64,000 nucleotides of DNA from Lasiosphaeria ovina (Eukaryota; Ascomycota; Sordariomycetes; Sordariales; Lasiosphaeriaceae). This document shows positions 1 through 64,000 of the stretch, in pieces. The translations under genes and the position numbers were made by a program. The notes under the pieces are model-generated. The model searched no databases. It worked only from the letters and a program-made list of their open reading frames with translations, and was not told the origin of the DNA. Numbering within the stretch: the stretch's first letter is position 1; every line of letters starts with the position of its first letter. The stretch lies in contig JAULSN010000003.1 in the NCBI GenBank assembly GCA_033439765.1, forward strand, positions 5,208,001 through 5,272,000, given 5' to 3'.

Positions 1-619
1 GGACCATGGTTGGTCTTAGGCAACAACAGGACGCCAAGGCAGATCCTGAGCACAAAGTTGCGGTGTGCGGGAACGAGTGGCCCTAATTGTTTCAGTTTAA
101 CCCGCGGTGGGCGCGTCAAGCGTCAATCGCGAAGCCGCTTGGTCACTTGGCGCGTTGGTGGCGCGCAGTCACATGCATCTCTTGCACCAGTCACGGCCAA
201 TGTTCTTCCGTGCTGACAGTTACTCACTGGCCTAGTTTCTAGTCCCCTGAACCCAGGCCCAGGGACGGGCGTGGGGTACGGTACGTTTTCTGCCGGCAAA
301 AGATGTATGTACCGATAATGGTGGAAACGATACGAACCCAAAACGGCTGTGCTAGATTTGGTATGTATCCGTTTCGCCGGCAGAAATTTGCGTCATAGTC
401 TCGCCGCAGGTCTACGTACTACCAATAGAATCACGCAGTTGCATTCCAGTTAATTTCACCGAATCCAGTGTGTCGTGTTTCTGACACCACTCAACATCCG
501 CCAAAACTAATCATTACTAGACAGAACATCATTTTTTAACGTAGGTACCGTTGCCACGTCTGCCTATATACTCAGTCTACTACTATTTGCAGAGCCACCA
601 CAGCGGACCCAACTCAAAA
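1..619. other. No recognised gene
   Basis: Short overlapping frames on both strands show no family features. Nothing supportable was seen. Confidence 0.5.
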
Positions 620-1165
620 CGATTTGGCTAAGGTGCTAACCGAGTACCACAAGTACAGTATCCTGAGGCTGACAATTAAACCGGGACTTCTGCCTAGGAT
701 TGCTTTCGGTCAAGATACCATTCAAAGAAGGAGCCAAGCTCAAGTTCAGCAAGGTCTGCAACCTTACACTGGCACAACACTTGCCGTTGAAGGAGTACCT
801 TGAGGATCACTTCGCGAGAGGAGTGATCCAGGAGTCATACTCGGAGTGCGCCTTACTAATGATGTTTGTACCTCAGAAAGACGGCAAGCTTCGACTAGAA
901 CTAGTTGTGGACTTCCGATAGCTTAATAACCTTACTATTAAGGACCGCTACCCGTTACTACTTATTGCCGAAATGAGGGATCGGTGCCAAATAATTCATC
1001 AAACTCGATATGTCCAGTAGGTATCATTATATTAGGATGGCGGAAAACTCACAGCACCTCACCGCGTTTCGGACCAATTAGGGACTCTACGAGTTCCTCG
1101 GGGAACTCTGTCCCAATGCACTCGTGCCTCAGGCAGAATCTGCCTTGACCTCCCCCCCCTCCCCC
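620..1165 (+). pseudogene. Gypsy reverse-transcriptase fragment
   Basis: A piece of a Ty3/Gypsy polyprotein covering the region just before and into the reverse transcriptase. The frame from 700 reads IPFKEGAKLKFSKV, then LKEYLEDHFARGVIQES, MMFVPQKDGKLRL and VVDFR, which is the classic Gypsy entry into the RT fingers. An in-frame TAG follows VVDFR at 919-921, and after it LNNLTIKDRYPLLLI continues the family pattern. Homology fades near 1160 in a C-rich tract, with no LTR seen on either side. CpA and TpG are still common, so this scrap escaped the heavy RIP seen downstream. It is clearly a dead fragment. Confidence 0.75.
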
Positions 1166-1512
1166 CCCCCCCAAACAACGTAAGGCTCTCGCGTATGCCC
1201 CGCTTCTTAACTCTATCCTTCTTCCCGACATCGACAGCCGTTATCTGCGTTATCTGGTAAGCGCTTCTTCCGCAGATATGCTTGATACAGGTAGTTTCAA
1301 GTGGCTAACGCATCCGGACCATCATAGCGCAACCGCTCACGAGTTGGCGCAATACACTACGCAAGAGCGCTTCAACTTGCATCCCGAGACTCACAGTCAC
1401 GGCCTCTCAGCCCAACGACCTCGTAGCCGACTCGAGGCTCGAAAGCATCGTCAACGATACCCACACTATCCACACCTTCTACGAATCAAATCCGACTACG
1501 GGAAACCGACAT

Positions 1513-2577
1513 ATGAAACGAGAAGAGAGATGGACTTGGAAACGAGATCTCGGGCGGGGGGGATACGGTACCGTCCGTCTTGAGACGTCGCAATCCGGTG
1601 ACCAAACTCGCGTCCGGGCTATCAAAGAGATTCGTAGAACAAAGGATACCTCGTCCGGGGACTTCATACGGGAGTTGGAAGCTATTGCCAAGTTCTCCGG
1701 ACGACGAGTAAGCATCAAGCCCGGATTCTATACGTGCCAACGAGGTAGTACTTGCTAAGAGTTGATAGTATCGACATTACTTCGTACGTTCCTACGGCTG
1801 GTACGAGACAGATCAAGCCATCTTCATAGCGATGGAGTACATCGAGTTCGGGGATTTACACCTATATCTTGACGCTCCCTTTCCTAAGATAGAGGCTGGT
1901 CTCATTGCTGGGCAGCTCGTCGAGGGACTGCGTTTCATACACCAAAATGGGTTTATTCACCGGGATGTAAAACCACAGGTAAGGCCTAACATACGTCTTA
2001 GCACCCCGTCTACACTTTTAACATACAAGTTGCTGAATCATTCTCGAAGAACATTCTTATCCAAGCTAAAGGCCCGAACTAGTAGGTCAAACTCACGGAT
2101 TTCGGCATAACTAAACGGCTCCGCGAACCCCGTGAGGTCAACGTCAACCCACGGTTTACCACTCGTCTCTTCGGTACATCAGGATACGTCGCACCCGAGA
2201 TTACCTACCCTAACTTCGCCCCAAATATGTCTAGGGAAGCCGCGAGGGACTATAAGTTTACTATAGATACTTGGGGACTTAGTATCGTCGTCTTCCAGCT
2301 GATTTTCAACCGACTGCCTTTCCCGACTACCCTTCAGCTATCAAAATATATATTGGGAGTGGACCACTTGCCCCTCGAGGACTATGCCGCTTCCGGGCTG
2401 AGTACGGAAGGCTATGACTTCGTCAAGAATGCGCTTTCAGCATCTCCAGCGGAGCGGCCCTCGATGGACAAGGCATGGGCGTATAAGTGGATCCAATCGA
2501 CTAGGAACGCCACTCCTACTACGCGTCGGCCAATTGCTAATACTATCGCACCTACGGCCGACGTTCCGGCAGCTTAA
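1513..2577 (+). pseudogene. Serine/threonine protein kinase, RIP-damaged
   Basis: A eukaryotic protein kinase catalytic domain in several exons. Visible motifs in order are the glycine loop LGRGGYGTV (from about 1550), a lysine-bearing AIKEI, the hinge AMEYIEFGDLHLYL, the catalytic loop HRDVKP (about 1959-1976), NILIQAKG, the magnesium motif TDFGITKR, GTSGYVAPEI, and the lobe ending near KNALSASPAERPSM. An intron with a GTAAGG donor follows HRDVKPQ; another probably starts near 1709. Two adjacent TAG stops at 2080-2085, just before VKLTDFG, look like mutated TGG codons, as expected from RIP. The gene is therefore probably dead. The WD40-like stretch downstream may be its former C-terminal half. 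Confidence 0.7.
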
Positions 2578-3030
2578 CCTTCTACTATTATATACCGACT
2601 AAAGAACCAATACCATCAGGACGAAGCAACCTATTCGCGTCAAGGGATAATTGTTACCAACCCGGCGTCCCTAGATCAGGATCCAATTACGATATCGCCG
2701 GCCTCGGCTCGGTGGACTACTATGCCGGAAATCAAGTGGACTGCTGGTAAAGGAACTAGTTCTATCCAAAGCCACCCAACCGCCGTTAGTCCTCTCACCT
2801 CACCCTCGACTAGCCCTCAACCTCGCGGGCAGGGTTCCGATCCGCTACCCACAGCCAAGCCACAGGGGTCAACGCAAGATGTTGCTCCGCGAGATCACGA
2901 TAACGTCACTCCTATTATCACGGAGAAGACCAGAAATATCTCATCTCAAGTTCGACAGCGCCCCTCGCCAGAAGTAGTAACCCTAGACCTCCGAAATACC
3001 ATTCCGTAGCTATGGTTCGTTTAGACTATC
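2578..3030 (+). other. Proline/serine-rich linker region
   Basis: An open stretch at 2722-3009 encodes low-complexity sequence rich in Pro, Ser, Thr and Gln. It resembles a disordered linker between the kinase domain upstream and the WD40-like remnant downstream. No independent gene is supported. Confidence 0.35.
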
Positions 3031-4480
3031 GCCATTTCGCCGAATAGACGGTTTATCGCCAAAGGCGGTCTAAGGGCCGAGCCCAGCCCTCTTGGTGGTT
3101 AATATAATCCTGATACCATACAACTTTATAAAGAGGCCGAAATCTAGGAGATAACGGAGAGCGAAATAATAGGGAGACTTATCCAGGAGCTATTTAAAGT
3201 ACCGATCGATATGGGCAGGTTCGTGCCTGGTCCCGTTACGGTCGTCTATTCGCCCGACGGGTTATAGCTTTTGGTCTACCATCTCGCTTATATGGACGTC
3301 TTCGATATAGACGAGTCCGGCCGCGCAAGACTCCGCCGAGGTCGAAGTTTCTCCGGGTACGGACTAAATAGTTTATCCGTACGGGGATACGCCGCCTTCA
3401 CGCCTAACTCGGACAAGATCGTACTATACGTAGACACGCTTAAACCTAGCGACTATACCGCCGATAATGACACGCTTGAACCCTACGACTATACCGACGA
3501 TAATAATACGCTTAAACCTAGCGACTATACCGCCGATAATAGTACGCTTAAACCCAACGACTATACCGACGATAATAATACGCTTGAACCCAGCGACTAT
3601 ACCGCCAATGATAATACGCTTGAACCCTACGACTATACTGCCGATAATAGCACGCTTGAACCCAGCGACTATACCGCCGATAATAATACGCTTAAACCTA
3701 GCGACGATGCCGCTAATAATGAAGAAAACGTCTACGTCGTCGGGTATTACGCCGCTATATAGAGCTATCGTTCGAAGTATAAAAGCCTACTTAAAACTTT
3801 CGTTCTCGATATAAGCGACCTACCTCGTATAAATCGCGATCTATAGGTGTCCGAGATAAAGGCTCACCTTTTACTAGGTAGATACTTATTCCTCGGTAGC
3901 GCTATCGACGCTAAGAATGGCGTGCACGTATAGGATATACCCGTTCTCGAGGGCCCCGGATCTGGACGCCAGTATCGTCCTATCGCCGTAATATTGGATA
4001 GTTTAGAGTTCGTCGATATAAAATTCTCCGTAAATAGGAGGTATCTTCTTAGCTAAGGATTTGAAATATTCTAGGTCCGTAGGTTCTCGGCATTCACTCT
4101 TTAGGCAACCGTCGTAGAGGAAACGGGCTTAAGGTAACTCGACTTCATATTACTCGTACCCATCGTCCAACCGGATATAGGACATTCCTAGAATAAAATC
4201 GGTATATCCATCGAATCTACTTTTGCCATTTCTTCCGACGGCCAATAATTTACTATCGGGCCTCGTAGCCGCCGGGATAATACTAATACTACCGTCGGAC
4301 TATACGAAGTCCGAACTAGAGCGCTAAGAGGTATTATCGACTTAGAGGGATATAAAGTAACGGATCCGCTACCTATACTTCAGTTTTCACTAGATAGTAA
4401 GCTTCTTATTATAGGTACTAAAGCCGATCCGGGTTCTAGGTATCATATGAAAGTTTGGGATCTTCGAAGATTAGTATAAG
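3031..4480 (+). pseudogene. WD40-repeat protein remnant
   Basis: Pieces resembling WD40 propeller blades can be read in several broken frames: VVYSPDG near 3240, a frame with FTPNSDKIVLY at 3271-3762, FAISSDGQ near 4225, and LQFSLDSKLLIIGTK with KVWDLRRLV near 4380-4480. Many TAG/TAA stops interrupt them, and CpA/TpG are scarce, so RIP has destroyed the gene. It lies in the same orientation directly after the kinase remnant, so the two may have formed one kinase-WD40 protein. That link is inference. Confidence 0.5.
3436..3723 (+). repeat. 36-bp tandem repeat, eight units
   Basis: Eight near-perfect 36-base units, each coding 12 residues of the type TLKPSDYTADNN with E/K, Y/S/N and T/A variation. 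The array stays in frame inside the open frame 3271-3762. Differences between units are mostly single transitions. Confidence 0.9.
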
Positions 4481-4499
4481 CGATAAGTACGTATCAAGT

Positions 4500-4660
4500 T
4501 CTAATATATATTTATCGATAATACTATCGGCTCGATAGAAGCTAAGCGGAGTAGACCGTCTTTTTATTATATTACTAGAACCAGTTTTGGTTACCCTCTA
4601 TAGACTTAACTATAGTACTACTCTCAAATATCCAAGGCTCTTAGAACCGTCAAATAGTAG
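4500..4660 (+). mobile_element. LINE fragment, RIP-mutated
   Basis: This stretch matches 55490-55590 and 55855-55905 almost base for base apart from C-to-T and G-to-A changes, for example the run about a polymorphic cgataatactatcggctcga. The 55.5-kb copy carries a recognisable non-LTR reverse transcriptase, so this is the same LINE family. About 270 bases present in the other copy between the two matching blocks are absent here. Confidence 0.6.
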
Positions 4661-7201
4661 CTAGGATTATTACTATTAATATACTAGGAGGTTTAATAAC
4701 GTACTTCCAGGCCGGCTTCTACTTCGGTTCCGATAAGAAGGATGGCTAGCCTAGCGCTCGCTTAGGCCCGGTCCTTTCTATAAGGCAGGACAGAGCTTGA
4801 TAGTCCCATCCTCTAATACCAATACGAGGATAGCCGAGTCGTACGAGAAGGCTACTAAGATAGCTAAACTACTATACCTTTCGAGCATTTATAAATATAT
4901 ATTAAAAGCTTAGAAGTAACCGAAACTTCTTTTCTTTCTCATTTTATTTTTATTAGTATCGAGGACTATAAGTTAACGTCCTCTCTATCTAGCGTACTCT
5001 ATAGAGCCTAGCTTTAATATATAGTAAGCTCTACTAACGATTATAGTATTCGACTTTAGATAAAGTTATAAAGTTTAGGTAGTTAGGTATAAAGCTACCG
5101 TAGGCCTAGAACCTCTTAGCGGATATTTCTATAGGTTCGACAAACCAGGCGATATAGTAACGGGAGGCTAGACTACTATACTAAAATAGCCGTTATAATA
5201 GCCGGAATATTACTAAGATTATCGAGGAGGTTATATAGGACTAGGCCTTCTAGGGCCGGGTTAGAATAGCCATCTATAATAACGTCTTAAGTAACGATAC
5301 CTATCTATAGGTTCTATATCCAAAGCTTTTAGGTCCGATACCTAAGGATACCGTTAAGGCCTAGGGGATGCGATACTAGGGCTATATAATAAACCTAACT
5401 ACCAAAGCCTTCCTCATTAGAGTAGATTTGGACGCTTTTAATCTTCAGTTAGATATTTTATATCTACTAGGTTAATAGGAGGAGATCTATAGTATTAGCG
5501 CCGTAAAAAGGACCTATCGGCAAGCTTTATAATATCGTTAGGTTTATTAAGGCACCGATAAAATACGTAGAAGCGTTTAGTAAGGTACTGGATACTTAGG
5601 GAGAGGGAAGAATAATCCCACTAGTCTAGAAGTCTTTACTTTACCGGATTCATCGAAGGACCTAAAATTCATCTAGAATAACGCTATACGGTAGGATTTA
5701 ATATATCTCATAACCAGACGAGCCTAGAAGCTTTATAGGCATATCCGAGCTTATCTAACTAAGGTTAATATTCTCCCAGAGGTCTATAGTAACGCGAGGC
5801 TTCCAAAAGAGGATCAGTTAACCGCCGAAGACTAGCGTCTTCCGGCTAAGCTACAAGAGGCCCTCAAACTAATATATAGTAAGTAGAGGGCAAAAACGGC
5901 GCCCTCTAGATAGTCTTCATACGGATAGAGCATCTCATAGAGCATTTCAAATAACCGAAGACTTAGTACGGCGAAGTCACGCCTAAAAGAGTACGAGATT
6001 TAGTTCCTATTAGTACTAAGAAAGAAAATACCTATAAGATTTTAAACGTTATCGGCTTTATATATTTAGAAGTAACTACCTCTATAGTCACCCCCGATAA
6101 CGTTTTCTAGCCAAATCCGTATTAGGCTTAGAACCTAAGTAGGAGCTAAGGCGTACTAAGCATTACCCTAAGCCGAGGTAAGTCCTAGGGATATCTCGGC
6201 TATACTTGCCGTATCCAAACTAATCTTAGTTTTAGGATACTAACCCATAACTTCCGTTTTCTTATTACGGGTATAATTAGTTACCATTATTAACTAACTA
6301 GAGCTACTATTTATATTCAAATTAAGAATTTAGTATATATAAACTTATCTATATACTTCTTTTTAAAATAACGAAGTTCTACGAATATTATACTTATAAA
6401 ATATTTAATTAGCTAAAATCCCTATAATTTAATAAGTATATAGAGACGACTAGAGACTTTATAATTTTTTATAATATCTATTACCTAAACGTTTCTATAT
6501 TACCCCTTAGTAGCCGAAAACGTATTAGGAATAGTAGGCGGGCTTAAGAAGATAAGTAGGGGAAAGGGGAATCTATTAAAAGAACTATTAAGAAGTCTCT
6601 TTAGATAGTACTATACGTAGCCCCGTATCCCCTTATTATAATATAGGAGTCCTCCAGCCTTATAAGTAATACTTTAAATTCTTATATTACTAAGGGGCGT
6701 ATTAAGGCCTTTCTCGGTATTACTAATAATAATATAACGTTCACCTCTCTATAAGGGTAAGATAGAATTACGGGATTAGTTATATAAGGGCTAATAGTAT
6801 CGTATAATAGCCTTAGGCTTCTAGCCGACCTATCCCGAGCTTTTCTAGCTCGATTCCGTATACGTAATACCCCCTCTCCCTTATTTATTAAGTATCTCTA
6901 TATATCTATAACCCTAAGTAGTAGTTATATTAGTATGAATACGTTAAGTTAACGCTACTTCTTACTTAGGTATAACTTCTACCTATTTTACTTAGTTATA
7001 TATAGAGCCGAAGGAACGGATAAGGTAGTCTAATACTTTAATACTAATTATAGAACTAGAGGATCCTACTACTATATCGTTGCCTTATCTAGGTAGGTAA
7101 TTACCTAGTTTATACTTCATAATAACGGCAAAATTATAATAGAGGAACGGGGTAAGGGTAACGGCGAACGTTATAGTTAGGCATATAACGTATATAATAG
7201 C
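4661..7201. other. RIP-saturated DNA, mostly unassigned
   Basis: CpA and TpG are almost absent and TpA is frequent, so this is repeated DNA mutated by RIP. Long broken frames occur on both strands between about 5200 and 6060, but I cannot name the family. Positions 6075-6235 match 47720-47870, which retains less mutated sequence and an open frame on the minus strand starting MDTASIAGASLAL. From 6240 to 7201 I see no coding pattern. Confidence 0.5.
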
Positions 7202-7265
7202 TAACGTAATTATATAACGAGTAGCTATATATAGCGAGCGTATACTCTTACTACCTTAATTAAAC
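7202..7265 (+). repeat. Left terminal inverted repeat of pogo element
   Basis: Pairs with 9004-9067 in inverted orientation. The differences are mainly RIP-type transitions. Confidence 0.85.
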
Positions 7266-7289
7266 TATTATACGATATACTAATACTAT

Positions 7290-8965
7290 AAAAAAACCGA
7301 ATATACTAGCTAAACGAAATAAAGCAGAATTATAACTTGCCCTTTAAGCTATAGGACGCGATAAGAAACTCACCCTCTTCATAGCTATAAAACGCTACTC
7401 GGTACCCCGAAAAACACTTGAGCGGCGATTGAAAGGAATCCTCCCTCGAGTAGAGATAATCGCCAACTCTCGGAAACTAGATCCCCTCGAAGAGTAGGTT
7501 ATCGTACGAAGGGTTCTTGACCTATACGAGTAAGGATTTTCGCCAGGATACGATATAATAGGAGATATAGCTAACTTACTATACGAGACGCGTGGCGCGT
7601 TACGCGTCGGACTACGTTAGGCTTCGAACTTTATACGACGATATTTAGAGCTCCGGACGCGTTAGTCGCGTCCGTACGACTACTAGAGGGCCAAATACGA
7701 AGACCTAAAGATAATCGGCGTATAGTTTAACCTTATTCGTAATATAATCGCGAAATATAGGATCCTCGAGTCGGATATCTAGAACTTTAACGAGACTAGG
7801 TTTTTAATAGGCTAGATCTCGGCCACTCTTATTATTACCTTATCCGAAGGCCGTAGGAGGGCTAAAAAGATCCAGCCTAGTAATCGGGAATAGGTTATAG
7901 TAATTTAGGCCGTATAGTCGGGTAGTAAGATTATCCCTCCGTATATAATAGTTACGGGTAAAACCCACCTCGATAGTTAATATTACGATAGCCCTTTTCC
8001 GCCTAATTAGACGATCGATCTCTTAGATATTAGTTAGATTAATAACCGTATTAATATTAATTAGATTAAGTACTTCGATAAGTACTCTCGCGCTCGTATA
8101 ATAGGTAGAAAGCGTCTCCTAATATTAAATAGGTATAAGAGCTACTACTTAGCTAAATTTAAGGATTTCTATAAAGAGAATAATATTATAACTCTTTATA
8201 TACCTCCGTACTTATCTTACCTACTCTAGCTACTTAATATTAAGTATTTTAGTATATTAAAGCGGTCGTATAATAAGGAAATTAAAAGGCTAATAAGTAA
8301 CTATATTTATTATATTACTAAGCCTAACTTCTTTCTTACCTTCTATAATATATTCTAAATAATATTCTACCCCGAAAACGTATAAGGAGGTTTCCGAGGG
8401 GTAGGGCTTATCCTATTTAACCTAGAGAGGGTAATTTCCTAGTTAGATATTAAGCCTCGTACGCTAATACCTACTAGCCCCGCCGGAGTCTTATACGATA
8501 GTTAGGTTTCTAAAATACTATAAAATACTACGGAGGCTTCTTTTTAGATAATATATATTAAAGATCGTATTACTAAATATTAAGGTAGCTCTCTAACTCT
8601 AATTCTTAGGGCTCTTAACTAAATTACGAAGGGTACGATAAAGGTTATATATAAGGTAGTATTAATAAAGGTACGCGTACGAGAGCTTAAGGAGGCAAAT
8701 ATAGCCTTAAGTAAACGTCGGAGGGCTAAGAAAAGTCGTATCCGGGTAGGAGGACTACTAAATATATAGGATAGGATAGATATTTTAGCTTAAAAGGATA
8801 TAAAGGCTTAGTTAGAGGAGGAAAAGCGGTCGGGGAGTAGTCGGACGAGAAGAAGTATAGCTAGTCTACGACGCTATAGTAACTACGGTAATACCGGATA
8901 TAATTCTCGTATATACTAAAAGGATATAGAAATAAAGGAGGAATCGGATTCCGAGTAGTTTTAAT
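7290..8965 (+). pseudogene. pogo-family DDE transposase
   Basis: The frame reads through many RIP stops. The N-terminal DNA-binding part shows RYSVPRKTLERRLKG and SRKLDPLEE, then VRRVLDLYE, the layout of the HTH/CENP-B-type domain of fungal pogo transposases. The central DDE region contains VIQAVQSGSKIIPPYII and LLILNRYKSYYLAKF. The C-terminal part has KDRITKYQGSSLTLILRAL and SKRRRAKKSRIRVGG, where the family usually has a coiled, basic tail. Stop codons are mostly TAG/TAA at former CAG, CAA and TGG sites. The gene cannot be functional. Confidence 0.8.
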
Positions 8966-9003
8966 TAATTATTTTCTTTATAGTATTAGTATATCGTACG
9001 ATA

Positions 9004-9067
9004 GTTTAATTAAGGTAGTGAAAGTACGCGCTCGCTATATATGGCCACTCGCTATATAATTACGTTA
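9004..9067 (-). repeat. Right terminal inverted repeat of pogo element
   Basis: Reverse complement of 7202-7265 with a few RIP-type transitions. Confidence 0.85.
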
Positions 9068-9981
9068 CCTCCTTTACGTTCTTATAATCTATCCCCTATT
9101 AAGGTTACCTCTTAGTAAAGCCTCTCTCCTCCTCCGAATTACCCCTAACCATTCTTCCTTCTACTACTTTTACCTTTACCGAGGATTAATACCTAGTCTA
9201 TAATAGCTCGTAATTAGGAATAAGCGGCCCCCGAGTTAAGGAGTAAATTAATACCTATATCGGTAGTAGTAATATTACCTAGAGTAGTATTCTGCCTTAT
9301 TACGCCCTACGATCTATAACCCCTCCCTTCCTATTTCCCCCGGTTCTACGTTATCGGTACTAGATTTTACGAAAGCTATATTATAGGACCGTATATGAGC
9401 CTTAGATTAATTTTAATATATTTACCGAGCTAAAGAAAGGACCCTAGGAATTAGGTAATACTATAATTTAAGAACGATTCTTATTTAAAAGCTTAAGAAT
9501 CTAGGAGAATCTATTTTCTTATAATTAAATTTAGTCGATATAAGTTAGTAGTTTCGTTCTTCTATATCTATTTACTCCTCTAGCCCTTTTCCTCTCCATT
9601 ATATTCCTCCTCTTAATACGTTCCTATTCTTACTATAAGTACGTATAAGTATATTAGGATTCTATTAAACTCCCGTACGCTTAACGTACTATTATGAACG
9701 TTAGCCCGTAGATTATCCTAGCTTTTAGATTAAGCTAATACTACGCGTTAACACTTACTCTTTACGACGTAGTACGTGACTTTTCCCGCTATTCTTAGTA
9801 CGTTCCCGTTTTCTGCTACGGTAGTACGTACCTTTTTCTACCGGCAGAATTAATTAACCCGCTGCGTATCTTTTCTGCTAGTATAAGCCAAGTACCTTCT
9901 ATTAGTTCCTAGTTACTACCTAGAGAACGTTAGATAATCTAATTTCAGGTTCTTAGGGGGTAACCTAGTTTTGTCCCTTAG
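9068..9981. other. RIP-mutated DNA, no gene seen
   Basis: AT-rich DNA with the same dinucleotide bias as its surroundings. No family motif was recognised on either strand. Confidence 0.5.
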
Positions 9982-10329
9982 TGTCACGGCAGGTGCGAAG
10001 GACATTTGGGTAGCCCTAATCGGTCGTACGCTATACGACTCGAGCTGACTAAACAACCCCGCTATTAGTAGCCCGTGCTAAGTCCTGCTACGTGACCTAC
10101 AAAACCTAGCCCACTTCTCTACGTACCGTATAGCCTTTTGGAACTTTCTTTTCTTTTTCTTTCCTTAGCTTTAGATTCTACGAATATAGCGATGATTAGT
10201 ATAGCCCTATCTTATTAAATCGACTATACGGTAATAATCTAAAGCTTATAACCTATTACCTAGGAAGGCCTTAAAGAATATCCCACCGAAGATTTGTTTG
10301 TTTCGTTAAAATCCACTACCGTCGTAAAG

Positions 10330-12200
10330 AAGGGTACGTACTAGTTGTACGAGATTAGAACCTAGCGACCGTACGGAAGGAATCGTACTAAGCGGTACAA
10401 ACCTACGGGGAAGTCCCTATATAACCGAGGGAATATCTACCATCGGTTCGGATTACTCTATAGAGGAGAACCTCTAGCGGGCCCTCGAGGAGGTCGCCTA
10501 CTAATAGGATAACTTCATTAAAGCCTAGCCGTATAAGATCTCTAATACTATTCTCTCCCGGTTAGTCCGCGAATACGAAACTTTAGCTCGTACTATAAGA
10601 ACTATATCGGTAAGAGCTTCTACGATAACGATTCGCGACCCCGTTCCGGGAATAAGTAAGGCCGAAATTAATCGAGAAGTTTATAACTAGGCTATCCTCC
10701 CGGAGATCGCTAAAGTATAGTTTGATCTAACTCGCGAGGACCTTAAGGGTGATTTCTAGTAGAAGATTACCGATATAGCCGCTATATTCGTTAAGCGTGG
10801 AAAGAAGGGACCCGCTATACTATTCCGAACGCTCCTCCCGGAGAATAAGGACCTAACCTTTAAGGGGCTAATAGATATAAAGGATTTCGAGCGTAAGGCG
10901 TCGTATAACCCCGACGAGCTTTAGCGCGAGATAAAATTACGAATAATTATAATATATACGCTCTATAGGTAGGTAGTATAGCTATACGATATCGCTTATA
11001 ACCAGTCGACCGTAATCCGAAATATCCGCTCGTAGGCCGATCGCTTCTTAATAGATAGACTAGCCCTAGACGCCCTCGCCTTTACGGAAGACGACCTACT
11101 AGAGAATACGTAAGTAGCCCTTAAGGATCGGGACCGTACTATATAGAGAATATAGGAATATATCGATAACTTGAACCGTACTATCGTTACCGATATACTC
11201 TCTTAACGTAGCTCGTAGTACTTAACCCCGGCCTCTAGTAATTCGTAGCCCCGCCGAAGTACGAAGATAATAGACCCTCCTCTTTTCTATAACGATAGTA
11301 CGAAAGATATAATTACTTTTAATACCTAAATTCGTTAAATGGAGAATAAGCTATAGGTTAACGCCGATTATTACGAGATAGATTACGCGCGTTAGACCTA
11401 TATTGAACTCCGCTTAGTAAGTAATACCTCTCTATAACTAGAACCGTATTTAGAGGACGCCTATCCTAACTAGATTAAGACCGTAGAAGATTTACTAGCC
11501 TAGCTTAAGAATAAGTACCGTAACGTAAATCGCGAAGAGGAGGCTCTAGAGGAGTTTAATAATCTTTATATATTACCTAAAGATAATTATTACGAGTTCC
11601 GGAATAAGTTTATTCGTCTAATAGGCTAGTACCGCCGCCCCCGATCCGAATAGAAGAAGGAGTTTAAGCGCCGCCTTACTCCTACTATATAGGATAAGTT
11701 AATACGTAAATATATCGACGATACCGTCAACTTTAAGAAGTATACTAAGATCGGAGCCGAGTTTACGCTAAATATAAAGCTCGTCTAGAAGGTATAATAG
11801 GCTAATAAAGCTAAGGTAGAGAAGCCTACTACTAGCGGCGTTAATAATAGCTCTAGAGGTAGTTAGGGCGTACCTCGACGTAACCCCCGAGGTGGTGGCG
11901 GAACTAATAGCTAACCTACACCCCCCGCTCCTACTAATCCCAACCGGAACCCTCCTCGCGCCTTAGCCGAGGAGCTTAAGAAGCTATACCTAGAGAAGCG
12001 ATACTTTACTTACTAGGAATAGGGCTATACTACTCGGGACTACCCCTAGAAGAATATCGCCCTTATCGCTAGTAAGGATCGAGTTTAGGAAATCGTAGAT
12101 CGCTATATATAGTACGACTCCCGCTACGGGTCTAGAACCGAGATATAGCCTATAAGCCCCGTTACTAAGGGAATAAACGTAGATCCGAAAAATTAGTAAT
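10330..12200 (+). pseudogene. Gypsy-1 Gag
   Basis: A broken Gag frame. A capsid-like part reads KTVEDLLA, LKNKYRN, ALEEFNNLYILPKDNYYEF and NKFIRLIGQYRRP. Near the C-terminus, YFTYQEQGYTTRDYP is what remains of a CCHC zinc knuckle after Cys and His codons were turned to Tyr by RIP. It is followed by a basic and polar tail. Nucleic-acid binding would be lost. Stops are frequent throughout. Confidence 0.75.
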
Positions 12201-13026
12201 CCTAGGGTAAGTGGACTCCCTCCTAGGGACCGAGTCGGTATATATAATAGGGGCTATAAGTAAGAAAGAACTAGGATTACTCTTTAAATATCTAGGAGGG
12301 TAAGCCTTTACTATTAGTTATACTCTAATAAATAATGGACTTTCCTTAACTATAAATAATATACTCGTCGACTTTAGAGTAAATAAATACCTCTTTATTA
12401 ACCGAATATTCGTATAATAATTATATAAAATAATATAAGCTAACTCGACGATCGACCCTTACGTATAAGAAGTAGGAGGGTTCGATAATAAATCCCGTTA
12501 AAAAATCGATATATTCTTAAACGCCGACTTTATCGTATAGAACCGTATAATTAAAGAAGAACGCTTTATCGAAATCGACTATATTTATAAAGTTATAATC
12601 GGTCGGAAGTAGCTAGATTATTATAATATCTTAATTAATACGAAGCGCTACCGTCTTCTATTTCTGGAGAGCTAGGAACTCGATCCGAGTTAGTAGAATA
12701 CTATTCCTATAGACTAGTCTTTAGTAGCCTCCGTTCCTAATATAGACTATTAATAGGACGCCTATCGACGGAACGAGCTCCTAGAGAAAGAGGATAAGCG
12801 TCGCCGAGACGGCCGGCTCGTACGGGCCCGTATAGACAAGCTCGAACGCTAGAACTAGAATAACTTTATAGTTCATAATCCTAAGGAAGAACTCACCCCG
12901 ACGAGAGCTACTCCGAGTTTTAGACCTACCCTCCTCTAGAGGTTAGTACGATAAGTCAACGGTAATCGTACTAAGCGGGAATATAACCGTATAGAGAGAG
13001 AACTTAATCTATTATAGAAGGAGTAG
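12201..13026 (+). pseudogene. Gypsy-1 protease region, truncated
   Basis: The frame after Gag reads LTINNILVDFRVNKYLFIN, in the position of the retroviral-type aspartic protease, then a charged spacer with RRNELLEKEDKRRRDGRLV. An equivalent segment exists in Gypsy-2 near 26580-27250. The frame ends where the Copia-2 LTR starts. Confidence 0.6.
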
Positions 13027-13804
13027 TGTTGGTTTTTAATATATATATTTTTTACCTTATATAAAATAAACGATATAAAAAGAACTATAAGAGGTAAAAA
13101 TATATAATAAATATATTTATACTGCTTACGTAATAATACAACTATAAATAATTGTGGGTCTCTTACATAAGCAATCTTATGTAAGCTGCAAAGCTTACAT
13201 ACACAACGACCTACACCTTACACAACGTAATGCAACCACAACCACTCAATGCCCCGCGTATACGGTCTTTGGAATCGATCCAACTGCCACAGGTGTTGGC
13301 CCCGCACGGCCAGGGCAGTAGGCGACCTTCAGGCAACCGGTTCCAACAGCCAGGCCGCTCACAGGGCCACCTGGCCGCGGACCGGGCCACCTGCCGGCCA
13401 CCTGCAACAGGCCCGGGCCAACTAGCCGCAGGCCCTGCCGGGCCGGCTACGACCTTGGCCAACGATCCTCTGTTGGCTTCAGACCGTTGTTCGAAGTGTT
13501 GAACAGAGCCGAGTTCCGTTCAACCGAGTCCACACAAGCTGGTATAATAAGGGGACCATTTTCCCACCTTTGTATTTAGAAGAATAGGATCTCAATTAGT
13601 CTTCGACCAATCACAACAATCTAAATACCATTCTGCTCCACTTTTTCTGCTCTTCATTATCATCCATTCTGCCATCCTTCACCGCCTTCGAATCTATCTC
13701 ACGGAAGCTCCAAACCTTACCTTCCGTTAAAACCTTTCCATAACTACCACTCTTCCAACTGCTTGAAAACTAATTAATGCTCTATCGATATAACCTCTTC
13801 AACA
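13027..13804 (+). repeat. Copia-2 5' LTR
   Basis: A 778-bp LTR beginning TGTTGG and ending TTCAACA. The same LTR occurs inverted at 23605-31296, split there by Gypsy-2. It has little RIP and a GC-rich centre, in contrast to the Gag that follows. A purine-poor 3' third could hold the promoter; the exact transcription start cannot be told. Confidence 0.85.
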
Positions 13805-14752
13805 AAGATATATACCGACGAAGATAAGTTTAGAGGCGAACGCTACGATATTTTGGACTCGAAAGTCAAGATCTTCGGAGCGTACTACTAGATCATCGGT
13901 ATCCCTCAATAGCTATATTATAAGGTATACTCAGTCATACTTAAGGATAGAGCTAAATAGTTCTATTTCGACCGGTTAATATAGGAGAACCTTACTTTTA
14001 ACGAGATAATTAACCGAACTAGAGTATTCTTCTATTCTATAGAGGATCGTTAGATATACCTCTAAGAGTAGCGATCTACGACCTTCATTCGTATTATTAA
14101 AGAGAACCCCGATAAGGATCTATTATAGTACTTCGATATCCTCGTTAATAAGCTATAGAAGATCTTTAAAGGACTCGTAGGTAGAACGCCCGTAGGCATA
14201 TACCGAATAGATAAAGATCTAGCCGAATAGCTACTTAACGTATATTAGGGTATTAAAGTATATAAGCTAGTATCGATAAAACCAGCTTCTACCTTCGAGA
14301 GCGTTATCTCCGATTTGAGGAACGCTATAGGCATATACATACGCTTTAAGAAGACTACCCTATAGTAATATAACGTTAACGAGGAAGACTTAGGTTAATA
14401 CTAGGTTAATCGACGATATAAAGGCGGACGGTCTAGTAGAGGAGGCTCCCGAACGAGCTCTCGGAGCGGTAGATTATATAATGGACTATATAATAATGGC
14501 CCCCGTAAACTATTTAATAATAGTAACAAGAAGTACTTCGTATACGGAAAATAGGGCTATTAGTCGAAAAAGCACCCGATTTCTAAACGCCGATCAAGGC
14601 ATAACTAGTAGCGACGATATATATAGGCGAACGATAAAGAAGAGGATGATTTTACGTTATTCCTATTCGATTACGAAGGCATGGACCCCGGCGATTAGGA
14701 TCTTATAGAGGAAGAAAAGACTACTAGTATAGGAATAACCGATCAATTAGAG
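13805..14752 (+). pseudogene. Copia-2 Gag
   Basis: Starts right behind the LTR and reads DKFRGERYDILDSKVKIFG, the opening typical of fungal Ty1/Copia Gag. It ends with an Arg/Gly/Ser-rich segment and FVYGKQGYQSKKHP, a zinc knuckle whose Cys codons were mutated to Tyr. Stops at former CAG/CAA/TGG codons are frequent. The rest of the element (integrase, RT) is not found downstream, so the element is truncated at about 14.75 kb. Confidence 0.75.
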
Positions 14753-14992
14753 TTACGGAGGCTGAGGCGGCTCGGCGGGCCGCATAGCCCTAATTAGTCA
14801 GTTAGGAAGAATAGTAGGCCTGGCCCGGACACACGGGTCAGCTGCCCTAGCACGTGACCTTAGTATGTACGGACCATCTACCCTATGGATAGCCCACTCC
14901 CCCAAAACCACCAAGCACCCTATAACCCTAGTAAATAGAATAGAGTAGAGATAAATGAACATACCACTAATCTCCTAACCACCCCTTTCGTA
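14753..14992 (-). repeat. Possible LTR of an unassigned Gypsy element
   Basis: A low-RIP block of about 240 bp with short inverted ends (TTACGGA and TTTCGTAA), lying directly beyond the integrase end of the minus-strand Gypsy fragment at 15.0-16.1 kb. Position and ends suggest its 3' LTR. No second copy is present in the window, so this is tentative. Confidence 0.35.
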
Positions 14993-16110
14993 ACGGTTAC
15001 TATAGTGACTATTATAAATGACCTTATTATTCTAATAATCTCCTTTAATTATTTATAATATAAGTTAATATACTTCTAAAAGACCTTAATAAACTTTATA
15101 ACGTCCTAAGTCTCTTTAAAAGGAATAAAGTACGAGTACTTCGTAAATCGGTCTATTATTATTTATACTATATTATAAACTACGTCCGTAACCGGGTTTA
15201 TTAATAGTAATAGCTTTATAATAAAGTCTATTATAATTAAGATAAATAGATCTTCTACGACTAGAAGTAGTTCTAAGAGTCCGTACGGTATATACCGTTT
15301 CGCCTTATTCTTATAATACTCCTCGTATTCTACTAGTACCTCCTTTACTTTAGCTCTAATATTAGGGAAGTCGTACTATTATTAGATTCTCGTAAGTATT
15401 TTAGCTTATCCGAGATATCTATTAAGTTTAATATTATATTACTCTTAGATTAACTCCGCTTAATTATTAGAATATATATATATCTTATTATTATACTAAA
15501 CTTTACTTAGACCGTTAATAATAATACCGAACGGTAAGTCTTATTCCTCCTTTAGGATATAAGCCTTAAACTAGTATTCTTTATTATTTACCTATTCTAT
15601 ATAATAAACTATATAAATATCGTACTAGTCTTTAATAGGGTACCTAAGTACTTCCCTATCTTCTTATAAAAGGAGTAGTAATTCCGCCTTTTCTCCTTAG
15701 ACCTAATAGTCCGGTCTTCTATTAAGAGCGTCCGCCCGAACGTTCTCCGTTCCTTTAACGTAGTAGACCTCGAAGTTAAAGGGTACGAGGAACTCTACTT
15801 AACGTACTTATTTATTATTAAGTTTCTACTTCCTAGCCTATTACTAAAGGTTATAATAATCCGTATATACCTTAATAGGTTATTCCATTCCGTTAAGGTA
15901 GGGTTACTAGTCTTTAAAAGTATAAATAATCGACCTTAACTCCTTATTATACGTCTACTAGTTCTCCTTTAGTCCTTTAAACGCCTTAGAGATATAGGTA
16001 ATTAGGTAGTTTTAGCCGTTATATTTCTATTTAAGGACTACTCTTATAACGTAATCCGAAGTATCCGTCTCGACTTTAAAAGGCTTATTAAAGTCTAGTA
16101 ATTTTAGTAC
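14993..16110 (-). pseudogene. Gypsy RNase H-integrase fragment
   Basis: On the minus strand, from 16110 downwards, the frame reads LKLLDFNKPFKVETDTSDYV and then an RNase H body including VRADALNRRPDYQ, the usual Gypsy signature after RNase H. Integrase-like sequence follows, with PYGLLELLLV and IIIDFIIKL, close to the catalytic core entry. RIP stops are everywhere. The upstream part of this element is cut by the Copia-1 LTR at 16111. Confidence 0.7.
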
Positions 16111-16854
16111 TATTAAACTGCGTTCCTGTATAGGCCTGAACTCAGCACCTATATAGGGTGCGTAGGGCAGCAGGCGCAGCGGAAGCAAGGCGTATAGCGT
16201 GTGCCGGGAACCAAGTACAGGGTAGGTCGATCAAGTGCAGGGTAGACTGTAGGGAACTATGCCCTACGGTCCGATATAATAGTGCTTCTGCAAGGCACTG
16301 AGGGAAGCAGGCTGACTAACTATAGGTCTGTAGAACTCTGCTACAGGCCTGCCACTCAGACTGTGAGGACTCTGCTCAGTAGTCTACCTCGTAGGCTGTA
16401 GGGGACTCTGCCCTACAGTCAGGGTCTTCGGGACTAACTATGGGTACTAAAGAAGACGGAGAGGAGTTATATTATAGAAGAAGTATAGTATAAAGAGTGG
16501 TGAGTATAGTACTTGCTTATTGCTTTCTTTTATACTCATAATAAGAGGCTTGCTTACTTTTAGAAAGGAAATCTATCTAAGGGAAAGGACAGGTCTATAT
16601 AGACCTAAGGTAGGCCCTCTAGAAGGTTCTAAGGGCCCACAGGCCGCGTAAGCGGCCCTATAGACTACGGTACTCCTAGACCTATAGAAGGTTCGAGAGG
16701 GTGCTATAGGGCTATCTAAATAATCTCGGTATAGCGCCTTCAGCACCCCCACAATAACCATAACGCTCATAATACCAATATAGCCACTATGGTGCCCTAT
16801 AGCCTAGGGCCCTACAGGGACCTTATTACCTCAGTAACTAGCCACACTTTAATA
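16111..16854 (-). repeat. Copia-1 3' LTR
   Basis: 744 bp. In window orientation it starts TATTAAACTG and ends CTTTAATA, RIP versions of TGTTGAA and TTTAACA. It is more RIP-mutated than its partner at 21883-22641. Confidence 0.85.
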
Positions 16855-18650
16855 CCCCCTCTATGGCTGTACTAGGTACAGGAGGCCCCCTCTATGCTTT
16901 AGGGGGCTTAGAGAGGTTAAGTAGTACTAAGAACCTCTCAAACTTAGTATACGGTAGGGCCTTCGTAAGTCCGTCAGCGGGCATGTCCTCTATAGGCATA
17001 TAGTCCATAGTGATGCTGCCCTCTATAACACTCTCCTTTAGCCCCTAGAATCGTATAAGCGTATACTTTGTACGGTTGTGGTGTTTGGGGTTGTGGGCAG
17101 TATCTATAGCACCTGTGTTATCGCTTTTCAGGGGTATAGGGCCTTATAGACGTTGCTGTATTTCGGTAAACAGTCCTCTTAACCACTGAGCCTCTTTACT
17201 AGCTTCGGTGAGTGTAGTGTATTCAGCTTCCAAGGTTGAGTAAGCCACTATATTTGCCCGCTTAGACTTCCAACTTATAGGGCTTTTTCTAATGGTAAAA
17301 AGGTAACCGTAGGTCGAGCGAGCTATAGTCTTACAGCCGGCCCAGTCACTATTAGAGTACCCTTTAGGGGCTAGGCTACTACAGGGACCGTACTAAATAA
17401 CGAGGTCTCGGGAGCCGTATAGGTAGCTCAACAGCTTCTTAGCTGCCTTGAGGTGCCCTATAGTAGGCTCCTATAACTGCCTAGATAGCCAACCTATACT
17501 GAAAGCGATATTAGGTCGGGTCTACGTAGCAGCGTATATAGCGGTACCGATCAGGCGTTAGTAGAGCTTCTTTTCAGAGGCGTTAAGCGGTTGGCCAGGC
17601 GAATTAGGCCCTATAAGGCCCGGGGAAAGCGGTATTTTGGGTCCAGTGGTGCTGAGTCTGAAGTACTCGACTGCCTCTGTAATATAGGCGCGTTGGTGAA
17701 GCCAGAGCAGTCTTTTAGTGCGTTGGCGGACGACTTCAATACCGAGGAAGTACTAGGCAGGCCCTAAGTCTTCAATATCATAGGCCTAGGCTAACTATCG
17801 TTTCAGGGCGTTAACTTTCGTTATAGAGGGTCCGACTAGCAGGCAGTCGTCTACGTAGCTGATTACGTAGATCTGGAGCTCCCTACTATAATAGGTGGCT
17901 ACGTTAGAGGCTAGGGGACTATAACCTAGGCTCTTTAATAGGGTAGAGAGCTTTTATTACCATAGGTAGGGTGCCTGCTTTAGGCCGTATAGGGACTTCT
18001 TCAGCAGTATAACTTGGTCCTACGTAGGGTCCCAGCCTAACTACTTTAGTAGTTCTGCAGCCTACGGACTACTAAGACTATATTCGTATAGGCCTTCCGG
18101 GAGCTCTATATAGAGGTCCACGTCAGTATCTGAATTCAGGAAGGCCCCTACGAAGTCGATTTATTCGATTTCTAAGTCTAGTAGGGCCGCTATAACGAGT
18201 ATTACCCGCTAGGTTAGTGGTGCTGAAGTGGTTATAAAGGTCTCTGTAAAATCGGTTCTAGGGACCTACTGGAAGCCTCTCACAACGAGCCGGGCCTTGA
18301 ACTTGACTATGACGCCCTATGGATTTTTCTTTGCCCTTATAACCCACCGGCTGGTTATAGGGGTCTTTGGGGCCTTAGAGCGGGCAACGAAGTAGAAGGT
18401 CTTCGTTTTTAGTAGCTATTCAAGCTCCTTGAAGAACGCCGGGAGCTACTATGCCTTCAGGGGGTGTTTAAGGGCCTATTTGAAGGTAGTGGGCTCGTCA
18501 GACCTACTACCTTTAGCTCTCTTTACCTTGTAGCAGGCGGATTCAGCGCACTTAACAACTAAGTAAGTTACTAGTTCACTGGTATCCATAGGGTCCAGGC
18601 GCTGGAATTGCTCTCGTTAGGCCTTTATAGCCTATGGAAGCGGTATTTCC
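16855..18650 (-). pseudogene. Copia-1 reverse transcriptase and RNase H
   Basis: Read on the minus strand: RWVIRAKKNP and FKARLVVRGF open the Copia RT; SLYGLKQAP and YVISYVDDCLLVG contain the YVDD catalytic motif; RLIGTAIYA and IAYSTLEAEYTTLTEASKEA mark the connection and RNase H; TKYTLIRF and PADGLTKALP close the polyprotein. This is the standard Copia layout and near complete. A number of TAG/TAA codons at former Gln codons break the frame, so no full product can be made. Confidence 0.85.
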
Positions 18651-20560
18651 AGGCGTTTGAATTCCTGCTCAGGGGCTAACTCAGGGGCTGACTTAGGGAC
18701 TCTTATAGGCTCAGGGGCTCGCTCAGGGGCTCGCTCAGGGGCTTGCTCAGAGACTCTTGCAGGCTCAGGGGCTCGCTCAGGGGCTTGCTTAGGGGCATCG
18801 TCTTCAGCTTCTTCTTCTACTTCAGGGAGTAGAAGGGAGCCTATAGGCTTAGAAGGCCCCTGAATCTGGGTAACAGGGTCTTCATATAGCTTAACGAAGG
18901 TGGTTTTGACGATTCTTCGGCCCCCTAGCCATACTAGGTAAGTTTGGTGCCCTAGTACAGCCAGTAGCTTCCCTTTCTCTCCTTTAGGGGCGAGCTTTTC
19001 CGCTATAACTCGGCGTTCAGGGGGTATAAGCACTAGACAATCGGTGCCTATAGCCCTATAGTCCTCAAGACTGGGTATATAAGGTGCTTAAGAGGGTACG
19101 AGTTCGTCGTTAAAGAGTTAGAAGGCCGTGAGTTCCTTAGAGCTATTAGCAGTCCTATTAATAAGCTATAATACAGGCTCTATAACGTAGCCCTAGAGAG
19201 TGGGTGGTAGCCTAGAAGCTACTATAGTAGCTCTAAGGCGCTCTAGAAGGACTCGTATAGAGCGTTCAGGTAGGCCGTTTTGGTAGTAAGTATAGGGGCT
19301 AGATTCACTATAGGCGATGCCCTTTTTAGCGAAGTAAGGCAGTGCCCTTTTGATTTCAGTACCTCCGTCGTAGTGGACCTCTATAGGGTAGCGCTTATAG
19401 GTATTATAGAGGCCCTCTATAACTGACTAAACTGCTGGGGCTGCCTCGTCCTTGGATTTTAGTAGCCTAAGCAGCCGAAAGCGTGTCTTTCGATCTACTA
19501 GAAGAAGGCCGTAGGGCTTATTATTTAGCGGTATAGGCCGAATAACGAAGACATCCCCCTCTAGGCGGCCTAGTACGTATGGTGGATCGGTAATAGGCCT
19601 TTTAGAAGGTCTTCGAAGGATTTTAGCGGCGTTATAGCTCTTATAGACGAAGTCCTTAGGCTAGATCTTCTGAAAGTTAGGTATACCCTTAGTGATTAAG
19701 GTAGTCTTTTTTAGAAGGTCTAGGCCTATATATCCTAGGCGGATATGCTAGAGGTAGGCAGACTTTATTAGGGCCTCTGAAGGAGCTTTTAAGGCAGTTA
19801 TGGACTTCGGAGTAGTGGTAGAAGGCACTACGGCCCACTCTATAGCTATGACCCCCTCTGTGGATTTAGGGGTTGTCGCTACCCCCTCTATGGGTTCAGG
19901 GGCTTCAGAGGTAGTAGAGCTATTATAGTACTGCTAAATCGTTCCGTAGGCCTATCGTTGAGGCCTATAGCGGGTCTGAACCTTCTGGCCTCTAGTAACG
20001 AGGAAGAAGCCTGATTTTTAGAAGTCTAATAACGCTATAAGCTTCCTTAAAGTAGTATAAATCTTCTACTTAATAAGGGTGCTACCTAACTTATAAAGCC
20101 TCTAGCCACTGACGATGTTGAGCGGGAAGCTTAGAATATAGAGGGTCTCTTTAAGAGAGATCGAGCTATACTAGGCTTTGCCCTCTATAAGCCCTGTGAA
20201 GAATTCGACCTTTATAATGCCTATACCCTGTGGCTGAACTAAGCCACCACCTATTTTAATAAGTCCTAGCGTAGTTGAACGCTATAGCTCGGTAAATAGG
20301 CTCTTATTAGTACAAATGTATACTATAGAGCCTGTATCGAAGAGCTACTCGCTATTATTATGGGTGTGGTAGTTGAATTTAGGGGTAGGTTCAGAGGTAG
20401 GCTCAGGGGCTTCCTCAGGCTCAGAGTCGTCTAGGGAGGTGCTATATAGGGTTCTAGACTTAAGGTTATAGCTTATAGCGAAGGCTTCGTTAGCAGGGGG
20501 CTCTAGCGGTTCGTTAGGCGGTTCAGGGGTTGAGGACCTAGAAGAAAGGTCTTTAGGGGG
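18651..20560 (-). pseudogene. Copia-1 protease and integrase
   Basis: The minus-strand frame shows LFDTGSIVYICTN, the aspartic protease motif in its altered Copia form, then an integrase with the catalytic-core pieces GLLLVDRKTRFRLL, EVHYDGGTEIKRAL and YYQNGLPERSIRVLLERL. The longest intact piece, 18632-19033, is the post-integrase region with EKLAPKGEKGKLLAVLG and a Pro/Glu/Ala-rich repeat. Scattered stops make it inactive. Confidence 0.85.
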
Positions 20561-21627
20561 TCTTCAGTATTGAAGGACTCTATATTCGACTTTCTAGGGT
20601 CCCTCTAAGGGTCTTGGGCTGTCTTTTTACTACCTTAACCTTTTGAATCGTCCTTTTTACCGTTCTTACGGTTCTTAGACTCCTATTTCTTCCCCTACGG
20701 GCCCTACTTATAGCGGGCCTATAAGGTAAGATACTACTGGCTAGTAGAAGACGCGGAATTCCGGGCTTCTGCCAGTAGATCTTCCTGAAAATACAGAAGG
20801 CTTAGTCGTGTGAGCTTGCCCTCTATATTATAGAGCTACTATTCCTGCCGTAATAGTCCTTTATAGCGCTTAGCCTACTACGGAAAGTGTCCTTCTAGGA
20901 CGTAGAAGTAGTAGTTAATTTGATCGATTTCAACGATCTCAACCCTTAGACCTGCTAGACGGCTTATTATAGTATTAAACTTAACGTTAAAGTCCACTAT
21001 AGTAAGGCTACCGTCGAACTATAGCGAGTGAAACTCGCTATAAAGGTCGTTTCGAAGCACTGACTGTGCAGGTGTATACTGTAGCTTTAGGCGCCTAAAG
21101 GCCACGGCAGGGTCGGTCTCGTACGCTATGGTAGAGAGGGGTCCTTCCTTTAGGGTATTCCGTAGGGTTAATAGCAGGGCTGCCTTCTATGGATTAGACA
21201 GTCTGGTACTAACTAATTCAAGGTCGTTAAGGAATTTAGGGATCTATAGAGCCCTGAACTAAATGGAGATGGCCTGGAACTACTATTAGTAATTCTCAGG
21301 CCCTGAAAGGCGTTGTTTTTCAGCTAAGTTTAGGGACTGCTTAGCTAGTTCCCTGACGGTAAGACTGCTGAAGTCCTTTATAGGCCGTGGAGTAGGTGCC
21401 GGAATAGGGGTCTGCACTGGTGGTGCCTCTGTTGTAGGCTGTTGGTGCTATTATTGGTGCTGCTCCGGTTGTTGCGTGGCCTGTAAGAGGGAAAACAACC
21501 TTTCTATTTGGCTAGTCAAAGTATGAATCTGGTTCTATAGGCCCTATAACGTAGGACCTGAGTAGGCCGTAGTCTCTGCTATAGGGCCCTCGGGAGAGGT
21601 TATCCGGTATCCGTCGAAGTCGGACAT
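20561..21627 (-). pseudogene. Copia-1 Gag
   Basis: The frame starts at an ATG at 21627-21625 (MSDFDGYRIT) not far inside the 5' LTR. A Gln/Pro-rich segment precedes a capsid-like part with LSGPENY, IPKFLNDLELV and EFHSLQFDGSLTIVDF, followed by a lysine-rich tail. Several former Gln codons are now stops. It lies in the first position expected for Copia. Confidence 0.75.
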
Positions 21628-21882
21628 GGTGGCTCAGGGAGGGTCCGGAAGCGTAGGAAGGCCTATTGGAAGTCTGAGTCGTAGGGAGGTTCAGGGGGTT
21701 TGGTGCCCTGATCCGTAGGAAATTCAGGGGTACTGTGCTCCCTGAAGCGTAGGGGGTTCAGGGGTACTGTGCCCTCCTAAACGGTGGTTTTGGCGAAAGA
21801 ATTCAGGGGTTCTATGTCCCCTAAGGAAGCCGAAGGTCTGGCAGGGTTCCCGGGTAGTAGCTACTAACCCGGGCTTATAACC

Positions 21883-22641
21883 TATTGAACTGCGTTCTTA
21901 TATAGGCCTGAACTCAGCACCTATACAGGGTGCGCAGGGCAGCAGGCGCAGCGGAAGCAAGGCGTGTAGCGTATATCGGGAACCAAGTGCAGGGTAGGTC
22001 GATTAAGTGCAGGGTAGACTGTAGGGAACTGTGCCCTACGGTCCGATATAACAGTGCTTCTGCAAGGCACTGAGGGAAGCAGGCTGACTGACTACAGGTC
22101 TGTAGAACTCTGCTACAGGCCTGCCACTCAGACTGTGAGGACTCTGCTCAGCAGTCTACCTCGTAGGCTGTAGGGGACTCTGCCCTACAGTCAGGGTCTT
22201 CGGGACCAACTATGGGTGCTGAAGAAGACGGAGAGGAGTTGTATTATGGAAGAAGTATAGTACAAAGAGTGGTGAGTGCAGTACTTGCTTATTGCTTTCT
22301 TTTATACTCATAATAAGAGGCTTGCTTGCTTGCTTACTTGAAGGAAATCTATCTAAGGGAAAGGACAGGTTTATATAGACCTAAGGTGGGCTCTCTAGAA
22401 GGTTCTAGAGGCCTACAGGCTCCGTAGACAGCTCTGTATTCTATAGTCTTCTAGTGGGCTTGTCTTACGTATGCCAAGACGTATAGGGGTTTCGAGAGGG
22501 TGCTGTGGGGCAAAGTAAACAATCTAGGTATAGCGCCCTTAGCACTACACAACAGCCACAACACTCACAACTTCAACACAGCTACTGTAGTGCCCTGTAC
22601 TTCAGGACCCTATAACCATAGTAACTAGCTATACTTTAACA
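21883..22641 (-). repeat. Copia-1 5' LTR
   Basis: 759 bp, ending CTTTAACA in window orientation. Nearly identical to the solo LTR at 22750-23495 (inverted) and to the 16111-16854 copy apart from transitions. Confidence 0.9.
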
Positions 22642-22744
22642 CTAGGCTTTAATAAAGTTATCCTATTAGTAAACGACCTCCTTAAGGGCCCGTTAGAGGT
22701 TCTCCTTTATAGAATAATCCGAACCGATAGTAGATATTCCTTCG
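22642..22744 (-). pseudogene. Gypsy-1 copy B, Gag piece
   Basis: The reverse complement matches 10424-10530 of copy A. It is the continuation of the Gag piece at 23501-23599, from which it is separated by a solo LTR. It is cut on the left by the Copia-1 LTR. Confidence 0.75.
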
Positions 22745-23500
22745 GTTATTGTTAAAGTATGGCTAGTTACTAGGGTTGTAGGTCCTGAAGTGCAGGGCAC
22801 TGCAGTAGCTGTGTTGGAGTTGTGAGTGTTGTGGCTGTTGTGTAGTGCTAAGGGCGCTATACCTAGATTGTTTACTTTGCCCCACAGCACCCTCTCGAAA
22901 CCCCTATACGTCTTGGCACACGTAAGACAAGCCCACTAGAAGACTATAGAATACAGAGCTGTCTACGAAGCCTGTGGGCCTCTAGAACCTTCTAGAGAGC
23001 CCACCTTAGGTCTATATAGACCTGTCCTTTCTCTTAGATAGATTTCCTTAAGCAAGCAAGCCTCTTGTTGTGAGTATAAAAGAAAGCAACAAGCAAGCAT
23101 TGCACTCACCACTCTTTGTACTATACTTCTATAATACAACTCCTCTCCGTCTTCTTCAGCACCCACAGTTGATCCCGAAGACCCTGACTGCAGGGCAGAG
23201 TCCCCTACAGCCTACGAGGTAGACTGCTGAGCAGAGTCCTCACAGTCTGAGTGGCAGGCCTGTAGCAGAGTTCTACAGACCTGTAGTCAGTCAGCCTGCT
23301 TCCCTCAGTGCCTTGCAGAAGCACTGTTGTATCGGACCGTAGGGCACAGCTCCCTACAGTCTACCCTGCACTTGATCGACCTACCCTGCACTTGGTTCCC
23401 GATATACGCTACACGCCTTGCTTCCGCTGCGCCTGCTGCCCTGCGCACCCTGTATAGGTGCTGAGTTCAGGCCTATACAGGAACGTAGTTCAACAGTTAT
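22745..23500 (-). repeat. Solo Copia-1 LTR with GTTAT target duplication
   Basis: A single LTR of 746 bp (22750-23495), opposite in window orientation to the LTRs of the full Copia-1. It begins TGTTAAAG and ends GTTCAACA and is flanked by the 5-bp direct repeat GTTAT at 22745-22749 and 23496-23500. The flanks join to give continuous Gypsy-1 Gag, proving a simple insertion followed by LTR-LTR recombination. It is almost free of RIP. Confidence 0.92.
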
Positions 23501-23599
23501 ATAGGGGACTTCCCTATAGGTTTATACCACTTAGTACGATTCCTTTTATACGGTCGTTAGGTTCTGGTTTCGTATAACTAGTACGTACCCTTCTTTACG
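23501..23599 (-). pseudogene. Gypsy-1 copy B, start of Gag
   Basis: The reverse complement matches 10310-10424 of copy A. On its other side the ATAGT duplication and a Copia-2 solo LTR interrupt it. Confidence 0.75.
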
Positions 23600-24166
23600 A
23601 TAGTTGTTGAAGAGGTTATATCGATAGAGCATTAATTAGTTTTCAAGCAGTTGGAAGAGTGGTAGTTATGGAAAGGTTTTAACGGAAGGTAAGGTTTGGA
23701 GCTTCCGTGAGATAGATTCGAAGGCGGTGAAGGATGGCAGAATGGATGATAATGAAGAGCAGAAAAAGTGGAGCAGAATGGTATTTAGATTGTTGTGATT
23801 GGTCGAAGACTAATTGAGATCCTATTCTTCTAAATACAAAGGTGGGAAAATGGTCCCCTTATTATACCAGCTTGTGTGGACTCGGTTGAACGGAACTCGG
23901 CTCTGTTCAACACTTCGAACAACGGTCTGAAGCCAACAGAGGATCGTTGGCCAAGGTCGTAGCCGGCCCGGCAGGGCCTGCGGCTAGTTGGCCCGGGCCT
24001 GTTGCAGGTGGCCGGCAGGTGGCCCGGTCCGCGGCCAGGTGGCCCTGTGAGCGGCCTGGCTGTTGGAACCGGTTGCCTGAAGGTCGCCTACTGCCCTGGC
24101 CGTGCGGGGCCAACACCTGTGGCAGTTGGATCGATTCCAAAGACCGTATACGCGGGGCATTGAGTG

Positions 24167-24419
24167 TGTCACGGTCGGCACCAGCGCCAAGGCCCCACCA
24201 CGGATTTAAGCTCATTACTAGCCCCGATTAGGATTAGTCGCACGTGACCTCCCGCAAGCCCCAGAGGTCCGTGCTCCCTGAGCCCTAGCCCATACTTACC
24301 CCGCGACCACAATCGCACCTTTATAGATTTTCTTCCTTTCTTCTTCACCTTAGAATCCTTAGACTATAGTATAGCTATATTAGCGATCCTTTTCCTAGTT
24401 GCTATTAACCGCTATCATA
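24167..24419 (+). repeat. Gypsy-2 5' LTR
   Basis: Begins TGTCACGGTCGG, ends GCTATCATA (a RIP form of ATCACA). Close to the 3' LTR and to the solo LTR at 45723-45975. Confidence 0.95.
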
Positions 24420-24499
24420 TTATTCTAAGGTTAATATCCACCGCCTAGGAAGGCTTTCTAATATCCTACCGACCTAAAGAAGAAGAAACCGACTAATAA

Positions 24500-26385
24500 G
24501 ATTAACCTAACGAACCCCGACCGAAGACTTGAAGTATCTCCGTTACGATACCGAGATCCCCCGAAGAAGCCGCTACTATTACGTAGAAGGCTAGAACTAA
24601 AGTTGACTATGACCCTATAGCGTTAGACGCTATAATACCGCCGTAAGATAAGATTATAACGTAGTACCCTAATCTAATACGAATAGGAGTAGTACGCGGA
24701 GCGTCGCGCCTATCCCTTAATATTACTAACCCGCGTACTACTATCGATGAAAACGAGACCTAGCTCGAGTTCTATAAGCGAGTTATTATAGCCGAAATAC
24801 CCAGGGAACGCTTCGAGATAACGACCGACTAATAGCGTACTAATACCGTACTTTATATAGGTAAGATCGCCGAGTATTACGGTCGCCGAGCAACTATAGG
24901 AGTAGCTTTTTATTTCCGCCCGATAACTAATAAAGGTATCGATACTTAGCCCGCTTTTAATAGACTCTACTTACGAGACGACTTCGCCCGTATAGTAAAA
25001 GATAATAAAGACGCTATATACTAGGAATTCAAGTTCCGAGCTATCGCTATAGCCGCTTTTCGAGCCTAGAGCGCCGAATTACTAACTACCGCCAGCCGAC
25101 TAGATACTAACCAGGAACTTCTTTTCTAGTAGACTGAAGTATTTACCTAGAATATTAAAGAGGTACTGAAGAACCCTAACGTCGCTCTTAGCGATGCCCA
25201 AGCCCGTATCGCTAGCTTAGAGTAAGAATTATAAGATAAGGTCGCCGATACGTTCGACCTCTAATAGACGATCGCCGAGTAAGCCGTCGAGAATCGTAAG
25301 CTCAAGAACCTAAATACTCCGAACCCGACTCCGTCGGTCACTTCTATTCCCGACCCCTCGACTATAATTAATATTAATATTAGTACCCAGAATACTATTG
25401 GGAACCGTAGCCGCCTACCCCGTACTATACCGGCCCTATTAGAGACCTCGACCTAGCGAGCTACCCGTTCCGCGAAGATTAATAGCCCAAAGCCCTAGAA
25501 CGCCGACCCCGATATAGATAAGGTGGAATTCGAGATCTTCTATCGATACTTAATAAATAAATTAGAAGGTAACGCTAACTACTTCACTACCGACCGCGTA
25601 CGTATAGCGTATATCGAGAACTATTTAGTAAGCGTAGCTTCGGATACGATTAATCCTTATATATCGAATAACCACCCTAAACCAATCACTACTAGTAACG
25701 CCTTACTCGATCTTATCTAGTCCGAATAGTATAACCCGAATCGCCTTAAGACCGCTTAGGATAACTACGATAAGTTAGCTATAGAAAACGTCGGTAACGA
25801 CTATATTAAGTTCAAGAATAAGTTTATTCGTTTAGTAGGTAAGGTCCGTAAACCGAAGTCGGAATAGATTATAGAGTTCCGCTATAAGATTTACCCTAGC
25901 TATATTACCGCTATAATACCTATATTCTTAGCCCCGGACGCCACTTTCGAGAGCGTCGCTAAGTACGGATAAAGTATTACCCGAAACTTCACTAACGTAC
26001 GTTAGCGAAAAGAGGCTAAGCAGAAGGACCTAGTTCCTACCGTAAAGAAAGATAAGACTCGCCGTAGCGGTAGTTACCGCTCTAATACCCCTATTAGGAA
26101 CCCGAAGCTAGTAGCCTCGGGTAACTCCCCGTCGCTTCCCCTACGTCCTAATAAGACCGAAGCTATATAGCTTACTAAGGAAGGTCGTTGCTTCGTATAC
26201 CGCGAGAAAGGCTACGTCTAGAATAATTACCCGCTTAAGGAGTAAGCTCGTCGCTAATAGGAAGCCAAAATCCGAGCTATTACGTAGTAATTTGATTCGG
26301 ACTCGGAGGAAGATAGTAGCTAGTCTTCGTTAATAAGCGATAATAATAATACCGATATCGAGTTAATAAACTAGGCGCCCTAAGA
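24500..26385 (+). pseudogene. Gypsy-2 Gag
   Basis: A frame of some 600 codons with many stops. Parts seen are an N-terminal charged region, a coiled segment with ARIASLEQELQDKV, a Pro/Thr-rich linker, a capsid part with YRYLINKLEGNANYF and KFKNKFIRLVG, and CFVYREKGYVQNNYP, the damaged CCHC knuckle. An uninterrupted 65-codon piece is at 25523-25720. Confidence 0.8.
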
Positions 26386-26399
26386 AATAAGGACTCCCT

Positions 26400-29300
26400 C
26401 CTAGGGAATATATCCCCAAGATTAATAAAGAAGAAGATAGGATTAAGTATACTAAGATAAAGTATTTTATTAGAATAATTAAGTAATAGTTCCTTCGATA
26501 TTAGCCCCCTTATTAATAGAGGTTCCTTCCTCTATAACTATAGTATAGCTAATAATAGATTTTCTCTTTCTACTTCTAATATATTAATAGATATAGGAAT
26601 AGATAGTTATATATTTATAAGCCCTAGATTCGCTAAACGAATAGTAAAGCACCTATAGTCCGATTAACTAGACAACTTTCGTAAGAGAGGAGTTTCCGAC
26701 TATCGAGGCAAGCCTATATAGGATATTAGTAGGCTAGTACGAGGGTACCTCCGTATATAAGGGCGAACTATTTATAATAAATAGATAATCGTACTCGAGA
26801 TAAGGTACGATATCCTTATTAGTAAGAACTAGTTCGTATACCACGACATATAGGCGGACTATACAAAGTAACGCCTACTATTCCCCCCTAACTAGAACGT
26901 CGACCCGCGGTACTAGATAGATATCCCGGTCGGGAAGACTAAGCTTCTTAAGAGCAAGAGCTATTAGGAGGATATAATACGGAGGTAACGGGCTATAGAC
27001 GCCGAGGATAAACGACGTTAGGATAGACGTAGTATCCGTAATCGAATTAAGATCCTAGAGTAATAAGCTATTAAACCAGAACCTACCACTTCTCCTACGC
27101 CTACCCCTACTACTCCCCGTCTAAAGAAAGTTCGCTTCCTTAACTAATAACCCTAGAGGTCGTCGTCTAGTAACTTCTAGTAATACGAGCTAAACCGTAT
27201 AGAGCGGGAACTCCATAATAGTAGTAGTAACGATAATAAGGAAGGCCAACCAAGCCTACCGGAACCAAGTCAACCAAAGGTAACGATTACTTCCTTATAC
27301 CCGGAAACGGATATTCACGGGCGATATAAGATAAAGCGAGACGCTATTAGCTAGTATAAAGAGCGTATACCTAACCTACGTATAGTTAGAGCTATATCGT
27401 TCCTCAAGACGGCCCATAAGGCGTAGGACTCTATCCATATTATATTATTATATAAGCTAGACCGGTATATCCAGAACCGTTAGGAATAGTAATTACTAAA
27501 AGACGATATAGATCTGGCTAAGAAAATTATCTAGACCGTCCCTATAGCGTACTATAATTTCCTAGACGTCTTTAGTAAAGCCGAATCGGACGTTCGCGTA
27601 CCCCACCGCCTAGGAAAGGCTAATCACCGTATCGAGCTATTAGAAGGTAAGACCCTAGAGAAAGACCTTATCCATAGCCCTCTCTATAAGATATCTCTAG
27701 AGGAACTAGAGGCTTGTCGTATATATATTACGGAGAACCTATAAAAGGGATTCATCGAGCCTAGCTTAGCCCCCTAGGCAGCCCCGGTACTAATAGTAGC
27801 CAAGCCTGGAGGAGGACTCCGTTTTTATATCGACTACCGACGACTGAACTTAATTACCCGGAAGGATCGGTACCCGATCCCCCTTATCGACGAGACCCTC
27901 GCGCTAATTACTAGTAAGAAGATCTTTACTAAAATCGATATCTAGTAAGCCTTCTATAGGCTAAGAATCTACGACGATAATATCGAATTAACCGCGTTCA
28001 GGATAAGGTACGGGTCTTACTAGTACCGAGTCCTACCCTTTAGGTTAACTAATAGACCCGCCACTTTCTAGCGATTCATTAACGAAGTATTAGTAGAATA
28101 CCTCAATATATTCTATAGTACCTATATCGATAATATTCTTATCTTTTCTAACTCCCTAGAGGAATATAAGGAGTATATTAAAAAGGTCCTCGCTAAGTTA
28201 AGAGAGTACGGCCTCTAGGCCAATATTAAGAAATACGAGTTCTACGTTACCGAGACTCGCTACTTAGGCTTTATTATTAGAAAAGACGGTATACGCGTAG
28301 ACCTAGAGAAGACCTCCATAATCAGAAACTAGGAAAGGCCTACGACCGTAAAAGGGATCTAGTCTTTCCTCGGGTTCTATAACTATTTCCGCCGGTTTAT
28401 TAAAGATTATAGCCGGATAGCCCGCCCTATAACGGACCTTACGAGGAAAGACCAACTATTCGTATAGTTACCCTATTATTAGGAGGTATTTAAGGAGCTT
28501 AAGCACTCCCTACTCACCGCCCTACTACTCGGATACTTCGACTTCTACGTAGAAACCCATATAGAAACGGACTCCTCAAACGGCGTAGTTATAGGAGTAC
28601 TTACGTAGATAGGGGAGGATGGCGAATAGTACCTAGTAGCCTATTATTCGGAAACCCTATAAGGAGCCGAGCATAATTACCCGATATAAGATAAGGAGCT
28701 CCTCGCTATCGTTAGAGGTCTAGAAACCTAGCGTATTATACTATAGGGGTTATAGAAACTATTCCTCGCCGTTACCGACTATAAGGCTCTTAAGTTCTAC
28801 TCGGAGAAGAGACTACTAGGTTAGCGATAAGCGAATTAGTAGGATAATTTATTATAATATAACGTCTAGTTTACGTATCGACTAGGGAAGGAGAATATTA
28901 TAATAGATATACTCTCCCGTAAAATGGAAGATCTAGTTACTATTAAAGCGAAGCGTAAAGCGGAACGTTATATACGGATCTTTAAACTACTAAAGGGATA
29001 AATTAGTATACTAACCTAGGATAAAGGAGATGAACTCCCCTCCCCGGAGTAGACTAGTACGCTAGCCCTAAAGATCTCCCTCCTAGAGAACGACGAACTA
29101 CTAGCTTAACCTTTAGGTATCGAGGTTATCGACGAGATTATTACCACTAATCGTAAGGATCCGGAGATAAGCGTATAGCGAGAGAGAGCGTAATAGGGAG
29201 ATACCAAGTTCGCCCTATCCGAATCAGGACTCCTTACGCGCGATAGAAAACTAGTAGTCTTAAGAAAGGATAACCTCCGGATATTACTTATAAAAGAGGT

Positions 29301-30720
29301 TTATAGTAGAATTATTATGGCTTATCCCGGGCGTAATAAAACTTTCAAACTCTTAAAGCTATATTACTAGTAGCCCGAAATAAGGACGTTCTCTAACTAA
29401 TACGTTACGAACTATATAGCCTACTAACTAGTACGCCACCCTAGGGATAAGACCCCTAGTTTACTATATCCCTTACCTATTCTACTCCGGCCTTAGTCTT
29501 CGATAGTTATTAACTTCAAAAGCTAACCCTTAGACCGATACGGATTCGATAATATTCTCGTAATAGTAGATAAACTTAGTAAGTAACCCTAGTATATCCC
29601 CTATTATAAGAACGCTACGGCTAAGGACGCTACCCTAATATACTATAAGGGACCCTATCGAGTATTCGGATTACCCTACGAAATCGGATCGGATCGAGGA
29701 CCCTAGTTCATAGCGGACTTTACCGACGAAATATCCAAACTACTCGGGATTAAGTAGAAGCTCTCTTTTACTAGATACTCTTAGAGCGCCGGCCAAGTAG
29801 AAATCATAAACTAATATATCGACTAACGTCTACGACCTTTCGTTAACTATTACTAGGATAACTAGTCTAGAGCGATACCCGCTATAGACGCCGTAGCGGG
29901 CTCCTTACTATATAATAGTATAGGACTATCCCTATATAAGGTCCTAATAGGTTTCCCGATGAACTTACCGTTCGACTAGAGCGCGAGGACCCCCCTCGAT
30001 ACTACTATTCCCTACCGCGAACGGCTTAATAAATAAGAAGCTCAGGATATAACGAAACGTATATAGGGATTTGTCAACTCGGCCAAAGATATAATACGTT
30101 TAGTATAGTAGAGGTAGGCGAAGTAGGCTAATAAGTATCGTAGGGAACCTAACTTCGGTCCCGGCGACTACGTCTTTATTATTAAGAAATCCTAATCTAC
30201 TAACCGCCCGAGCGATAAGCTGGACTACCCGTTAATACGCCGCCACTATAAGATCCTTAGTATAGTAGGATACTCCTACTAACTAGAAGTCCCGGACGAT
30301 TAGAAGGGCTCCTTAGTATTTCACGCCGATCGCCTAAGGAAGTACCTAAATAACCCCGTACCGGGACAGGCTAACGATAACCCGCCAGGAGAGCTATTTA
30401 ATAATAAGGAGGAATAGAAAGTAGATAAGATTATTACTTCCCGAATAAACGGAAACGTACTCCAATACTAGGTAGAATAGCGCGGATAGGATCCAGATCC
30501 AACGTAGTACGATACATCGGGATTCAAGAATACGCCCCTGAAGTTAGCCGACTTCTATAACCAATACCCCGATAATACAGGCCCGCCGAAGCGACTACAA
30601 TAGTAGCGCGAGGCGTACGAGCGCGACGAAATTGATCCACCTCACGAAGACGATAATATAGCGATGGACTCCGGAGTTGTGCGTATACGCCGATCAATAC
30701 GAAAGAAATAAAGCGGTTTA
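26400..30720 (+). pseudogene. Gypsy-2 Pol
   Basis: The frame reads protease (NILIDIGIDSYIFIS near 26580), then [31 protein letters not shown]-type palm entry, LPFRLTNRPATFQRFINEVL and YSTYIDNILIFSN, where the second catalytic Asp of YIDD is now Asn. RNase H follows (ETDSSNGVVIGVL, LSRKMEDL), then integrase with DKLSKQPQYIP, SDRGPQFIADF and SFTRYSQSAGQVEI, and a C-terminal chromodomain-like part (YQVEQRGQDPDPTQYD, KLADFYNQYPDN, GPPKRL). Numerous TAG/TAA stops and the altered RT site make it dead. Confidence 0.9.
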
Positions 30721-30822
30721 TTCTAGAAGGTTACTTATTCGATTACTATTAGTAGCCATAAAATTTTTTTTCTTTTCACACAAAGGACTCGAGGGCGAGC
30801 CTTTTTCGGAAGGGGGGAGTAA

Positions 30823-31075
30823 TATCACGGTCGGCACTAGCGCCAAGGCCCCACCACGGATTTAAGCTCATTACTAGCCCCGATTAGGATTAGTCGTACG
30901 TGACCTCCCGCAAGCCCCAGAGGTCCGTACTCCCTGAGCCCTAGCCCATACTTACCCCGCGACCATAATCGCACCTTTATAGATTTTCTTCCTTTCTTCT
31001 TCACCTTAGAATCCTTAGACTATAGTATAGCTATATTAGCGATCCTTTTCCTAGTTGCTATTGACCGCTATCACA
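30823..31075 (+). repeat. Gypsy-2 3' LTR
   Basis: Starts TATCACGG (RIP form of TGTCACGG), ends GCTATCACA, then the GAGTG duplication. Confidence 0.95.
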
Positions 31076-31301
31076 GAGTGGTTATGGTTGCATTACGTTG
31101 TGTAAGGTATAGGTCGTTGTGTATGTAAGCTTTGCAGCTTACATAAGATTGCTTATGTAAGAGACCCACAATTATTTATAGTTGTATTATTACGTAAGCA
31201 GTATAAATATATTTATTATATATTTTTACCTCTTATAGTTCTTTTTATATCGTTTATTTTATATAAGGTAAAAAATATATATATTAAAAACCAACAATAG
31301 T

Positions 31302-31637
31302 AGTAGATTTTAACGAAAATAAATAAATCTTCAATAGGATATTCTTTAAGGCCTTCCTAGGTAATAGGTTATAAGCTTTAGATTATTACCGTATAGTCGA
31401 TTTAATAAAATAAGGCTATACTAATTATCGTTATATTCGTAGAATCTAAAGCTAAGGAAAGAAAAGGAAAAGAAAGTTCTAAAGGCTATACGGTACGCGG
31501 AGAAGTGGGCTAGGTTTTATGGGTCACGTGGCAGGGCTTAGCACGGGCTATCAATGGCGGGGTTGTTTAGTCAGCTTGAGTCGCGCAGCGTGCGATCGAT
31601 TAGGGCCACCCAAATGTCCTTCGCACCTGCCGTGACA
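31302..31637 (-). repeat. Gypsy-1 copy B, LTR and leader
   Basis: The reverse complement matches 9982-10315: it ends in window orientation with CCTGCCGTGACA at 31637. It is the outer right border of the retrotransposon nest. No target duplication was found because the other end of copy B is missing. Confidence 0.85.
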
Positions 31638-31894
31638 GGTAAGATAGTATTTCAGGATTTTACCGGCTTAAATTAAGCTCTGCGTATCTCAGTTGCCAGC
31701 AGTTGCCAGGCACCTGCAGTAGGGTACGCGGAAAATTGGATAGGGTACGCAGATCAAAGCTCTATGCAAATCCCAAATCCCAAGTCCCAAGTCCCATAAC
31801 TCCAGCGCTCCATACGTATACCCAAAGACCATGCCCAACCCAAACACCCAAAAGCCCACAATATGCCCAATGGATACCCACTACCGCGACTAAC

Positions 31895-33539
31895 CTAAAC
31901 CCTACCGCCCCAAGCCTGCCTCTCCAGATCGCCCACCCCGTCCCTCCCCCCAGTCCCAGCCTTATTCCCCTGCCGCCGCGGAAGGTAATCCACCTCGACG
32001 GTGCTCGTCTTGATGATCCCTCCCCCGGCAGTCCCAACCTTTCCCTGCGGCTGTGCCTCCAACCCAAAAATACTCCCATCACTCCCCTCATTCTCCTCCC
32101 CCGTCCACTCCCCCCCAGCCCCACCAACCCCCTTCCCGACCCTCCCTCCCCCTCCCCGTCCCACCATTCAAGCTGTCATCCCCCACCTCAGGCGCCAACA
32201 CCTCAGCCGACTCCCCGGCCTCCTTATCACCATCCACAATGGTACTAAACGACCGGAGCACATCCCCCCCTCTTTCTCCATCCCCATCCGCCTCCCGATC
32301 CCCACGAGCCCGGGGCTGAGTCGTACCGCCGCTGAAATTGATATTCCCGGGGTTCCAGCTCCGGTTGTGAAATTACCGGCTGCCCGGGTTGGTAGTGGTG
32401 TTGTCCGTCGCGGACCCGGGGCGGTAGTGGTGCGAGCGGACTTCGCGGAGGGCGAGGCGCAGGAAGGGGATCGACGCGGCGGTGATGACCACGGCGGTTT
32501 CGGCGGCGGACCAGATTAGGAGGTCGATGGAGGAGTCTTTTTTTTATTTATTTATATAGAATAGAATAGAAGGGAATGGTTTGTGAAGGGAACTCTGGGA
32601 AGTGGGGATGGGGGATGGGGGAACAGTCTCGCCATTTTGCGCTCTGGTTGATGTAGGATGTTTTGATGATTGCCGTGATGCCGGATCTATATAATCACAT
32701 GGTGATGATGGGTGGGTGGTTAGTGGATGGGGAATATTAAAGGAGTTGTTGGGGGAGGGGGGGGGGGAGGTGGTCATACAAAACCCCCAAACTCATCGCC
32801 ACACAACCACCAATCTTCTCCACCCGCCGCATATTCAGCCGCATGATCAGCAGCCAGGGGAACAGAGCAAGGACAAAATCCATGGCGGCCGACCACGCGC
32901 CCGTAAAGATGTTGTAGTCCAGCAGCATCCGGCCGTTCCAGCAGGTGCCCGGCACGAGCGGGTCCCAGACGCGCGCGATGGGCGAGCACGACGTGAAGAT
33001 GAAGGCGGCCGTCGTCCACAGCGCCAGGTTGACGGTCACGATGATGAACCACACCAGCACGCGGTGCCAGGTGCGAAAGGACAGGCGCAGCAGCGTGACG
33101 GCAAACGACGACTTGCTGATGGCGATGGACCCGATGCCGAAGAAGTTGGCTGTCCCCATCAGCCGATGCGCTTCGACAGTGTCCTGGTGCCGGAGGGATC
33201 GGTAGTGCCGCCCGATGCCGTATTGGGTGGCTGCTATGATGATGCCCGTGTAGGTGACGAGGAAGATCTGGGTGGCGTGTGCAAGGTATTTGTCAGTTGG
33301 CCCGGACAAAGATGGCATCGTTGGCCGGAGAGTGGGGCGGTATCTTCCCGACATGCCCATCATGTGATCAAGATGTAGTCGTCGGCGCCAAACGGCTTGC
33401 GGTAGCGGGCCTTGCAAAAGCAGCGCAGGGCGACAAAGACCAGCGAGACGACCACCATGACATACAGCGAGATCTCGAGATCTCGAGCTCGCGGGCCCGG
33501 CTCTCGGCCGGGTCGTAGTCCAGCGCCGGGTCGCCCATT
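31895..33539 (-). CDS. Rhodopsin-domain integral membrane protein (Pth11/SAT4-like)
   Basis: A fungal multi-span membrane protein of the family once called SAT4/Pth11-like rhodopsin domain. Exon 1 from about 33539 begins MGDPALDYDPAESRA and carries VVVSLVFVALRCFCKARYR and DDYILI. Exon 2 (33267-32780) holds IFLVTYTGIIIAATQYGIG, SSFAVTLLRLS, VLVWFIIVTVNLALW, CSPIARVWDP and the conserved GTCWN. Exon 3 (32686-32625) gives ITAIIKTSYINQSAKWRD and exon 4 (32536-32377) LLIWSAAETAVVITAASIP, both strong family signatures. Frames of exons 2-4 join exactly. A Gly-rich tail follows to about 31895, where the reading frame is uncertain. Oddities: an 8-bp duplication in exon 1 shifts the frame, and no GT donor is seen before the in-frame TGA that follows DDYILIT. 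The gene may be damaged. Confidence 0.75.
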
Positions 33540-34853
33540 GTGAGTGTGTGAGTGGTGAACCAAAGAGTCGGGGCAGGCTAAGGCAGCTAAGCACTAGCCT
33601 GTGCGGCGAGAGGTGTGGGGAATCATGGTGAAAGGAAGAGAGAGAGAGAGTCAAGGGTGCCCGGTGACGTGGGTCGGGATCGATTTATGGTTTTGTCTGT
33701 TATTAGGAGGTGGGAGGTCTCTCTGATCACGAAGAAACGCATGTCTCTGTATCTTCCTCCGCCTCGTTTGGGTGGTGGCAAGCAGAACAATGGGCGGTTT
33801 TGTGAGGGCATGCAAGTGATTTTGACTTCGAAACGCGGAAACCTGCAAATAAGTGCCAGGGCGACCATTGTCACCAGAAATTTGGGAGAGGCGCCGATTG
33901 GCTACACCACAGCGTGGTGTCGTTAGGTCCATGGCTCGAGCAGCGGCGCAGGCGGCACAGGCCTATGGCTGTTGATGATAAGCTTCCGGGGGCGGGAGGA
34001 TCCAGCTCGCATGACGCTACAAGCCAAAGGGGGAATGAGTTCGGGAATTTTGGAAGGTTGCCATCGGCAGAGCGTCAAGCTTGGTTCCAGAATACGCGTA
34101 CTGGGAATCGGGAGTCAGGCCCTTCCTGTTGTGCAACTGTGCTGCTCGTCTTGGAAAGTTGGCGACGGACAAATGCCTGAGACAGCAGCTGGCAGTAGAA
34201 GAAGGAGCAGCAAGCAGCTCGTCACCGTCCATGTTGCCACAGAAGCGATGCTACGAGACGCAGTGTGGGACAGGAAGAGCACGTCATTGGCAGCATCGTG
34301 GGTGCTCACGGAGGTCTGGTGTAGTGTGGTGTGGTGACTGCTGGTGATGGGCAATCTGTTCCTGGGTTGATCTCCACGTGTACACGTGTAGTCTCGTTTC
34401 CTCCGCCATATTCCCGGGGTCGAAGCATCGTTACCATGGTAGCCCACAGGGGCTAGCGGAGAGCACCCGCATAGTGGCGAATTCTTCAACATCCCAACAC
34501 GCAGCGTCGCATGCGTATGTTGCTTCTATCGACACCGTCCTATCACGGCCTTGGCCTGGGGACCCGACAACGGGCTTCGGCCTGCTTCCGGCAACACCGA
34601 ACGCGTTATTAAAATGATGCGAATCCCCGTCTTCTGTCATACGTCATATAAATGCAGCCTGAGGGCAGGATGTTGCATGGCAGTGTACCCCGCAAACTTG
34701 GCCAGGGTGCGATATTTTGCCGCCAAAGCGTTCATATAACAGCCACGTCCTCCGCCATGGACGTCCCAGCCGTCCGGATCAACGTCGGCCGTTTGTTGTC
34801 ATCGGTCCTGGGCATCTAGAAATCTCGAAAATTCTCAATCCATCACCGCCACC
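33540..34853. other. Intergenic, no gene seen
   Basis: Several short overlapping frames on both strands but no family motifs. The region separates two genes transcribed away from each other and should contain their promoters; no specific site is convincing. Confidence 0.5.
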
Positions 34854-35192
34854 ATGAGATTCTCGGGCTATCCAAGCTTGCGAGGACCGCACCACGCCCT
34901 CGGGACCCTAGCTCTGCTCGCCGCCTGTTTGCTGCCATTGTCAAGCGTCGCAGCGGCCTCGGCCCAGGACAAGGAAAAGGACAAGCCAAAGCCCAAGCCC
35001 ATCTCGCTCGACAGGACCGGCGGCTTCCAGATCGGCGGCAAGATCATCTCGGACCCGACCAACCCCAACATGACGCTGTCGTGCGACCACGGGTACATGG
35101 AGTACTTCATCCCGTCGAGACGGCGCGCCAGACGAGCCTCGTCATGTGGCACAGCTCGAGCGCGCAGGTGTGGCAGAACCGGTGGGACGCTA
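34854..35192 (+). pseudogene. Secreted alpha/beta hydrolase, 5' fragment
   Basis: An ATG at 34854 in a good context (CCACCATGAG) opens a signal peptide with the hydrophobic run TLALLAACLLPLSSVAAASA. The mature start is Lys/Pro-rich, then GGFQIGGKII, CDHGYMEYFIP and, in the next frame, SLVMWHSSSAQVWQNRWD: the N-terminal part of a fungal secreted alpha/beta hydrolase. The shift between the two frames lies at about 35110-35114 and equals one missing base. A GTAAGC donor follows at 35193, but no second exon is found; the catalytic Ser, Asp and His region is absent. Truncated and frameshifted, so not functional. Confidence 0.7.
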
Positions 35193-36842
35193 GGTAAGCG
35201 GAATGGGGCTGATGAAGGCCGTGTGTCGTGGCAGAAACGACGGGTTGGGACCCATCGGCTTTCGACCTGGATAAATCGACCATGTCGTGGATAGATCGAC
35301 TGTGTGTTAAACCCCTTTCGGTCATGGCCCCACAATGTCAGCCACATCCAAAATTTGCAGGCTGCAACCGGGCTTGTAGTCGACTTGTAGGATAATGCAG
35401 GACTGTCCAAAAAAAAAATTAAAAAATCGTCAATTTCCTATTTAGGAAGTCTGAGGCAAGGCAGGCCCGCCCAGCCTGCCGTGGCTGCGGCGGCTGGGGA
35501 ACAGGTGTCACAAACAACGGTGCGTAGAAAGTGGTCAAAAGAGTGCTTGTATTAGGAAAAAGAAGAAGGAAAGGCGGGCATCGCCTTGATGCCGTATTTG
35601 TGTGCGGCATTCAGCTTACATGGCCTAGGCCGTAAGTGGTCTAGCTTATACGCCACCAACACCCAGTTGGGCTACGCCACCAACACCCAATTGAGGCTAC
35701 GCCACCAACACCCAATTGAGGCTACGCCACCAACACCCAATTGAGGCTACGCCACCAACGCCCAGATGCGGCCTCTTCCGACAACAGGCAGTAGCTTGTT
35801 GGCTGTATTGCAGGTTCCAGCGCTGCTGGAAGCTGGCGAAGCGTGGCCTCCGAACGCCCCGAATTCGCCGATTGGACCAGCCAATCAGCGGGCGGGGAGG
35901 AAAAGCGGGCAATGATGACGGAAGATCTCTTGCACTCTTTCTAGTTTAGACCTTGGCACATGGCCACTACGCCAGGCTTTGGGGCTACGATGCAGGGGCC
36001 TCGAAGGGGACCAACAACAAGCCGAGTTCGATTGTTCTCTCCGTTCGCCATCCACAGGTACCGCAGCTTTCGTACCGTGCTGCCAACCACAGAGACGTGC
36101 TTACTGTAGTGGCGACTGCACTAGACTCAGCACAGTAAAGGGGACTCATGCTTACTTTACGTAAGATAAGCTCTCGTATAGTCCAAATATAGAAGTTAGG
36201 GACAAAAATTATTCCAAAGCCTGGTTACACACAGTACCATACAAAGGCTGACTACCGCCAATTTACAGTACAAATAACATTTCCTAAACTCTTCACACGG
36301 ATACCAGGGTCCCCTGCTCGGCCAGGCTGTAGAACCACCTTTGGCCTAACGTTCGTATGGTAAGATGCTATGAGAGGACCCACAGCGCCGTCGGGGTGCA
36401 CCAGCCCGCGACACTTGTAGGGAATCAAGATATTACCACGGGCGGATGGAAGACTGGATGGCTAATTGGCGTCCCAATAACATGTTTGTCTTCGTAAACC
36501 ATCTGTTCCACGCCTCAGAGAAGCGAAAAGCGGCATTCGTCAGCTTTAGGCAGCGTAGTTTCAAGCCTAGGCAGCTTTCTAATAGTAGAAAGGGACTGTC
36601 AGAAGTGAGAGAGTAGCCCATGATGGAGGCCAGAAAGCAGCGGCGGGCGGGAGATGAGCCAACATGTCCATGTGGAAGCACCACAGAGCATCGGGTGAAT
36701 ACATGGAAATCTCGGGTATATAAACAATGGCTAGATGTGTCTGCAGAACGACGGACATCTCAAGTGAATCGCACTCCCCAGCTTTCGTTTCTTCAGTCTC
36801 GTATAACTCCTATCACCTCCTTACCAACCAGACTTTGAGACA
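35193..36842. other. Intergenic with minisatellite
   Basis: No recognisable gene. Holds an A-tract near 35411, the 25-bp minisatellite at 35648-35771 and the likely promoter of the gene starting at 36843. Confidence 0.5.
35648..35771. repeat. 25-bp minisatellite, about five units
   Basis: Units of the form ctacgccaccaacacccaat plus ttgagg-like end. The middle three are identical; the first and last are diverged. Confidence 0.9.
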
Positions 36843-38664
36843 ATGGTGAGCTTTCCGCAATAGTACGAGCAAGGAAGAATTTACAGACTGATTCTCTATG
36901 CTTTTAGGCCCAAGCACGCCAGAAGGGTCCGACCGTGGTGAAGCAGGCACCGTCACCACCAGCAAGATTCCCCAAGCTTGTCTGCTTTGAGGTCGAGTGA
37001 GCTGCCTCTGTGTGTTTTCTTGAAGTTTCATGAAACTGACGAGCCCGCGTGCAGCCATACCGTCTGGCAAGGGTTCCTCGATGAGAAAAAAATTGGGCTC
37101 AAGGGACTAAAGACACCAATGAAACTCGAAGACAACCTCAAAATCTCCCTTGGGCAGATACAGAAGATTCTAGACCTCAAGTCTGTACAAACTCTCTCGA
37201 CCAGTCAAGCACCCTGACTAACAAGGAGAAACAACCCACCAGGAACCCCAGCGCGGACGAGGCCACGGTCACCATGAGCAGTGACTTTCCATCCATCGTC
37301 AGCGACCTGGTCAGGAAGAATAAAGTACCGATTGCTATCGTATCGGCAAATCCCAATACGGCCTTGTACGTGTGGCAGTGGTGGTATAATTGTCCTGTAT
37401 CGGCCAGATGCTAATCCACCCATCCTCGCAGGGTCAAGCGGGCACTCGAGCTTATCGTTGTCGGCACCTTGAACAAGCCTGAGCCGGGGGCTAGTCCGAA
37501 TATATCTGCATATAGTCAGATATCCCAACTGCAAGTGATGTCTAGTAAGTGTGAACGGCATGGCCAACTCTCTACCGGGTATTTGATTCTGATTGGTATA
37601 TATGTACAAAGGACCGAAAAACTTTCACTTTGAGAACCTGAAAACCCGCACCGGCATCGATTTCCACGACATGGTAAAAATCCACTTTCTCTAATTGCTT
37701 GCATAAAAGCAGTGGGCTGACTCAACTCTCACATCCATTAGCTTCTCTTCGACTGCAACCTGGAGAACACTGGCGTCGAACTCTGGCAAGGCGTCACAAT
37801 CCACATAGTCCAACGTTCAGGCCTCACCATGGCCGACTACCAGCAGGGCCTCGAAGCCTGGCGGCGAAACGCAGCAATCCGCATCCCGTTTCCGCAATCC
37901 ATAACCGAATTACCCAAGCGACGGGCAATCGGCTACGTCGGCACAGACGACTACACCTACATGCTCTACCTGAATGGCAAGCGGCGAGAAAAGAGTGACC
38001 GGCCTTCGCGGTGGGGGTTTGGCATGTATATCACGGATAACCCGGATATGTGAGTTTTTTTTTTTTTTTTTTTTTTGCTTGTTACATTTCTAACATGCCA
38101 TGTTATATTGCTAGCGCCTGCTTCTACTCTTATCTAGGCCGCGAAACCAAGGAGACCAGAGACCACCGCATCTCGCTCGTCTACGTGCGCGACTACGACG
38201 TCTGGAAAGCCCTGAACAAAGTCTGGATCGCCGAGCAGGGCAGCATCGCACCCGTCCCCGACAGCACGTCCATGACCGACCTCGAACTGGCCCAGTCCCA
38301 AGCCAACCGCGACGCCAAGATCAAGGAGCTGTACGGCGTCGACAAGCCTTATGTACTGATCAGCCGGCACGTATCGCGACGACAGTTCAAAGAAGATAAG
38401 TACAAGGGTACGAGGCTAGGTGCCCTCAAGGGGAAGCGGTTCAACGAGATGGTGATTTTCCCCCAGGTACAGGACGCGCTCTTTTTTGTCGCGCCGCTCA
38501 GCGATAATGCGCATGCCAAGATTTTTGACAGCAACTTGCCGACGGGATGGGACAACTATAAGTGGGAGACGACGAAGTTTAGGGAGTGGAATATCCAGTT
38601 TAATGACGAGACGAAGGCCGACTTTGCGAGAAATAAAGAGGACTGGGAGCTCAAGGACAAATGA
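36843..38664 (+). CDS. MDP-1-like HAD protein with extra C-terminal domain
   Basis: Eight exons: 36843-36845, 36908-36996, 37055-37184, 37226-37365, 37432-37544, 37612-37673, 37742-38049 and 38115-38664. They sum to 465 codons with matching phases. The first coding exon is just the ATG. Residues about 25-260 follow magnesium-dependent phosphatase-1 (HAD, Acid_PPase): PKLVCFEVDHTVW, then FPSIVSDLVRKNKVPIAIVSA, HFENLKTRTGIDFHDMLLFD and GVTIHIVQRSGLTMADYQQG. The nucleophile position of DxDxT is Glu here, and the FDD motif reads FDC, so phosphatase activity is doubtful. The remaining 200 residues hold GYVGTDDYTYMLYLNGKR and WGFGMYITDNPD, a domain I do not recognise with confidence; the GxGxYxT pattern recalls ADP-ribosyltransferase folds. 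The third intron, 41 nt, is unusually short. A 22-T tract lies in the last intron. Confidence 0.8.
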
Positions 38665-39049
38665 TTCAGCTTTTCCCCCCTATCCTTTCCGGGCTTACCG
38701 TACAAGGACAGAAGAGCTGTCGATGGCAATTGCTGGTCCGATTGCTACGACGATGGTTCAGGGGCTGGGCCTCTATGCGACAAAAGAAAATCATGGCTGA
38801 GGACTATTAACGGGGCTGGACCCCGTTGTGGTAAATGGTTACAAGGCATCCTCAGCTGGGCTGAGACTCCGTATATAGCATCCAGGGCGGGTCCCATATC
38901 CAGCTTGAAACACAGAGAACATAGAACATGTAATAAAATATAAAAAGGGCGCGCATGCGGCAGCGCCTCCCCTTATGTACCTGCCTTACTAGAGTGTCTG
39001 ATCACCTATCGCATCCGATAGACTCTGGTGATCGGTATCCCTGCCATGA
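38665..39049. other. Intergenic, no gene seen
   Basis: 3' flank of the preceding gene and upstream flank of a decayed gene. No motif noted. Confidence 0.4.
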
Positions 39050-39886
39050 TTGAGGTTTCTTTTAGTCATCTATTCTCGACAACTGAGGCCTCCTTGGGAC
39101 GCCAATTCCTGCACATGGAATCCACTCTCCTGGACAGCATATACTCTTGGTTGCGCCGCCTCATCATGCTGCCCGGGCACCCAGCCACCCTACACAGCTG
39201 GCTACGGTTGGTTGACTACGTATCATAGCCCAGCCATCTGTCCAGCAGATCACCGGACGTGCCCTGCGCCAACGGTACTCACGCCGGGACCTGGCGAGAC
39301 TCCGGCCTTCTGCTGTCCAAGTATGAGCCACCTCCCGTCCACGAGGAGATTGCGGTCGGATATCCATGGGATGGAAACTAATTTTGCCGTTGACAAAAGA
39401 AGCTTTTCGATGCCCTGGAACTCAGCACGCCTTCGATGAATGGTTCGCATGTCAAAGCGACCTGGCATCCACGACAACCGCCATCGTGATGGACAACCTC
39501 CAAGACCAGCGGACCCTCGGAACGGAAGATATTTCTTGGTTTTGCTCCACTCTCTCTCTACATTCACGTACCAGGTCAAAGTTGTTGCGTATCCCATCCA
39601 GATTCGCTAGAAGGCCGAGGATCGATTAACACAACCGCCCCCTCCAGAGATTCCAACGGCGACCACAACCGTCACCACCACATCTATTGCCAGCGGTACT
39701 GGTGCTCCAACACCCGACCAGCGCCTGTCAACTGAAGCGATGATCGGACTCGGTGTCGGCATTGGCTTGCTTGCGGTTGCTGCCGTTGGCCTCGTCGTAT
39801 GGTGGTGGTGCCGAAGACGAACGAGATCACGAGTGGTGGCGGCACAAATGACCCCCACCAGAAATTTCAAACTTGAGCCCGGTTGA
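39050..39886 (+). pseudogene. Cys-rich single-span membrane protein, broken
   Basis: The N-terminal part (frame from 39050) has spaced cysteines: CTWNPLSWTAYTLGC, SSCCPGTQPPYTAGYGW, CPADHRTC and FCCPS, like secreted fungal cysteine-rich ectodomains. The C-terminal part, in another frame, has a Pro/Thr-rich stalk, the membrane helix MIGLGVGIGLLAVAAVGLVV and a basic stop-transfer WWWCRRRTRSR, ending at TGA 39884-39886. Between them the frame changes at least once without convincing introns, and TAG 39608-39610 interrupts QVKVVAYPIQIR. It would sit in the plasma membrane with a short cytosolic tail. Probably dead; a multi-intron model is possible. Confidence 0.55.
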
Positions 39887-40009
39887 AGCAAACGCGGAGA
39901 TCATGACATTTGTCTATCCAACACTTGCAGAAGCGATATATCCCCGTCTACTATCTATTCTAATATCCAAGAGCCATGCGTCGAAGTATTTGAAGCGAAA
40001 TACACAAAA

Positions 40010-41067
40010 CTATGCATTCCCATAATTCACCGCCTCGTACCCCCAATAAGAACACCACATAAAGATGAACCCCGACACTCCCCTCCAGCCAAGAAACACA
40101 ATCGCTCCCTGCAGAAAAGGTCAGTAGCTTGGCCGATCCCCGCAATCTCACCAAAGAGTCAGGAGGAGTACACACCTTGCCCGGTCCCGTCAACTCGGGC
40201 TCGTTATGCAGCGGCGCCGCCACGTACACCACCAAGCCGACAATGAACCGAACCCCAAGATCGAATACGCCATCATCAGCGTCGGCACCTGCCAGACGAA
40301 AACCAGATTCCACCGGATCGCAACCGTGACCACCTCCTCCTGCTCCTCCCGTGCACCGACATGAAGTCCACCCCCCCGACCGTTGGTAGTGCAGTCCAGA
40401 TCGATATCGTTATTACCGAAAGACCGACGACGTGCACGTGCATGATGGTCATGTCCACCAACAGTGACCACAAACGCGAGCTCCTGAGCCAGCAGCGCCG
40501 ACCGCCGGCCATCACGAGGCGCATCATCCCACGTCGCCGCGGCGTTGCGGAAGATGAACATCTGCGACGACGCCAGCAGCACGGCCGAGAAGGCGAGCAC
40601 CAGCGAGCTGAGCCACGCTGCCGGGCCGATCCAGTGGGGCTCTTGTTGGGATGTCCACGAGAAGGAGCCGATTACGGCGGCTGCTAGGAGGGATCCCTGG
40701 CAAAACCCATTCCATTTGTTCAGACACTATGGAAATGTGGGAAGGGGATAGTGGGGTGGGTAATATGCAACGTACGGCTACCTGAACGAGATGGAGCTCG
40801 GCCAGTTTCCTCTCGCGCCAGAGGCGGAGTTTGCTGGAGATGGCCTCGGGCCGGTCGCCGTTCTCGAGGCTGGCGGCGATGGACTGGATCGGGTGGAGGG
40901 TTACTTCGCGGTACAGCTGGTAGTAGGGGAGGGTCACGAGGTTTGAGAGAAGGGTTAGGAGGAGCGTGGATGGGCGGGATACTATGGTCTGGTGGTGGTG
41001 ATGGTTAGTCTTTGCTTTTGAGGAGTTTTGTGTTGGGTAAAGGTGTGGCGGGTTGGGATACCTTCAT
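40010..41067 (-). CDS. Multi-span membrane protein, possibly frameshifted
   Basis: Exon 1 is ATGAAG (41067-41062), exon 2 40988-40782 and exon 3 from 40696. Exon 2 encodes the helix LLLTLLSNLVTLPYYQLY and the charged SSKLRLWRERKLAELHLVQ. Exon 3 has LLAAAVIGSFSW and WLSSLVLAFSAVLLASSQMFIF. Later come VFVWQVPTLMMAYSI and, one frame over, FIVGLVVYVAAPLHNEPE, then a GTGTGT..CTGCAG intron and a last exon with AIVFLGWRGVSGFIF ending at TAG 40012-40010. About four membrane helices. The frame change at about 40242-40262 has no splice sites and looks like an indel. An intron inside 40330-40450 is likely. Family not named. Confidence 0.55.
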
Positions 41068-42147
41068 GATGGGCGGTGTCGCCGGCGGTAAATAGGGTAC
41101 CCCTGCGGTTGTGAGCAGAGACAGGATGGGGTGAGAGTGGGGGAAACAAATACAAATCTAAATAGTTTGGGATACTCGCGAACCCGAGCTCGCCCGTTGG
41201 AAAAGTTCTAGAAGGTAGGTAGCCCAGTAGAAGGAGACCAAGGGGGCTGAGCGGTGGGCGAAGCTGAGTGTCTCGAGTTGACACTGACTGCAGCCTGCCT
41301 GTAGGTCTCTTGCCTAGGGGTTGGGCAAGGCGCGAAAGCTAGGCCGGCGATTAGCCGAGTCTGTGCTGGCTTGCATGCGGTAATTACTGTGCGACTTTAT
41401 GACATGGAGGGGGTACTGTAAGCAGCGGCATTTGTATTTCGGTATGTTGGCAAATCGATCTGTTTAAGCGGCGGTAGTGTAGAGGAACGGGTAGAGTAAT
41501 GTGCTCATGAGAAAAAAGAGTGACCAGAATGGAGACATGCACAGGGTTGGAAATTATATCTGAGGGGTCCCAGCTCGGGAGTATAAGCTTCAGGTACGCG
41601 TCGGCAGAATCCCTCGATCGCTTCACGGCCACGCTTTAGCGTTCTGGTTACCTAGCGGGCGTGTCGAGCAAGACTAAATACCAAAGGCTGAACAGGAAGG
41701 AAGCAAGCAGCGTGTCACGCGGTGCTGCCTACGACAGTTCGGATGAAAAGGAAAGGGGACATACAACCGCGAAAAGGCGGTCCGGGGTGGTGAACAGAGC
41801 CGTCAAAGAGAGACTGTTCCCCGCTTGTCTTGAAACAACATGGCTGTACAGATGAGTAATACGAATGAGATATACATGAGACGGCCACATTTGCAACTTG
41901 CAGTTCCATCAGCCGCCTTGCTCACAATGTCAACTACAAGCTCAAGCAACCGTGTGACCAACTCAGGGTGCGGCCAGGTACGTCTTCATCCTACTTCTGA
42001 AGAACAAGTTTACGCCTCCAACCTCATTCTCGCCAGAACCGGAAAAGTATTTAGGTGACGGTGTCGCGCGCCAAAGCAGTCTAGATTTCCTTCCTTCTCC
42101 ATCCGTTTTCCAAAACACCCGGTCAGCATTCGCCTCTCAAACCAACT
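41068..42147. other. Intergenic, no gene seen
   Basis: Short shadow frames only. It lies between two divergently transcribed genes. Confidence 0.45.
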
Positions 42148-42560
42148 ATGAAGCTCATCACCCTTCTCGTCCTGTGCCTCCCTCTGCTGGGCCTGGCAAG
42201 CGACCAGCACGCGTCGGTTGATCCCGAGGTGCAGGCAGCCAAGGACGTCCTTCAGCTCCAGAAGCAGTATCAGGATAACCTGCGCGCTTCAATTCGCCGC
42301 CGTAGAACCGGCTGTACCCCCCCCCCCCCCGACCCTTGAACGAGACGGTGACTCGTATATAATTATGTGTATCTAACCCAAGGACCCCAGGGGTTCTCTC
42401 TCCGAGCCCGAGCGCGAGGACTACATCAACGCAGTGCACTGCCTCGCCAACAAGACCGGCCAGATCTCGCAAGTCGACATCCCCGGCGCGCGCACGCGCT
42501 ATGACGACTTTGTCGGCTGCCACCTCCAGCAGTCGCCCTTTGTGCACGCCGACGGCCTGT
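42148..42560 (+). pseudogene. Tyrosinase N-terminal fragment
   Basis: Exon 1 starts at 42148 with a signal peptide, KLITLLVLCLPLLGLA, then a helical region and RTGCT, the place of the conserved CTP of fungal tyrosinases. A C-tract of about 12 bases follows at 42319. After an intron ending CCCCAG at about 42389, the frame gives LSEPEREDYINAVHCLANK, RTRYDDFVGCHL and HADGLF, the entry to the copper-A site of secreted fungal tyrosinases. The copper-ligand histidine motif that should follow (usually a W-H-R-Y stretch) and the entire rest are missing; the DUF4419 gene's 3' end comes in from the other strand. So it is a truncated copy, unable to bind the copper pair. Confidence 0.7.
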
Positions 42561-42679
42561 TCTCCACTCGCTCTCCCATGACAATATACCCGGCCAAACC
42601 GCTTTTTCCAGAGCCGGGCAGTCCATATCACCTTCACCCGAACAAACCATGTGATCCACCCCCCCGAAACCAACACACA

Positions 42680-44029
42680 TCAAAACACCCTCGACGCGCC
42701 GCACACCTCACTAAAATACCTCGCCGCGCTCGCCTGCACAATCGCCAGCTCGTCCTCAACCACCCACGCCGAATTCGTCTTGTTATGCTCCAGCGGCCCA
42801 TACACCATCCACCCACTCAGCGGCCGGAGCGAGGCATGTCCCTTCTTCTCATCACCCCCCCCAACCAGACTCCCATTCCCGCCCGCTCTCAGCACCGCCT
42901 CACGATACCCCGCCGGCGGGTCCTCGGTAATCTGCTTCCCGATCGGCCCCGCGGCAACAAACGCCGGAAACTCGGCCACGCCGTCCCAATCCAGCAGCAG
43001 CAGCGGCGTGCGCGCATACCCGATCGGCGCGTCCATGACGTCCAGCGTCGGGTACGCCACGCCGTCGAGCGTCAGCAAACTCCCCCTCGCCGAAGAAGTA
43101 TTACTCACGCGCGCATACGCGCCGCCGCGCTCGTTCCAGGACCAGAACCCGGTGATCCAGCCCGACATCCACACGGGCGGGTCGCCGCAGATCTGGCCGC
43201 GCCTGCCGATCACCATCTGGTTCCAGAACCGCCTCGTCGACTCGGCGTCGGGGCTACGGAAGCTCTGCGCGAACCGGGACAGGACCGGCCGCAGGCGGGC
43301 CGCGTACTGGGCCGGCTCGGCGCCGAAGGCGGGGAGCCGGTCGAGCTTGGCCAGCAGCGCGTCCCAGTCGGCGGCCGTGCCGAGGAGGGTGACGGACGGC
43401 AGCCCGCAGACGACCTTGCCCGTGTACTTGAAGTAGGCCTTGGTGAGGCCCATCATGAGGATGTTGGCCGTCATGGCGTCGGACTGGGTCGTGGTGGAGA
43501 AGCCCGGGGCGATCCAGTCGCGGAGCCAGGGCGTCTTGATGCGTTTTTGGATCTCGTCCTGGAACCGGATCAGGACGCGGTAGAGGGTCACGTCCTCGAT
43601 GTAAATTTCTTGCTGGGTCCCGGGCGGGGCGGAGACGAAGAGCGAGCGGACCTCTTCCGCGTGCGCGGCCATGTAGAAGTTGAGCTGCACCAGGATGGTG
43701 AACCAGACTTCGTCGGGCCGGAGGACTAGGTGCAGGTGCTCGCCCCAGGCTTGGATCGCCCCGCGCAGGAAGGAGTCGCCCGAGGGCTGGAGGCCGTCGG
43801 CGCTTGTCAGGTTGGTGCCCCGGCCTTTGGTGAGGACGGCCGAGTGCGAGCTCATGATCAGTTTGGCGGACGAGTTGAAGAATTCGTTGGGGGCGGACCG
43901 CCGGAAGAAGGCGTCTTCGGAGGTGACGGCTGCGTCGCCGCGGTAGGGTTTCGGGTCACCGCCGGGGATGATTACCACGGCGGCTGCCGCCGTGGCGGCA
44001 AGAATGGAGAACGCGGTGGATACGCGCAT
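42680..44029 (-). CDS. Secreted DUF4419 protein
   Basis: An intronless frame of 449 residues. I place the start at 44029 because MRVSTAFSILAATAAAAVVI is a good signal peptide; the frame is open 149 codons further but that part is not protein-like. Family signatures of DUF4419 are clear: GAIQAWGEHLHLVLRPDEVW, ILVQLNFYMAAHAEEVRSLF, PGFSTTTQSDAMTANILMMG, YFKYTGKVVCGLPSVTLLGT, DWDALLAKLDRLPAFG and MSGWITGFWSW. The biochemical role of DUF4419 is unknown; fungal members occur in many saprobes and pathogens. Here the product should be exported. The gene is convergent with the tyrosinase fragment and appears intact. Confidence 0.85.
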   Translation of the reverse strand: MRVSTAFSILAATAAAAVVIIPGGDPKPYRGDAAVTSEDAFFRRSAPNEFFNSSAKLIMSSHSAVLTKGRGTNLTSADGLQPSGDSFLRGAIQAWGEHLHLVLRPDEVWFTILVQLNFYMAAHAEEVRSLFVSAPPGTQQEIYIEDVTLYRVLIRFQDEIQKRIKTPWLRDWIAPGFSTTTQSDAMTANILMMGLTKAYFKYTGKVVCGLPSVTLLGTAADWDALLAKLDRLPAFGAEPAQYAARLRPVLSRFAQSFRSPDAESTRRFWNQMVIGRRGQICGDPPVWMSGWITGFWSWNERGGAYARVSNTSSARGSLLTLDGVAYPTLDVMDAPIGYARTPLLLLDWDGVAEFPAFVAAGPIGKQITEDPPAGYREAVLRAGGNGSLVGGGDEKKGHASLRPLSGWMVYGPLEHNKTNSAWVVEDELAIVQASAARYFSEVCGASRVF

Positions 44030-45285
44030 GTTGTTTGGCAGGTACGGGTCGGTCTGCGTTGGTCGAGTCTGCATGCAAGGTTGAGTATATGGATGACGGG
44101 ACGTGTGTGCCCTTTTTAAGAGAGCAGTGACGTTACGGAAAAGGGTCCCACCCTCGTTGGGGCAGTTGGTGTTGGTTTCTAAATTTATGTGTTGTTGCAA
44201 TATCTTGAATGCCTTCCAAGCCTTTCGCTTCCGGTCGGGTAAATCCATGTCAGGCCAGTGGGCGACCGCGCCGGTCCAAATACCCGGCCATGCCATCCGG
44301 GTACGACATTGGCGGTGCCAAAAGGATTCAAATAGCGGGGATATGTCCGTGGCGTTTGGTTCTGAACGTTGCGTTGACAGCGAACGGAGACGGTGGTTGG
44401 GCCGAATACGGGGTCGTGTTGGCTCTCGGTCTCGCCATACCGGATCACTGACCTGGCCGTGCATGTAACCGGCCAAAAGCCTTACCGGGCTTTCCCTCCA
44501 CTTTCTATCTTGAAATCTTATAAAACTGAGTCAGGCGGCTAGCCCTTCAGGCTTTATCTCATTCTAGTGCCTCGCCGTGATGATAATAGGCACAGGTACA
44601 ACTTTCAAAGGAGTTCATCGGCACCTCGGATCCAGAGTGGGCTTGAGGAACGAGTAATATTCTAATATTTATTTATTTATCTTACACCGTAGGAGCGTAA
44701 GCTCCGCCCTCTAAGGGCATGCGGTCCCTCTACTAAGCTCAAACCGCTCGCGCAGACTCTCTAGTTACAGTGTATGGCGCGCCTACGCTGCGCGGGCGCC
44801 TCGTGCACCGTTCTTCTTCATATTCTAATATATATGTGAACTTGACTAGTCTTTGGCTTTAATTCTAGCAAAGCTAGAAAAACCGTCTTTCTATACACTT
44901 GTTATTCGTAGCTTATAAAGGCGATGTAGCAAGAAAGTTACGCATGCCATGCTGGCTTATAAACCAGTATGATCTCGATTAGAGCCATCAACCGTGTCTT
45001 TGGGTAAGTAGGCACGTCACTCCTGTTCTGCATCATTTAGACTAGTTGCTTTGACTATCCATGCCGACAGAGACTAGCCTTTTTGGAGGAATTGCCGAGA
45101 TCATTGGTCAATTGGTGGGTAAATTGGTTCGCCCTGTGTGTGACCACGGTTGAATTTCTCGTGATGGATAAAGGGAAAATTTAGAGCCTCCCTCCGCACC
45201 ATTGCGACGACGTCTCCCTTCGAACTAGATAAATCTCTTCCACGCCTACACGTAACTTACTCGGCCTTATCCACGCCCAATAAAC
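44030..45285. other. Intergenic, no gene seen
   Basis: Promoter side of the DUF4419 gene. Around 44680-44715 a short palindrome (ggagcgtaagctcc) and GC-rich inverted stretches occur; they may be a worn repeat. No coding motif. Confidence 0.4.
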
Positions 45286-45289
45286 ATTG

Positions 45290-46115
45290 ATAAAGCTCTC
45301 CTTGTCCTTGTCTCGAGCATCATCGGGGGCTTAGCCTCAGCCGTTACTGCTCCATTACCCCCCTACGACGCCGCCCCCGCCCTAAACGTCCCGCTCTAGA
45401 CTATCACTGGGTGGTCAACGAATTTCACCGACCCCGAGGGCGACACCGTCACCTTCCAATTATCGAATAACCTCGCCGGGTACGAGGCGCTATACATACG
45501 CCAGGGGCTCTACTTGGAAGGGCTATACTTTGGGGAGAGTAGCATAGGTGGGGATAATTTCCCTTAGGAGGACGATGCTAGAACCTTGTTTTCGTATAAT
45601 AAGAGGGTGGGGGAGATGGAGATCTATCAGGAATAGAGCTACGTAGATAATAGGTCAGTTCTCACAGATCTAGATACCCACCCGAAATCGCTAACTGGGC
45701 GGCATTATCTTAGCTCGAGGAGTGTCACGGTCGGCACCAGCGCCAAGGCCCCACCACGGATTTAAGCTCATTACTAGCCCCGATTAGGATTAGTCGCACG
45801 TGACCTCCCGCAAGCCCCAGAGGTCCGTGCTCCCTAAGCCCTAGCCCATACTTACCCCGCGACCACAATCGCACCTTTGTAGATTTTCTTCCTTTCTTCT
45901 TCACCTTAGAATCCTTAGACTATGGTATAGCTATATTAGCGATCCTTTTCCTAGTTGCTATTGACCGCTATCACAAGGAGGAGGGTGAAGGCGGATGGGA
46001 AAGTAATTGTTCTAGATAATTATAAACTCGGAATAGAGATGTTACTAAGGAGATTTACGGAGCGTAAGGGGGTGGCGGAGCGGTATATATTAATAACTTC
46101 GAGATAGCTGATAAA
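45290..46115 (+). pseudogene. Unidentified secreted protein, split by solo LTR
   Basis: The frame near 45305 reads LVLVSSIIGGLASAVTAPLP, like the end of a signal peptide, then GWSTNFTDPEGDTVTFQLSN, GYEALYIRQGLYLEGLYFGE and LFSYNKRVGEMEIYQE. TAG codons at two former Gln codons interrupt it. At 45722 a Gypsy-2 LTR enters; on its other side the coding-like frame goes on with ADGKVIVLDNYKLGIEMLL. I do not recognise the family. The gene is dead both by stops and by insertion. Confidence 0.45.
45718..45980 (+). repeat. Solo Gypsy-2 LTR with AGGAG target duplication
   Basis: 253 bp at 45723-45975, starting TGTCACGG and ending ATCACA. Direct repeats AGGAG lie at 45718-45722 and 45976-45980. Nearly identical to the LTRs of the complete Gypsy-2 at 24.2-31.1 kb and free of RIP, so it is a recent insertion reduced by LTR-LTR recombination. 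Confidence 0.95.
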
Positions 46116-46650
46116 TATCGTAACGTTTCTATTATTAAAGATAAAGATAATCTATCTCTAGACCTCTAATACAAATAGTCCGAGCGTTCTAAAGAGTTAA
46201 TTTTTCCTAAGAGTTCTATTAAATAGACGACCGTCTATAAGAGCGTATCCCAGCTGCTTCAAACATAGCAATACCCCTTTATAGAAGGGATTAGAGATAG
46301 AGGATGGCACAGCAACACCTAAAGGAGATAGGACTCTCGAGTTTTTTTTTTCACTACTCTAAAGACTACGTATTATATTTAACTCTTTAATCGGGGACGG
46401 ACTGAACTAGCGCGTATATTCCCTCTGCTTATTACCCCGTCAGCCCGCTTCTCGGCCTTCCATCGGAAGCAGAACGCGCCAAATCACTCAACACTCAGCG
46501 CCTATCGCACTAACTAGAAGTTTATAAAGAAAAGAATAGGGCTCTATAAGAGGTTCTAGTTCCATTGGGCCTTTAAATAGGGGGCCCTAGGCTATAGATC
46601 TGTAAGGAAGCTCCCCAACACACACCATTGTGGCCTCCAACACCACAAAG
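46116..46650. other. No gene seen
   Basis: Mixed RIP-like and normal DNA with no recognised motif. Confidence 0.4.
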
Positions 46651-46654
46651 CACT

Positions 46655-46790
46655 GAGCTCCCGGCCATGTATATAAACGGCGGCCCTCGCCCACCTTCCT
46701 TTGCGAGGGCCAGGTTGAAGTCTTACACTAATACCAGTCATTGTTCGCCCTTGTTCTTGCCCTCATCGTGACCACCTTGATCAGGCGTAC
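46655..46790 (+). repeat. Inverted partner of 48050-48190
   Basis: About 135 bp that match the reverse complement of 48050-48190 at most positions, for example around CCCTCGCCCACCTTCCTTT and GTGACCACCTTGATC. Probably two solo LTR or promoter relics of one retroelement family in opposite orientation; full borders cannot be set. Confidence 0.7.
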
Positions 46791-47580
46791 CTACCTACTC
46801 TTACAGTAGGACTCTTCTTCCGCAGTATTATAGAGGCACGTATAGTACAGGTTGAAGTAAAGGGCACGAGTAAAAATAGTATAAAGTATACGAGAAATAT
46901 AGGAGAAGAAGGTTTAGCTTAAAAGAAGGTAGGAACATAATAGATATAAAGAATACGAGAGAAGTATCGCGTAGTAGGTAGGGTTAGAACGAGCTGCCTT
47001 TTTATTTAGTAGCATAGAAAAGAATAATCGTATAGTAAGTGGTAGGAGCGGAACTACGTCATTTATCTATTTAGGGAAGGAATAGTCGCGCGGTAGGTAG
47101 TAAGATAGAGCAAAATTGCCTCCTCATCTATAGTTTACTCAGTATAAGATAAGATTACAATAACTAGAGCTTTTCAAAACGGCGAGTAAATACGCTATAC
47201 TCTCGGGAACATTTCTGAGCCTCCGTTTTAAAGGTTGTTGCTAAGGCGAGGCAGATAGAATGGGTCCTGTCAGAAAGAAGGGGGTTCTGGCTACGCAACA
47301 TCAGCTTCGCTTCGCTAGTGTTGGAAGGGTCTAGAAACCACTAGAACTATGGATTTGTAACAGGTTGCCACAGCCGCGTAGACTTACGCGTAGTGGCTTG
47401 CTACTATTCCTGACTATGATAAAGGCTCTCTGGCTCCGCCAGAGAACCAAAAAAGAGAAGGAACAATTCACAGACATCAATTCCACACATTCCAAGAGTG
47501 CCGTGTATCTGACAGGTCCTGCTTACTGGGCCCTCTTTTAGGCCATTAGGAGAGCGAGGCCCAGAACTCGTCCCCGAGAG
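46791..47580. other. No gene seen
   Basis: RIP-like AT-rich DNA to about 47160, then normal-composition DNA with small hairpins such as CTCTGGC-TCC-GCCAGAG near 47428. No coding signal. Confidence 0.4.
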
Positions 47581-47586
47581 AGTCGC

Positions 47587-47880
47587 TTAAAGTTGACAAT
47601 CACGTGACATGGTAAGAGTAGGCTGAGCCGGGGTGAGCCGAAGGTGATCCGGGCTGAAGCGAGGCTGTTTCTTGTCTAACTGTCCTCGGACGCCAAGAGA
47701 ATTATGTTTTAGATCCCGACTACCTAAATAGTCACCTCCGACAACGTTTTTTAGCCAAATCCGTATTAGGCTTGGAACTTGAGCAAAGGCTGAGGCGCAC
47801 TGAGCATCGCCCTGAGCCGAGGTGAGTGCTAAGGATGCCCCGGCTATACTTGCCGTATCCAAACTAATCTATCACGCCAA
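47587..47880 (-). pseudogene. Short N-terminal fragment of unknown gene
   Basis: A minus-strand frame starts MDTASIAGASLALTSAQG and continues with SLIRIWLKNVVGGDY. The same sequence, RIP-mutated, is at 6075-6235, so it belongs to a repeated unit. The opening resembles N-termini of fungal STAND-type proteins, but the match is too short to name. Confidence 0.35.
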
Positions 47881-48049
47881 ATGCGCTGTGTTATATAAGG
47901 AGACACTAATCACACTAATCACAGTGAGGTTGGTAGAAGAGTAAGGTTAGATGGTGTTAAGGTGATGTACTGAAGCCTAGCCTCCCATTCCACATAGCTA
48001 GGCTAAGAGTCTTCTTATAGACGGATGGTCTCCAACTGTGAGGGAAGAG

Positions 48050-48190
48050 GCTGGTACGCCCGATCAAGGTGGTCACAATTGTGGCAACAAATAGGGCGAG
48101 CAATGACTGACAAGGGTGTAAGACTTCAACCTGACCCTCGTAAAGGAAGGTGGGCGAGGGTCGCTGCTTATATACATGGTTGGCTTGTAG
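48050..48190 (-). repeat. Inverted partner of 46655-46790
   Basis: Reverse complement of 46655-46790 with scattered substitutions. See that entry. Confidence 0.7.
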
Positions 48191-48295
48191 AAGTATGGTG
48201 TTATAGTGTGGCTCTGGTGGCGCTGCCATCTGGTGATAGGTGGTGGGCGCGCACAGGGTGCGCGCGTGTCCGGTGCGTTGGGGTGCTCTTTCCTT

Positions 48296-48763
48296 ACAAT
48301 ACTCCTCTATAATACAACTCCTCTCAGTCTTCTTTAGCACCTTCTATTGCCTCCCAAAGACCCTGACTATGGGGCAGAGTCCCCTGCAGCCTACGAGATA
48401 GACTGCTGAGCAGAGTCCTCACAGTCTAAGTGGCAGGCCTGTAGCAGAGTCCTACAGACCTGTGGCAGTCAGCCTGCTTCGCTCAGTGCCTTACACTGTT
48501 GTACTGGACCGTATGGCACAGTTCCCTGCTGTAGCACCCTGTACAGGTACCTTTCTACAAGCCTGTCATGTTATCACCGCACAGTCGATTACCTGAAACA
48601 GGGCTGAAGTTACGATCGCTGTATTCATAGAAAATGAATCTAAGGAAGGAAAAGAGAAAGTTATCGCAGGCTCCGCGAAGGGCGCGGGGAAATAGACCAC
48701 ATGACTAATCAGGGCGTATGCGCCTATCTAGGCCATGCCGTGACACAGGTACGCAGTTCAACA
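48296..48763 (-). repeat. Diverged Copia-1 LTR fragment
   Basis: Matches the inverted Copia-1 LTR at 23125-23495, from ACTCCTCTATAATACAACTC to CGCAGTTCAACA. It is more diverged than the LTRs at 16-23 kb and is interrupted at 48569-48745 by another LTR. Confidence 0.8.
48569..48745 (-). repeat. Solo LTR nested in Copia-1 LTR
   Basis: 177 bp, beginning TGTTATCACC and ending GCCGTGACA in window orientation, hence a minus-strand LTR opening TGTCACGGC. The ends and the TTTCCTTCCTTAGATTC-like stretch recall the Gypsy-1 and Gypsy-2 LTRs. No exact target duplication was found. Confidence 0.6.
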
Positions 48764-48826
48764 AAAAGAACACATAGAATTAGTATATAAGTGAAACGGT
48801 GAAACATGTTCTAGCTACTCCACTTA

Positions 48827-50405
48827 GCGATAGTGGCTAAAGACGATAATGTATCTGGATGCTCTTCGCCAAGCACTCGCCGCCTAGCCTGGGCACAGTC
48901 CTCCATTAGTGCTAAAGCATCTGCGCGTCGACCTTGACCTTTCTAGGTAAAAGCGAGGTTATTTATGCTCGTCAGCGTATCTGGGTGATCGGCCCCGAGC
49001 TTGGTCTTGCTCATCTCCATCACCTATACGTTCAGCTTCTCGGCCTCCTCCCACCGGCCCTGGTTCCTATATATCGACGCTAGGTTATACATACTCGATA
49101 GCGTGCTTGGGTGATCGGCCCCGAGCTTGGTCTTGCTCATCTCCATCACCTGTACGTTCAGCTTCTCGGCCTCCTCCCACCGGCCCTGGTTCCAAAATGT
49201 CGACGCTAGGTTATACATGCTCGATAGCGTATTTGGGTGATCGGCCCCGAGCTTGGTCTTGCTCATCTCCATCACCTATACTTCCAGCTCCTCGGCCTCC
49301 TCCTACCGGCCCTGGTTCCTATATATCGACGCTAGGTTGGCCATGCTCGATAGCGTATCTGGGTGATCGGCCCCGAGCTTGGTCTTACGAGTCTCCATCA
49401 TATGTACTTCTAGCTTCTCGGCCTCCTCCCACCGGCCCTGGTTCCTATATGTCGACGCTAGGTTGGCCATGCTCGATAGCGTATCTGGGTGATTGGCCCC
49501 GAGCTTGGTCTTGCTCATCTCCATTACCTGTACTTCTAGCTTCTCGGCCTCCTCCCACCGGCCCTGGTTCCAAAATGTCGACGCTAGGTTGGCCATGCCC
49601 GATAGCGTGGAAGGGTGATCGGCCCTAAGCTTAGTCTTGCGAGTCTCCATCACATGTACTTCTAGCTTCTCGGCCTCCTCCCACCGGCCCTGGTTCCTAT
49701 ATGTCGACGCTAGGTTGGCCATGCTCGATAGCGTATCTGGGTGATCGGCCCCGAGCTTGGTCTTACGAGTCTCCATCACCTGTACTTCTAGCTTCTCGGC
49801 CTCTTCCCACCGGCCCTGGTTCCAAAATGTCGACGCTAGGTTGGCCATGCTCGTCAGCGTAACTGGGTGATCGGCCCCGAGCTTGGTCTTGCGAGTCTCC
49901 ATCACCTGCACTTCCAGCTCCTCGGCCTCCTCCCACCGGCCCTGGTTCCTGTATGTCGACGCTAGGTTGGCCATGCTGGCCAGCGTGTCGGCATGGTCGT
50001 CACAAAGTCCAGCTTGGTTGAATCGATAATCGATGTAGTTAGAGCAATCGGGAAAGGTGCAATAGCCATGATGCACACAGAGAATAACTTCATCATCGTC
50101 GGTGTGCTCCTCGCAGCCAGGGGCATCGCATTCCAAATGCTCTTTGCACCGCCGTTGTAGTGGGCTGCAAATAACTTTGTCGCATCCAGGAAATTGACAT
50201 TCCTCTGGTGGGTGATCGTTGCAGAAGCGGAATAGATTCTTGCAACCAGCAGCGTTGCAGCGGTCTATTTGTTGTCAGCAGAGTGTCTCGCGGGATACAA
50301 CCCAGGGCAGGAAGGCATACGAGTTGGGCAAAACCAAGGAATCGTGCCGTCGGGATAGGATCCTCCTTTATGACAAGGCGTAAACCCACAAATAGAATCT
50401 ATGTA
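48827..50405 (-). pseudogene. Cys/His-rich plus kinesin-light-chain TPR protein
   Basis: From 50405 down, the frame reads SICGFTPCHKGGSYPDG, then an intron (GTATGC..AATAG, 50320-50265) and RCNAAGCKNLFRFCNDH, ECQFPGCDKVICSP, CDAPGCEEH and CTFPDCSNYIDY: a run of zinc-binding CxxxxC..CxxH units. After ADTLASMANLAST the kinesin-light-chain TPR array begins, about eight units of 42 residues such as NQGRWEEAEKLEVQVMETRK-TKLGADHP, ending with RRRVLGEEHPDTLSSL and a stop at about 48827. In-frame stops at 49300 (former TGG), 49276, 49024 and 48943 (former CAG) break the array. No start ATG is evident; the frame is open back to the TGA of the C2H2 gene. In fungi such TPRs are ligand-sensing ends of NLR-like proteins. 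Confidence 0.7.
48960..49985 (-). repeat. 126-bp tandem repeat encoding TPR units
   Basis: About eight units repeating at exactly 126-base spacing, seen from the recurring gtgatcggccccgagcttgg. Units are over 85% alike by eye, so they were recently homogenised. The stop-creating changes fall in individual units. Confidence 0.9.
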
Positions 50406-52270
50406 TCAGCCGTTAGCTTTGGAGGTATCTAGTGGCGTAGAGGGAGCAACTATACCATGATGTGGGGTACTACCACCTACGCTGGCAGCACTGTCCGTAA
50501 ATATGAGTGTCCCTGCCGTCCATTCGTGTCTCGAACCTCCACTGGACTGGTTCGGCTTGCTTGAGCCGACTTTATCTGCACCATCGGCACCAGAGTCACC
50601 GGCAGACCGGGGCAAAGAGAAGAGGGAGATTCGCTCCAAATGTCTTGAGATGTGCGTATTGAGCTCCTGGGTTTTGGTGTAGGTAGCAAGGCAGATCGGG
50701 CAGCATCTGGTGACGGCAGCTGAGACCGATTTACTGGCACAGGCCAGTAGGGCTGTTCTGAAATCATTGCTCTGGTTGCCATGTTCGGCTTCCAGATGTG
50801 ATTGGAAGCCGTCCTTGCATGGGAAGATGTGGGTGGGGTGCTCAGGGCAGCGCATGGATAAGCGGTGCGTTGACTCTTCATGATTGATCCAGCTCTCGAT
50901 GCTGTCGTACAACTGATCCGATGTTCGGCAGCTCTCGTAAGTGCACAGATAAGGCCGTAGATCATGGATCAGATGGGCTCTAGTTCATGCCATAACGGCG
51001 TTAGCAATGCCCTTCAGAGCAAGTCTGGCCATGTCTCGTAAGGCATTTTCTTACCTCCATGCCCTGTCGGAGAGTAACCTGCTTGAGCATAATGTGAAGC
51101 AATACGGACACTCAAAGAACCTGCCGTCCGACAGATGAGTAGGCGGCGCGGGGAACCCGAGCTCCTCTTTGCCTGGCTGCCATGCCGATGCGGCATACTC
51201 GGAAACCGAGGCAACTGTCGCTTGGTCATTCCATGTCGCGACTCGGAGGGTGTCTAGCCGGCTCGCGGTTGTGACTGATTGAGCTACAGCAAGGGGAACT
51301 AAAGGGTTGTTGAGTGGTAGTTGCGTCCCTGTTGCTGCCATTGCGATGGGGGCATGTACGTCCTGGGTCCTTTGGGTCTTGAGCTGATCGATTGCCGCTG
51401 TGGAGTGATGAACCAACTTGCTGCGGTGGTTTTTCCAATATGCAAATTGCTGCCTTCGACGGACGTTCGCGCCCGCTATCCGGTGGACCAGAAACGACTC
51501 GGTGCCCTTGGAGCATTCCTGTTTGTGCTGCGATAGCACCGTTCGGATGGGCTCCCACACCAGGTCCACACCAACACCCTTGTCCAATGGCAAAGGCTCT
51601 GCTTCTGCGTTGTCTGCCCGGGCTCTGGATTTCCGGAATTCCAGGAACAGAGAGCTAGCGTAGTCATAGTCGAGTTTCTTGAAGGCATCGAGAAGGTCTA
51701 CGCCGCTTTCTTGGTCAATCAAGCGATAGTGGAGCACCTTTTGTGACGCCGCTCTGGATGACGGGTTGCGGATCCAGACAGCGAGCTTGAACAGTCGATC
51801 GATGGGATCCTTGACACCTTCCAGAAGCAAGTCGGCATCTGAGCCGCCCTGCGTGTCAAAATCTTCGTCGCCACCAGCCTCATCCGCTGGAAATTCCTCC
51901 TCCACCGGGTCAACTTCCTGGGAGGGATCAGAAGAGTTGCCAAAATAATCGAGAACTGATGCTGGGTCAGTATTGCAGCAGGAGCGATCTGACAGAGGAG
52001 ACAACCTTCAATAAGAGCGTCCTCCAGGCTAGAAATCATCCTTTGGGCAGCAGATCGAATATTTTCGGCATCCCTGAGACGGTAGTCCAACGACGCATGT
52101 CCTGAGACGAAGAGGCCGAGATTGACTCCCCAAAGCTGGAAGCGATCCGCCTGGGAAGCCAGCTTCGGTGCCAACGCATTAAAATTTTCGGGACATTTGC
52201 TCGAGTCAAGAGCTTTGACCTTCTCAAATTCGGCTGCGACGCGAAAACCGGCGTGGGCAAGCGCGTCCAT
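50406..52270 (-). CDS. C2H2 zinc-finger protein, acuF-like family
   Basis: Three exons, 52270-52006, 51955-51055 and 50979-50406, 579 residues with all phases matching. The N-terminal domain reads AAEFEKVKALDSSKC, ADRFQLWGVNLGLFVSGHAS and LDYRLRDAENIRSAAQRMI, the conserved head of fungal C2H2 proteins often annotated as acuF-like. A second block has DRLFKLAVWIRNPSSR and DLLDAFKKLDYDYASSLFLE. The zinc-finger part holds FFECPYCFTLC, RPYLCTYESC, WINHEESTHR, CPEHPTHIFPCKDGFQSHLE and CCPICLATYTKTQELNTHIS plus HLERISLFSLPR. Function is unknown; such proteins often lie near NLR-type genes. The TGA at 50408-50406 is followed in frame by a zinc-binding domain and TPRs, so the original gene may have been longer. 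It starts 235 bp from the divergent DUF7580 gene. Confidence 0.85.
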
Positions 52271-52505
52271 GGCTCAAGAGGTCATCGACTCATGGTTGAC
52301 CCGGACTGGCGAGGAGAGTCGCGGTCGGCGCTTCGGTCAGCAAGGCTCCAATACGAGTTGCACAAAAATTCTCGTGACACATTACCCCACTTCAGAGCTC
52401 GGAGAACTCCGAATTCCCGAAAATCGTTGACCGTTCTTCAACTCTTCCTTGGGTTTCCATCGTCCATTTCAGCTTCCCATAACGGCAATCAGCCCTATAG
52501 ATACC
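52271..52505. promoter_or_regulatory. Shared divergent promoter region
   Basis: 235 bp between the start codons of the C2H2 gene (minus) and the DUF7580 gene (plus). Both promoters must lie here or overlap neighbours. No clear TATA box or operator was seen. Confidence 0.5.
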
Positions 52506-54274
52506 ATGACTGGACTTGAGATTGCAGGTGTCGTCCTTGGGGCACTGCCGATTCTTTTTTCTGCGGTTGACTGGTCGAAAAGGGGAATCGGCAGGGGCGC
52601 CATTTTCTTCAGGAAGCGACGATCTGTTGAGAAGCTGGCTCTCGCTCTTCTCTCGCAACGACAACACCTTACCGAAATTATCAGGTCCGTCCTTGCCGGA
52701 AGCGGATGTGAAGATTTGTCCCGGCTAGAAGATGACCCAATCGAGTATTTGATGGATGAGGCGATCCAAGAACAGGTGTTGGACTACCTGGGAGAAGAAA
52801 CATTTGCTGCGCTTCAAGGGCAGTTGGACCATTGCCACGAGACCATCAAGCTTCTCGCCATCAAGATCGCGGGGCTTGTGCCAAGCATTCAGGTGAGGCC
52901 CCAAAGGCCTGCTGTGGCGCAACCAGAGGCTGATCCAAACCCATTCAGGGCCCCAGCGATGATCTGATGCGCATCATCAGGGAAAACAGAGACGCAAAGA
53001 GTAAGCAGTTGGATATCCCGCCCCGGGTCAAGCTCATGCTTGGTGCCGAGGGCTTCAAAGAGATCACAACCGATTTGGACGACACCACCAATTCTCTCTT
53101 TCGTCTGACCAGCCTGGTGTTGTCAAACCGACAGGCTACTGGGCTTCGAATCTCTCGGGGAGCCCGAAGCATTGCCAAGTCCCTCCGCCGAGCTCATGAG
53201 TCGGCGTCAAATCTTTACGTCGCCATATCTCATGCCTGGAAGGGCGACTGCCACGAGGGACACGAGGCCGGGCTGTTCCTGGAGGACCGTATCTCAGACG
53301 GTACGCCAGGCCGAAAACTTGCCAATGCCTCCTTGTCGTTCCATATTGCCTTCGAAGCCATGATCTCCGAGCAGAAGACAGTCTGGCATGAAGCCGTCGT
53401 TCGCGTGCTGCACGACGATGAACACGACGACGACCCAGGCCCGAAACAGCCAACCATAACCTGCCAACCACACAAGCCATCTCAACGCGTCACAGTCATC
53501 GTCACCAACGCCAAGCCTCAGCTTGCGAGACCTCAAATCGACCCGGTGGAGAATATTTGCACCGCTATCAGTCCGATATGCCGCAAGGACTTCGTTCTCA
53601 CCAGGCAATGCAAGATCGGGCTCATAGCTCCAGACAACCCCACACTAGCCACCTCAGGCGCACCAGCAATGACCCCCCTGAAAGATCTCTTGCATAGCCG
53701 CAGTCCAGCCGCACAACGAGCTCCAGTCTCCCTACGTTCCCGAATGCTTCTCGCCCTTAACCTCGCGTCTAGCCTTCTACAGCTGTTCCGGACAAACTGG
53801 CTTCCTAACCCTTGTTGGTCTTACGAGCATATATTTTTCCCCGCTGTAACCGAGGCAGCACCGCAACCTCAGGCGGGAAAGGCCAAGATAGATCTGGGCC
53901 GACCATTTGTGTCCACATCTTTTGCCAAAGACGCCACCCATTTGCAATGTCGACAACTGGCAGAGCCCAAGGTAGCTCTCCTCGGGTTGGGCATTCTCCT
54001 TCTCGAGATCTGGCACGAAGAGACTTTGGAGGCGCACTTCTCACTAGAGAAGCGACCTACCGTGTTTTACGAATGTCTCGCGCTTGCCCTCAAATGGCTA
54101 GACGAGATGACCAACCCACCTCCTGAGCTGTACGATAGAGCCGCTTCTCACTGCATCAAGGGAATGGTTGGCAGTGAGGTGCGACTTGGGCAATGGGACG
54201 ACGGCGAGGTGTGGAACGCTATTTGTGGCGACATCATTGAGCCGTTGCTCAAGAACTGTAAGATGTGGCGGTGA
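52506..54274 (+). CDS. DUF7580-type fungal protein
   Basis: Two exons, 52506-52892 and 52949-54274, joined by a GTGAGG..TTCAG intron, 570 residues. The start MTGLEIAGVVLGALPILFSA is the hydrophobic N-terminal helix typical of this fungal family and resembles the N-termini of HeLo-like cell-death domains. The first third is helical (VEKLALALLSQRQHLTEIIR). The C-terminal half has SLRSRMLLALNLASSLLQLF, WLPNPCWSYEHIFF, PKVALLGLGILLLEIWHEE and a final CIKGMVGSEVRLGQWDD, a degenerate kinase-like fold without HRD or DFG motifs. Proteins of this type are abundant and variable in Pezizomycotina; a role in self/non-self response is suspected, not shown. It forms a divergent pair with the C2H2 gene and is intact. 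Confidence 0.8.
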
Positions 54275-54799
54275 CCTAGGGTGAGAAATGGTGATGGAGA
54301 TTGAGACAGACGGCACGCCGTCGGGGACAACCACCCAACCAGGCAGGAATGGCGCAGTTGGATTAATATTTGGACAAGAATGAGAGATACCTTGCCAACA
54401 CAATATCCTCTATGTTTTGTGAATTTCACACGTCTCCCATTTTAAGCACGCCGTCGCCATCAAGGCCCAACCTGAAGACTCAAGACCCAAGTCGACCACG
54501 ACGAAGTACCGGAACGGGCAGATAGATTATCCGGTATTTAGGTGCGGCTCCCTTTCTGTCGTTGGCTGGTGGATGTGTCTTTGGCCGAGTTGGACGGCCG
54601 GATATATGGTGCCGGCATGCGCTCGGGGGTGCTTGACTGACAGCGATATACATCTTTAAAAGCTTCTTAGTCCTGATATTGCAGTCCAGTACTCAAAGGG
54701 AAGCCGTGCCTGCACTCTTGTCTTTTTGCTCTCCATCTATACCAGTGACGAGCAACGACACACAAAATTATTCTCAATGTTTTCGTTTCCGCTGCCTTC
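54275..54799. other. Intergenic, no gene seen
   Basis: 3' flank of the DUF7580 gene. Short frames only. Confidence 0.45.
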
Positions 54800-55195
54800 T
54801 TGGCGATTAGGTGGGAGTTGGACGATAGTAGTAGTGGTACAGAGGATGACACAGATAATAGCGCAAACGACGACATAAACGGCGGGTTTGAAGATGATGT
54901 GGCGGTGCTAAGGGACTACTGTCTGATTGCTACAAGCGAAGTTGGGGAGGAATTCGAAATGCACGGACTTGTACATGTACAACTGTCGACAAGGAAGTGG
55001 TTGGAAGCTTCTAAGCAGGAAGAGACGTTCCAGCAACACTATATAAACGAAGGGCAGCATTATTCCCAACGGGGAACTACAAGAGCCGCGCGACCTGTCG
55101 GAGTCTCTTTGCACATATTCAAAGTAGCGCTTGGTTACCGACCTAGTGAGGATACGCTCGAAATGTAGGCAGCGCTTTTACACAGTGGAGGATAG
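54800..55195 (+). pseudogene. NB-ARC/TPR protein fragment (NLR-like)
   Basis: The frame holds FEDDVAVLRDYCLIATSE, EFEMHGLVHVQLSTRKWLEA, EETFQQHYI and, after scrambled sequence, VALGYRPSEDTLEM followed by a TAG in place of Trp. This is the winged-helix-like end of the NB-ARC module and the linker to kinesin-light-chain TPRs of fungal NLR-like proteins. The nucleotide-binding part upstream (P-loop, Walker B) and the TPRs downstream are missing. A relic, perhaps of the locus that also gave rise to the TPR gene at 48.8-50.4 kb. Confidence 0.65.
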
Positions 55196-55489
55196 TATAT
55201 TATATTTCGTCTGCTTCAATAAGACCTGCTGCCTTGAGGAGGGACTTCTACTGTTAGATTTATCACAAAAGTAAAATGGCTCATACACATCACCGCGTAC
55301 ACATTAAAGGGCTGACACAGTCATTTGCCGCGGTAAAACAAAAAGTCAAACAATTAAACGACACCGACAGAGTCATTGGTTCGATCAACGGATTCTAAGT
55401 GTTCAGCTAGATGCCAGATCCACAATCGCAAATATAAAGACACAGTTGATGGATGCCTTTTAAACGCCATGCCCAGGGCAGCAAGTTCC
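55196..55489. other. No gene seen
   Basis: Spacer between an NLR fragment and a LINE fragment. No motif. Confidence 0.4.
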
Positions 55490-56150
55490 AGTATATATTT
55501 GTCGATAATACTATCGGCTCGATGCAAGCTAAGCGGAGTAGACCGCCTGTTTATTACTGTACAAGAATCAGTTTTGGTTGACCTCCACTGTTTGTTGATA
55601 TGGGCTCTAATATGCCGAATTTGAGCGAAGCAGCACCTCCAGTTCTTTGCAAAGTGGCTTGCCAACCGACTAGCTTCTTACCCACTTAAGCGACCGCAGG
55701 TTCCAAAACCATACCGGCCTATCGCCCTTCTCTCCTGCCTTGGTAAAGGCCTTGAGCGTCTGGTTGCTAGACAATTAGCTTACCCTGCCCTCTGTCATAG
55801 AGTCCTCGCAAGAGACCAATGTCGAGATACCTCACGGTCAGCCACGGACTTGACTATAGCACTGCTCTTAGACATTCAAGACTCTTGGAACCGTCAAATG
55901 GTGGCTGGATAGACGACGGATAGTAACTAGCGCCTCGGACTTACTAGCCTATATATTGTAGAACCAATACGGATTGAGCGACTTGGTTAGGTTGGATTTT
56001 TAACTACCTTACCCTACCCAAAGGGCGAACCAAAGGTACCCTTGGTATTAACGGGACTACAGGTAATCTCGTGAATGAATTTCAGCACTCCGTCCTATTC
56101 GCCGCACTGAAATTCGAAGCGAATCGGACGGATATCCATGTCTTAGAGAA
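55490..56150 (+). mobile_element. LINE (non-LTR retrotransposon) fragment
   Basis: Positions 55700-55905 encode PYRPIALLSCLGKGLERLVA, RQLAYPALCHRVLARDQC and TDLTIALLLDIQDSWNRQMV: the RT domain entry of Tad-type fungal LINEs. Sequence upstream at 55490-55590 also matches the RIP-mutated LINE scrap at 4.5 kb. Downstream the RT frame decays. Little RIP here. No 3' tail or target duplication seen. Confidence 0.75.
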
Positions 56151-56394
56151 GCAATAGACGTAATTTAAGATAGAATGATAATTAGAAAGAAAGCCAAATA
56201 GAATTCACCTAAATGGCCTCTACAAATGCAGAATGGCGACATTATATTCTCTCGGCGTTTTGAGCCTCGGTGCCTCGAGACGGCCTCTTTTCTAAACATA
56301 CGCGAGGTCTGGCAGATTCGTGGCTAACATGAGAAAAACTATTCCAACCCCGCGAGCCAACCTAACATCACGAACGCACAACCAGAATCCAAAC
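56151..56394. other. No gene seen
   Basis: 3' flank of the CHAT gene. A hairpin-like pair ccgtcctattcg / cgaatcggacgg lies just before, at about 56091-56133. Confidence 0.4.
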
Positions 56395-59300
56395 TCATAA
56401 CCCCATATAAACAATCCCGGCCCACAAAAACGGCTCATCCTCAAACTCCAAATCCACGTCGTCATCATCATCATCATCATCATCATCATCACCACCCAAT
56501 CCCTTAGTCTCCTCCCTTAACCTCCTCACAGCCACATTAACCGCCTCCGCCACTCTCTCATAGCATATCCCTCCATCACCACCACCACCTCCCCGATTAT
56601 TCCCTCCCTCCCCACCCTCCCGATTCCCCTGTTGCAAAACCACCCGCCACATCCGACCCGAAACCTTCACCGCCCTCCGGTCACTGACCTGCCAGAGCGT
56701 GCCCACAACCTGCGGAAACCCCGCCAGTTGAAAGGCCGCCGCGAGATGCAATCCCTCGTCCAATAGCCACGCCGTCTTGGTATTAGCAACGTGGCACGCA
56801 GAAAGGCAGGTTAGCCTGGCGAACGGCAAGCGGTGGGACGCGATGTCGGAGACGGTCAAGGGCCCCGGGCCTGGCGGGTCGCTATCGGGGGAGGACTCCC
56901 AGTCGGGCAGGAGGAGGCGGGATCGGGAGGGGTCCGAGGTTGAGGCGATGCCGTGGCAGGAGAGGTGGAGGATGGAGACGGGGGCGGTGGCGGAGGTTAG
57001 ACGGGAGAGGAAGGCGGGTTTGGTCAGGGGACTTGGGGACGAGGGGAGGGGAGGGTTGGTGAGCACTGTGACGGGTAGGAAGGGAGATAGGAGGGAGGAA
57101 AGGTTGGAGACTTCGTCGAGGGCAAAGGGGAGGTCGGCTTCGGAAGGGGTTTGTTGCATTGCGACGAGGAGGGCGGTACCTGTGTTTGGTTCTTGGTGAG
57201 GGAGGGTTTCGGCACAGGAGAGACGGTCCTGGGCGTGTCGGAGGGACTTAATGGTGGTAGCGTAGCTGGAGATGATAGTGTCCATGGCGTTGAAGCCGGT
57301 GACGGGGTCGGTGGCTGCGTGGATCGGGAGGTTGGTCATGACGCTCGCTAGAATCCAGCATTATGCGGTGCTGGGCGCCGTCGGGCGGTGGAGGAAGCCT
57401 AGTAAGGATTGGCTGGACAACGCTGTGCCAGAGCCAGGCGAGGATGTCCCGCACCACCTGGTTAGCCTCGATTCTGTCAATCGTTCCGGTGCTTTCGTCT
57501 TGGATTGCTTGAGTAAGCTTATTGGCGTGATCAACGGCCTCCTCGACGGCTAGACCTGGCAGGTTGACGTTCCATATCTGAGTGCGCTGGACGATCAATG
57601 CATCGCTTCTCAGGCTTGATACGTTGATGAGAATGATGTAGGATGATGGCCCGACCCTTTCTTGGAGCTGTTCAGCTGTTGGGGCCATCAGGAAATTCTG
57701 AAGACCTTTAAGCTGTCTTATGTTCTGAACAACGCTGTCAAAGGCTTTGGCGGCTGCGATTCTTGCCTCTGGGCCTCGATTCCATAACGTGCCCGTGTTG
57801 GGGTCTGCAAGTCCGGCCCCTTGATCGGAGGTGGCATTGTCAATAAGTCTGCTGGCTTCTTTGAACTCTGTAGCTAGTCGCTCGTCACGCTCCTCCAAGA
57901 ACGCTATGTCTGTCCTTGTGTCGATAAGCATGCTGTTCATAATCCCTCGGCTCGCTTCGAGGGCCCGGACTGCCTCTCCGGCGCTGTCACCAGCTGCCAA
58001 GAGCGTCGAAGTTGCATAACTCCCCAGGCCGCTGAAAGTAGAGATCATCTCTTGCTGTTCCTCCTTCCGAAGGAGACGAGGGCTCAAAGTTGGAAGAAGT
58101 TTGATAGCTAGCCTAGCAAAGCCTGCCGCTGTTTGTATGTCGGCTTCAGAACGACCAGCGAGGAGAACAATCGCCCGATAAGTTGCTGTAACTCTTTGAA
58201 GCGAGGAGGCAGTATCGAGCTCGGCTACTTCTCGATATGCAGCAAGTGCGTGATGATACGACGGCGAGTCGCCTCGATGCTTGTGCAGCTCCTCGTGTGC
58301 TAGACCCAAGTTGTTCAGCCATAGCGCTGTGCAGCTGTGGTTTTTCGGCATTACCTCCAAAGCTTCACTGAGATGGGATATAGCGATTTCAAGATGCTTC
58401 ACGTATTGCGGGCTGGCACTCCCTTCTGACTGGGCTTTTCCCAGATAGGCATTCCCCAGTTGTCCAGCGGGGAGATAGCTAGCCGGCAGATTCTTCGACA
58501 GCTCAACCGACTCGCTGGATGCAGCCAGACAACTTTCCCAGTCCTCTTCCGCACCATTCAGGGCGAACCGGAGCTGTAAAGCATAGCCCAACGTGTAGAG
58601 TCTTCCTGGGCGCAGAGATTTCCAGACACAATCAATATCAACTGCCTCTTGATAGAATCGGATGGCGTTGTCGAGAAAGCTTCTGTCCTCTGCCTCCTGA
58701 TACGCTCGTAAGAGGCAGTTTGCGAACGCCACCAATGCGAGCGTGTAGTCTATCGAGGACTCGTCCAGCATCTCAAGAGCTTTTTCAGCCATGGCGGAAG
58801 CAGAGTTGAGGTCATCAAGCGACCCACGAAGGTCAAAGCGCGCGAGCAAAGCCACGCTGAGATTCATGTAGACAGTGGAACCCGCATTGCGAGCCACGCC
58901 GACCTCGATCCTGTCTGCCGCCGTCGCGGCTTGCTTCAAGACGTCGACGGCTTTGTCAAGGTGATCGGCAACTGACGAGTGATCGAAGTGCAGGATGAGG
59001 GCCTCGGCGAGCGCGGACCGGTACTGAATCCCTTGAATGCTTTCCTCCGGAGTCTCTTCGCAAATTGATGTGAGAGTGTGGATAGACTCTTCAATATCGC
59101 GCTCATTGCCGTCTCGGACAAATCGATAGAGCAGGCAAAGACCGTAGCACCACTTGCCGTAGTTCGAAACCGAAGGGGTAGCCGGAAGTTCTCGGAGAGC
59201 CGGCTCTAGCATACTCAGAGCATCATCTAGACTGGTGCCTGAGCTGTCAATCTTGTGATGAACCCGGAGGGCATCCGCTAGATTAATAGTGAGCCGAAGA

Positions 59301-60043
59301 GCTTTGGGGCTTTGCTGTTCGGATGCCAGTTCTACCGCCATGTAGTAATAAGCAATGGCCTCCCCGAGGATCTCTTGTGACGGATAATGGGTGAAGAGGG
59401 TTTCGAGCACCATGGCGTATGTGTCGAGGAAAACAGCTTGATATGGATCATCGTCATCTGAAGCATTGACTGCCTCCGCCGCGAGCTCTGATGCTCGTTG
59501 CAGGTCACCGGGGTCCCCATCTGGGTCGCTTCGGAACTTATCGAGCAGGGAGGCGGCCAAGCCATTCAGAATCTTGAGCCTTGTTGACGCACTCGGGTTG
59601 GCTTCCAGTCCTTCTTGGTACAACGAGATGGCTTCGTCGAGTATGGCTGCGTCCGGTTGGAATTCCCGAAGGTTTCTTAGCGAGTTCCCGAGGTTTGACA
59701 GCAACACCGGTTTCAGGGCAGCGGCAGCGCATCCGCTCCCTTCCCGCAACACCGAAACAGCTTGCTCGGCGTATTCCGTGTTTCCAGACATGGATCCTAG
59801 ATCCATTAGGAAGAGTCCAAGATTGTTGAGGTACCCCGCAAGTTTAGGGAGCTGGCTGTTTCTCGACATGTCTATCGCTTGGTGGATGGTTGTGATGGCC
59901 GTTTGTAGCGTCTCTTGGTCGGACTTCATCAGCGCAGATCGCCAGATGGCCTTGGCTAACGTGTTCAGAGCCTCGGCCCTCTCTGCTCCGTCGGTGGGGG
60001 TCGCCCTGACAGCCTTCTCGAGCGAAGAGGTTTCACGATCCAT
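56395..60043 (-). CDS. TPR-CHAT protease-like protein, frameshifted
   Basis: A protein of about 1,200 residues in two overlapping frames, 60043-57248 and 57339-56395. The first 880 residues are TPR-like helical repeats, e.g. LAGYLNNLGLFLMDLG, VLLSNLGNSLRNLREF, DAAILDEAISLYQEGLE and ALWLNNLGLAHEELHKHRGD. The C-terminal CHAT domain (caspase-related, clan CD) shows PSSYIILINVSS, LLVAMQQTP, ILHLSCHG with the catalytic His, LTCLSACHVANT with the catalytic Cys, and AAAFQLAGFPQVVGTLW. At about 57358-57363 the frame changes by one base with no splice sites, between the TPR part and PIHAAT. Otherwise it is undamaged. An Asp run near the C-terminus comes from an ATC microsatellite. It starts 330 bp from the divergent gasdermin-like gene and is the likely activating protease of that pair. 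Confidence 0.85.
56461..56492. repeat. ATC microsatellite in coding sequence
   Basis: About ten ATC units, read as an Asp tract on the minus strand near the C-terminus of the CHAT gene. Confidence 0.9.
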
Positions 60044-60373
60044 TGGGAGGACGGAGGAGGATACGGCGTGGTGGAGGACAATGCTGGTGCCAATTGCGAG
60101 GCCTTTGAGACTGGAGCGGGGTTGTGAAGAAGGTCAAAGATTTGACGCACTGCCCAGAGGTGAGCCAATGCCTGGCGAGGAAAGATGTATGTACCAGATC
60201 CGTTCGAGTCACACAAACCAATGGGGGCAAGAATTTCAGCCGCAGCACGTGCAGCACATCACGGTGGCACCACCGTTGCGTGAGAAAAGCGGGGAAGGAA
60301 TTCTGGATAGAGATCAGCCAGAAGGAACTTGTCAACCTAAAGGCTAGAATCTAAGCGCAAACTAATTAGAAAG
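60044..60373. promoter_or_regulatory. Bidirectional promoter of CHAT and gasdermin-like genes
   Basis: 330 bp separate the two divergent start codons, so shared regulation is plausible. No clear TATA box or repeated operator was identified. Confidence 0.55.
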
Positions 60374-61237
60374 ATGTCGCCACCAGCCTTGTCGAGGTTC
60401 ATGGACGGTTTTCTTACCGAAGGGGAAGTCGAGCTCGGCCGACTCGTCCTGGATACTGCAAACCCGCAGAAGAACTTTTGCAAAGCTGCTGGCCTGACGC
60501 TCACGGACGCTGATCGATCGCGGAGGGAGTTTGACAACATCGATAATATGGTCGGCGCTACATCCGCATCCAAATTCCAGCTTCTCCTGACGAAGCTCCT
60601 CGAGATCATTGCCGGTAAATCCTCCAAGTCAACCGACAATTTGAAGACGGCCAAGGCAGTGAGCTACGAGTTGTACAATGTTGACGAGAGGCTTGAGACG
60701 CTCCTCCAGGATGACAAAGTGAAGAAGTGGCTGGAGAAGTACAGGAGCAAAGCACGCATCTATCTGGTTGTGGCACTACACACCGTGAAGGACGCCTCCG
60801 TCACACTCGGCACGAATGATGCCTTGGAAGTGCATGTCAAAGCTACTGCCCCCGCTGCTCAGGCCGCAGATGCAATCGCTCCTGGCGCTTCGGTGGCTGC
60901 AAATGCAGCAGGCAGCGTGGAGGCAAAACTGGGCTACAGTCGTAGCCGTGAGCAATCGGCGTCTTTCGTCGCGCCAGGGGAACGAATTATAGCTGTCGGG
61001 TATCTGGAATTGCGCTTCCGCGCCTTCTTAAGCAGCACAGCGGAAGCGTCTCAACTCGCAAAGACTACGGTATGGAAATTGTTTGACACGTCGAGAGCGA
61101 CTGGCAGTGCCGACATGATCGAGGCAACGGTTCAAGGGGTTTCAGAGCTTGACAAGGGGCTCAAGGTTGAAGCGGAAAGCACGGGATCGACCGGAAGGTT
61201 CGTTATCCTTGAGGGTCAAGTGAGCGGCGGTGGGTAG
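60374..61237 (+). CDS. Gasdermin-like protein (RCD-1/HET-Q1 type)
   Basis: An intact intronless frame of 287 residues, the size of fungal gasdermin-like proteins (about 250-290). The start follows AAGATGTCGCC. The N-terminus reads FMDGFLTEGEVELGRLVLD; the centre has ARIYLVVALHTVKDASVTLG, an Ala/Gly-rich stretch (residues about 155-180), then YSRSREQSASFVAPGERIIA and VGYLELRFRAF. This order, a beta strand with YLVV, a variable Ala/Gly loop that could form the membrane-inserting hairpin, and a strand with F-x-x-P-x-G, parallels the pore-forming gasdermin domain. A short tail ending RFVILEGQVSGGG could be the inhibitory peptide removed by cleavage. Established: fungal members kill the cell when cut, and their genes commonly lie beside subtilisin or CHAT protease genes. 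The neighbour here is a TPR-CHAT gene. Assignment rests on my pattern recognition plus this context. Confidence 0.7.
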   Translation: MSPPALSRFMDGFLTEGEVELGRLVLDTANPQKNFCKAAGLTLTDADRSRREFDNIDNMVGATSASKFQLLLTKLLEIIAGKSSKSTDNLKTAKAVSYELYNVDERLETLLQDDKVKKWLEKYRSKARIYLVVALHTVKDASVTLGTNDALEVHVKATAPAAQAADAIAPGASVAANAAGSVEAKLGYSRSREQSASFVAPGERIIAVGYLELRFRAFLSSTAEASQLAKTTVWKLFDTSRATGSADMIEATVQGVSELDKGLKVEAESTGSTGRFVILEGQVSGGG

Positions 61238-62102
61238 GCTGGGAAGTCGGGGGTTTTGGATAACCACGCGAGATACATAGCCGATGGGTAGATATGAGGA
61301 ATATCACAACCCCGAGAAAAGTCAAGCCTTCCATCCAGTAATCACTCTTCCTGCCACAGGCGGTTTTTCAAACTTCCTGAACATGTCGCCCGATGTGTCA
61401 AAAAAAAAAAAGACATATATATCACTGTTAGCTCTACAGCTACTAGAGGAATTTCACTTTTGGCCGTATAGCGCAGTGGTTAAGTTCTGGGACACTATGC
61501 CTATGTGGATAGAGCGTTGGTTAAGAAGAAGTAGGCACCACTCGCGAGGGTCCTCGGGGCTCGGTCTCCCGCAAATATACCTCCCTGAGCCACCGTATAG
61601 CCATCTCCATAGTGATATAGCCCTTTTTTGAGTAATTGTGCTTCCAATTGGGCAGCTCGGGGCGGAAACTACTGGGTCTGGAGCGAATAACTGCTTGGAT
61701 CGTCTAGAATATCGCTTTCTAACGGGAAAGGATCGTCGAAATCGTCCATTTATTTCGCCAGTCAGCTCAGTCGATTGAAGCGAAAAGGAAGGAAGTTTTA
61801 CTTGCAGAGGAAAGCTGCGTTGTTAGTGCGTGGTGATCGACTGTTGGATTGAAGTAGTTGTTGTGGTGTAGTTGGCGAGGTGCACTTGGCTTATACAGCT
61901 GGCTAGGTGCACTTAGCTGCAAGTGGCGGTGCTGCAATTGAAATGAGGAACTTTACTATACAACTAGGCTAGGCTGTCTTGGAGGTAAAAAGTGGGTGGT
62001 GGCTTAGCACCAATGATGGACCATACCATCTAAGTGAACAATGCCGTACTACCAATGGATCAGGCGGTCCGCACATCCCCCGCTTCGCTTTCTCTGCAAT
62101 GT
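61238..62102. other. Intergenic, no gene seen
   Basis: 3' flanks of two convergent genes. A run of A (61399-61411) and a tRNA-like A-box stretch near 61466 without a B box. No supported gene. Confidence 0.45.
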
Positions 62103-63004
62103 TCATTTCAGTTGCTTATTGTATTCTAAACGGACTTTTTCCAGGTTCCCCAGCAGGAGGTCGGTAGTGAACGGTGTGCTAGGTCTCTTCCAGCCTAGCT
62201 TGGTAGGTAAACGTTCGTTTTCTAACAAGGGGTTAGCCCGAGAAGCACTAGTGTAGGAATGCCTAAACGACGTACGAAACAGGTATTCCACAAGCCTCTT
62301 ATCCACGGTGATGGATTGTGCGTCTCCAAGAATGGAGATAAAGGCGGCTGTCTCTCCTAGAATGAACCCCTGACCAAGTTCGGATATCGAGTATGTTGGA
62401 TCAGTCGCCTTGCACGTCTTCATGCGGGCGATGATGGAAGCAGTGCCGCTTTCGACATTGACCACGTCGCCCCAGTACGAACGCGTCTCATCAAAGGCTT
62501 GCTGGTTGAAGACGTCGGCGTGTCCCACGAAGGCATCAACGCGGCTGTCAATATGCATGTGAGAGAGGTTCCCTTGGCTAAGTGGCAGGGTGGGAAGGGG
62601 CATACGAGAGACTGGCATCGTGCTCCAGCACATTATGGCGGCTCAGGTGGTCAAGCGAGAACCAGGTGGCGTTGGGCTCTGGATTCGTTGCGATAGCAAA
62701 ATCGAACAGAAAATGTGAGATGTTTGCATCGAAATGGACGGCGTTAAAGAGACCGTCAGCTAGGTCTTTTTGGGTAATGTATTTGCCGGAACGAGGTAAG
62801 AAGCCGTGGTTCGCAAAGGTGTTGAGGAATGGGCAGGGCCCACGGACTTTCGTGGCGTGAGTTAATTAATGCACATTGATGCTTGGAACGACCGTTCGAC
62901 ATACCATGGCCTGCCTCGGGCCCATGCCATTGCTCAAAAGGGTCCTGGCTTGTGTTGCTGGCCGCAACGGCTACCGTCACAGAAAAGAACGCTGCAAGCC
63001 TCAT
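62103..63004 (-). CDS. Secreted heme-thiolate peroxidase (chloroperoxidase family)
   Basis: Four exons, 63004-62905, 62846-62606, 62544-62276 and 62221-62103, 242 residues with matching phases. The start MRLAAFFSVTVAVAA is a signal peptide; an ATG two codons upstream (63010) is equally possible. GPCPFLNTFANHGFLPRSGK contains the proximal Cys heme ligand of the Pro-Cys-Pro motif. NVLEHDASLSRVDAFVG holds the Glu-His-Asp acid-base triad of this family. Later come ISELGQGFILGETAAFISIL and NERLPTKLGW, both conserved. It would act outside the cell as a peroxidase, peroxygenase or haloperoxidase; the substrate cannot be told. Shorter than Caldariomyces-type enzymes, near the short fungal class. Intact. 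Confidence 0.88.
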
Positions 63005-64000
63005 GGTCAATGCGAATGATGCAAAGGTGGTGACCTACCCTGGATTGGGGTAATTCACGAAACCAGCTCTGACTTATATGACTACTCGGGAATACAAACT
63101 CGTTTCGACATTGGGACGGCAGATAGACGTCGAAGTGTGCATATAGCCGCGCAAGCGTTTTCGTATTCATGCTGGCTAATGTTGTATTCGATGCGGTTTT
63201 TGCTAATTGCTTGCGGTTGATTGGGTACCTACCTACCGGGAGTCGCATTTCCTAGTCCCCGGATCCGACGTAGAAGATGTAATTCGCCCGGGGCCGGGGT
63301 TGAGTTAAGCCCCGAACAAATCACAGAGCAACGGGCCAAGCAGACCTTGGGTCGGTCAGTTACATCCTGCCGGGACATCTCATGCCGCATCTAATCTCCG
63401 CTCCGTCCATAATTACGCGCATGGCTACTCCTCCACCAATCATATTTCAACTTCCCGCAGGATCTCTGAGCTGTTCGTATCCTACTCTCACCCTTCAGCC
63501 CCGGCCACAACTTGAAGGTTGAGAGGAGTTCAGACGAGGTTCAATCATAGAACGGTGCCATAGGCGTGCTCTGTTGGTCGCAATATCGCTTAGACGGATA
63601 TAAAAAGGTCTCGGCGGCAGCGAGATGCTTGTTCATTAATAGTGTTTGGGCTTCTTCAGAACGCAATTTTAGCCGAGGGGACAGAAAACGGGTCTCTGGG
63701 GCTGTGCAGCTGCCGCGTATGGGTTCACCACACCCGCCACACCAGAATCCTTGATTATCCGACACAAGCTCATCCCATATGAACCGTACGCGACACCCCT
63801 ATGGCGCTTCCTCGGCAACCTTGGTGATGCTGCCATTGCCCGGACCAATGTTTCCACCGCTAGGCCAACGCCGGGTCGGTTGCTTTAGGAGCTGGACATA
63901 GGGTTCGTCGCCCTCAGACACCACAAATCGTTCGGCTAATGTGCCACGCGGGGTGAAGCCCGAAGCCCTATACATATAAATACACCCATCCTATTGCCAG
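63005..64000. other. No gene recognised
   Basis: Promoter side of the peroxidase gene, then short frames on both strands. Near 63770 the plus strand reads IPYEPYATPLWRFLGNLGD, which looks protein-like, but there is no start, family or continuation that I can support; a gene edge beyond the window is possible. Confidence 0.4.

Follow-up and report, generated by a model that had tools for sequence, protein, structure and literature searches.

Gasdermins of fungi are commonly found beside protease genes. Reviews that draw on Clave et al. 2022 report, in the available text, a protease cluster for about 80% of fungal gasdermins, the protease gene lying within 10 kb, and for 17-19% a cluster with CHAT types. 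In Podospora anserina, tests of one TPR-CHAT/gasdermin pair are reported (Clave et al. 2022, via PMC12881547), and the same review, in the excerpt available, names what such sensors detect as a major open question. Also in P. anserina, the protease-controlled gasdermin HET-Q1 comprises 278 aa and loses 40 C-terminal residues, and its partner HET-Q2 is an S8 serine protease (PMC10989679, in part). In Neurospora crassa, two allelic forms, RCD-1-1 and RCD-1-2 (257 and 244 aa), pair with each other, and the available text of PMC11760362 reports no observed cleavage step. No literature joining gasdermin with Schizothecium or Triangularia by name was present among the matches listed.

The window analysed here is a 64,000-nucleotide stretch of the Lasiosphaeria ovina genome. 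It very probably holds a two-gene, pyroptosis-like module, in which a divergent fungal gasdermin gene stands beside the gene of a TPR-CHAT (caspase/separase-like) protease with a recent-looking one-base frame break. The features are as follows, with positions given within the window.

56395..57339, minus strand: ORF2, 314 aa, the remaining CHAT domain (PF12770), with a Gly-rich insert and a poly-Asp run
56794..56796, minus strand: catalytic Cys codon, C182 of the CHAT ORF (SACHVA), conserved in 12/12 rows
56953..56955, minus strand: catalytic His codon, H129 of the CHAT ORF (LSCHG), conserved in 12/12 rows
57248..60043, minus strand: ORF1, 931 aa, TPR sensor and first part of CHAT; orthologue-like up to residue 894, followed by 37 out-of-frame residues
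57340..57361, minus strand: 22-nt stretch with the one-base frame slip between ORF1 and ORF2, placed by orthologue comparison
60044..60373, no strand: intergenic region of 330 bp between the divergent start codons (ORF starts at 60043, minus, and 60374, plus)
60374..61237, plus strand: fGSDM (gasdermin-like) gene, 287 aa, a single intact ORF
60794..60958, plus strand: low-confidence loop, residues 141-195 (pLDDT < 50), between the long DSSP strands 129-139 and 203-218
61073..61123, plus strand: conserved stretch, residues 234-250 (alignment A2: W234 in 32/33, R241 in 30/33, D247 in 31/33)

The arrangement is already known, because the reviews describe such pairs, including the two-gene cluster of P. 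anserina, in which a gasdermin gene is grouped with the gene of a CHAT protease that bears TPRs (PMC12881547, in part). Compared by description, the window resembles that cluster; however, its protease frame is broken. The pair type has been described in fungi before; the window adds a member in which the protease frame is broken beside an intact gasdermin. The 287-aa product is close in size to both RCD-1 and HET-Q1 (PMC11760362 and PMC10989679, each in part). Its family is linked to a CHAT protease, whereas HET-Q2 is a serine protease and RCD-1 works by allelic pairing. Gasdermin/protease gene pairs are also known from bacteria; in contrast, the window pair is fungal, its genes are divergent, and the similarity is low. 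The Type III-E protein Csx29 (Craspase), itself TPR-CHAT, and separase share the protease fold and the TPR-CHAT layout with the window protease, but no CRISPR or cohesin context was seen at the window, and with a score of 21-25 bits the Csx29 model stayed below its cut-off of 300.

The 287-aa ORF had no internal stop, as the earlier note had claimed, and retrieved 34 relatives at E <= 1e-3, self excluded, which is more than chance. Pfam, NCBIfam and PADLOC gave zero matches at the thresholds used, and a single-sequence search of the PDB gave one chance match (E 9.5). In a profile search with alignment A2, from which P0035 (long extra C-terminus) and P0017 (unlike C-terminus) were left out, RCD-1-2 (8jyz_B) appeared at E 0.84, below three unrelated matches, and no solved gasdermin passed the threshold. 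For an AlphaFold2 model of the ORF, the best fold match by both Foldseek and VIA was Neurospora RCD-1 (8jyx, 8jyy, 8jyz), and the VIA alignments showed 10-12% identity. Foldseek listed gasdermins alone in its first 18 rows; the best reached E 1.3e-3, none passing E 0.001, and the TM-scores of the RCD-1 rows were low (0.25-0.33 by query length). Gasdermins other than RCD-1 reached a VIA Z of at most 6.8, a range that the tool warns represents common arrangements. The viral structure library returned nothing below E 4.

On the predicted model, the 287-aa product is a protein with the gasdermin N-domain fold, and RCD-1 is its nearest match. The earlier note had guessed a gasdermin, and the unrelated fold that would have spoken against this guess was looked for and did not occur. 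By analogy with the gasdermin fold, the loop at residues 141-195 may be the site of the membrane-inserting beta-hairpin, and residues 234-250 are a candidate for the place where a protease would take off the C-terminal tail, the cut being predicted within residues 234-264.

The 330 bp gap places the protease gene within 10 kb of the gasdermin gene and agrees with the head-to-head spacing given in the earlier note. For 7 of the 11 close orthologues of the CHAT ORF, a relative of the 287-aa protein was found on a contig of the same size, and in six of these the organism was also the same; a shared contig proves adjacency solely on the short contig. The six species are Schizothecium vesticola, Triangularia verruculosa, Coniochaeta ligniaria, Dactylonectria macrodidyma, Ilyonectria destructans and Aspergillus pseudocaelatus. 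The comparison covered 59 (P0042-P0100) of the 92 non-self CHAT rows, the remaining 33 being left out. Of the 21 family members whose contigs reach 12 kb or more, 14 had no CHAT partner among these 59 rows, and further shared contigs may be hidden because the tables give the longest contig per protein cluster. Within this genome, a partial gasdermin-family match was located beside 2 of 10 other CHAT places. Absence of pairing was looked for and not observed: in related fungi the two families lie on shared contigs, and in this genome they recur together. A reading in which the 287-aa product falls outside the gasdermins and its neighbourhood is coincidental is disfavoured. The blank family databases, the weak sequence signal and the lack of a Foldseek row below E 0.001 speak for such a coincidence; the exclusively gasdermin first rows, the shared contigs and the recurrence within the genome make it extremely improbable. 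No direct or inverted repeats of at least 30 bases were detected in 50000-64000.

On the protease side, the N-terminal ORF matched TPR_10 (E 8e-10) and the C-terminal ORF matched CHAT PF12770 (E 3.1e-24). The TPR ORF has 11 close orthologues with 46-73% identity, more than chance, and the 314-aa CHAT ORF is 49-74% identical to 11 orthologues. The His and Cys motifs noted earlier were both present, and the two residues were invariant in all aligned rows, the window counted; the matching columns H1022 and C1075 of P0043 were invariant in 18/18 rows with the window excluded. A TPR solenoid followed by CHAT was the order both in the window ORFs and in the predicted model of an intact orthologue. 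The claimed lack of NB-ARC and NACHT was borne out: neither was listed for ORF1 among hits to E 10, a list that the HMMER filters thin above about 0.1, and the secondary structure of the modelled orthologue showed no evident nucleotide-binding domain. These results support a sensor composed of TPR and CHAT, with no nucleotide-binding domain found.

The description of the locus as carrying one TPR-CHAT gene was correct in that both domains are present, but they lie in two ORFs in different frames. The orthologue match of ORF1 runs to residue 894 and the CHAT ORF starts 22 nt on; because the closest orthologues have 7 residues where these 22 nt stand, a one-base frame slip is indicated. The slip falls inside CHAT, ORF2 covering profile positions 37-288 of 289, and therefore the TPR-frame product stops before the catalytic His and Cys. 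The predicted proteins of the 11 close orthologues are continuous across the break site, and the window gene is not one continuous reading frame. An intron was considered instead of a frameshift. The scan of GT-AG introns of 42-161 nt, with GC-AG left out, gave three frame-restoring candidates near the break; each lacked both a canonical donor and a branch-site match and would delete conserved CHAT residues. For this comparison, the orthologues were known by their predicted proteins, not by gene structures.

The break looks recent. A point against the main reading is that private changes in CHAT relative to TPR stood at 0.049/0.043 in the window, above the ratio of three relatives (about 0.6-0.9); on small counts, this is a mild sign of relaxed constraint. 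It is a substantial possibility, somewhat short of an even chance, that the break arose in sequencing or assembly and that the strain carries an ordinary intact pair: the sequence on either side is conserved and stop-free, private changes in the CHAT part are no higher than in relatives, and the gasdermin is intact. However, the 22-nt stretch contains no single-base run longer than 2, and the representative of one protein database cluster is a 931-aa protein that equals ORF1 over its whole length, even in the out-of-frame tail. This cluster lists two members and a single contig, of 3,519 bases, compared with 6,364,307 bases for the window contig (C23). That contig of 3,519 bases may carry another cluster member, because clusters are set at 90% identity, and the finding does no more than hint that a second assembly shares the break.

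A rather doubtful explanation is that the loss of the protease is real and that the gasdermin persists because something else activates it, either an allelic partner or a protease encoded elsewhere or in another strain. Allelic activation without a protease would follow RCD-1-1/RCD-1-2, with no cleavage step reported (PMC11760362, in part), and a protease in another strain would follow HET-Q1 and HET-Q2, which act between strains. Allorecognition loci have, moreover, been proposed to arise by pseudogenisation of part of such pairs (PMC10197012, in part). The gasdermin is intact, and its 14/272 private changes are within the span of three relatives (11, 11 and 18). On the other hand, this constraint may mean nothing if the break is very young, and the genome has no second close copy of the gasdermin, the sole match at E<=0.001 being self.

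The proposal of a regulated cell-death module is supported in the predicted gasdermin fold, the pairing and the TPR and CHAT layout, while a working intact protease in this genome is unsupported because of the frame break within CHAT. Where relatives carry both genes intact, the TPR solenoid would restrain the CHAT domain until its signal is met; CHAT would then cut the gasdermin near the C-terminus, and the cut gasdermin would oligomerise, form plasma-membrane pores and cause hyphal cell death. The protease of the sequenced strain probably does not activate the gasdermin beside it, unless the break stems from the assembly or other strains lack it. A non-lethal role of the fold, such as secretion, is very unlikely: the available text of PMC12881547 names secretion as a process for exploring the roles of such clusters, but RCD-1 and HET-Q1, the fungal gasdermins of the reviews, act in cell death (PMC10197012, PMC10989679, each in part).

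With this locus, the known TPR-CHAT/gasdermin pairs gain a well-supported member, the gasdermin of which escapes the Pfam, NCBIfam and PADLOC models at the thresholds used. If the broken protease is real, the locus would allow the published idea that partner loss turns pairs into incompatibility loci to be tested directly. It is conceivable, though improbable, that the break is both real and segregating, so that strains with intact and broken TPR-CHAT share the same live gasdermin and a CHAT-based allorecognition (het) system is forming; at strain fusion, an active protease would then meet an unguarded gasdermin.

The same genome holds a CHAT-NLR/gasdermin-like pair on contig C28, with adjacent ORFs on opposite strands. 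A sequence search of the PDB with its gasdermin-like ORF gave no gasdermin, the best match being replication factor C at E 0.07. The C28 pair combines CHAT with the gasdermin family as the window does; in contrast to the TPRs alone of the window, its sensor ORF carries AAA_16 and NPHP3_N above the cut-offs and NACHT below.

The window (C23:5208001-5272000) belongs to a genome of 51.7 Mb in 32 contigs. The earlier note had described an intact gasdermin-like gene facing a TPR-CHAT protease gene devoid of NB-ARC and NACHT, and this layout was confirmed. The gasdermin-like ORF (60374-61237, + strand) codes for 287 aa with zero internal stops, and the divergent TPR-CHAT gene begins 330 bp away, at 60043 on the - strand. 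Neither NB-ARC nor NACHT was found in the protease by the domain search, with matches listed up to E 10. The 287-aa ORF shares an aligned start codon with four of its five nearest relatives, and residue 1 of the TPR ORF aligned with residue 1 in six of the 11 close CHAT orthologues (P0042-P0052). All named relatives of the 287-aa protein and all named members among these orthologues are fungi, Schizothecium vesticola and Triangularia verruculosa being the closest, which makes a Sordariales source probable; lancelets and bacteria appear among the more distant TPR-CHAT matches. Three relatives (P0026, P0030, and P0032) stop short of the family's final two strands, so they may be without a C-terminal tail, like RCD-1 of Neurospora crassa, or be mis-modelled. 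The distant relative P0035 (415 aa) has a gasdermin-like part followed by what looks, judging by its motif, like the beginning of a protein kinase domain.

The protease gene itself was not borne out as a single frame, since its two parts are out of frame by a one-base slip:

57248-60043, - strand: 931-aa TPR ORF
56395-57339, - strand: 314-aa CHAT ORF

The 931-aa ORF is orthologue-like to residue 894 (883-894 across individual alignments), and the CHAT ORF starts 22 nt beyond, where the closest orthologues hold 7 residues, which implies the one-base slip. Judged on predicted proteins, each of the 11 orthologues is unbroken at this site (TPR-part identity of 46-73%); thus, intact copies exist. 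An intron in place of the frameshift was rejected, as a scan for GT-AG introns of 42-161 nt near the break gave none of canonical form that brings the two parts back into frame. The break may be a real loss or an assembly error, and both readings stand. A two-member database cluster is represented by a protein that equals the 931-aa ORF, out-of-frame tail included; the single contig listed for this cluster has 3,519 bases and is not C23 (6,364,307 bases). This hints at a second assembly carrying the same break, but the contig may come from a cluster member that is only similar. If real, the break looks young by sequence comparison because the window-private changes (CHAT part, 14 of 287 columns; TPR part, 38 of 884) exceed those of none of three relatives, in either part; a sign to the contrary is that the CHAT-to-TPR ratio of private changes is somewhat higher in the window than in these relatives, on small counts.

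Both catalytic residues, His and Cys, sit in the second (CHAT) ORF and are conserved without exception in two alignments (12 of 12 and 18 of 18 rows). The in-frame protease product is without the active site, so the gasdermin of the sequenced strain is probably not switched on by the adjoining protease, unless the break is an error. The model of the intact Schizothecium orthologue (P0043; pLDDT 83.0) comprises a helical solenoid (2-773) and an alpha/beta part (798-1193). Separases fill rows 1-8 of its PDB matches, and entries of Csx29, the type III-E CRISPR TPR-CHAT protease, appear from row 13 onward among other TPR-rich proteins. The NCBIfam Csx29 model scores 24.7 bits, far under the cutoff of 300. 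Close to its C-terminal end (56395-56650, - strand), the CHAT ORF carries an unbroken poly-Asp run coded by a trinucleotide repeat, in place of the mixed Asp/Glu of the orthologues, and a longer Gly-rich insert than the 11 orthologues have.

In the model published for fungal gasdermins, a protease-bearing sensor removes a short C-terminal piece and releases the pore-former; HET-Q1 of Podospora anserina (278 aa) loses 40 residues on cleavage (PMC10989679). In Podospora, a CHAT protease bearing TPRs was shown to activate its partner gasdermin (PMC12881547). By analogy, the TPR solenoid would act as the sensor, and the CHAT protease would clip the gasdermin near its C-terminus, freeing the pore-former. 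Conservation suggests that the 287-aa protein is probably cut in the region formed by the conserved stretch 234-250 and the variable linker 255-264.

For pairing in relatives, we matched exact contig sizes, in bases, between the CHAT and gasdermin-family match tables. Seven of the 11 close CHAT orthologues lie on a contig of the same size as that of a gasdermin-family member (Schizothecium, Triangularia, Coniochaeta, Dactylonectria, Ilyonectria, Aspergillus pseudocaelatus, and one 12,210-base contig), although a shared contig is not adjacency, except on the short 12,210-base contig. Among the 21 members of the gasdermin family whose contigs reach at least 12 kb, 14 were without a partner in the 59 CHAT rows used for this comparison.

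Within the same genome, 12 CHAT matches occur at 11 places, including that of the window. The gasdermin profile was run on about 20 kb around each of the other ten, and two gave a match, both partial; the best match in one shuffled copy had E 0.46.

C28:867992-873871, - strand: stop-to-stop frame of 1,960 aa matching CHAT, AAA_16, and NPHP3_N
C28:873551-874558, + strand: gasdermin-family ORF, partial match (E 5.3e-14)
C1:6908056-6908397, + strand: partial gasdermin-family match (E 8.9e-7)
C1:6908575-6909132, - strand: adjoining CHAT match containing a stop

The C28 gasdermin-family ORF overlaps the upstream end of the opposite-strand frame, and no gasdermin was found among its PDB sequence-search matches. 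This pair is possibly an NLR-type form of the gasdermin/CHAT module, whereas the C1 pair is possibly decayed or intron-split.

The pair in the window belongs to an already described kind, to which it adds one more member, because reviews report CHAT-clustered fungal gasdermins. As summarized there, about 1,900 fungal gasdermins come from 400 genomes, about 80% are clustered with proteases, and 17-19% with CHAT types ("cysteine" in one review), often bearing TPR, ANK, or WD40 repeats (PMC10197012, PMC12881547, PMC10989679). Gasdermin genes adjoined by NLRs that have CHAT or S8 domains at the N-terminus are described in PMC9815663, and hetB incompatibility in Aspergillus fumigatus rests on a CHAT gene, with a gasdermin target suggested but unproven in that account (PMC11138114). 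The uncommon feature is an intact gasdermin adjoining a protease broken apparently freshly. This combination agrees with the route to allorecognition by pseudogenisation that PMC10197012 proposes; the agreement by itself is not evidence for that route.

Three other ORFs were recorded in the window:

52967-54274, + strand: 435-aa ORF with DUF7580 (PF24476, E 7.3e-25)
54800-55168, + strand: 122-aa ORF without Pfam support, which we take to resemble part of an NB-ARC-TPR protein
62103-62633, - strand: 176-aa ORF similar to family 2 peroxidases (PF01328, E 3.7e-7)
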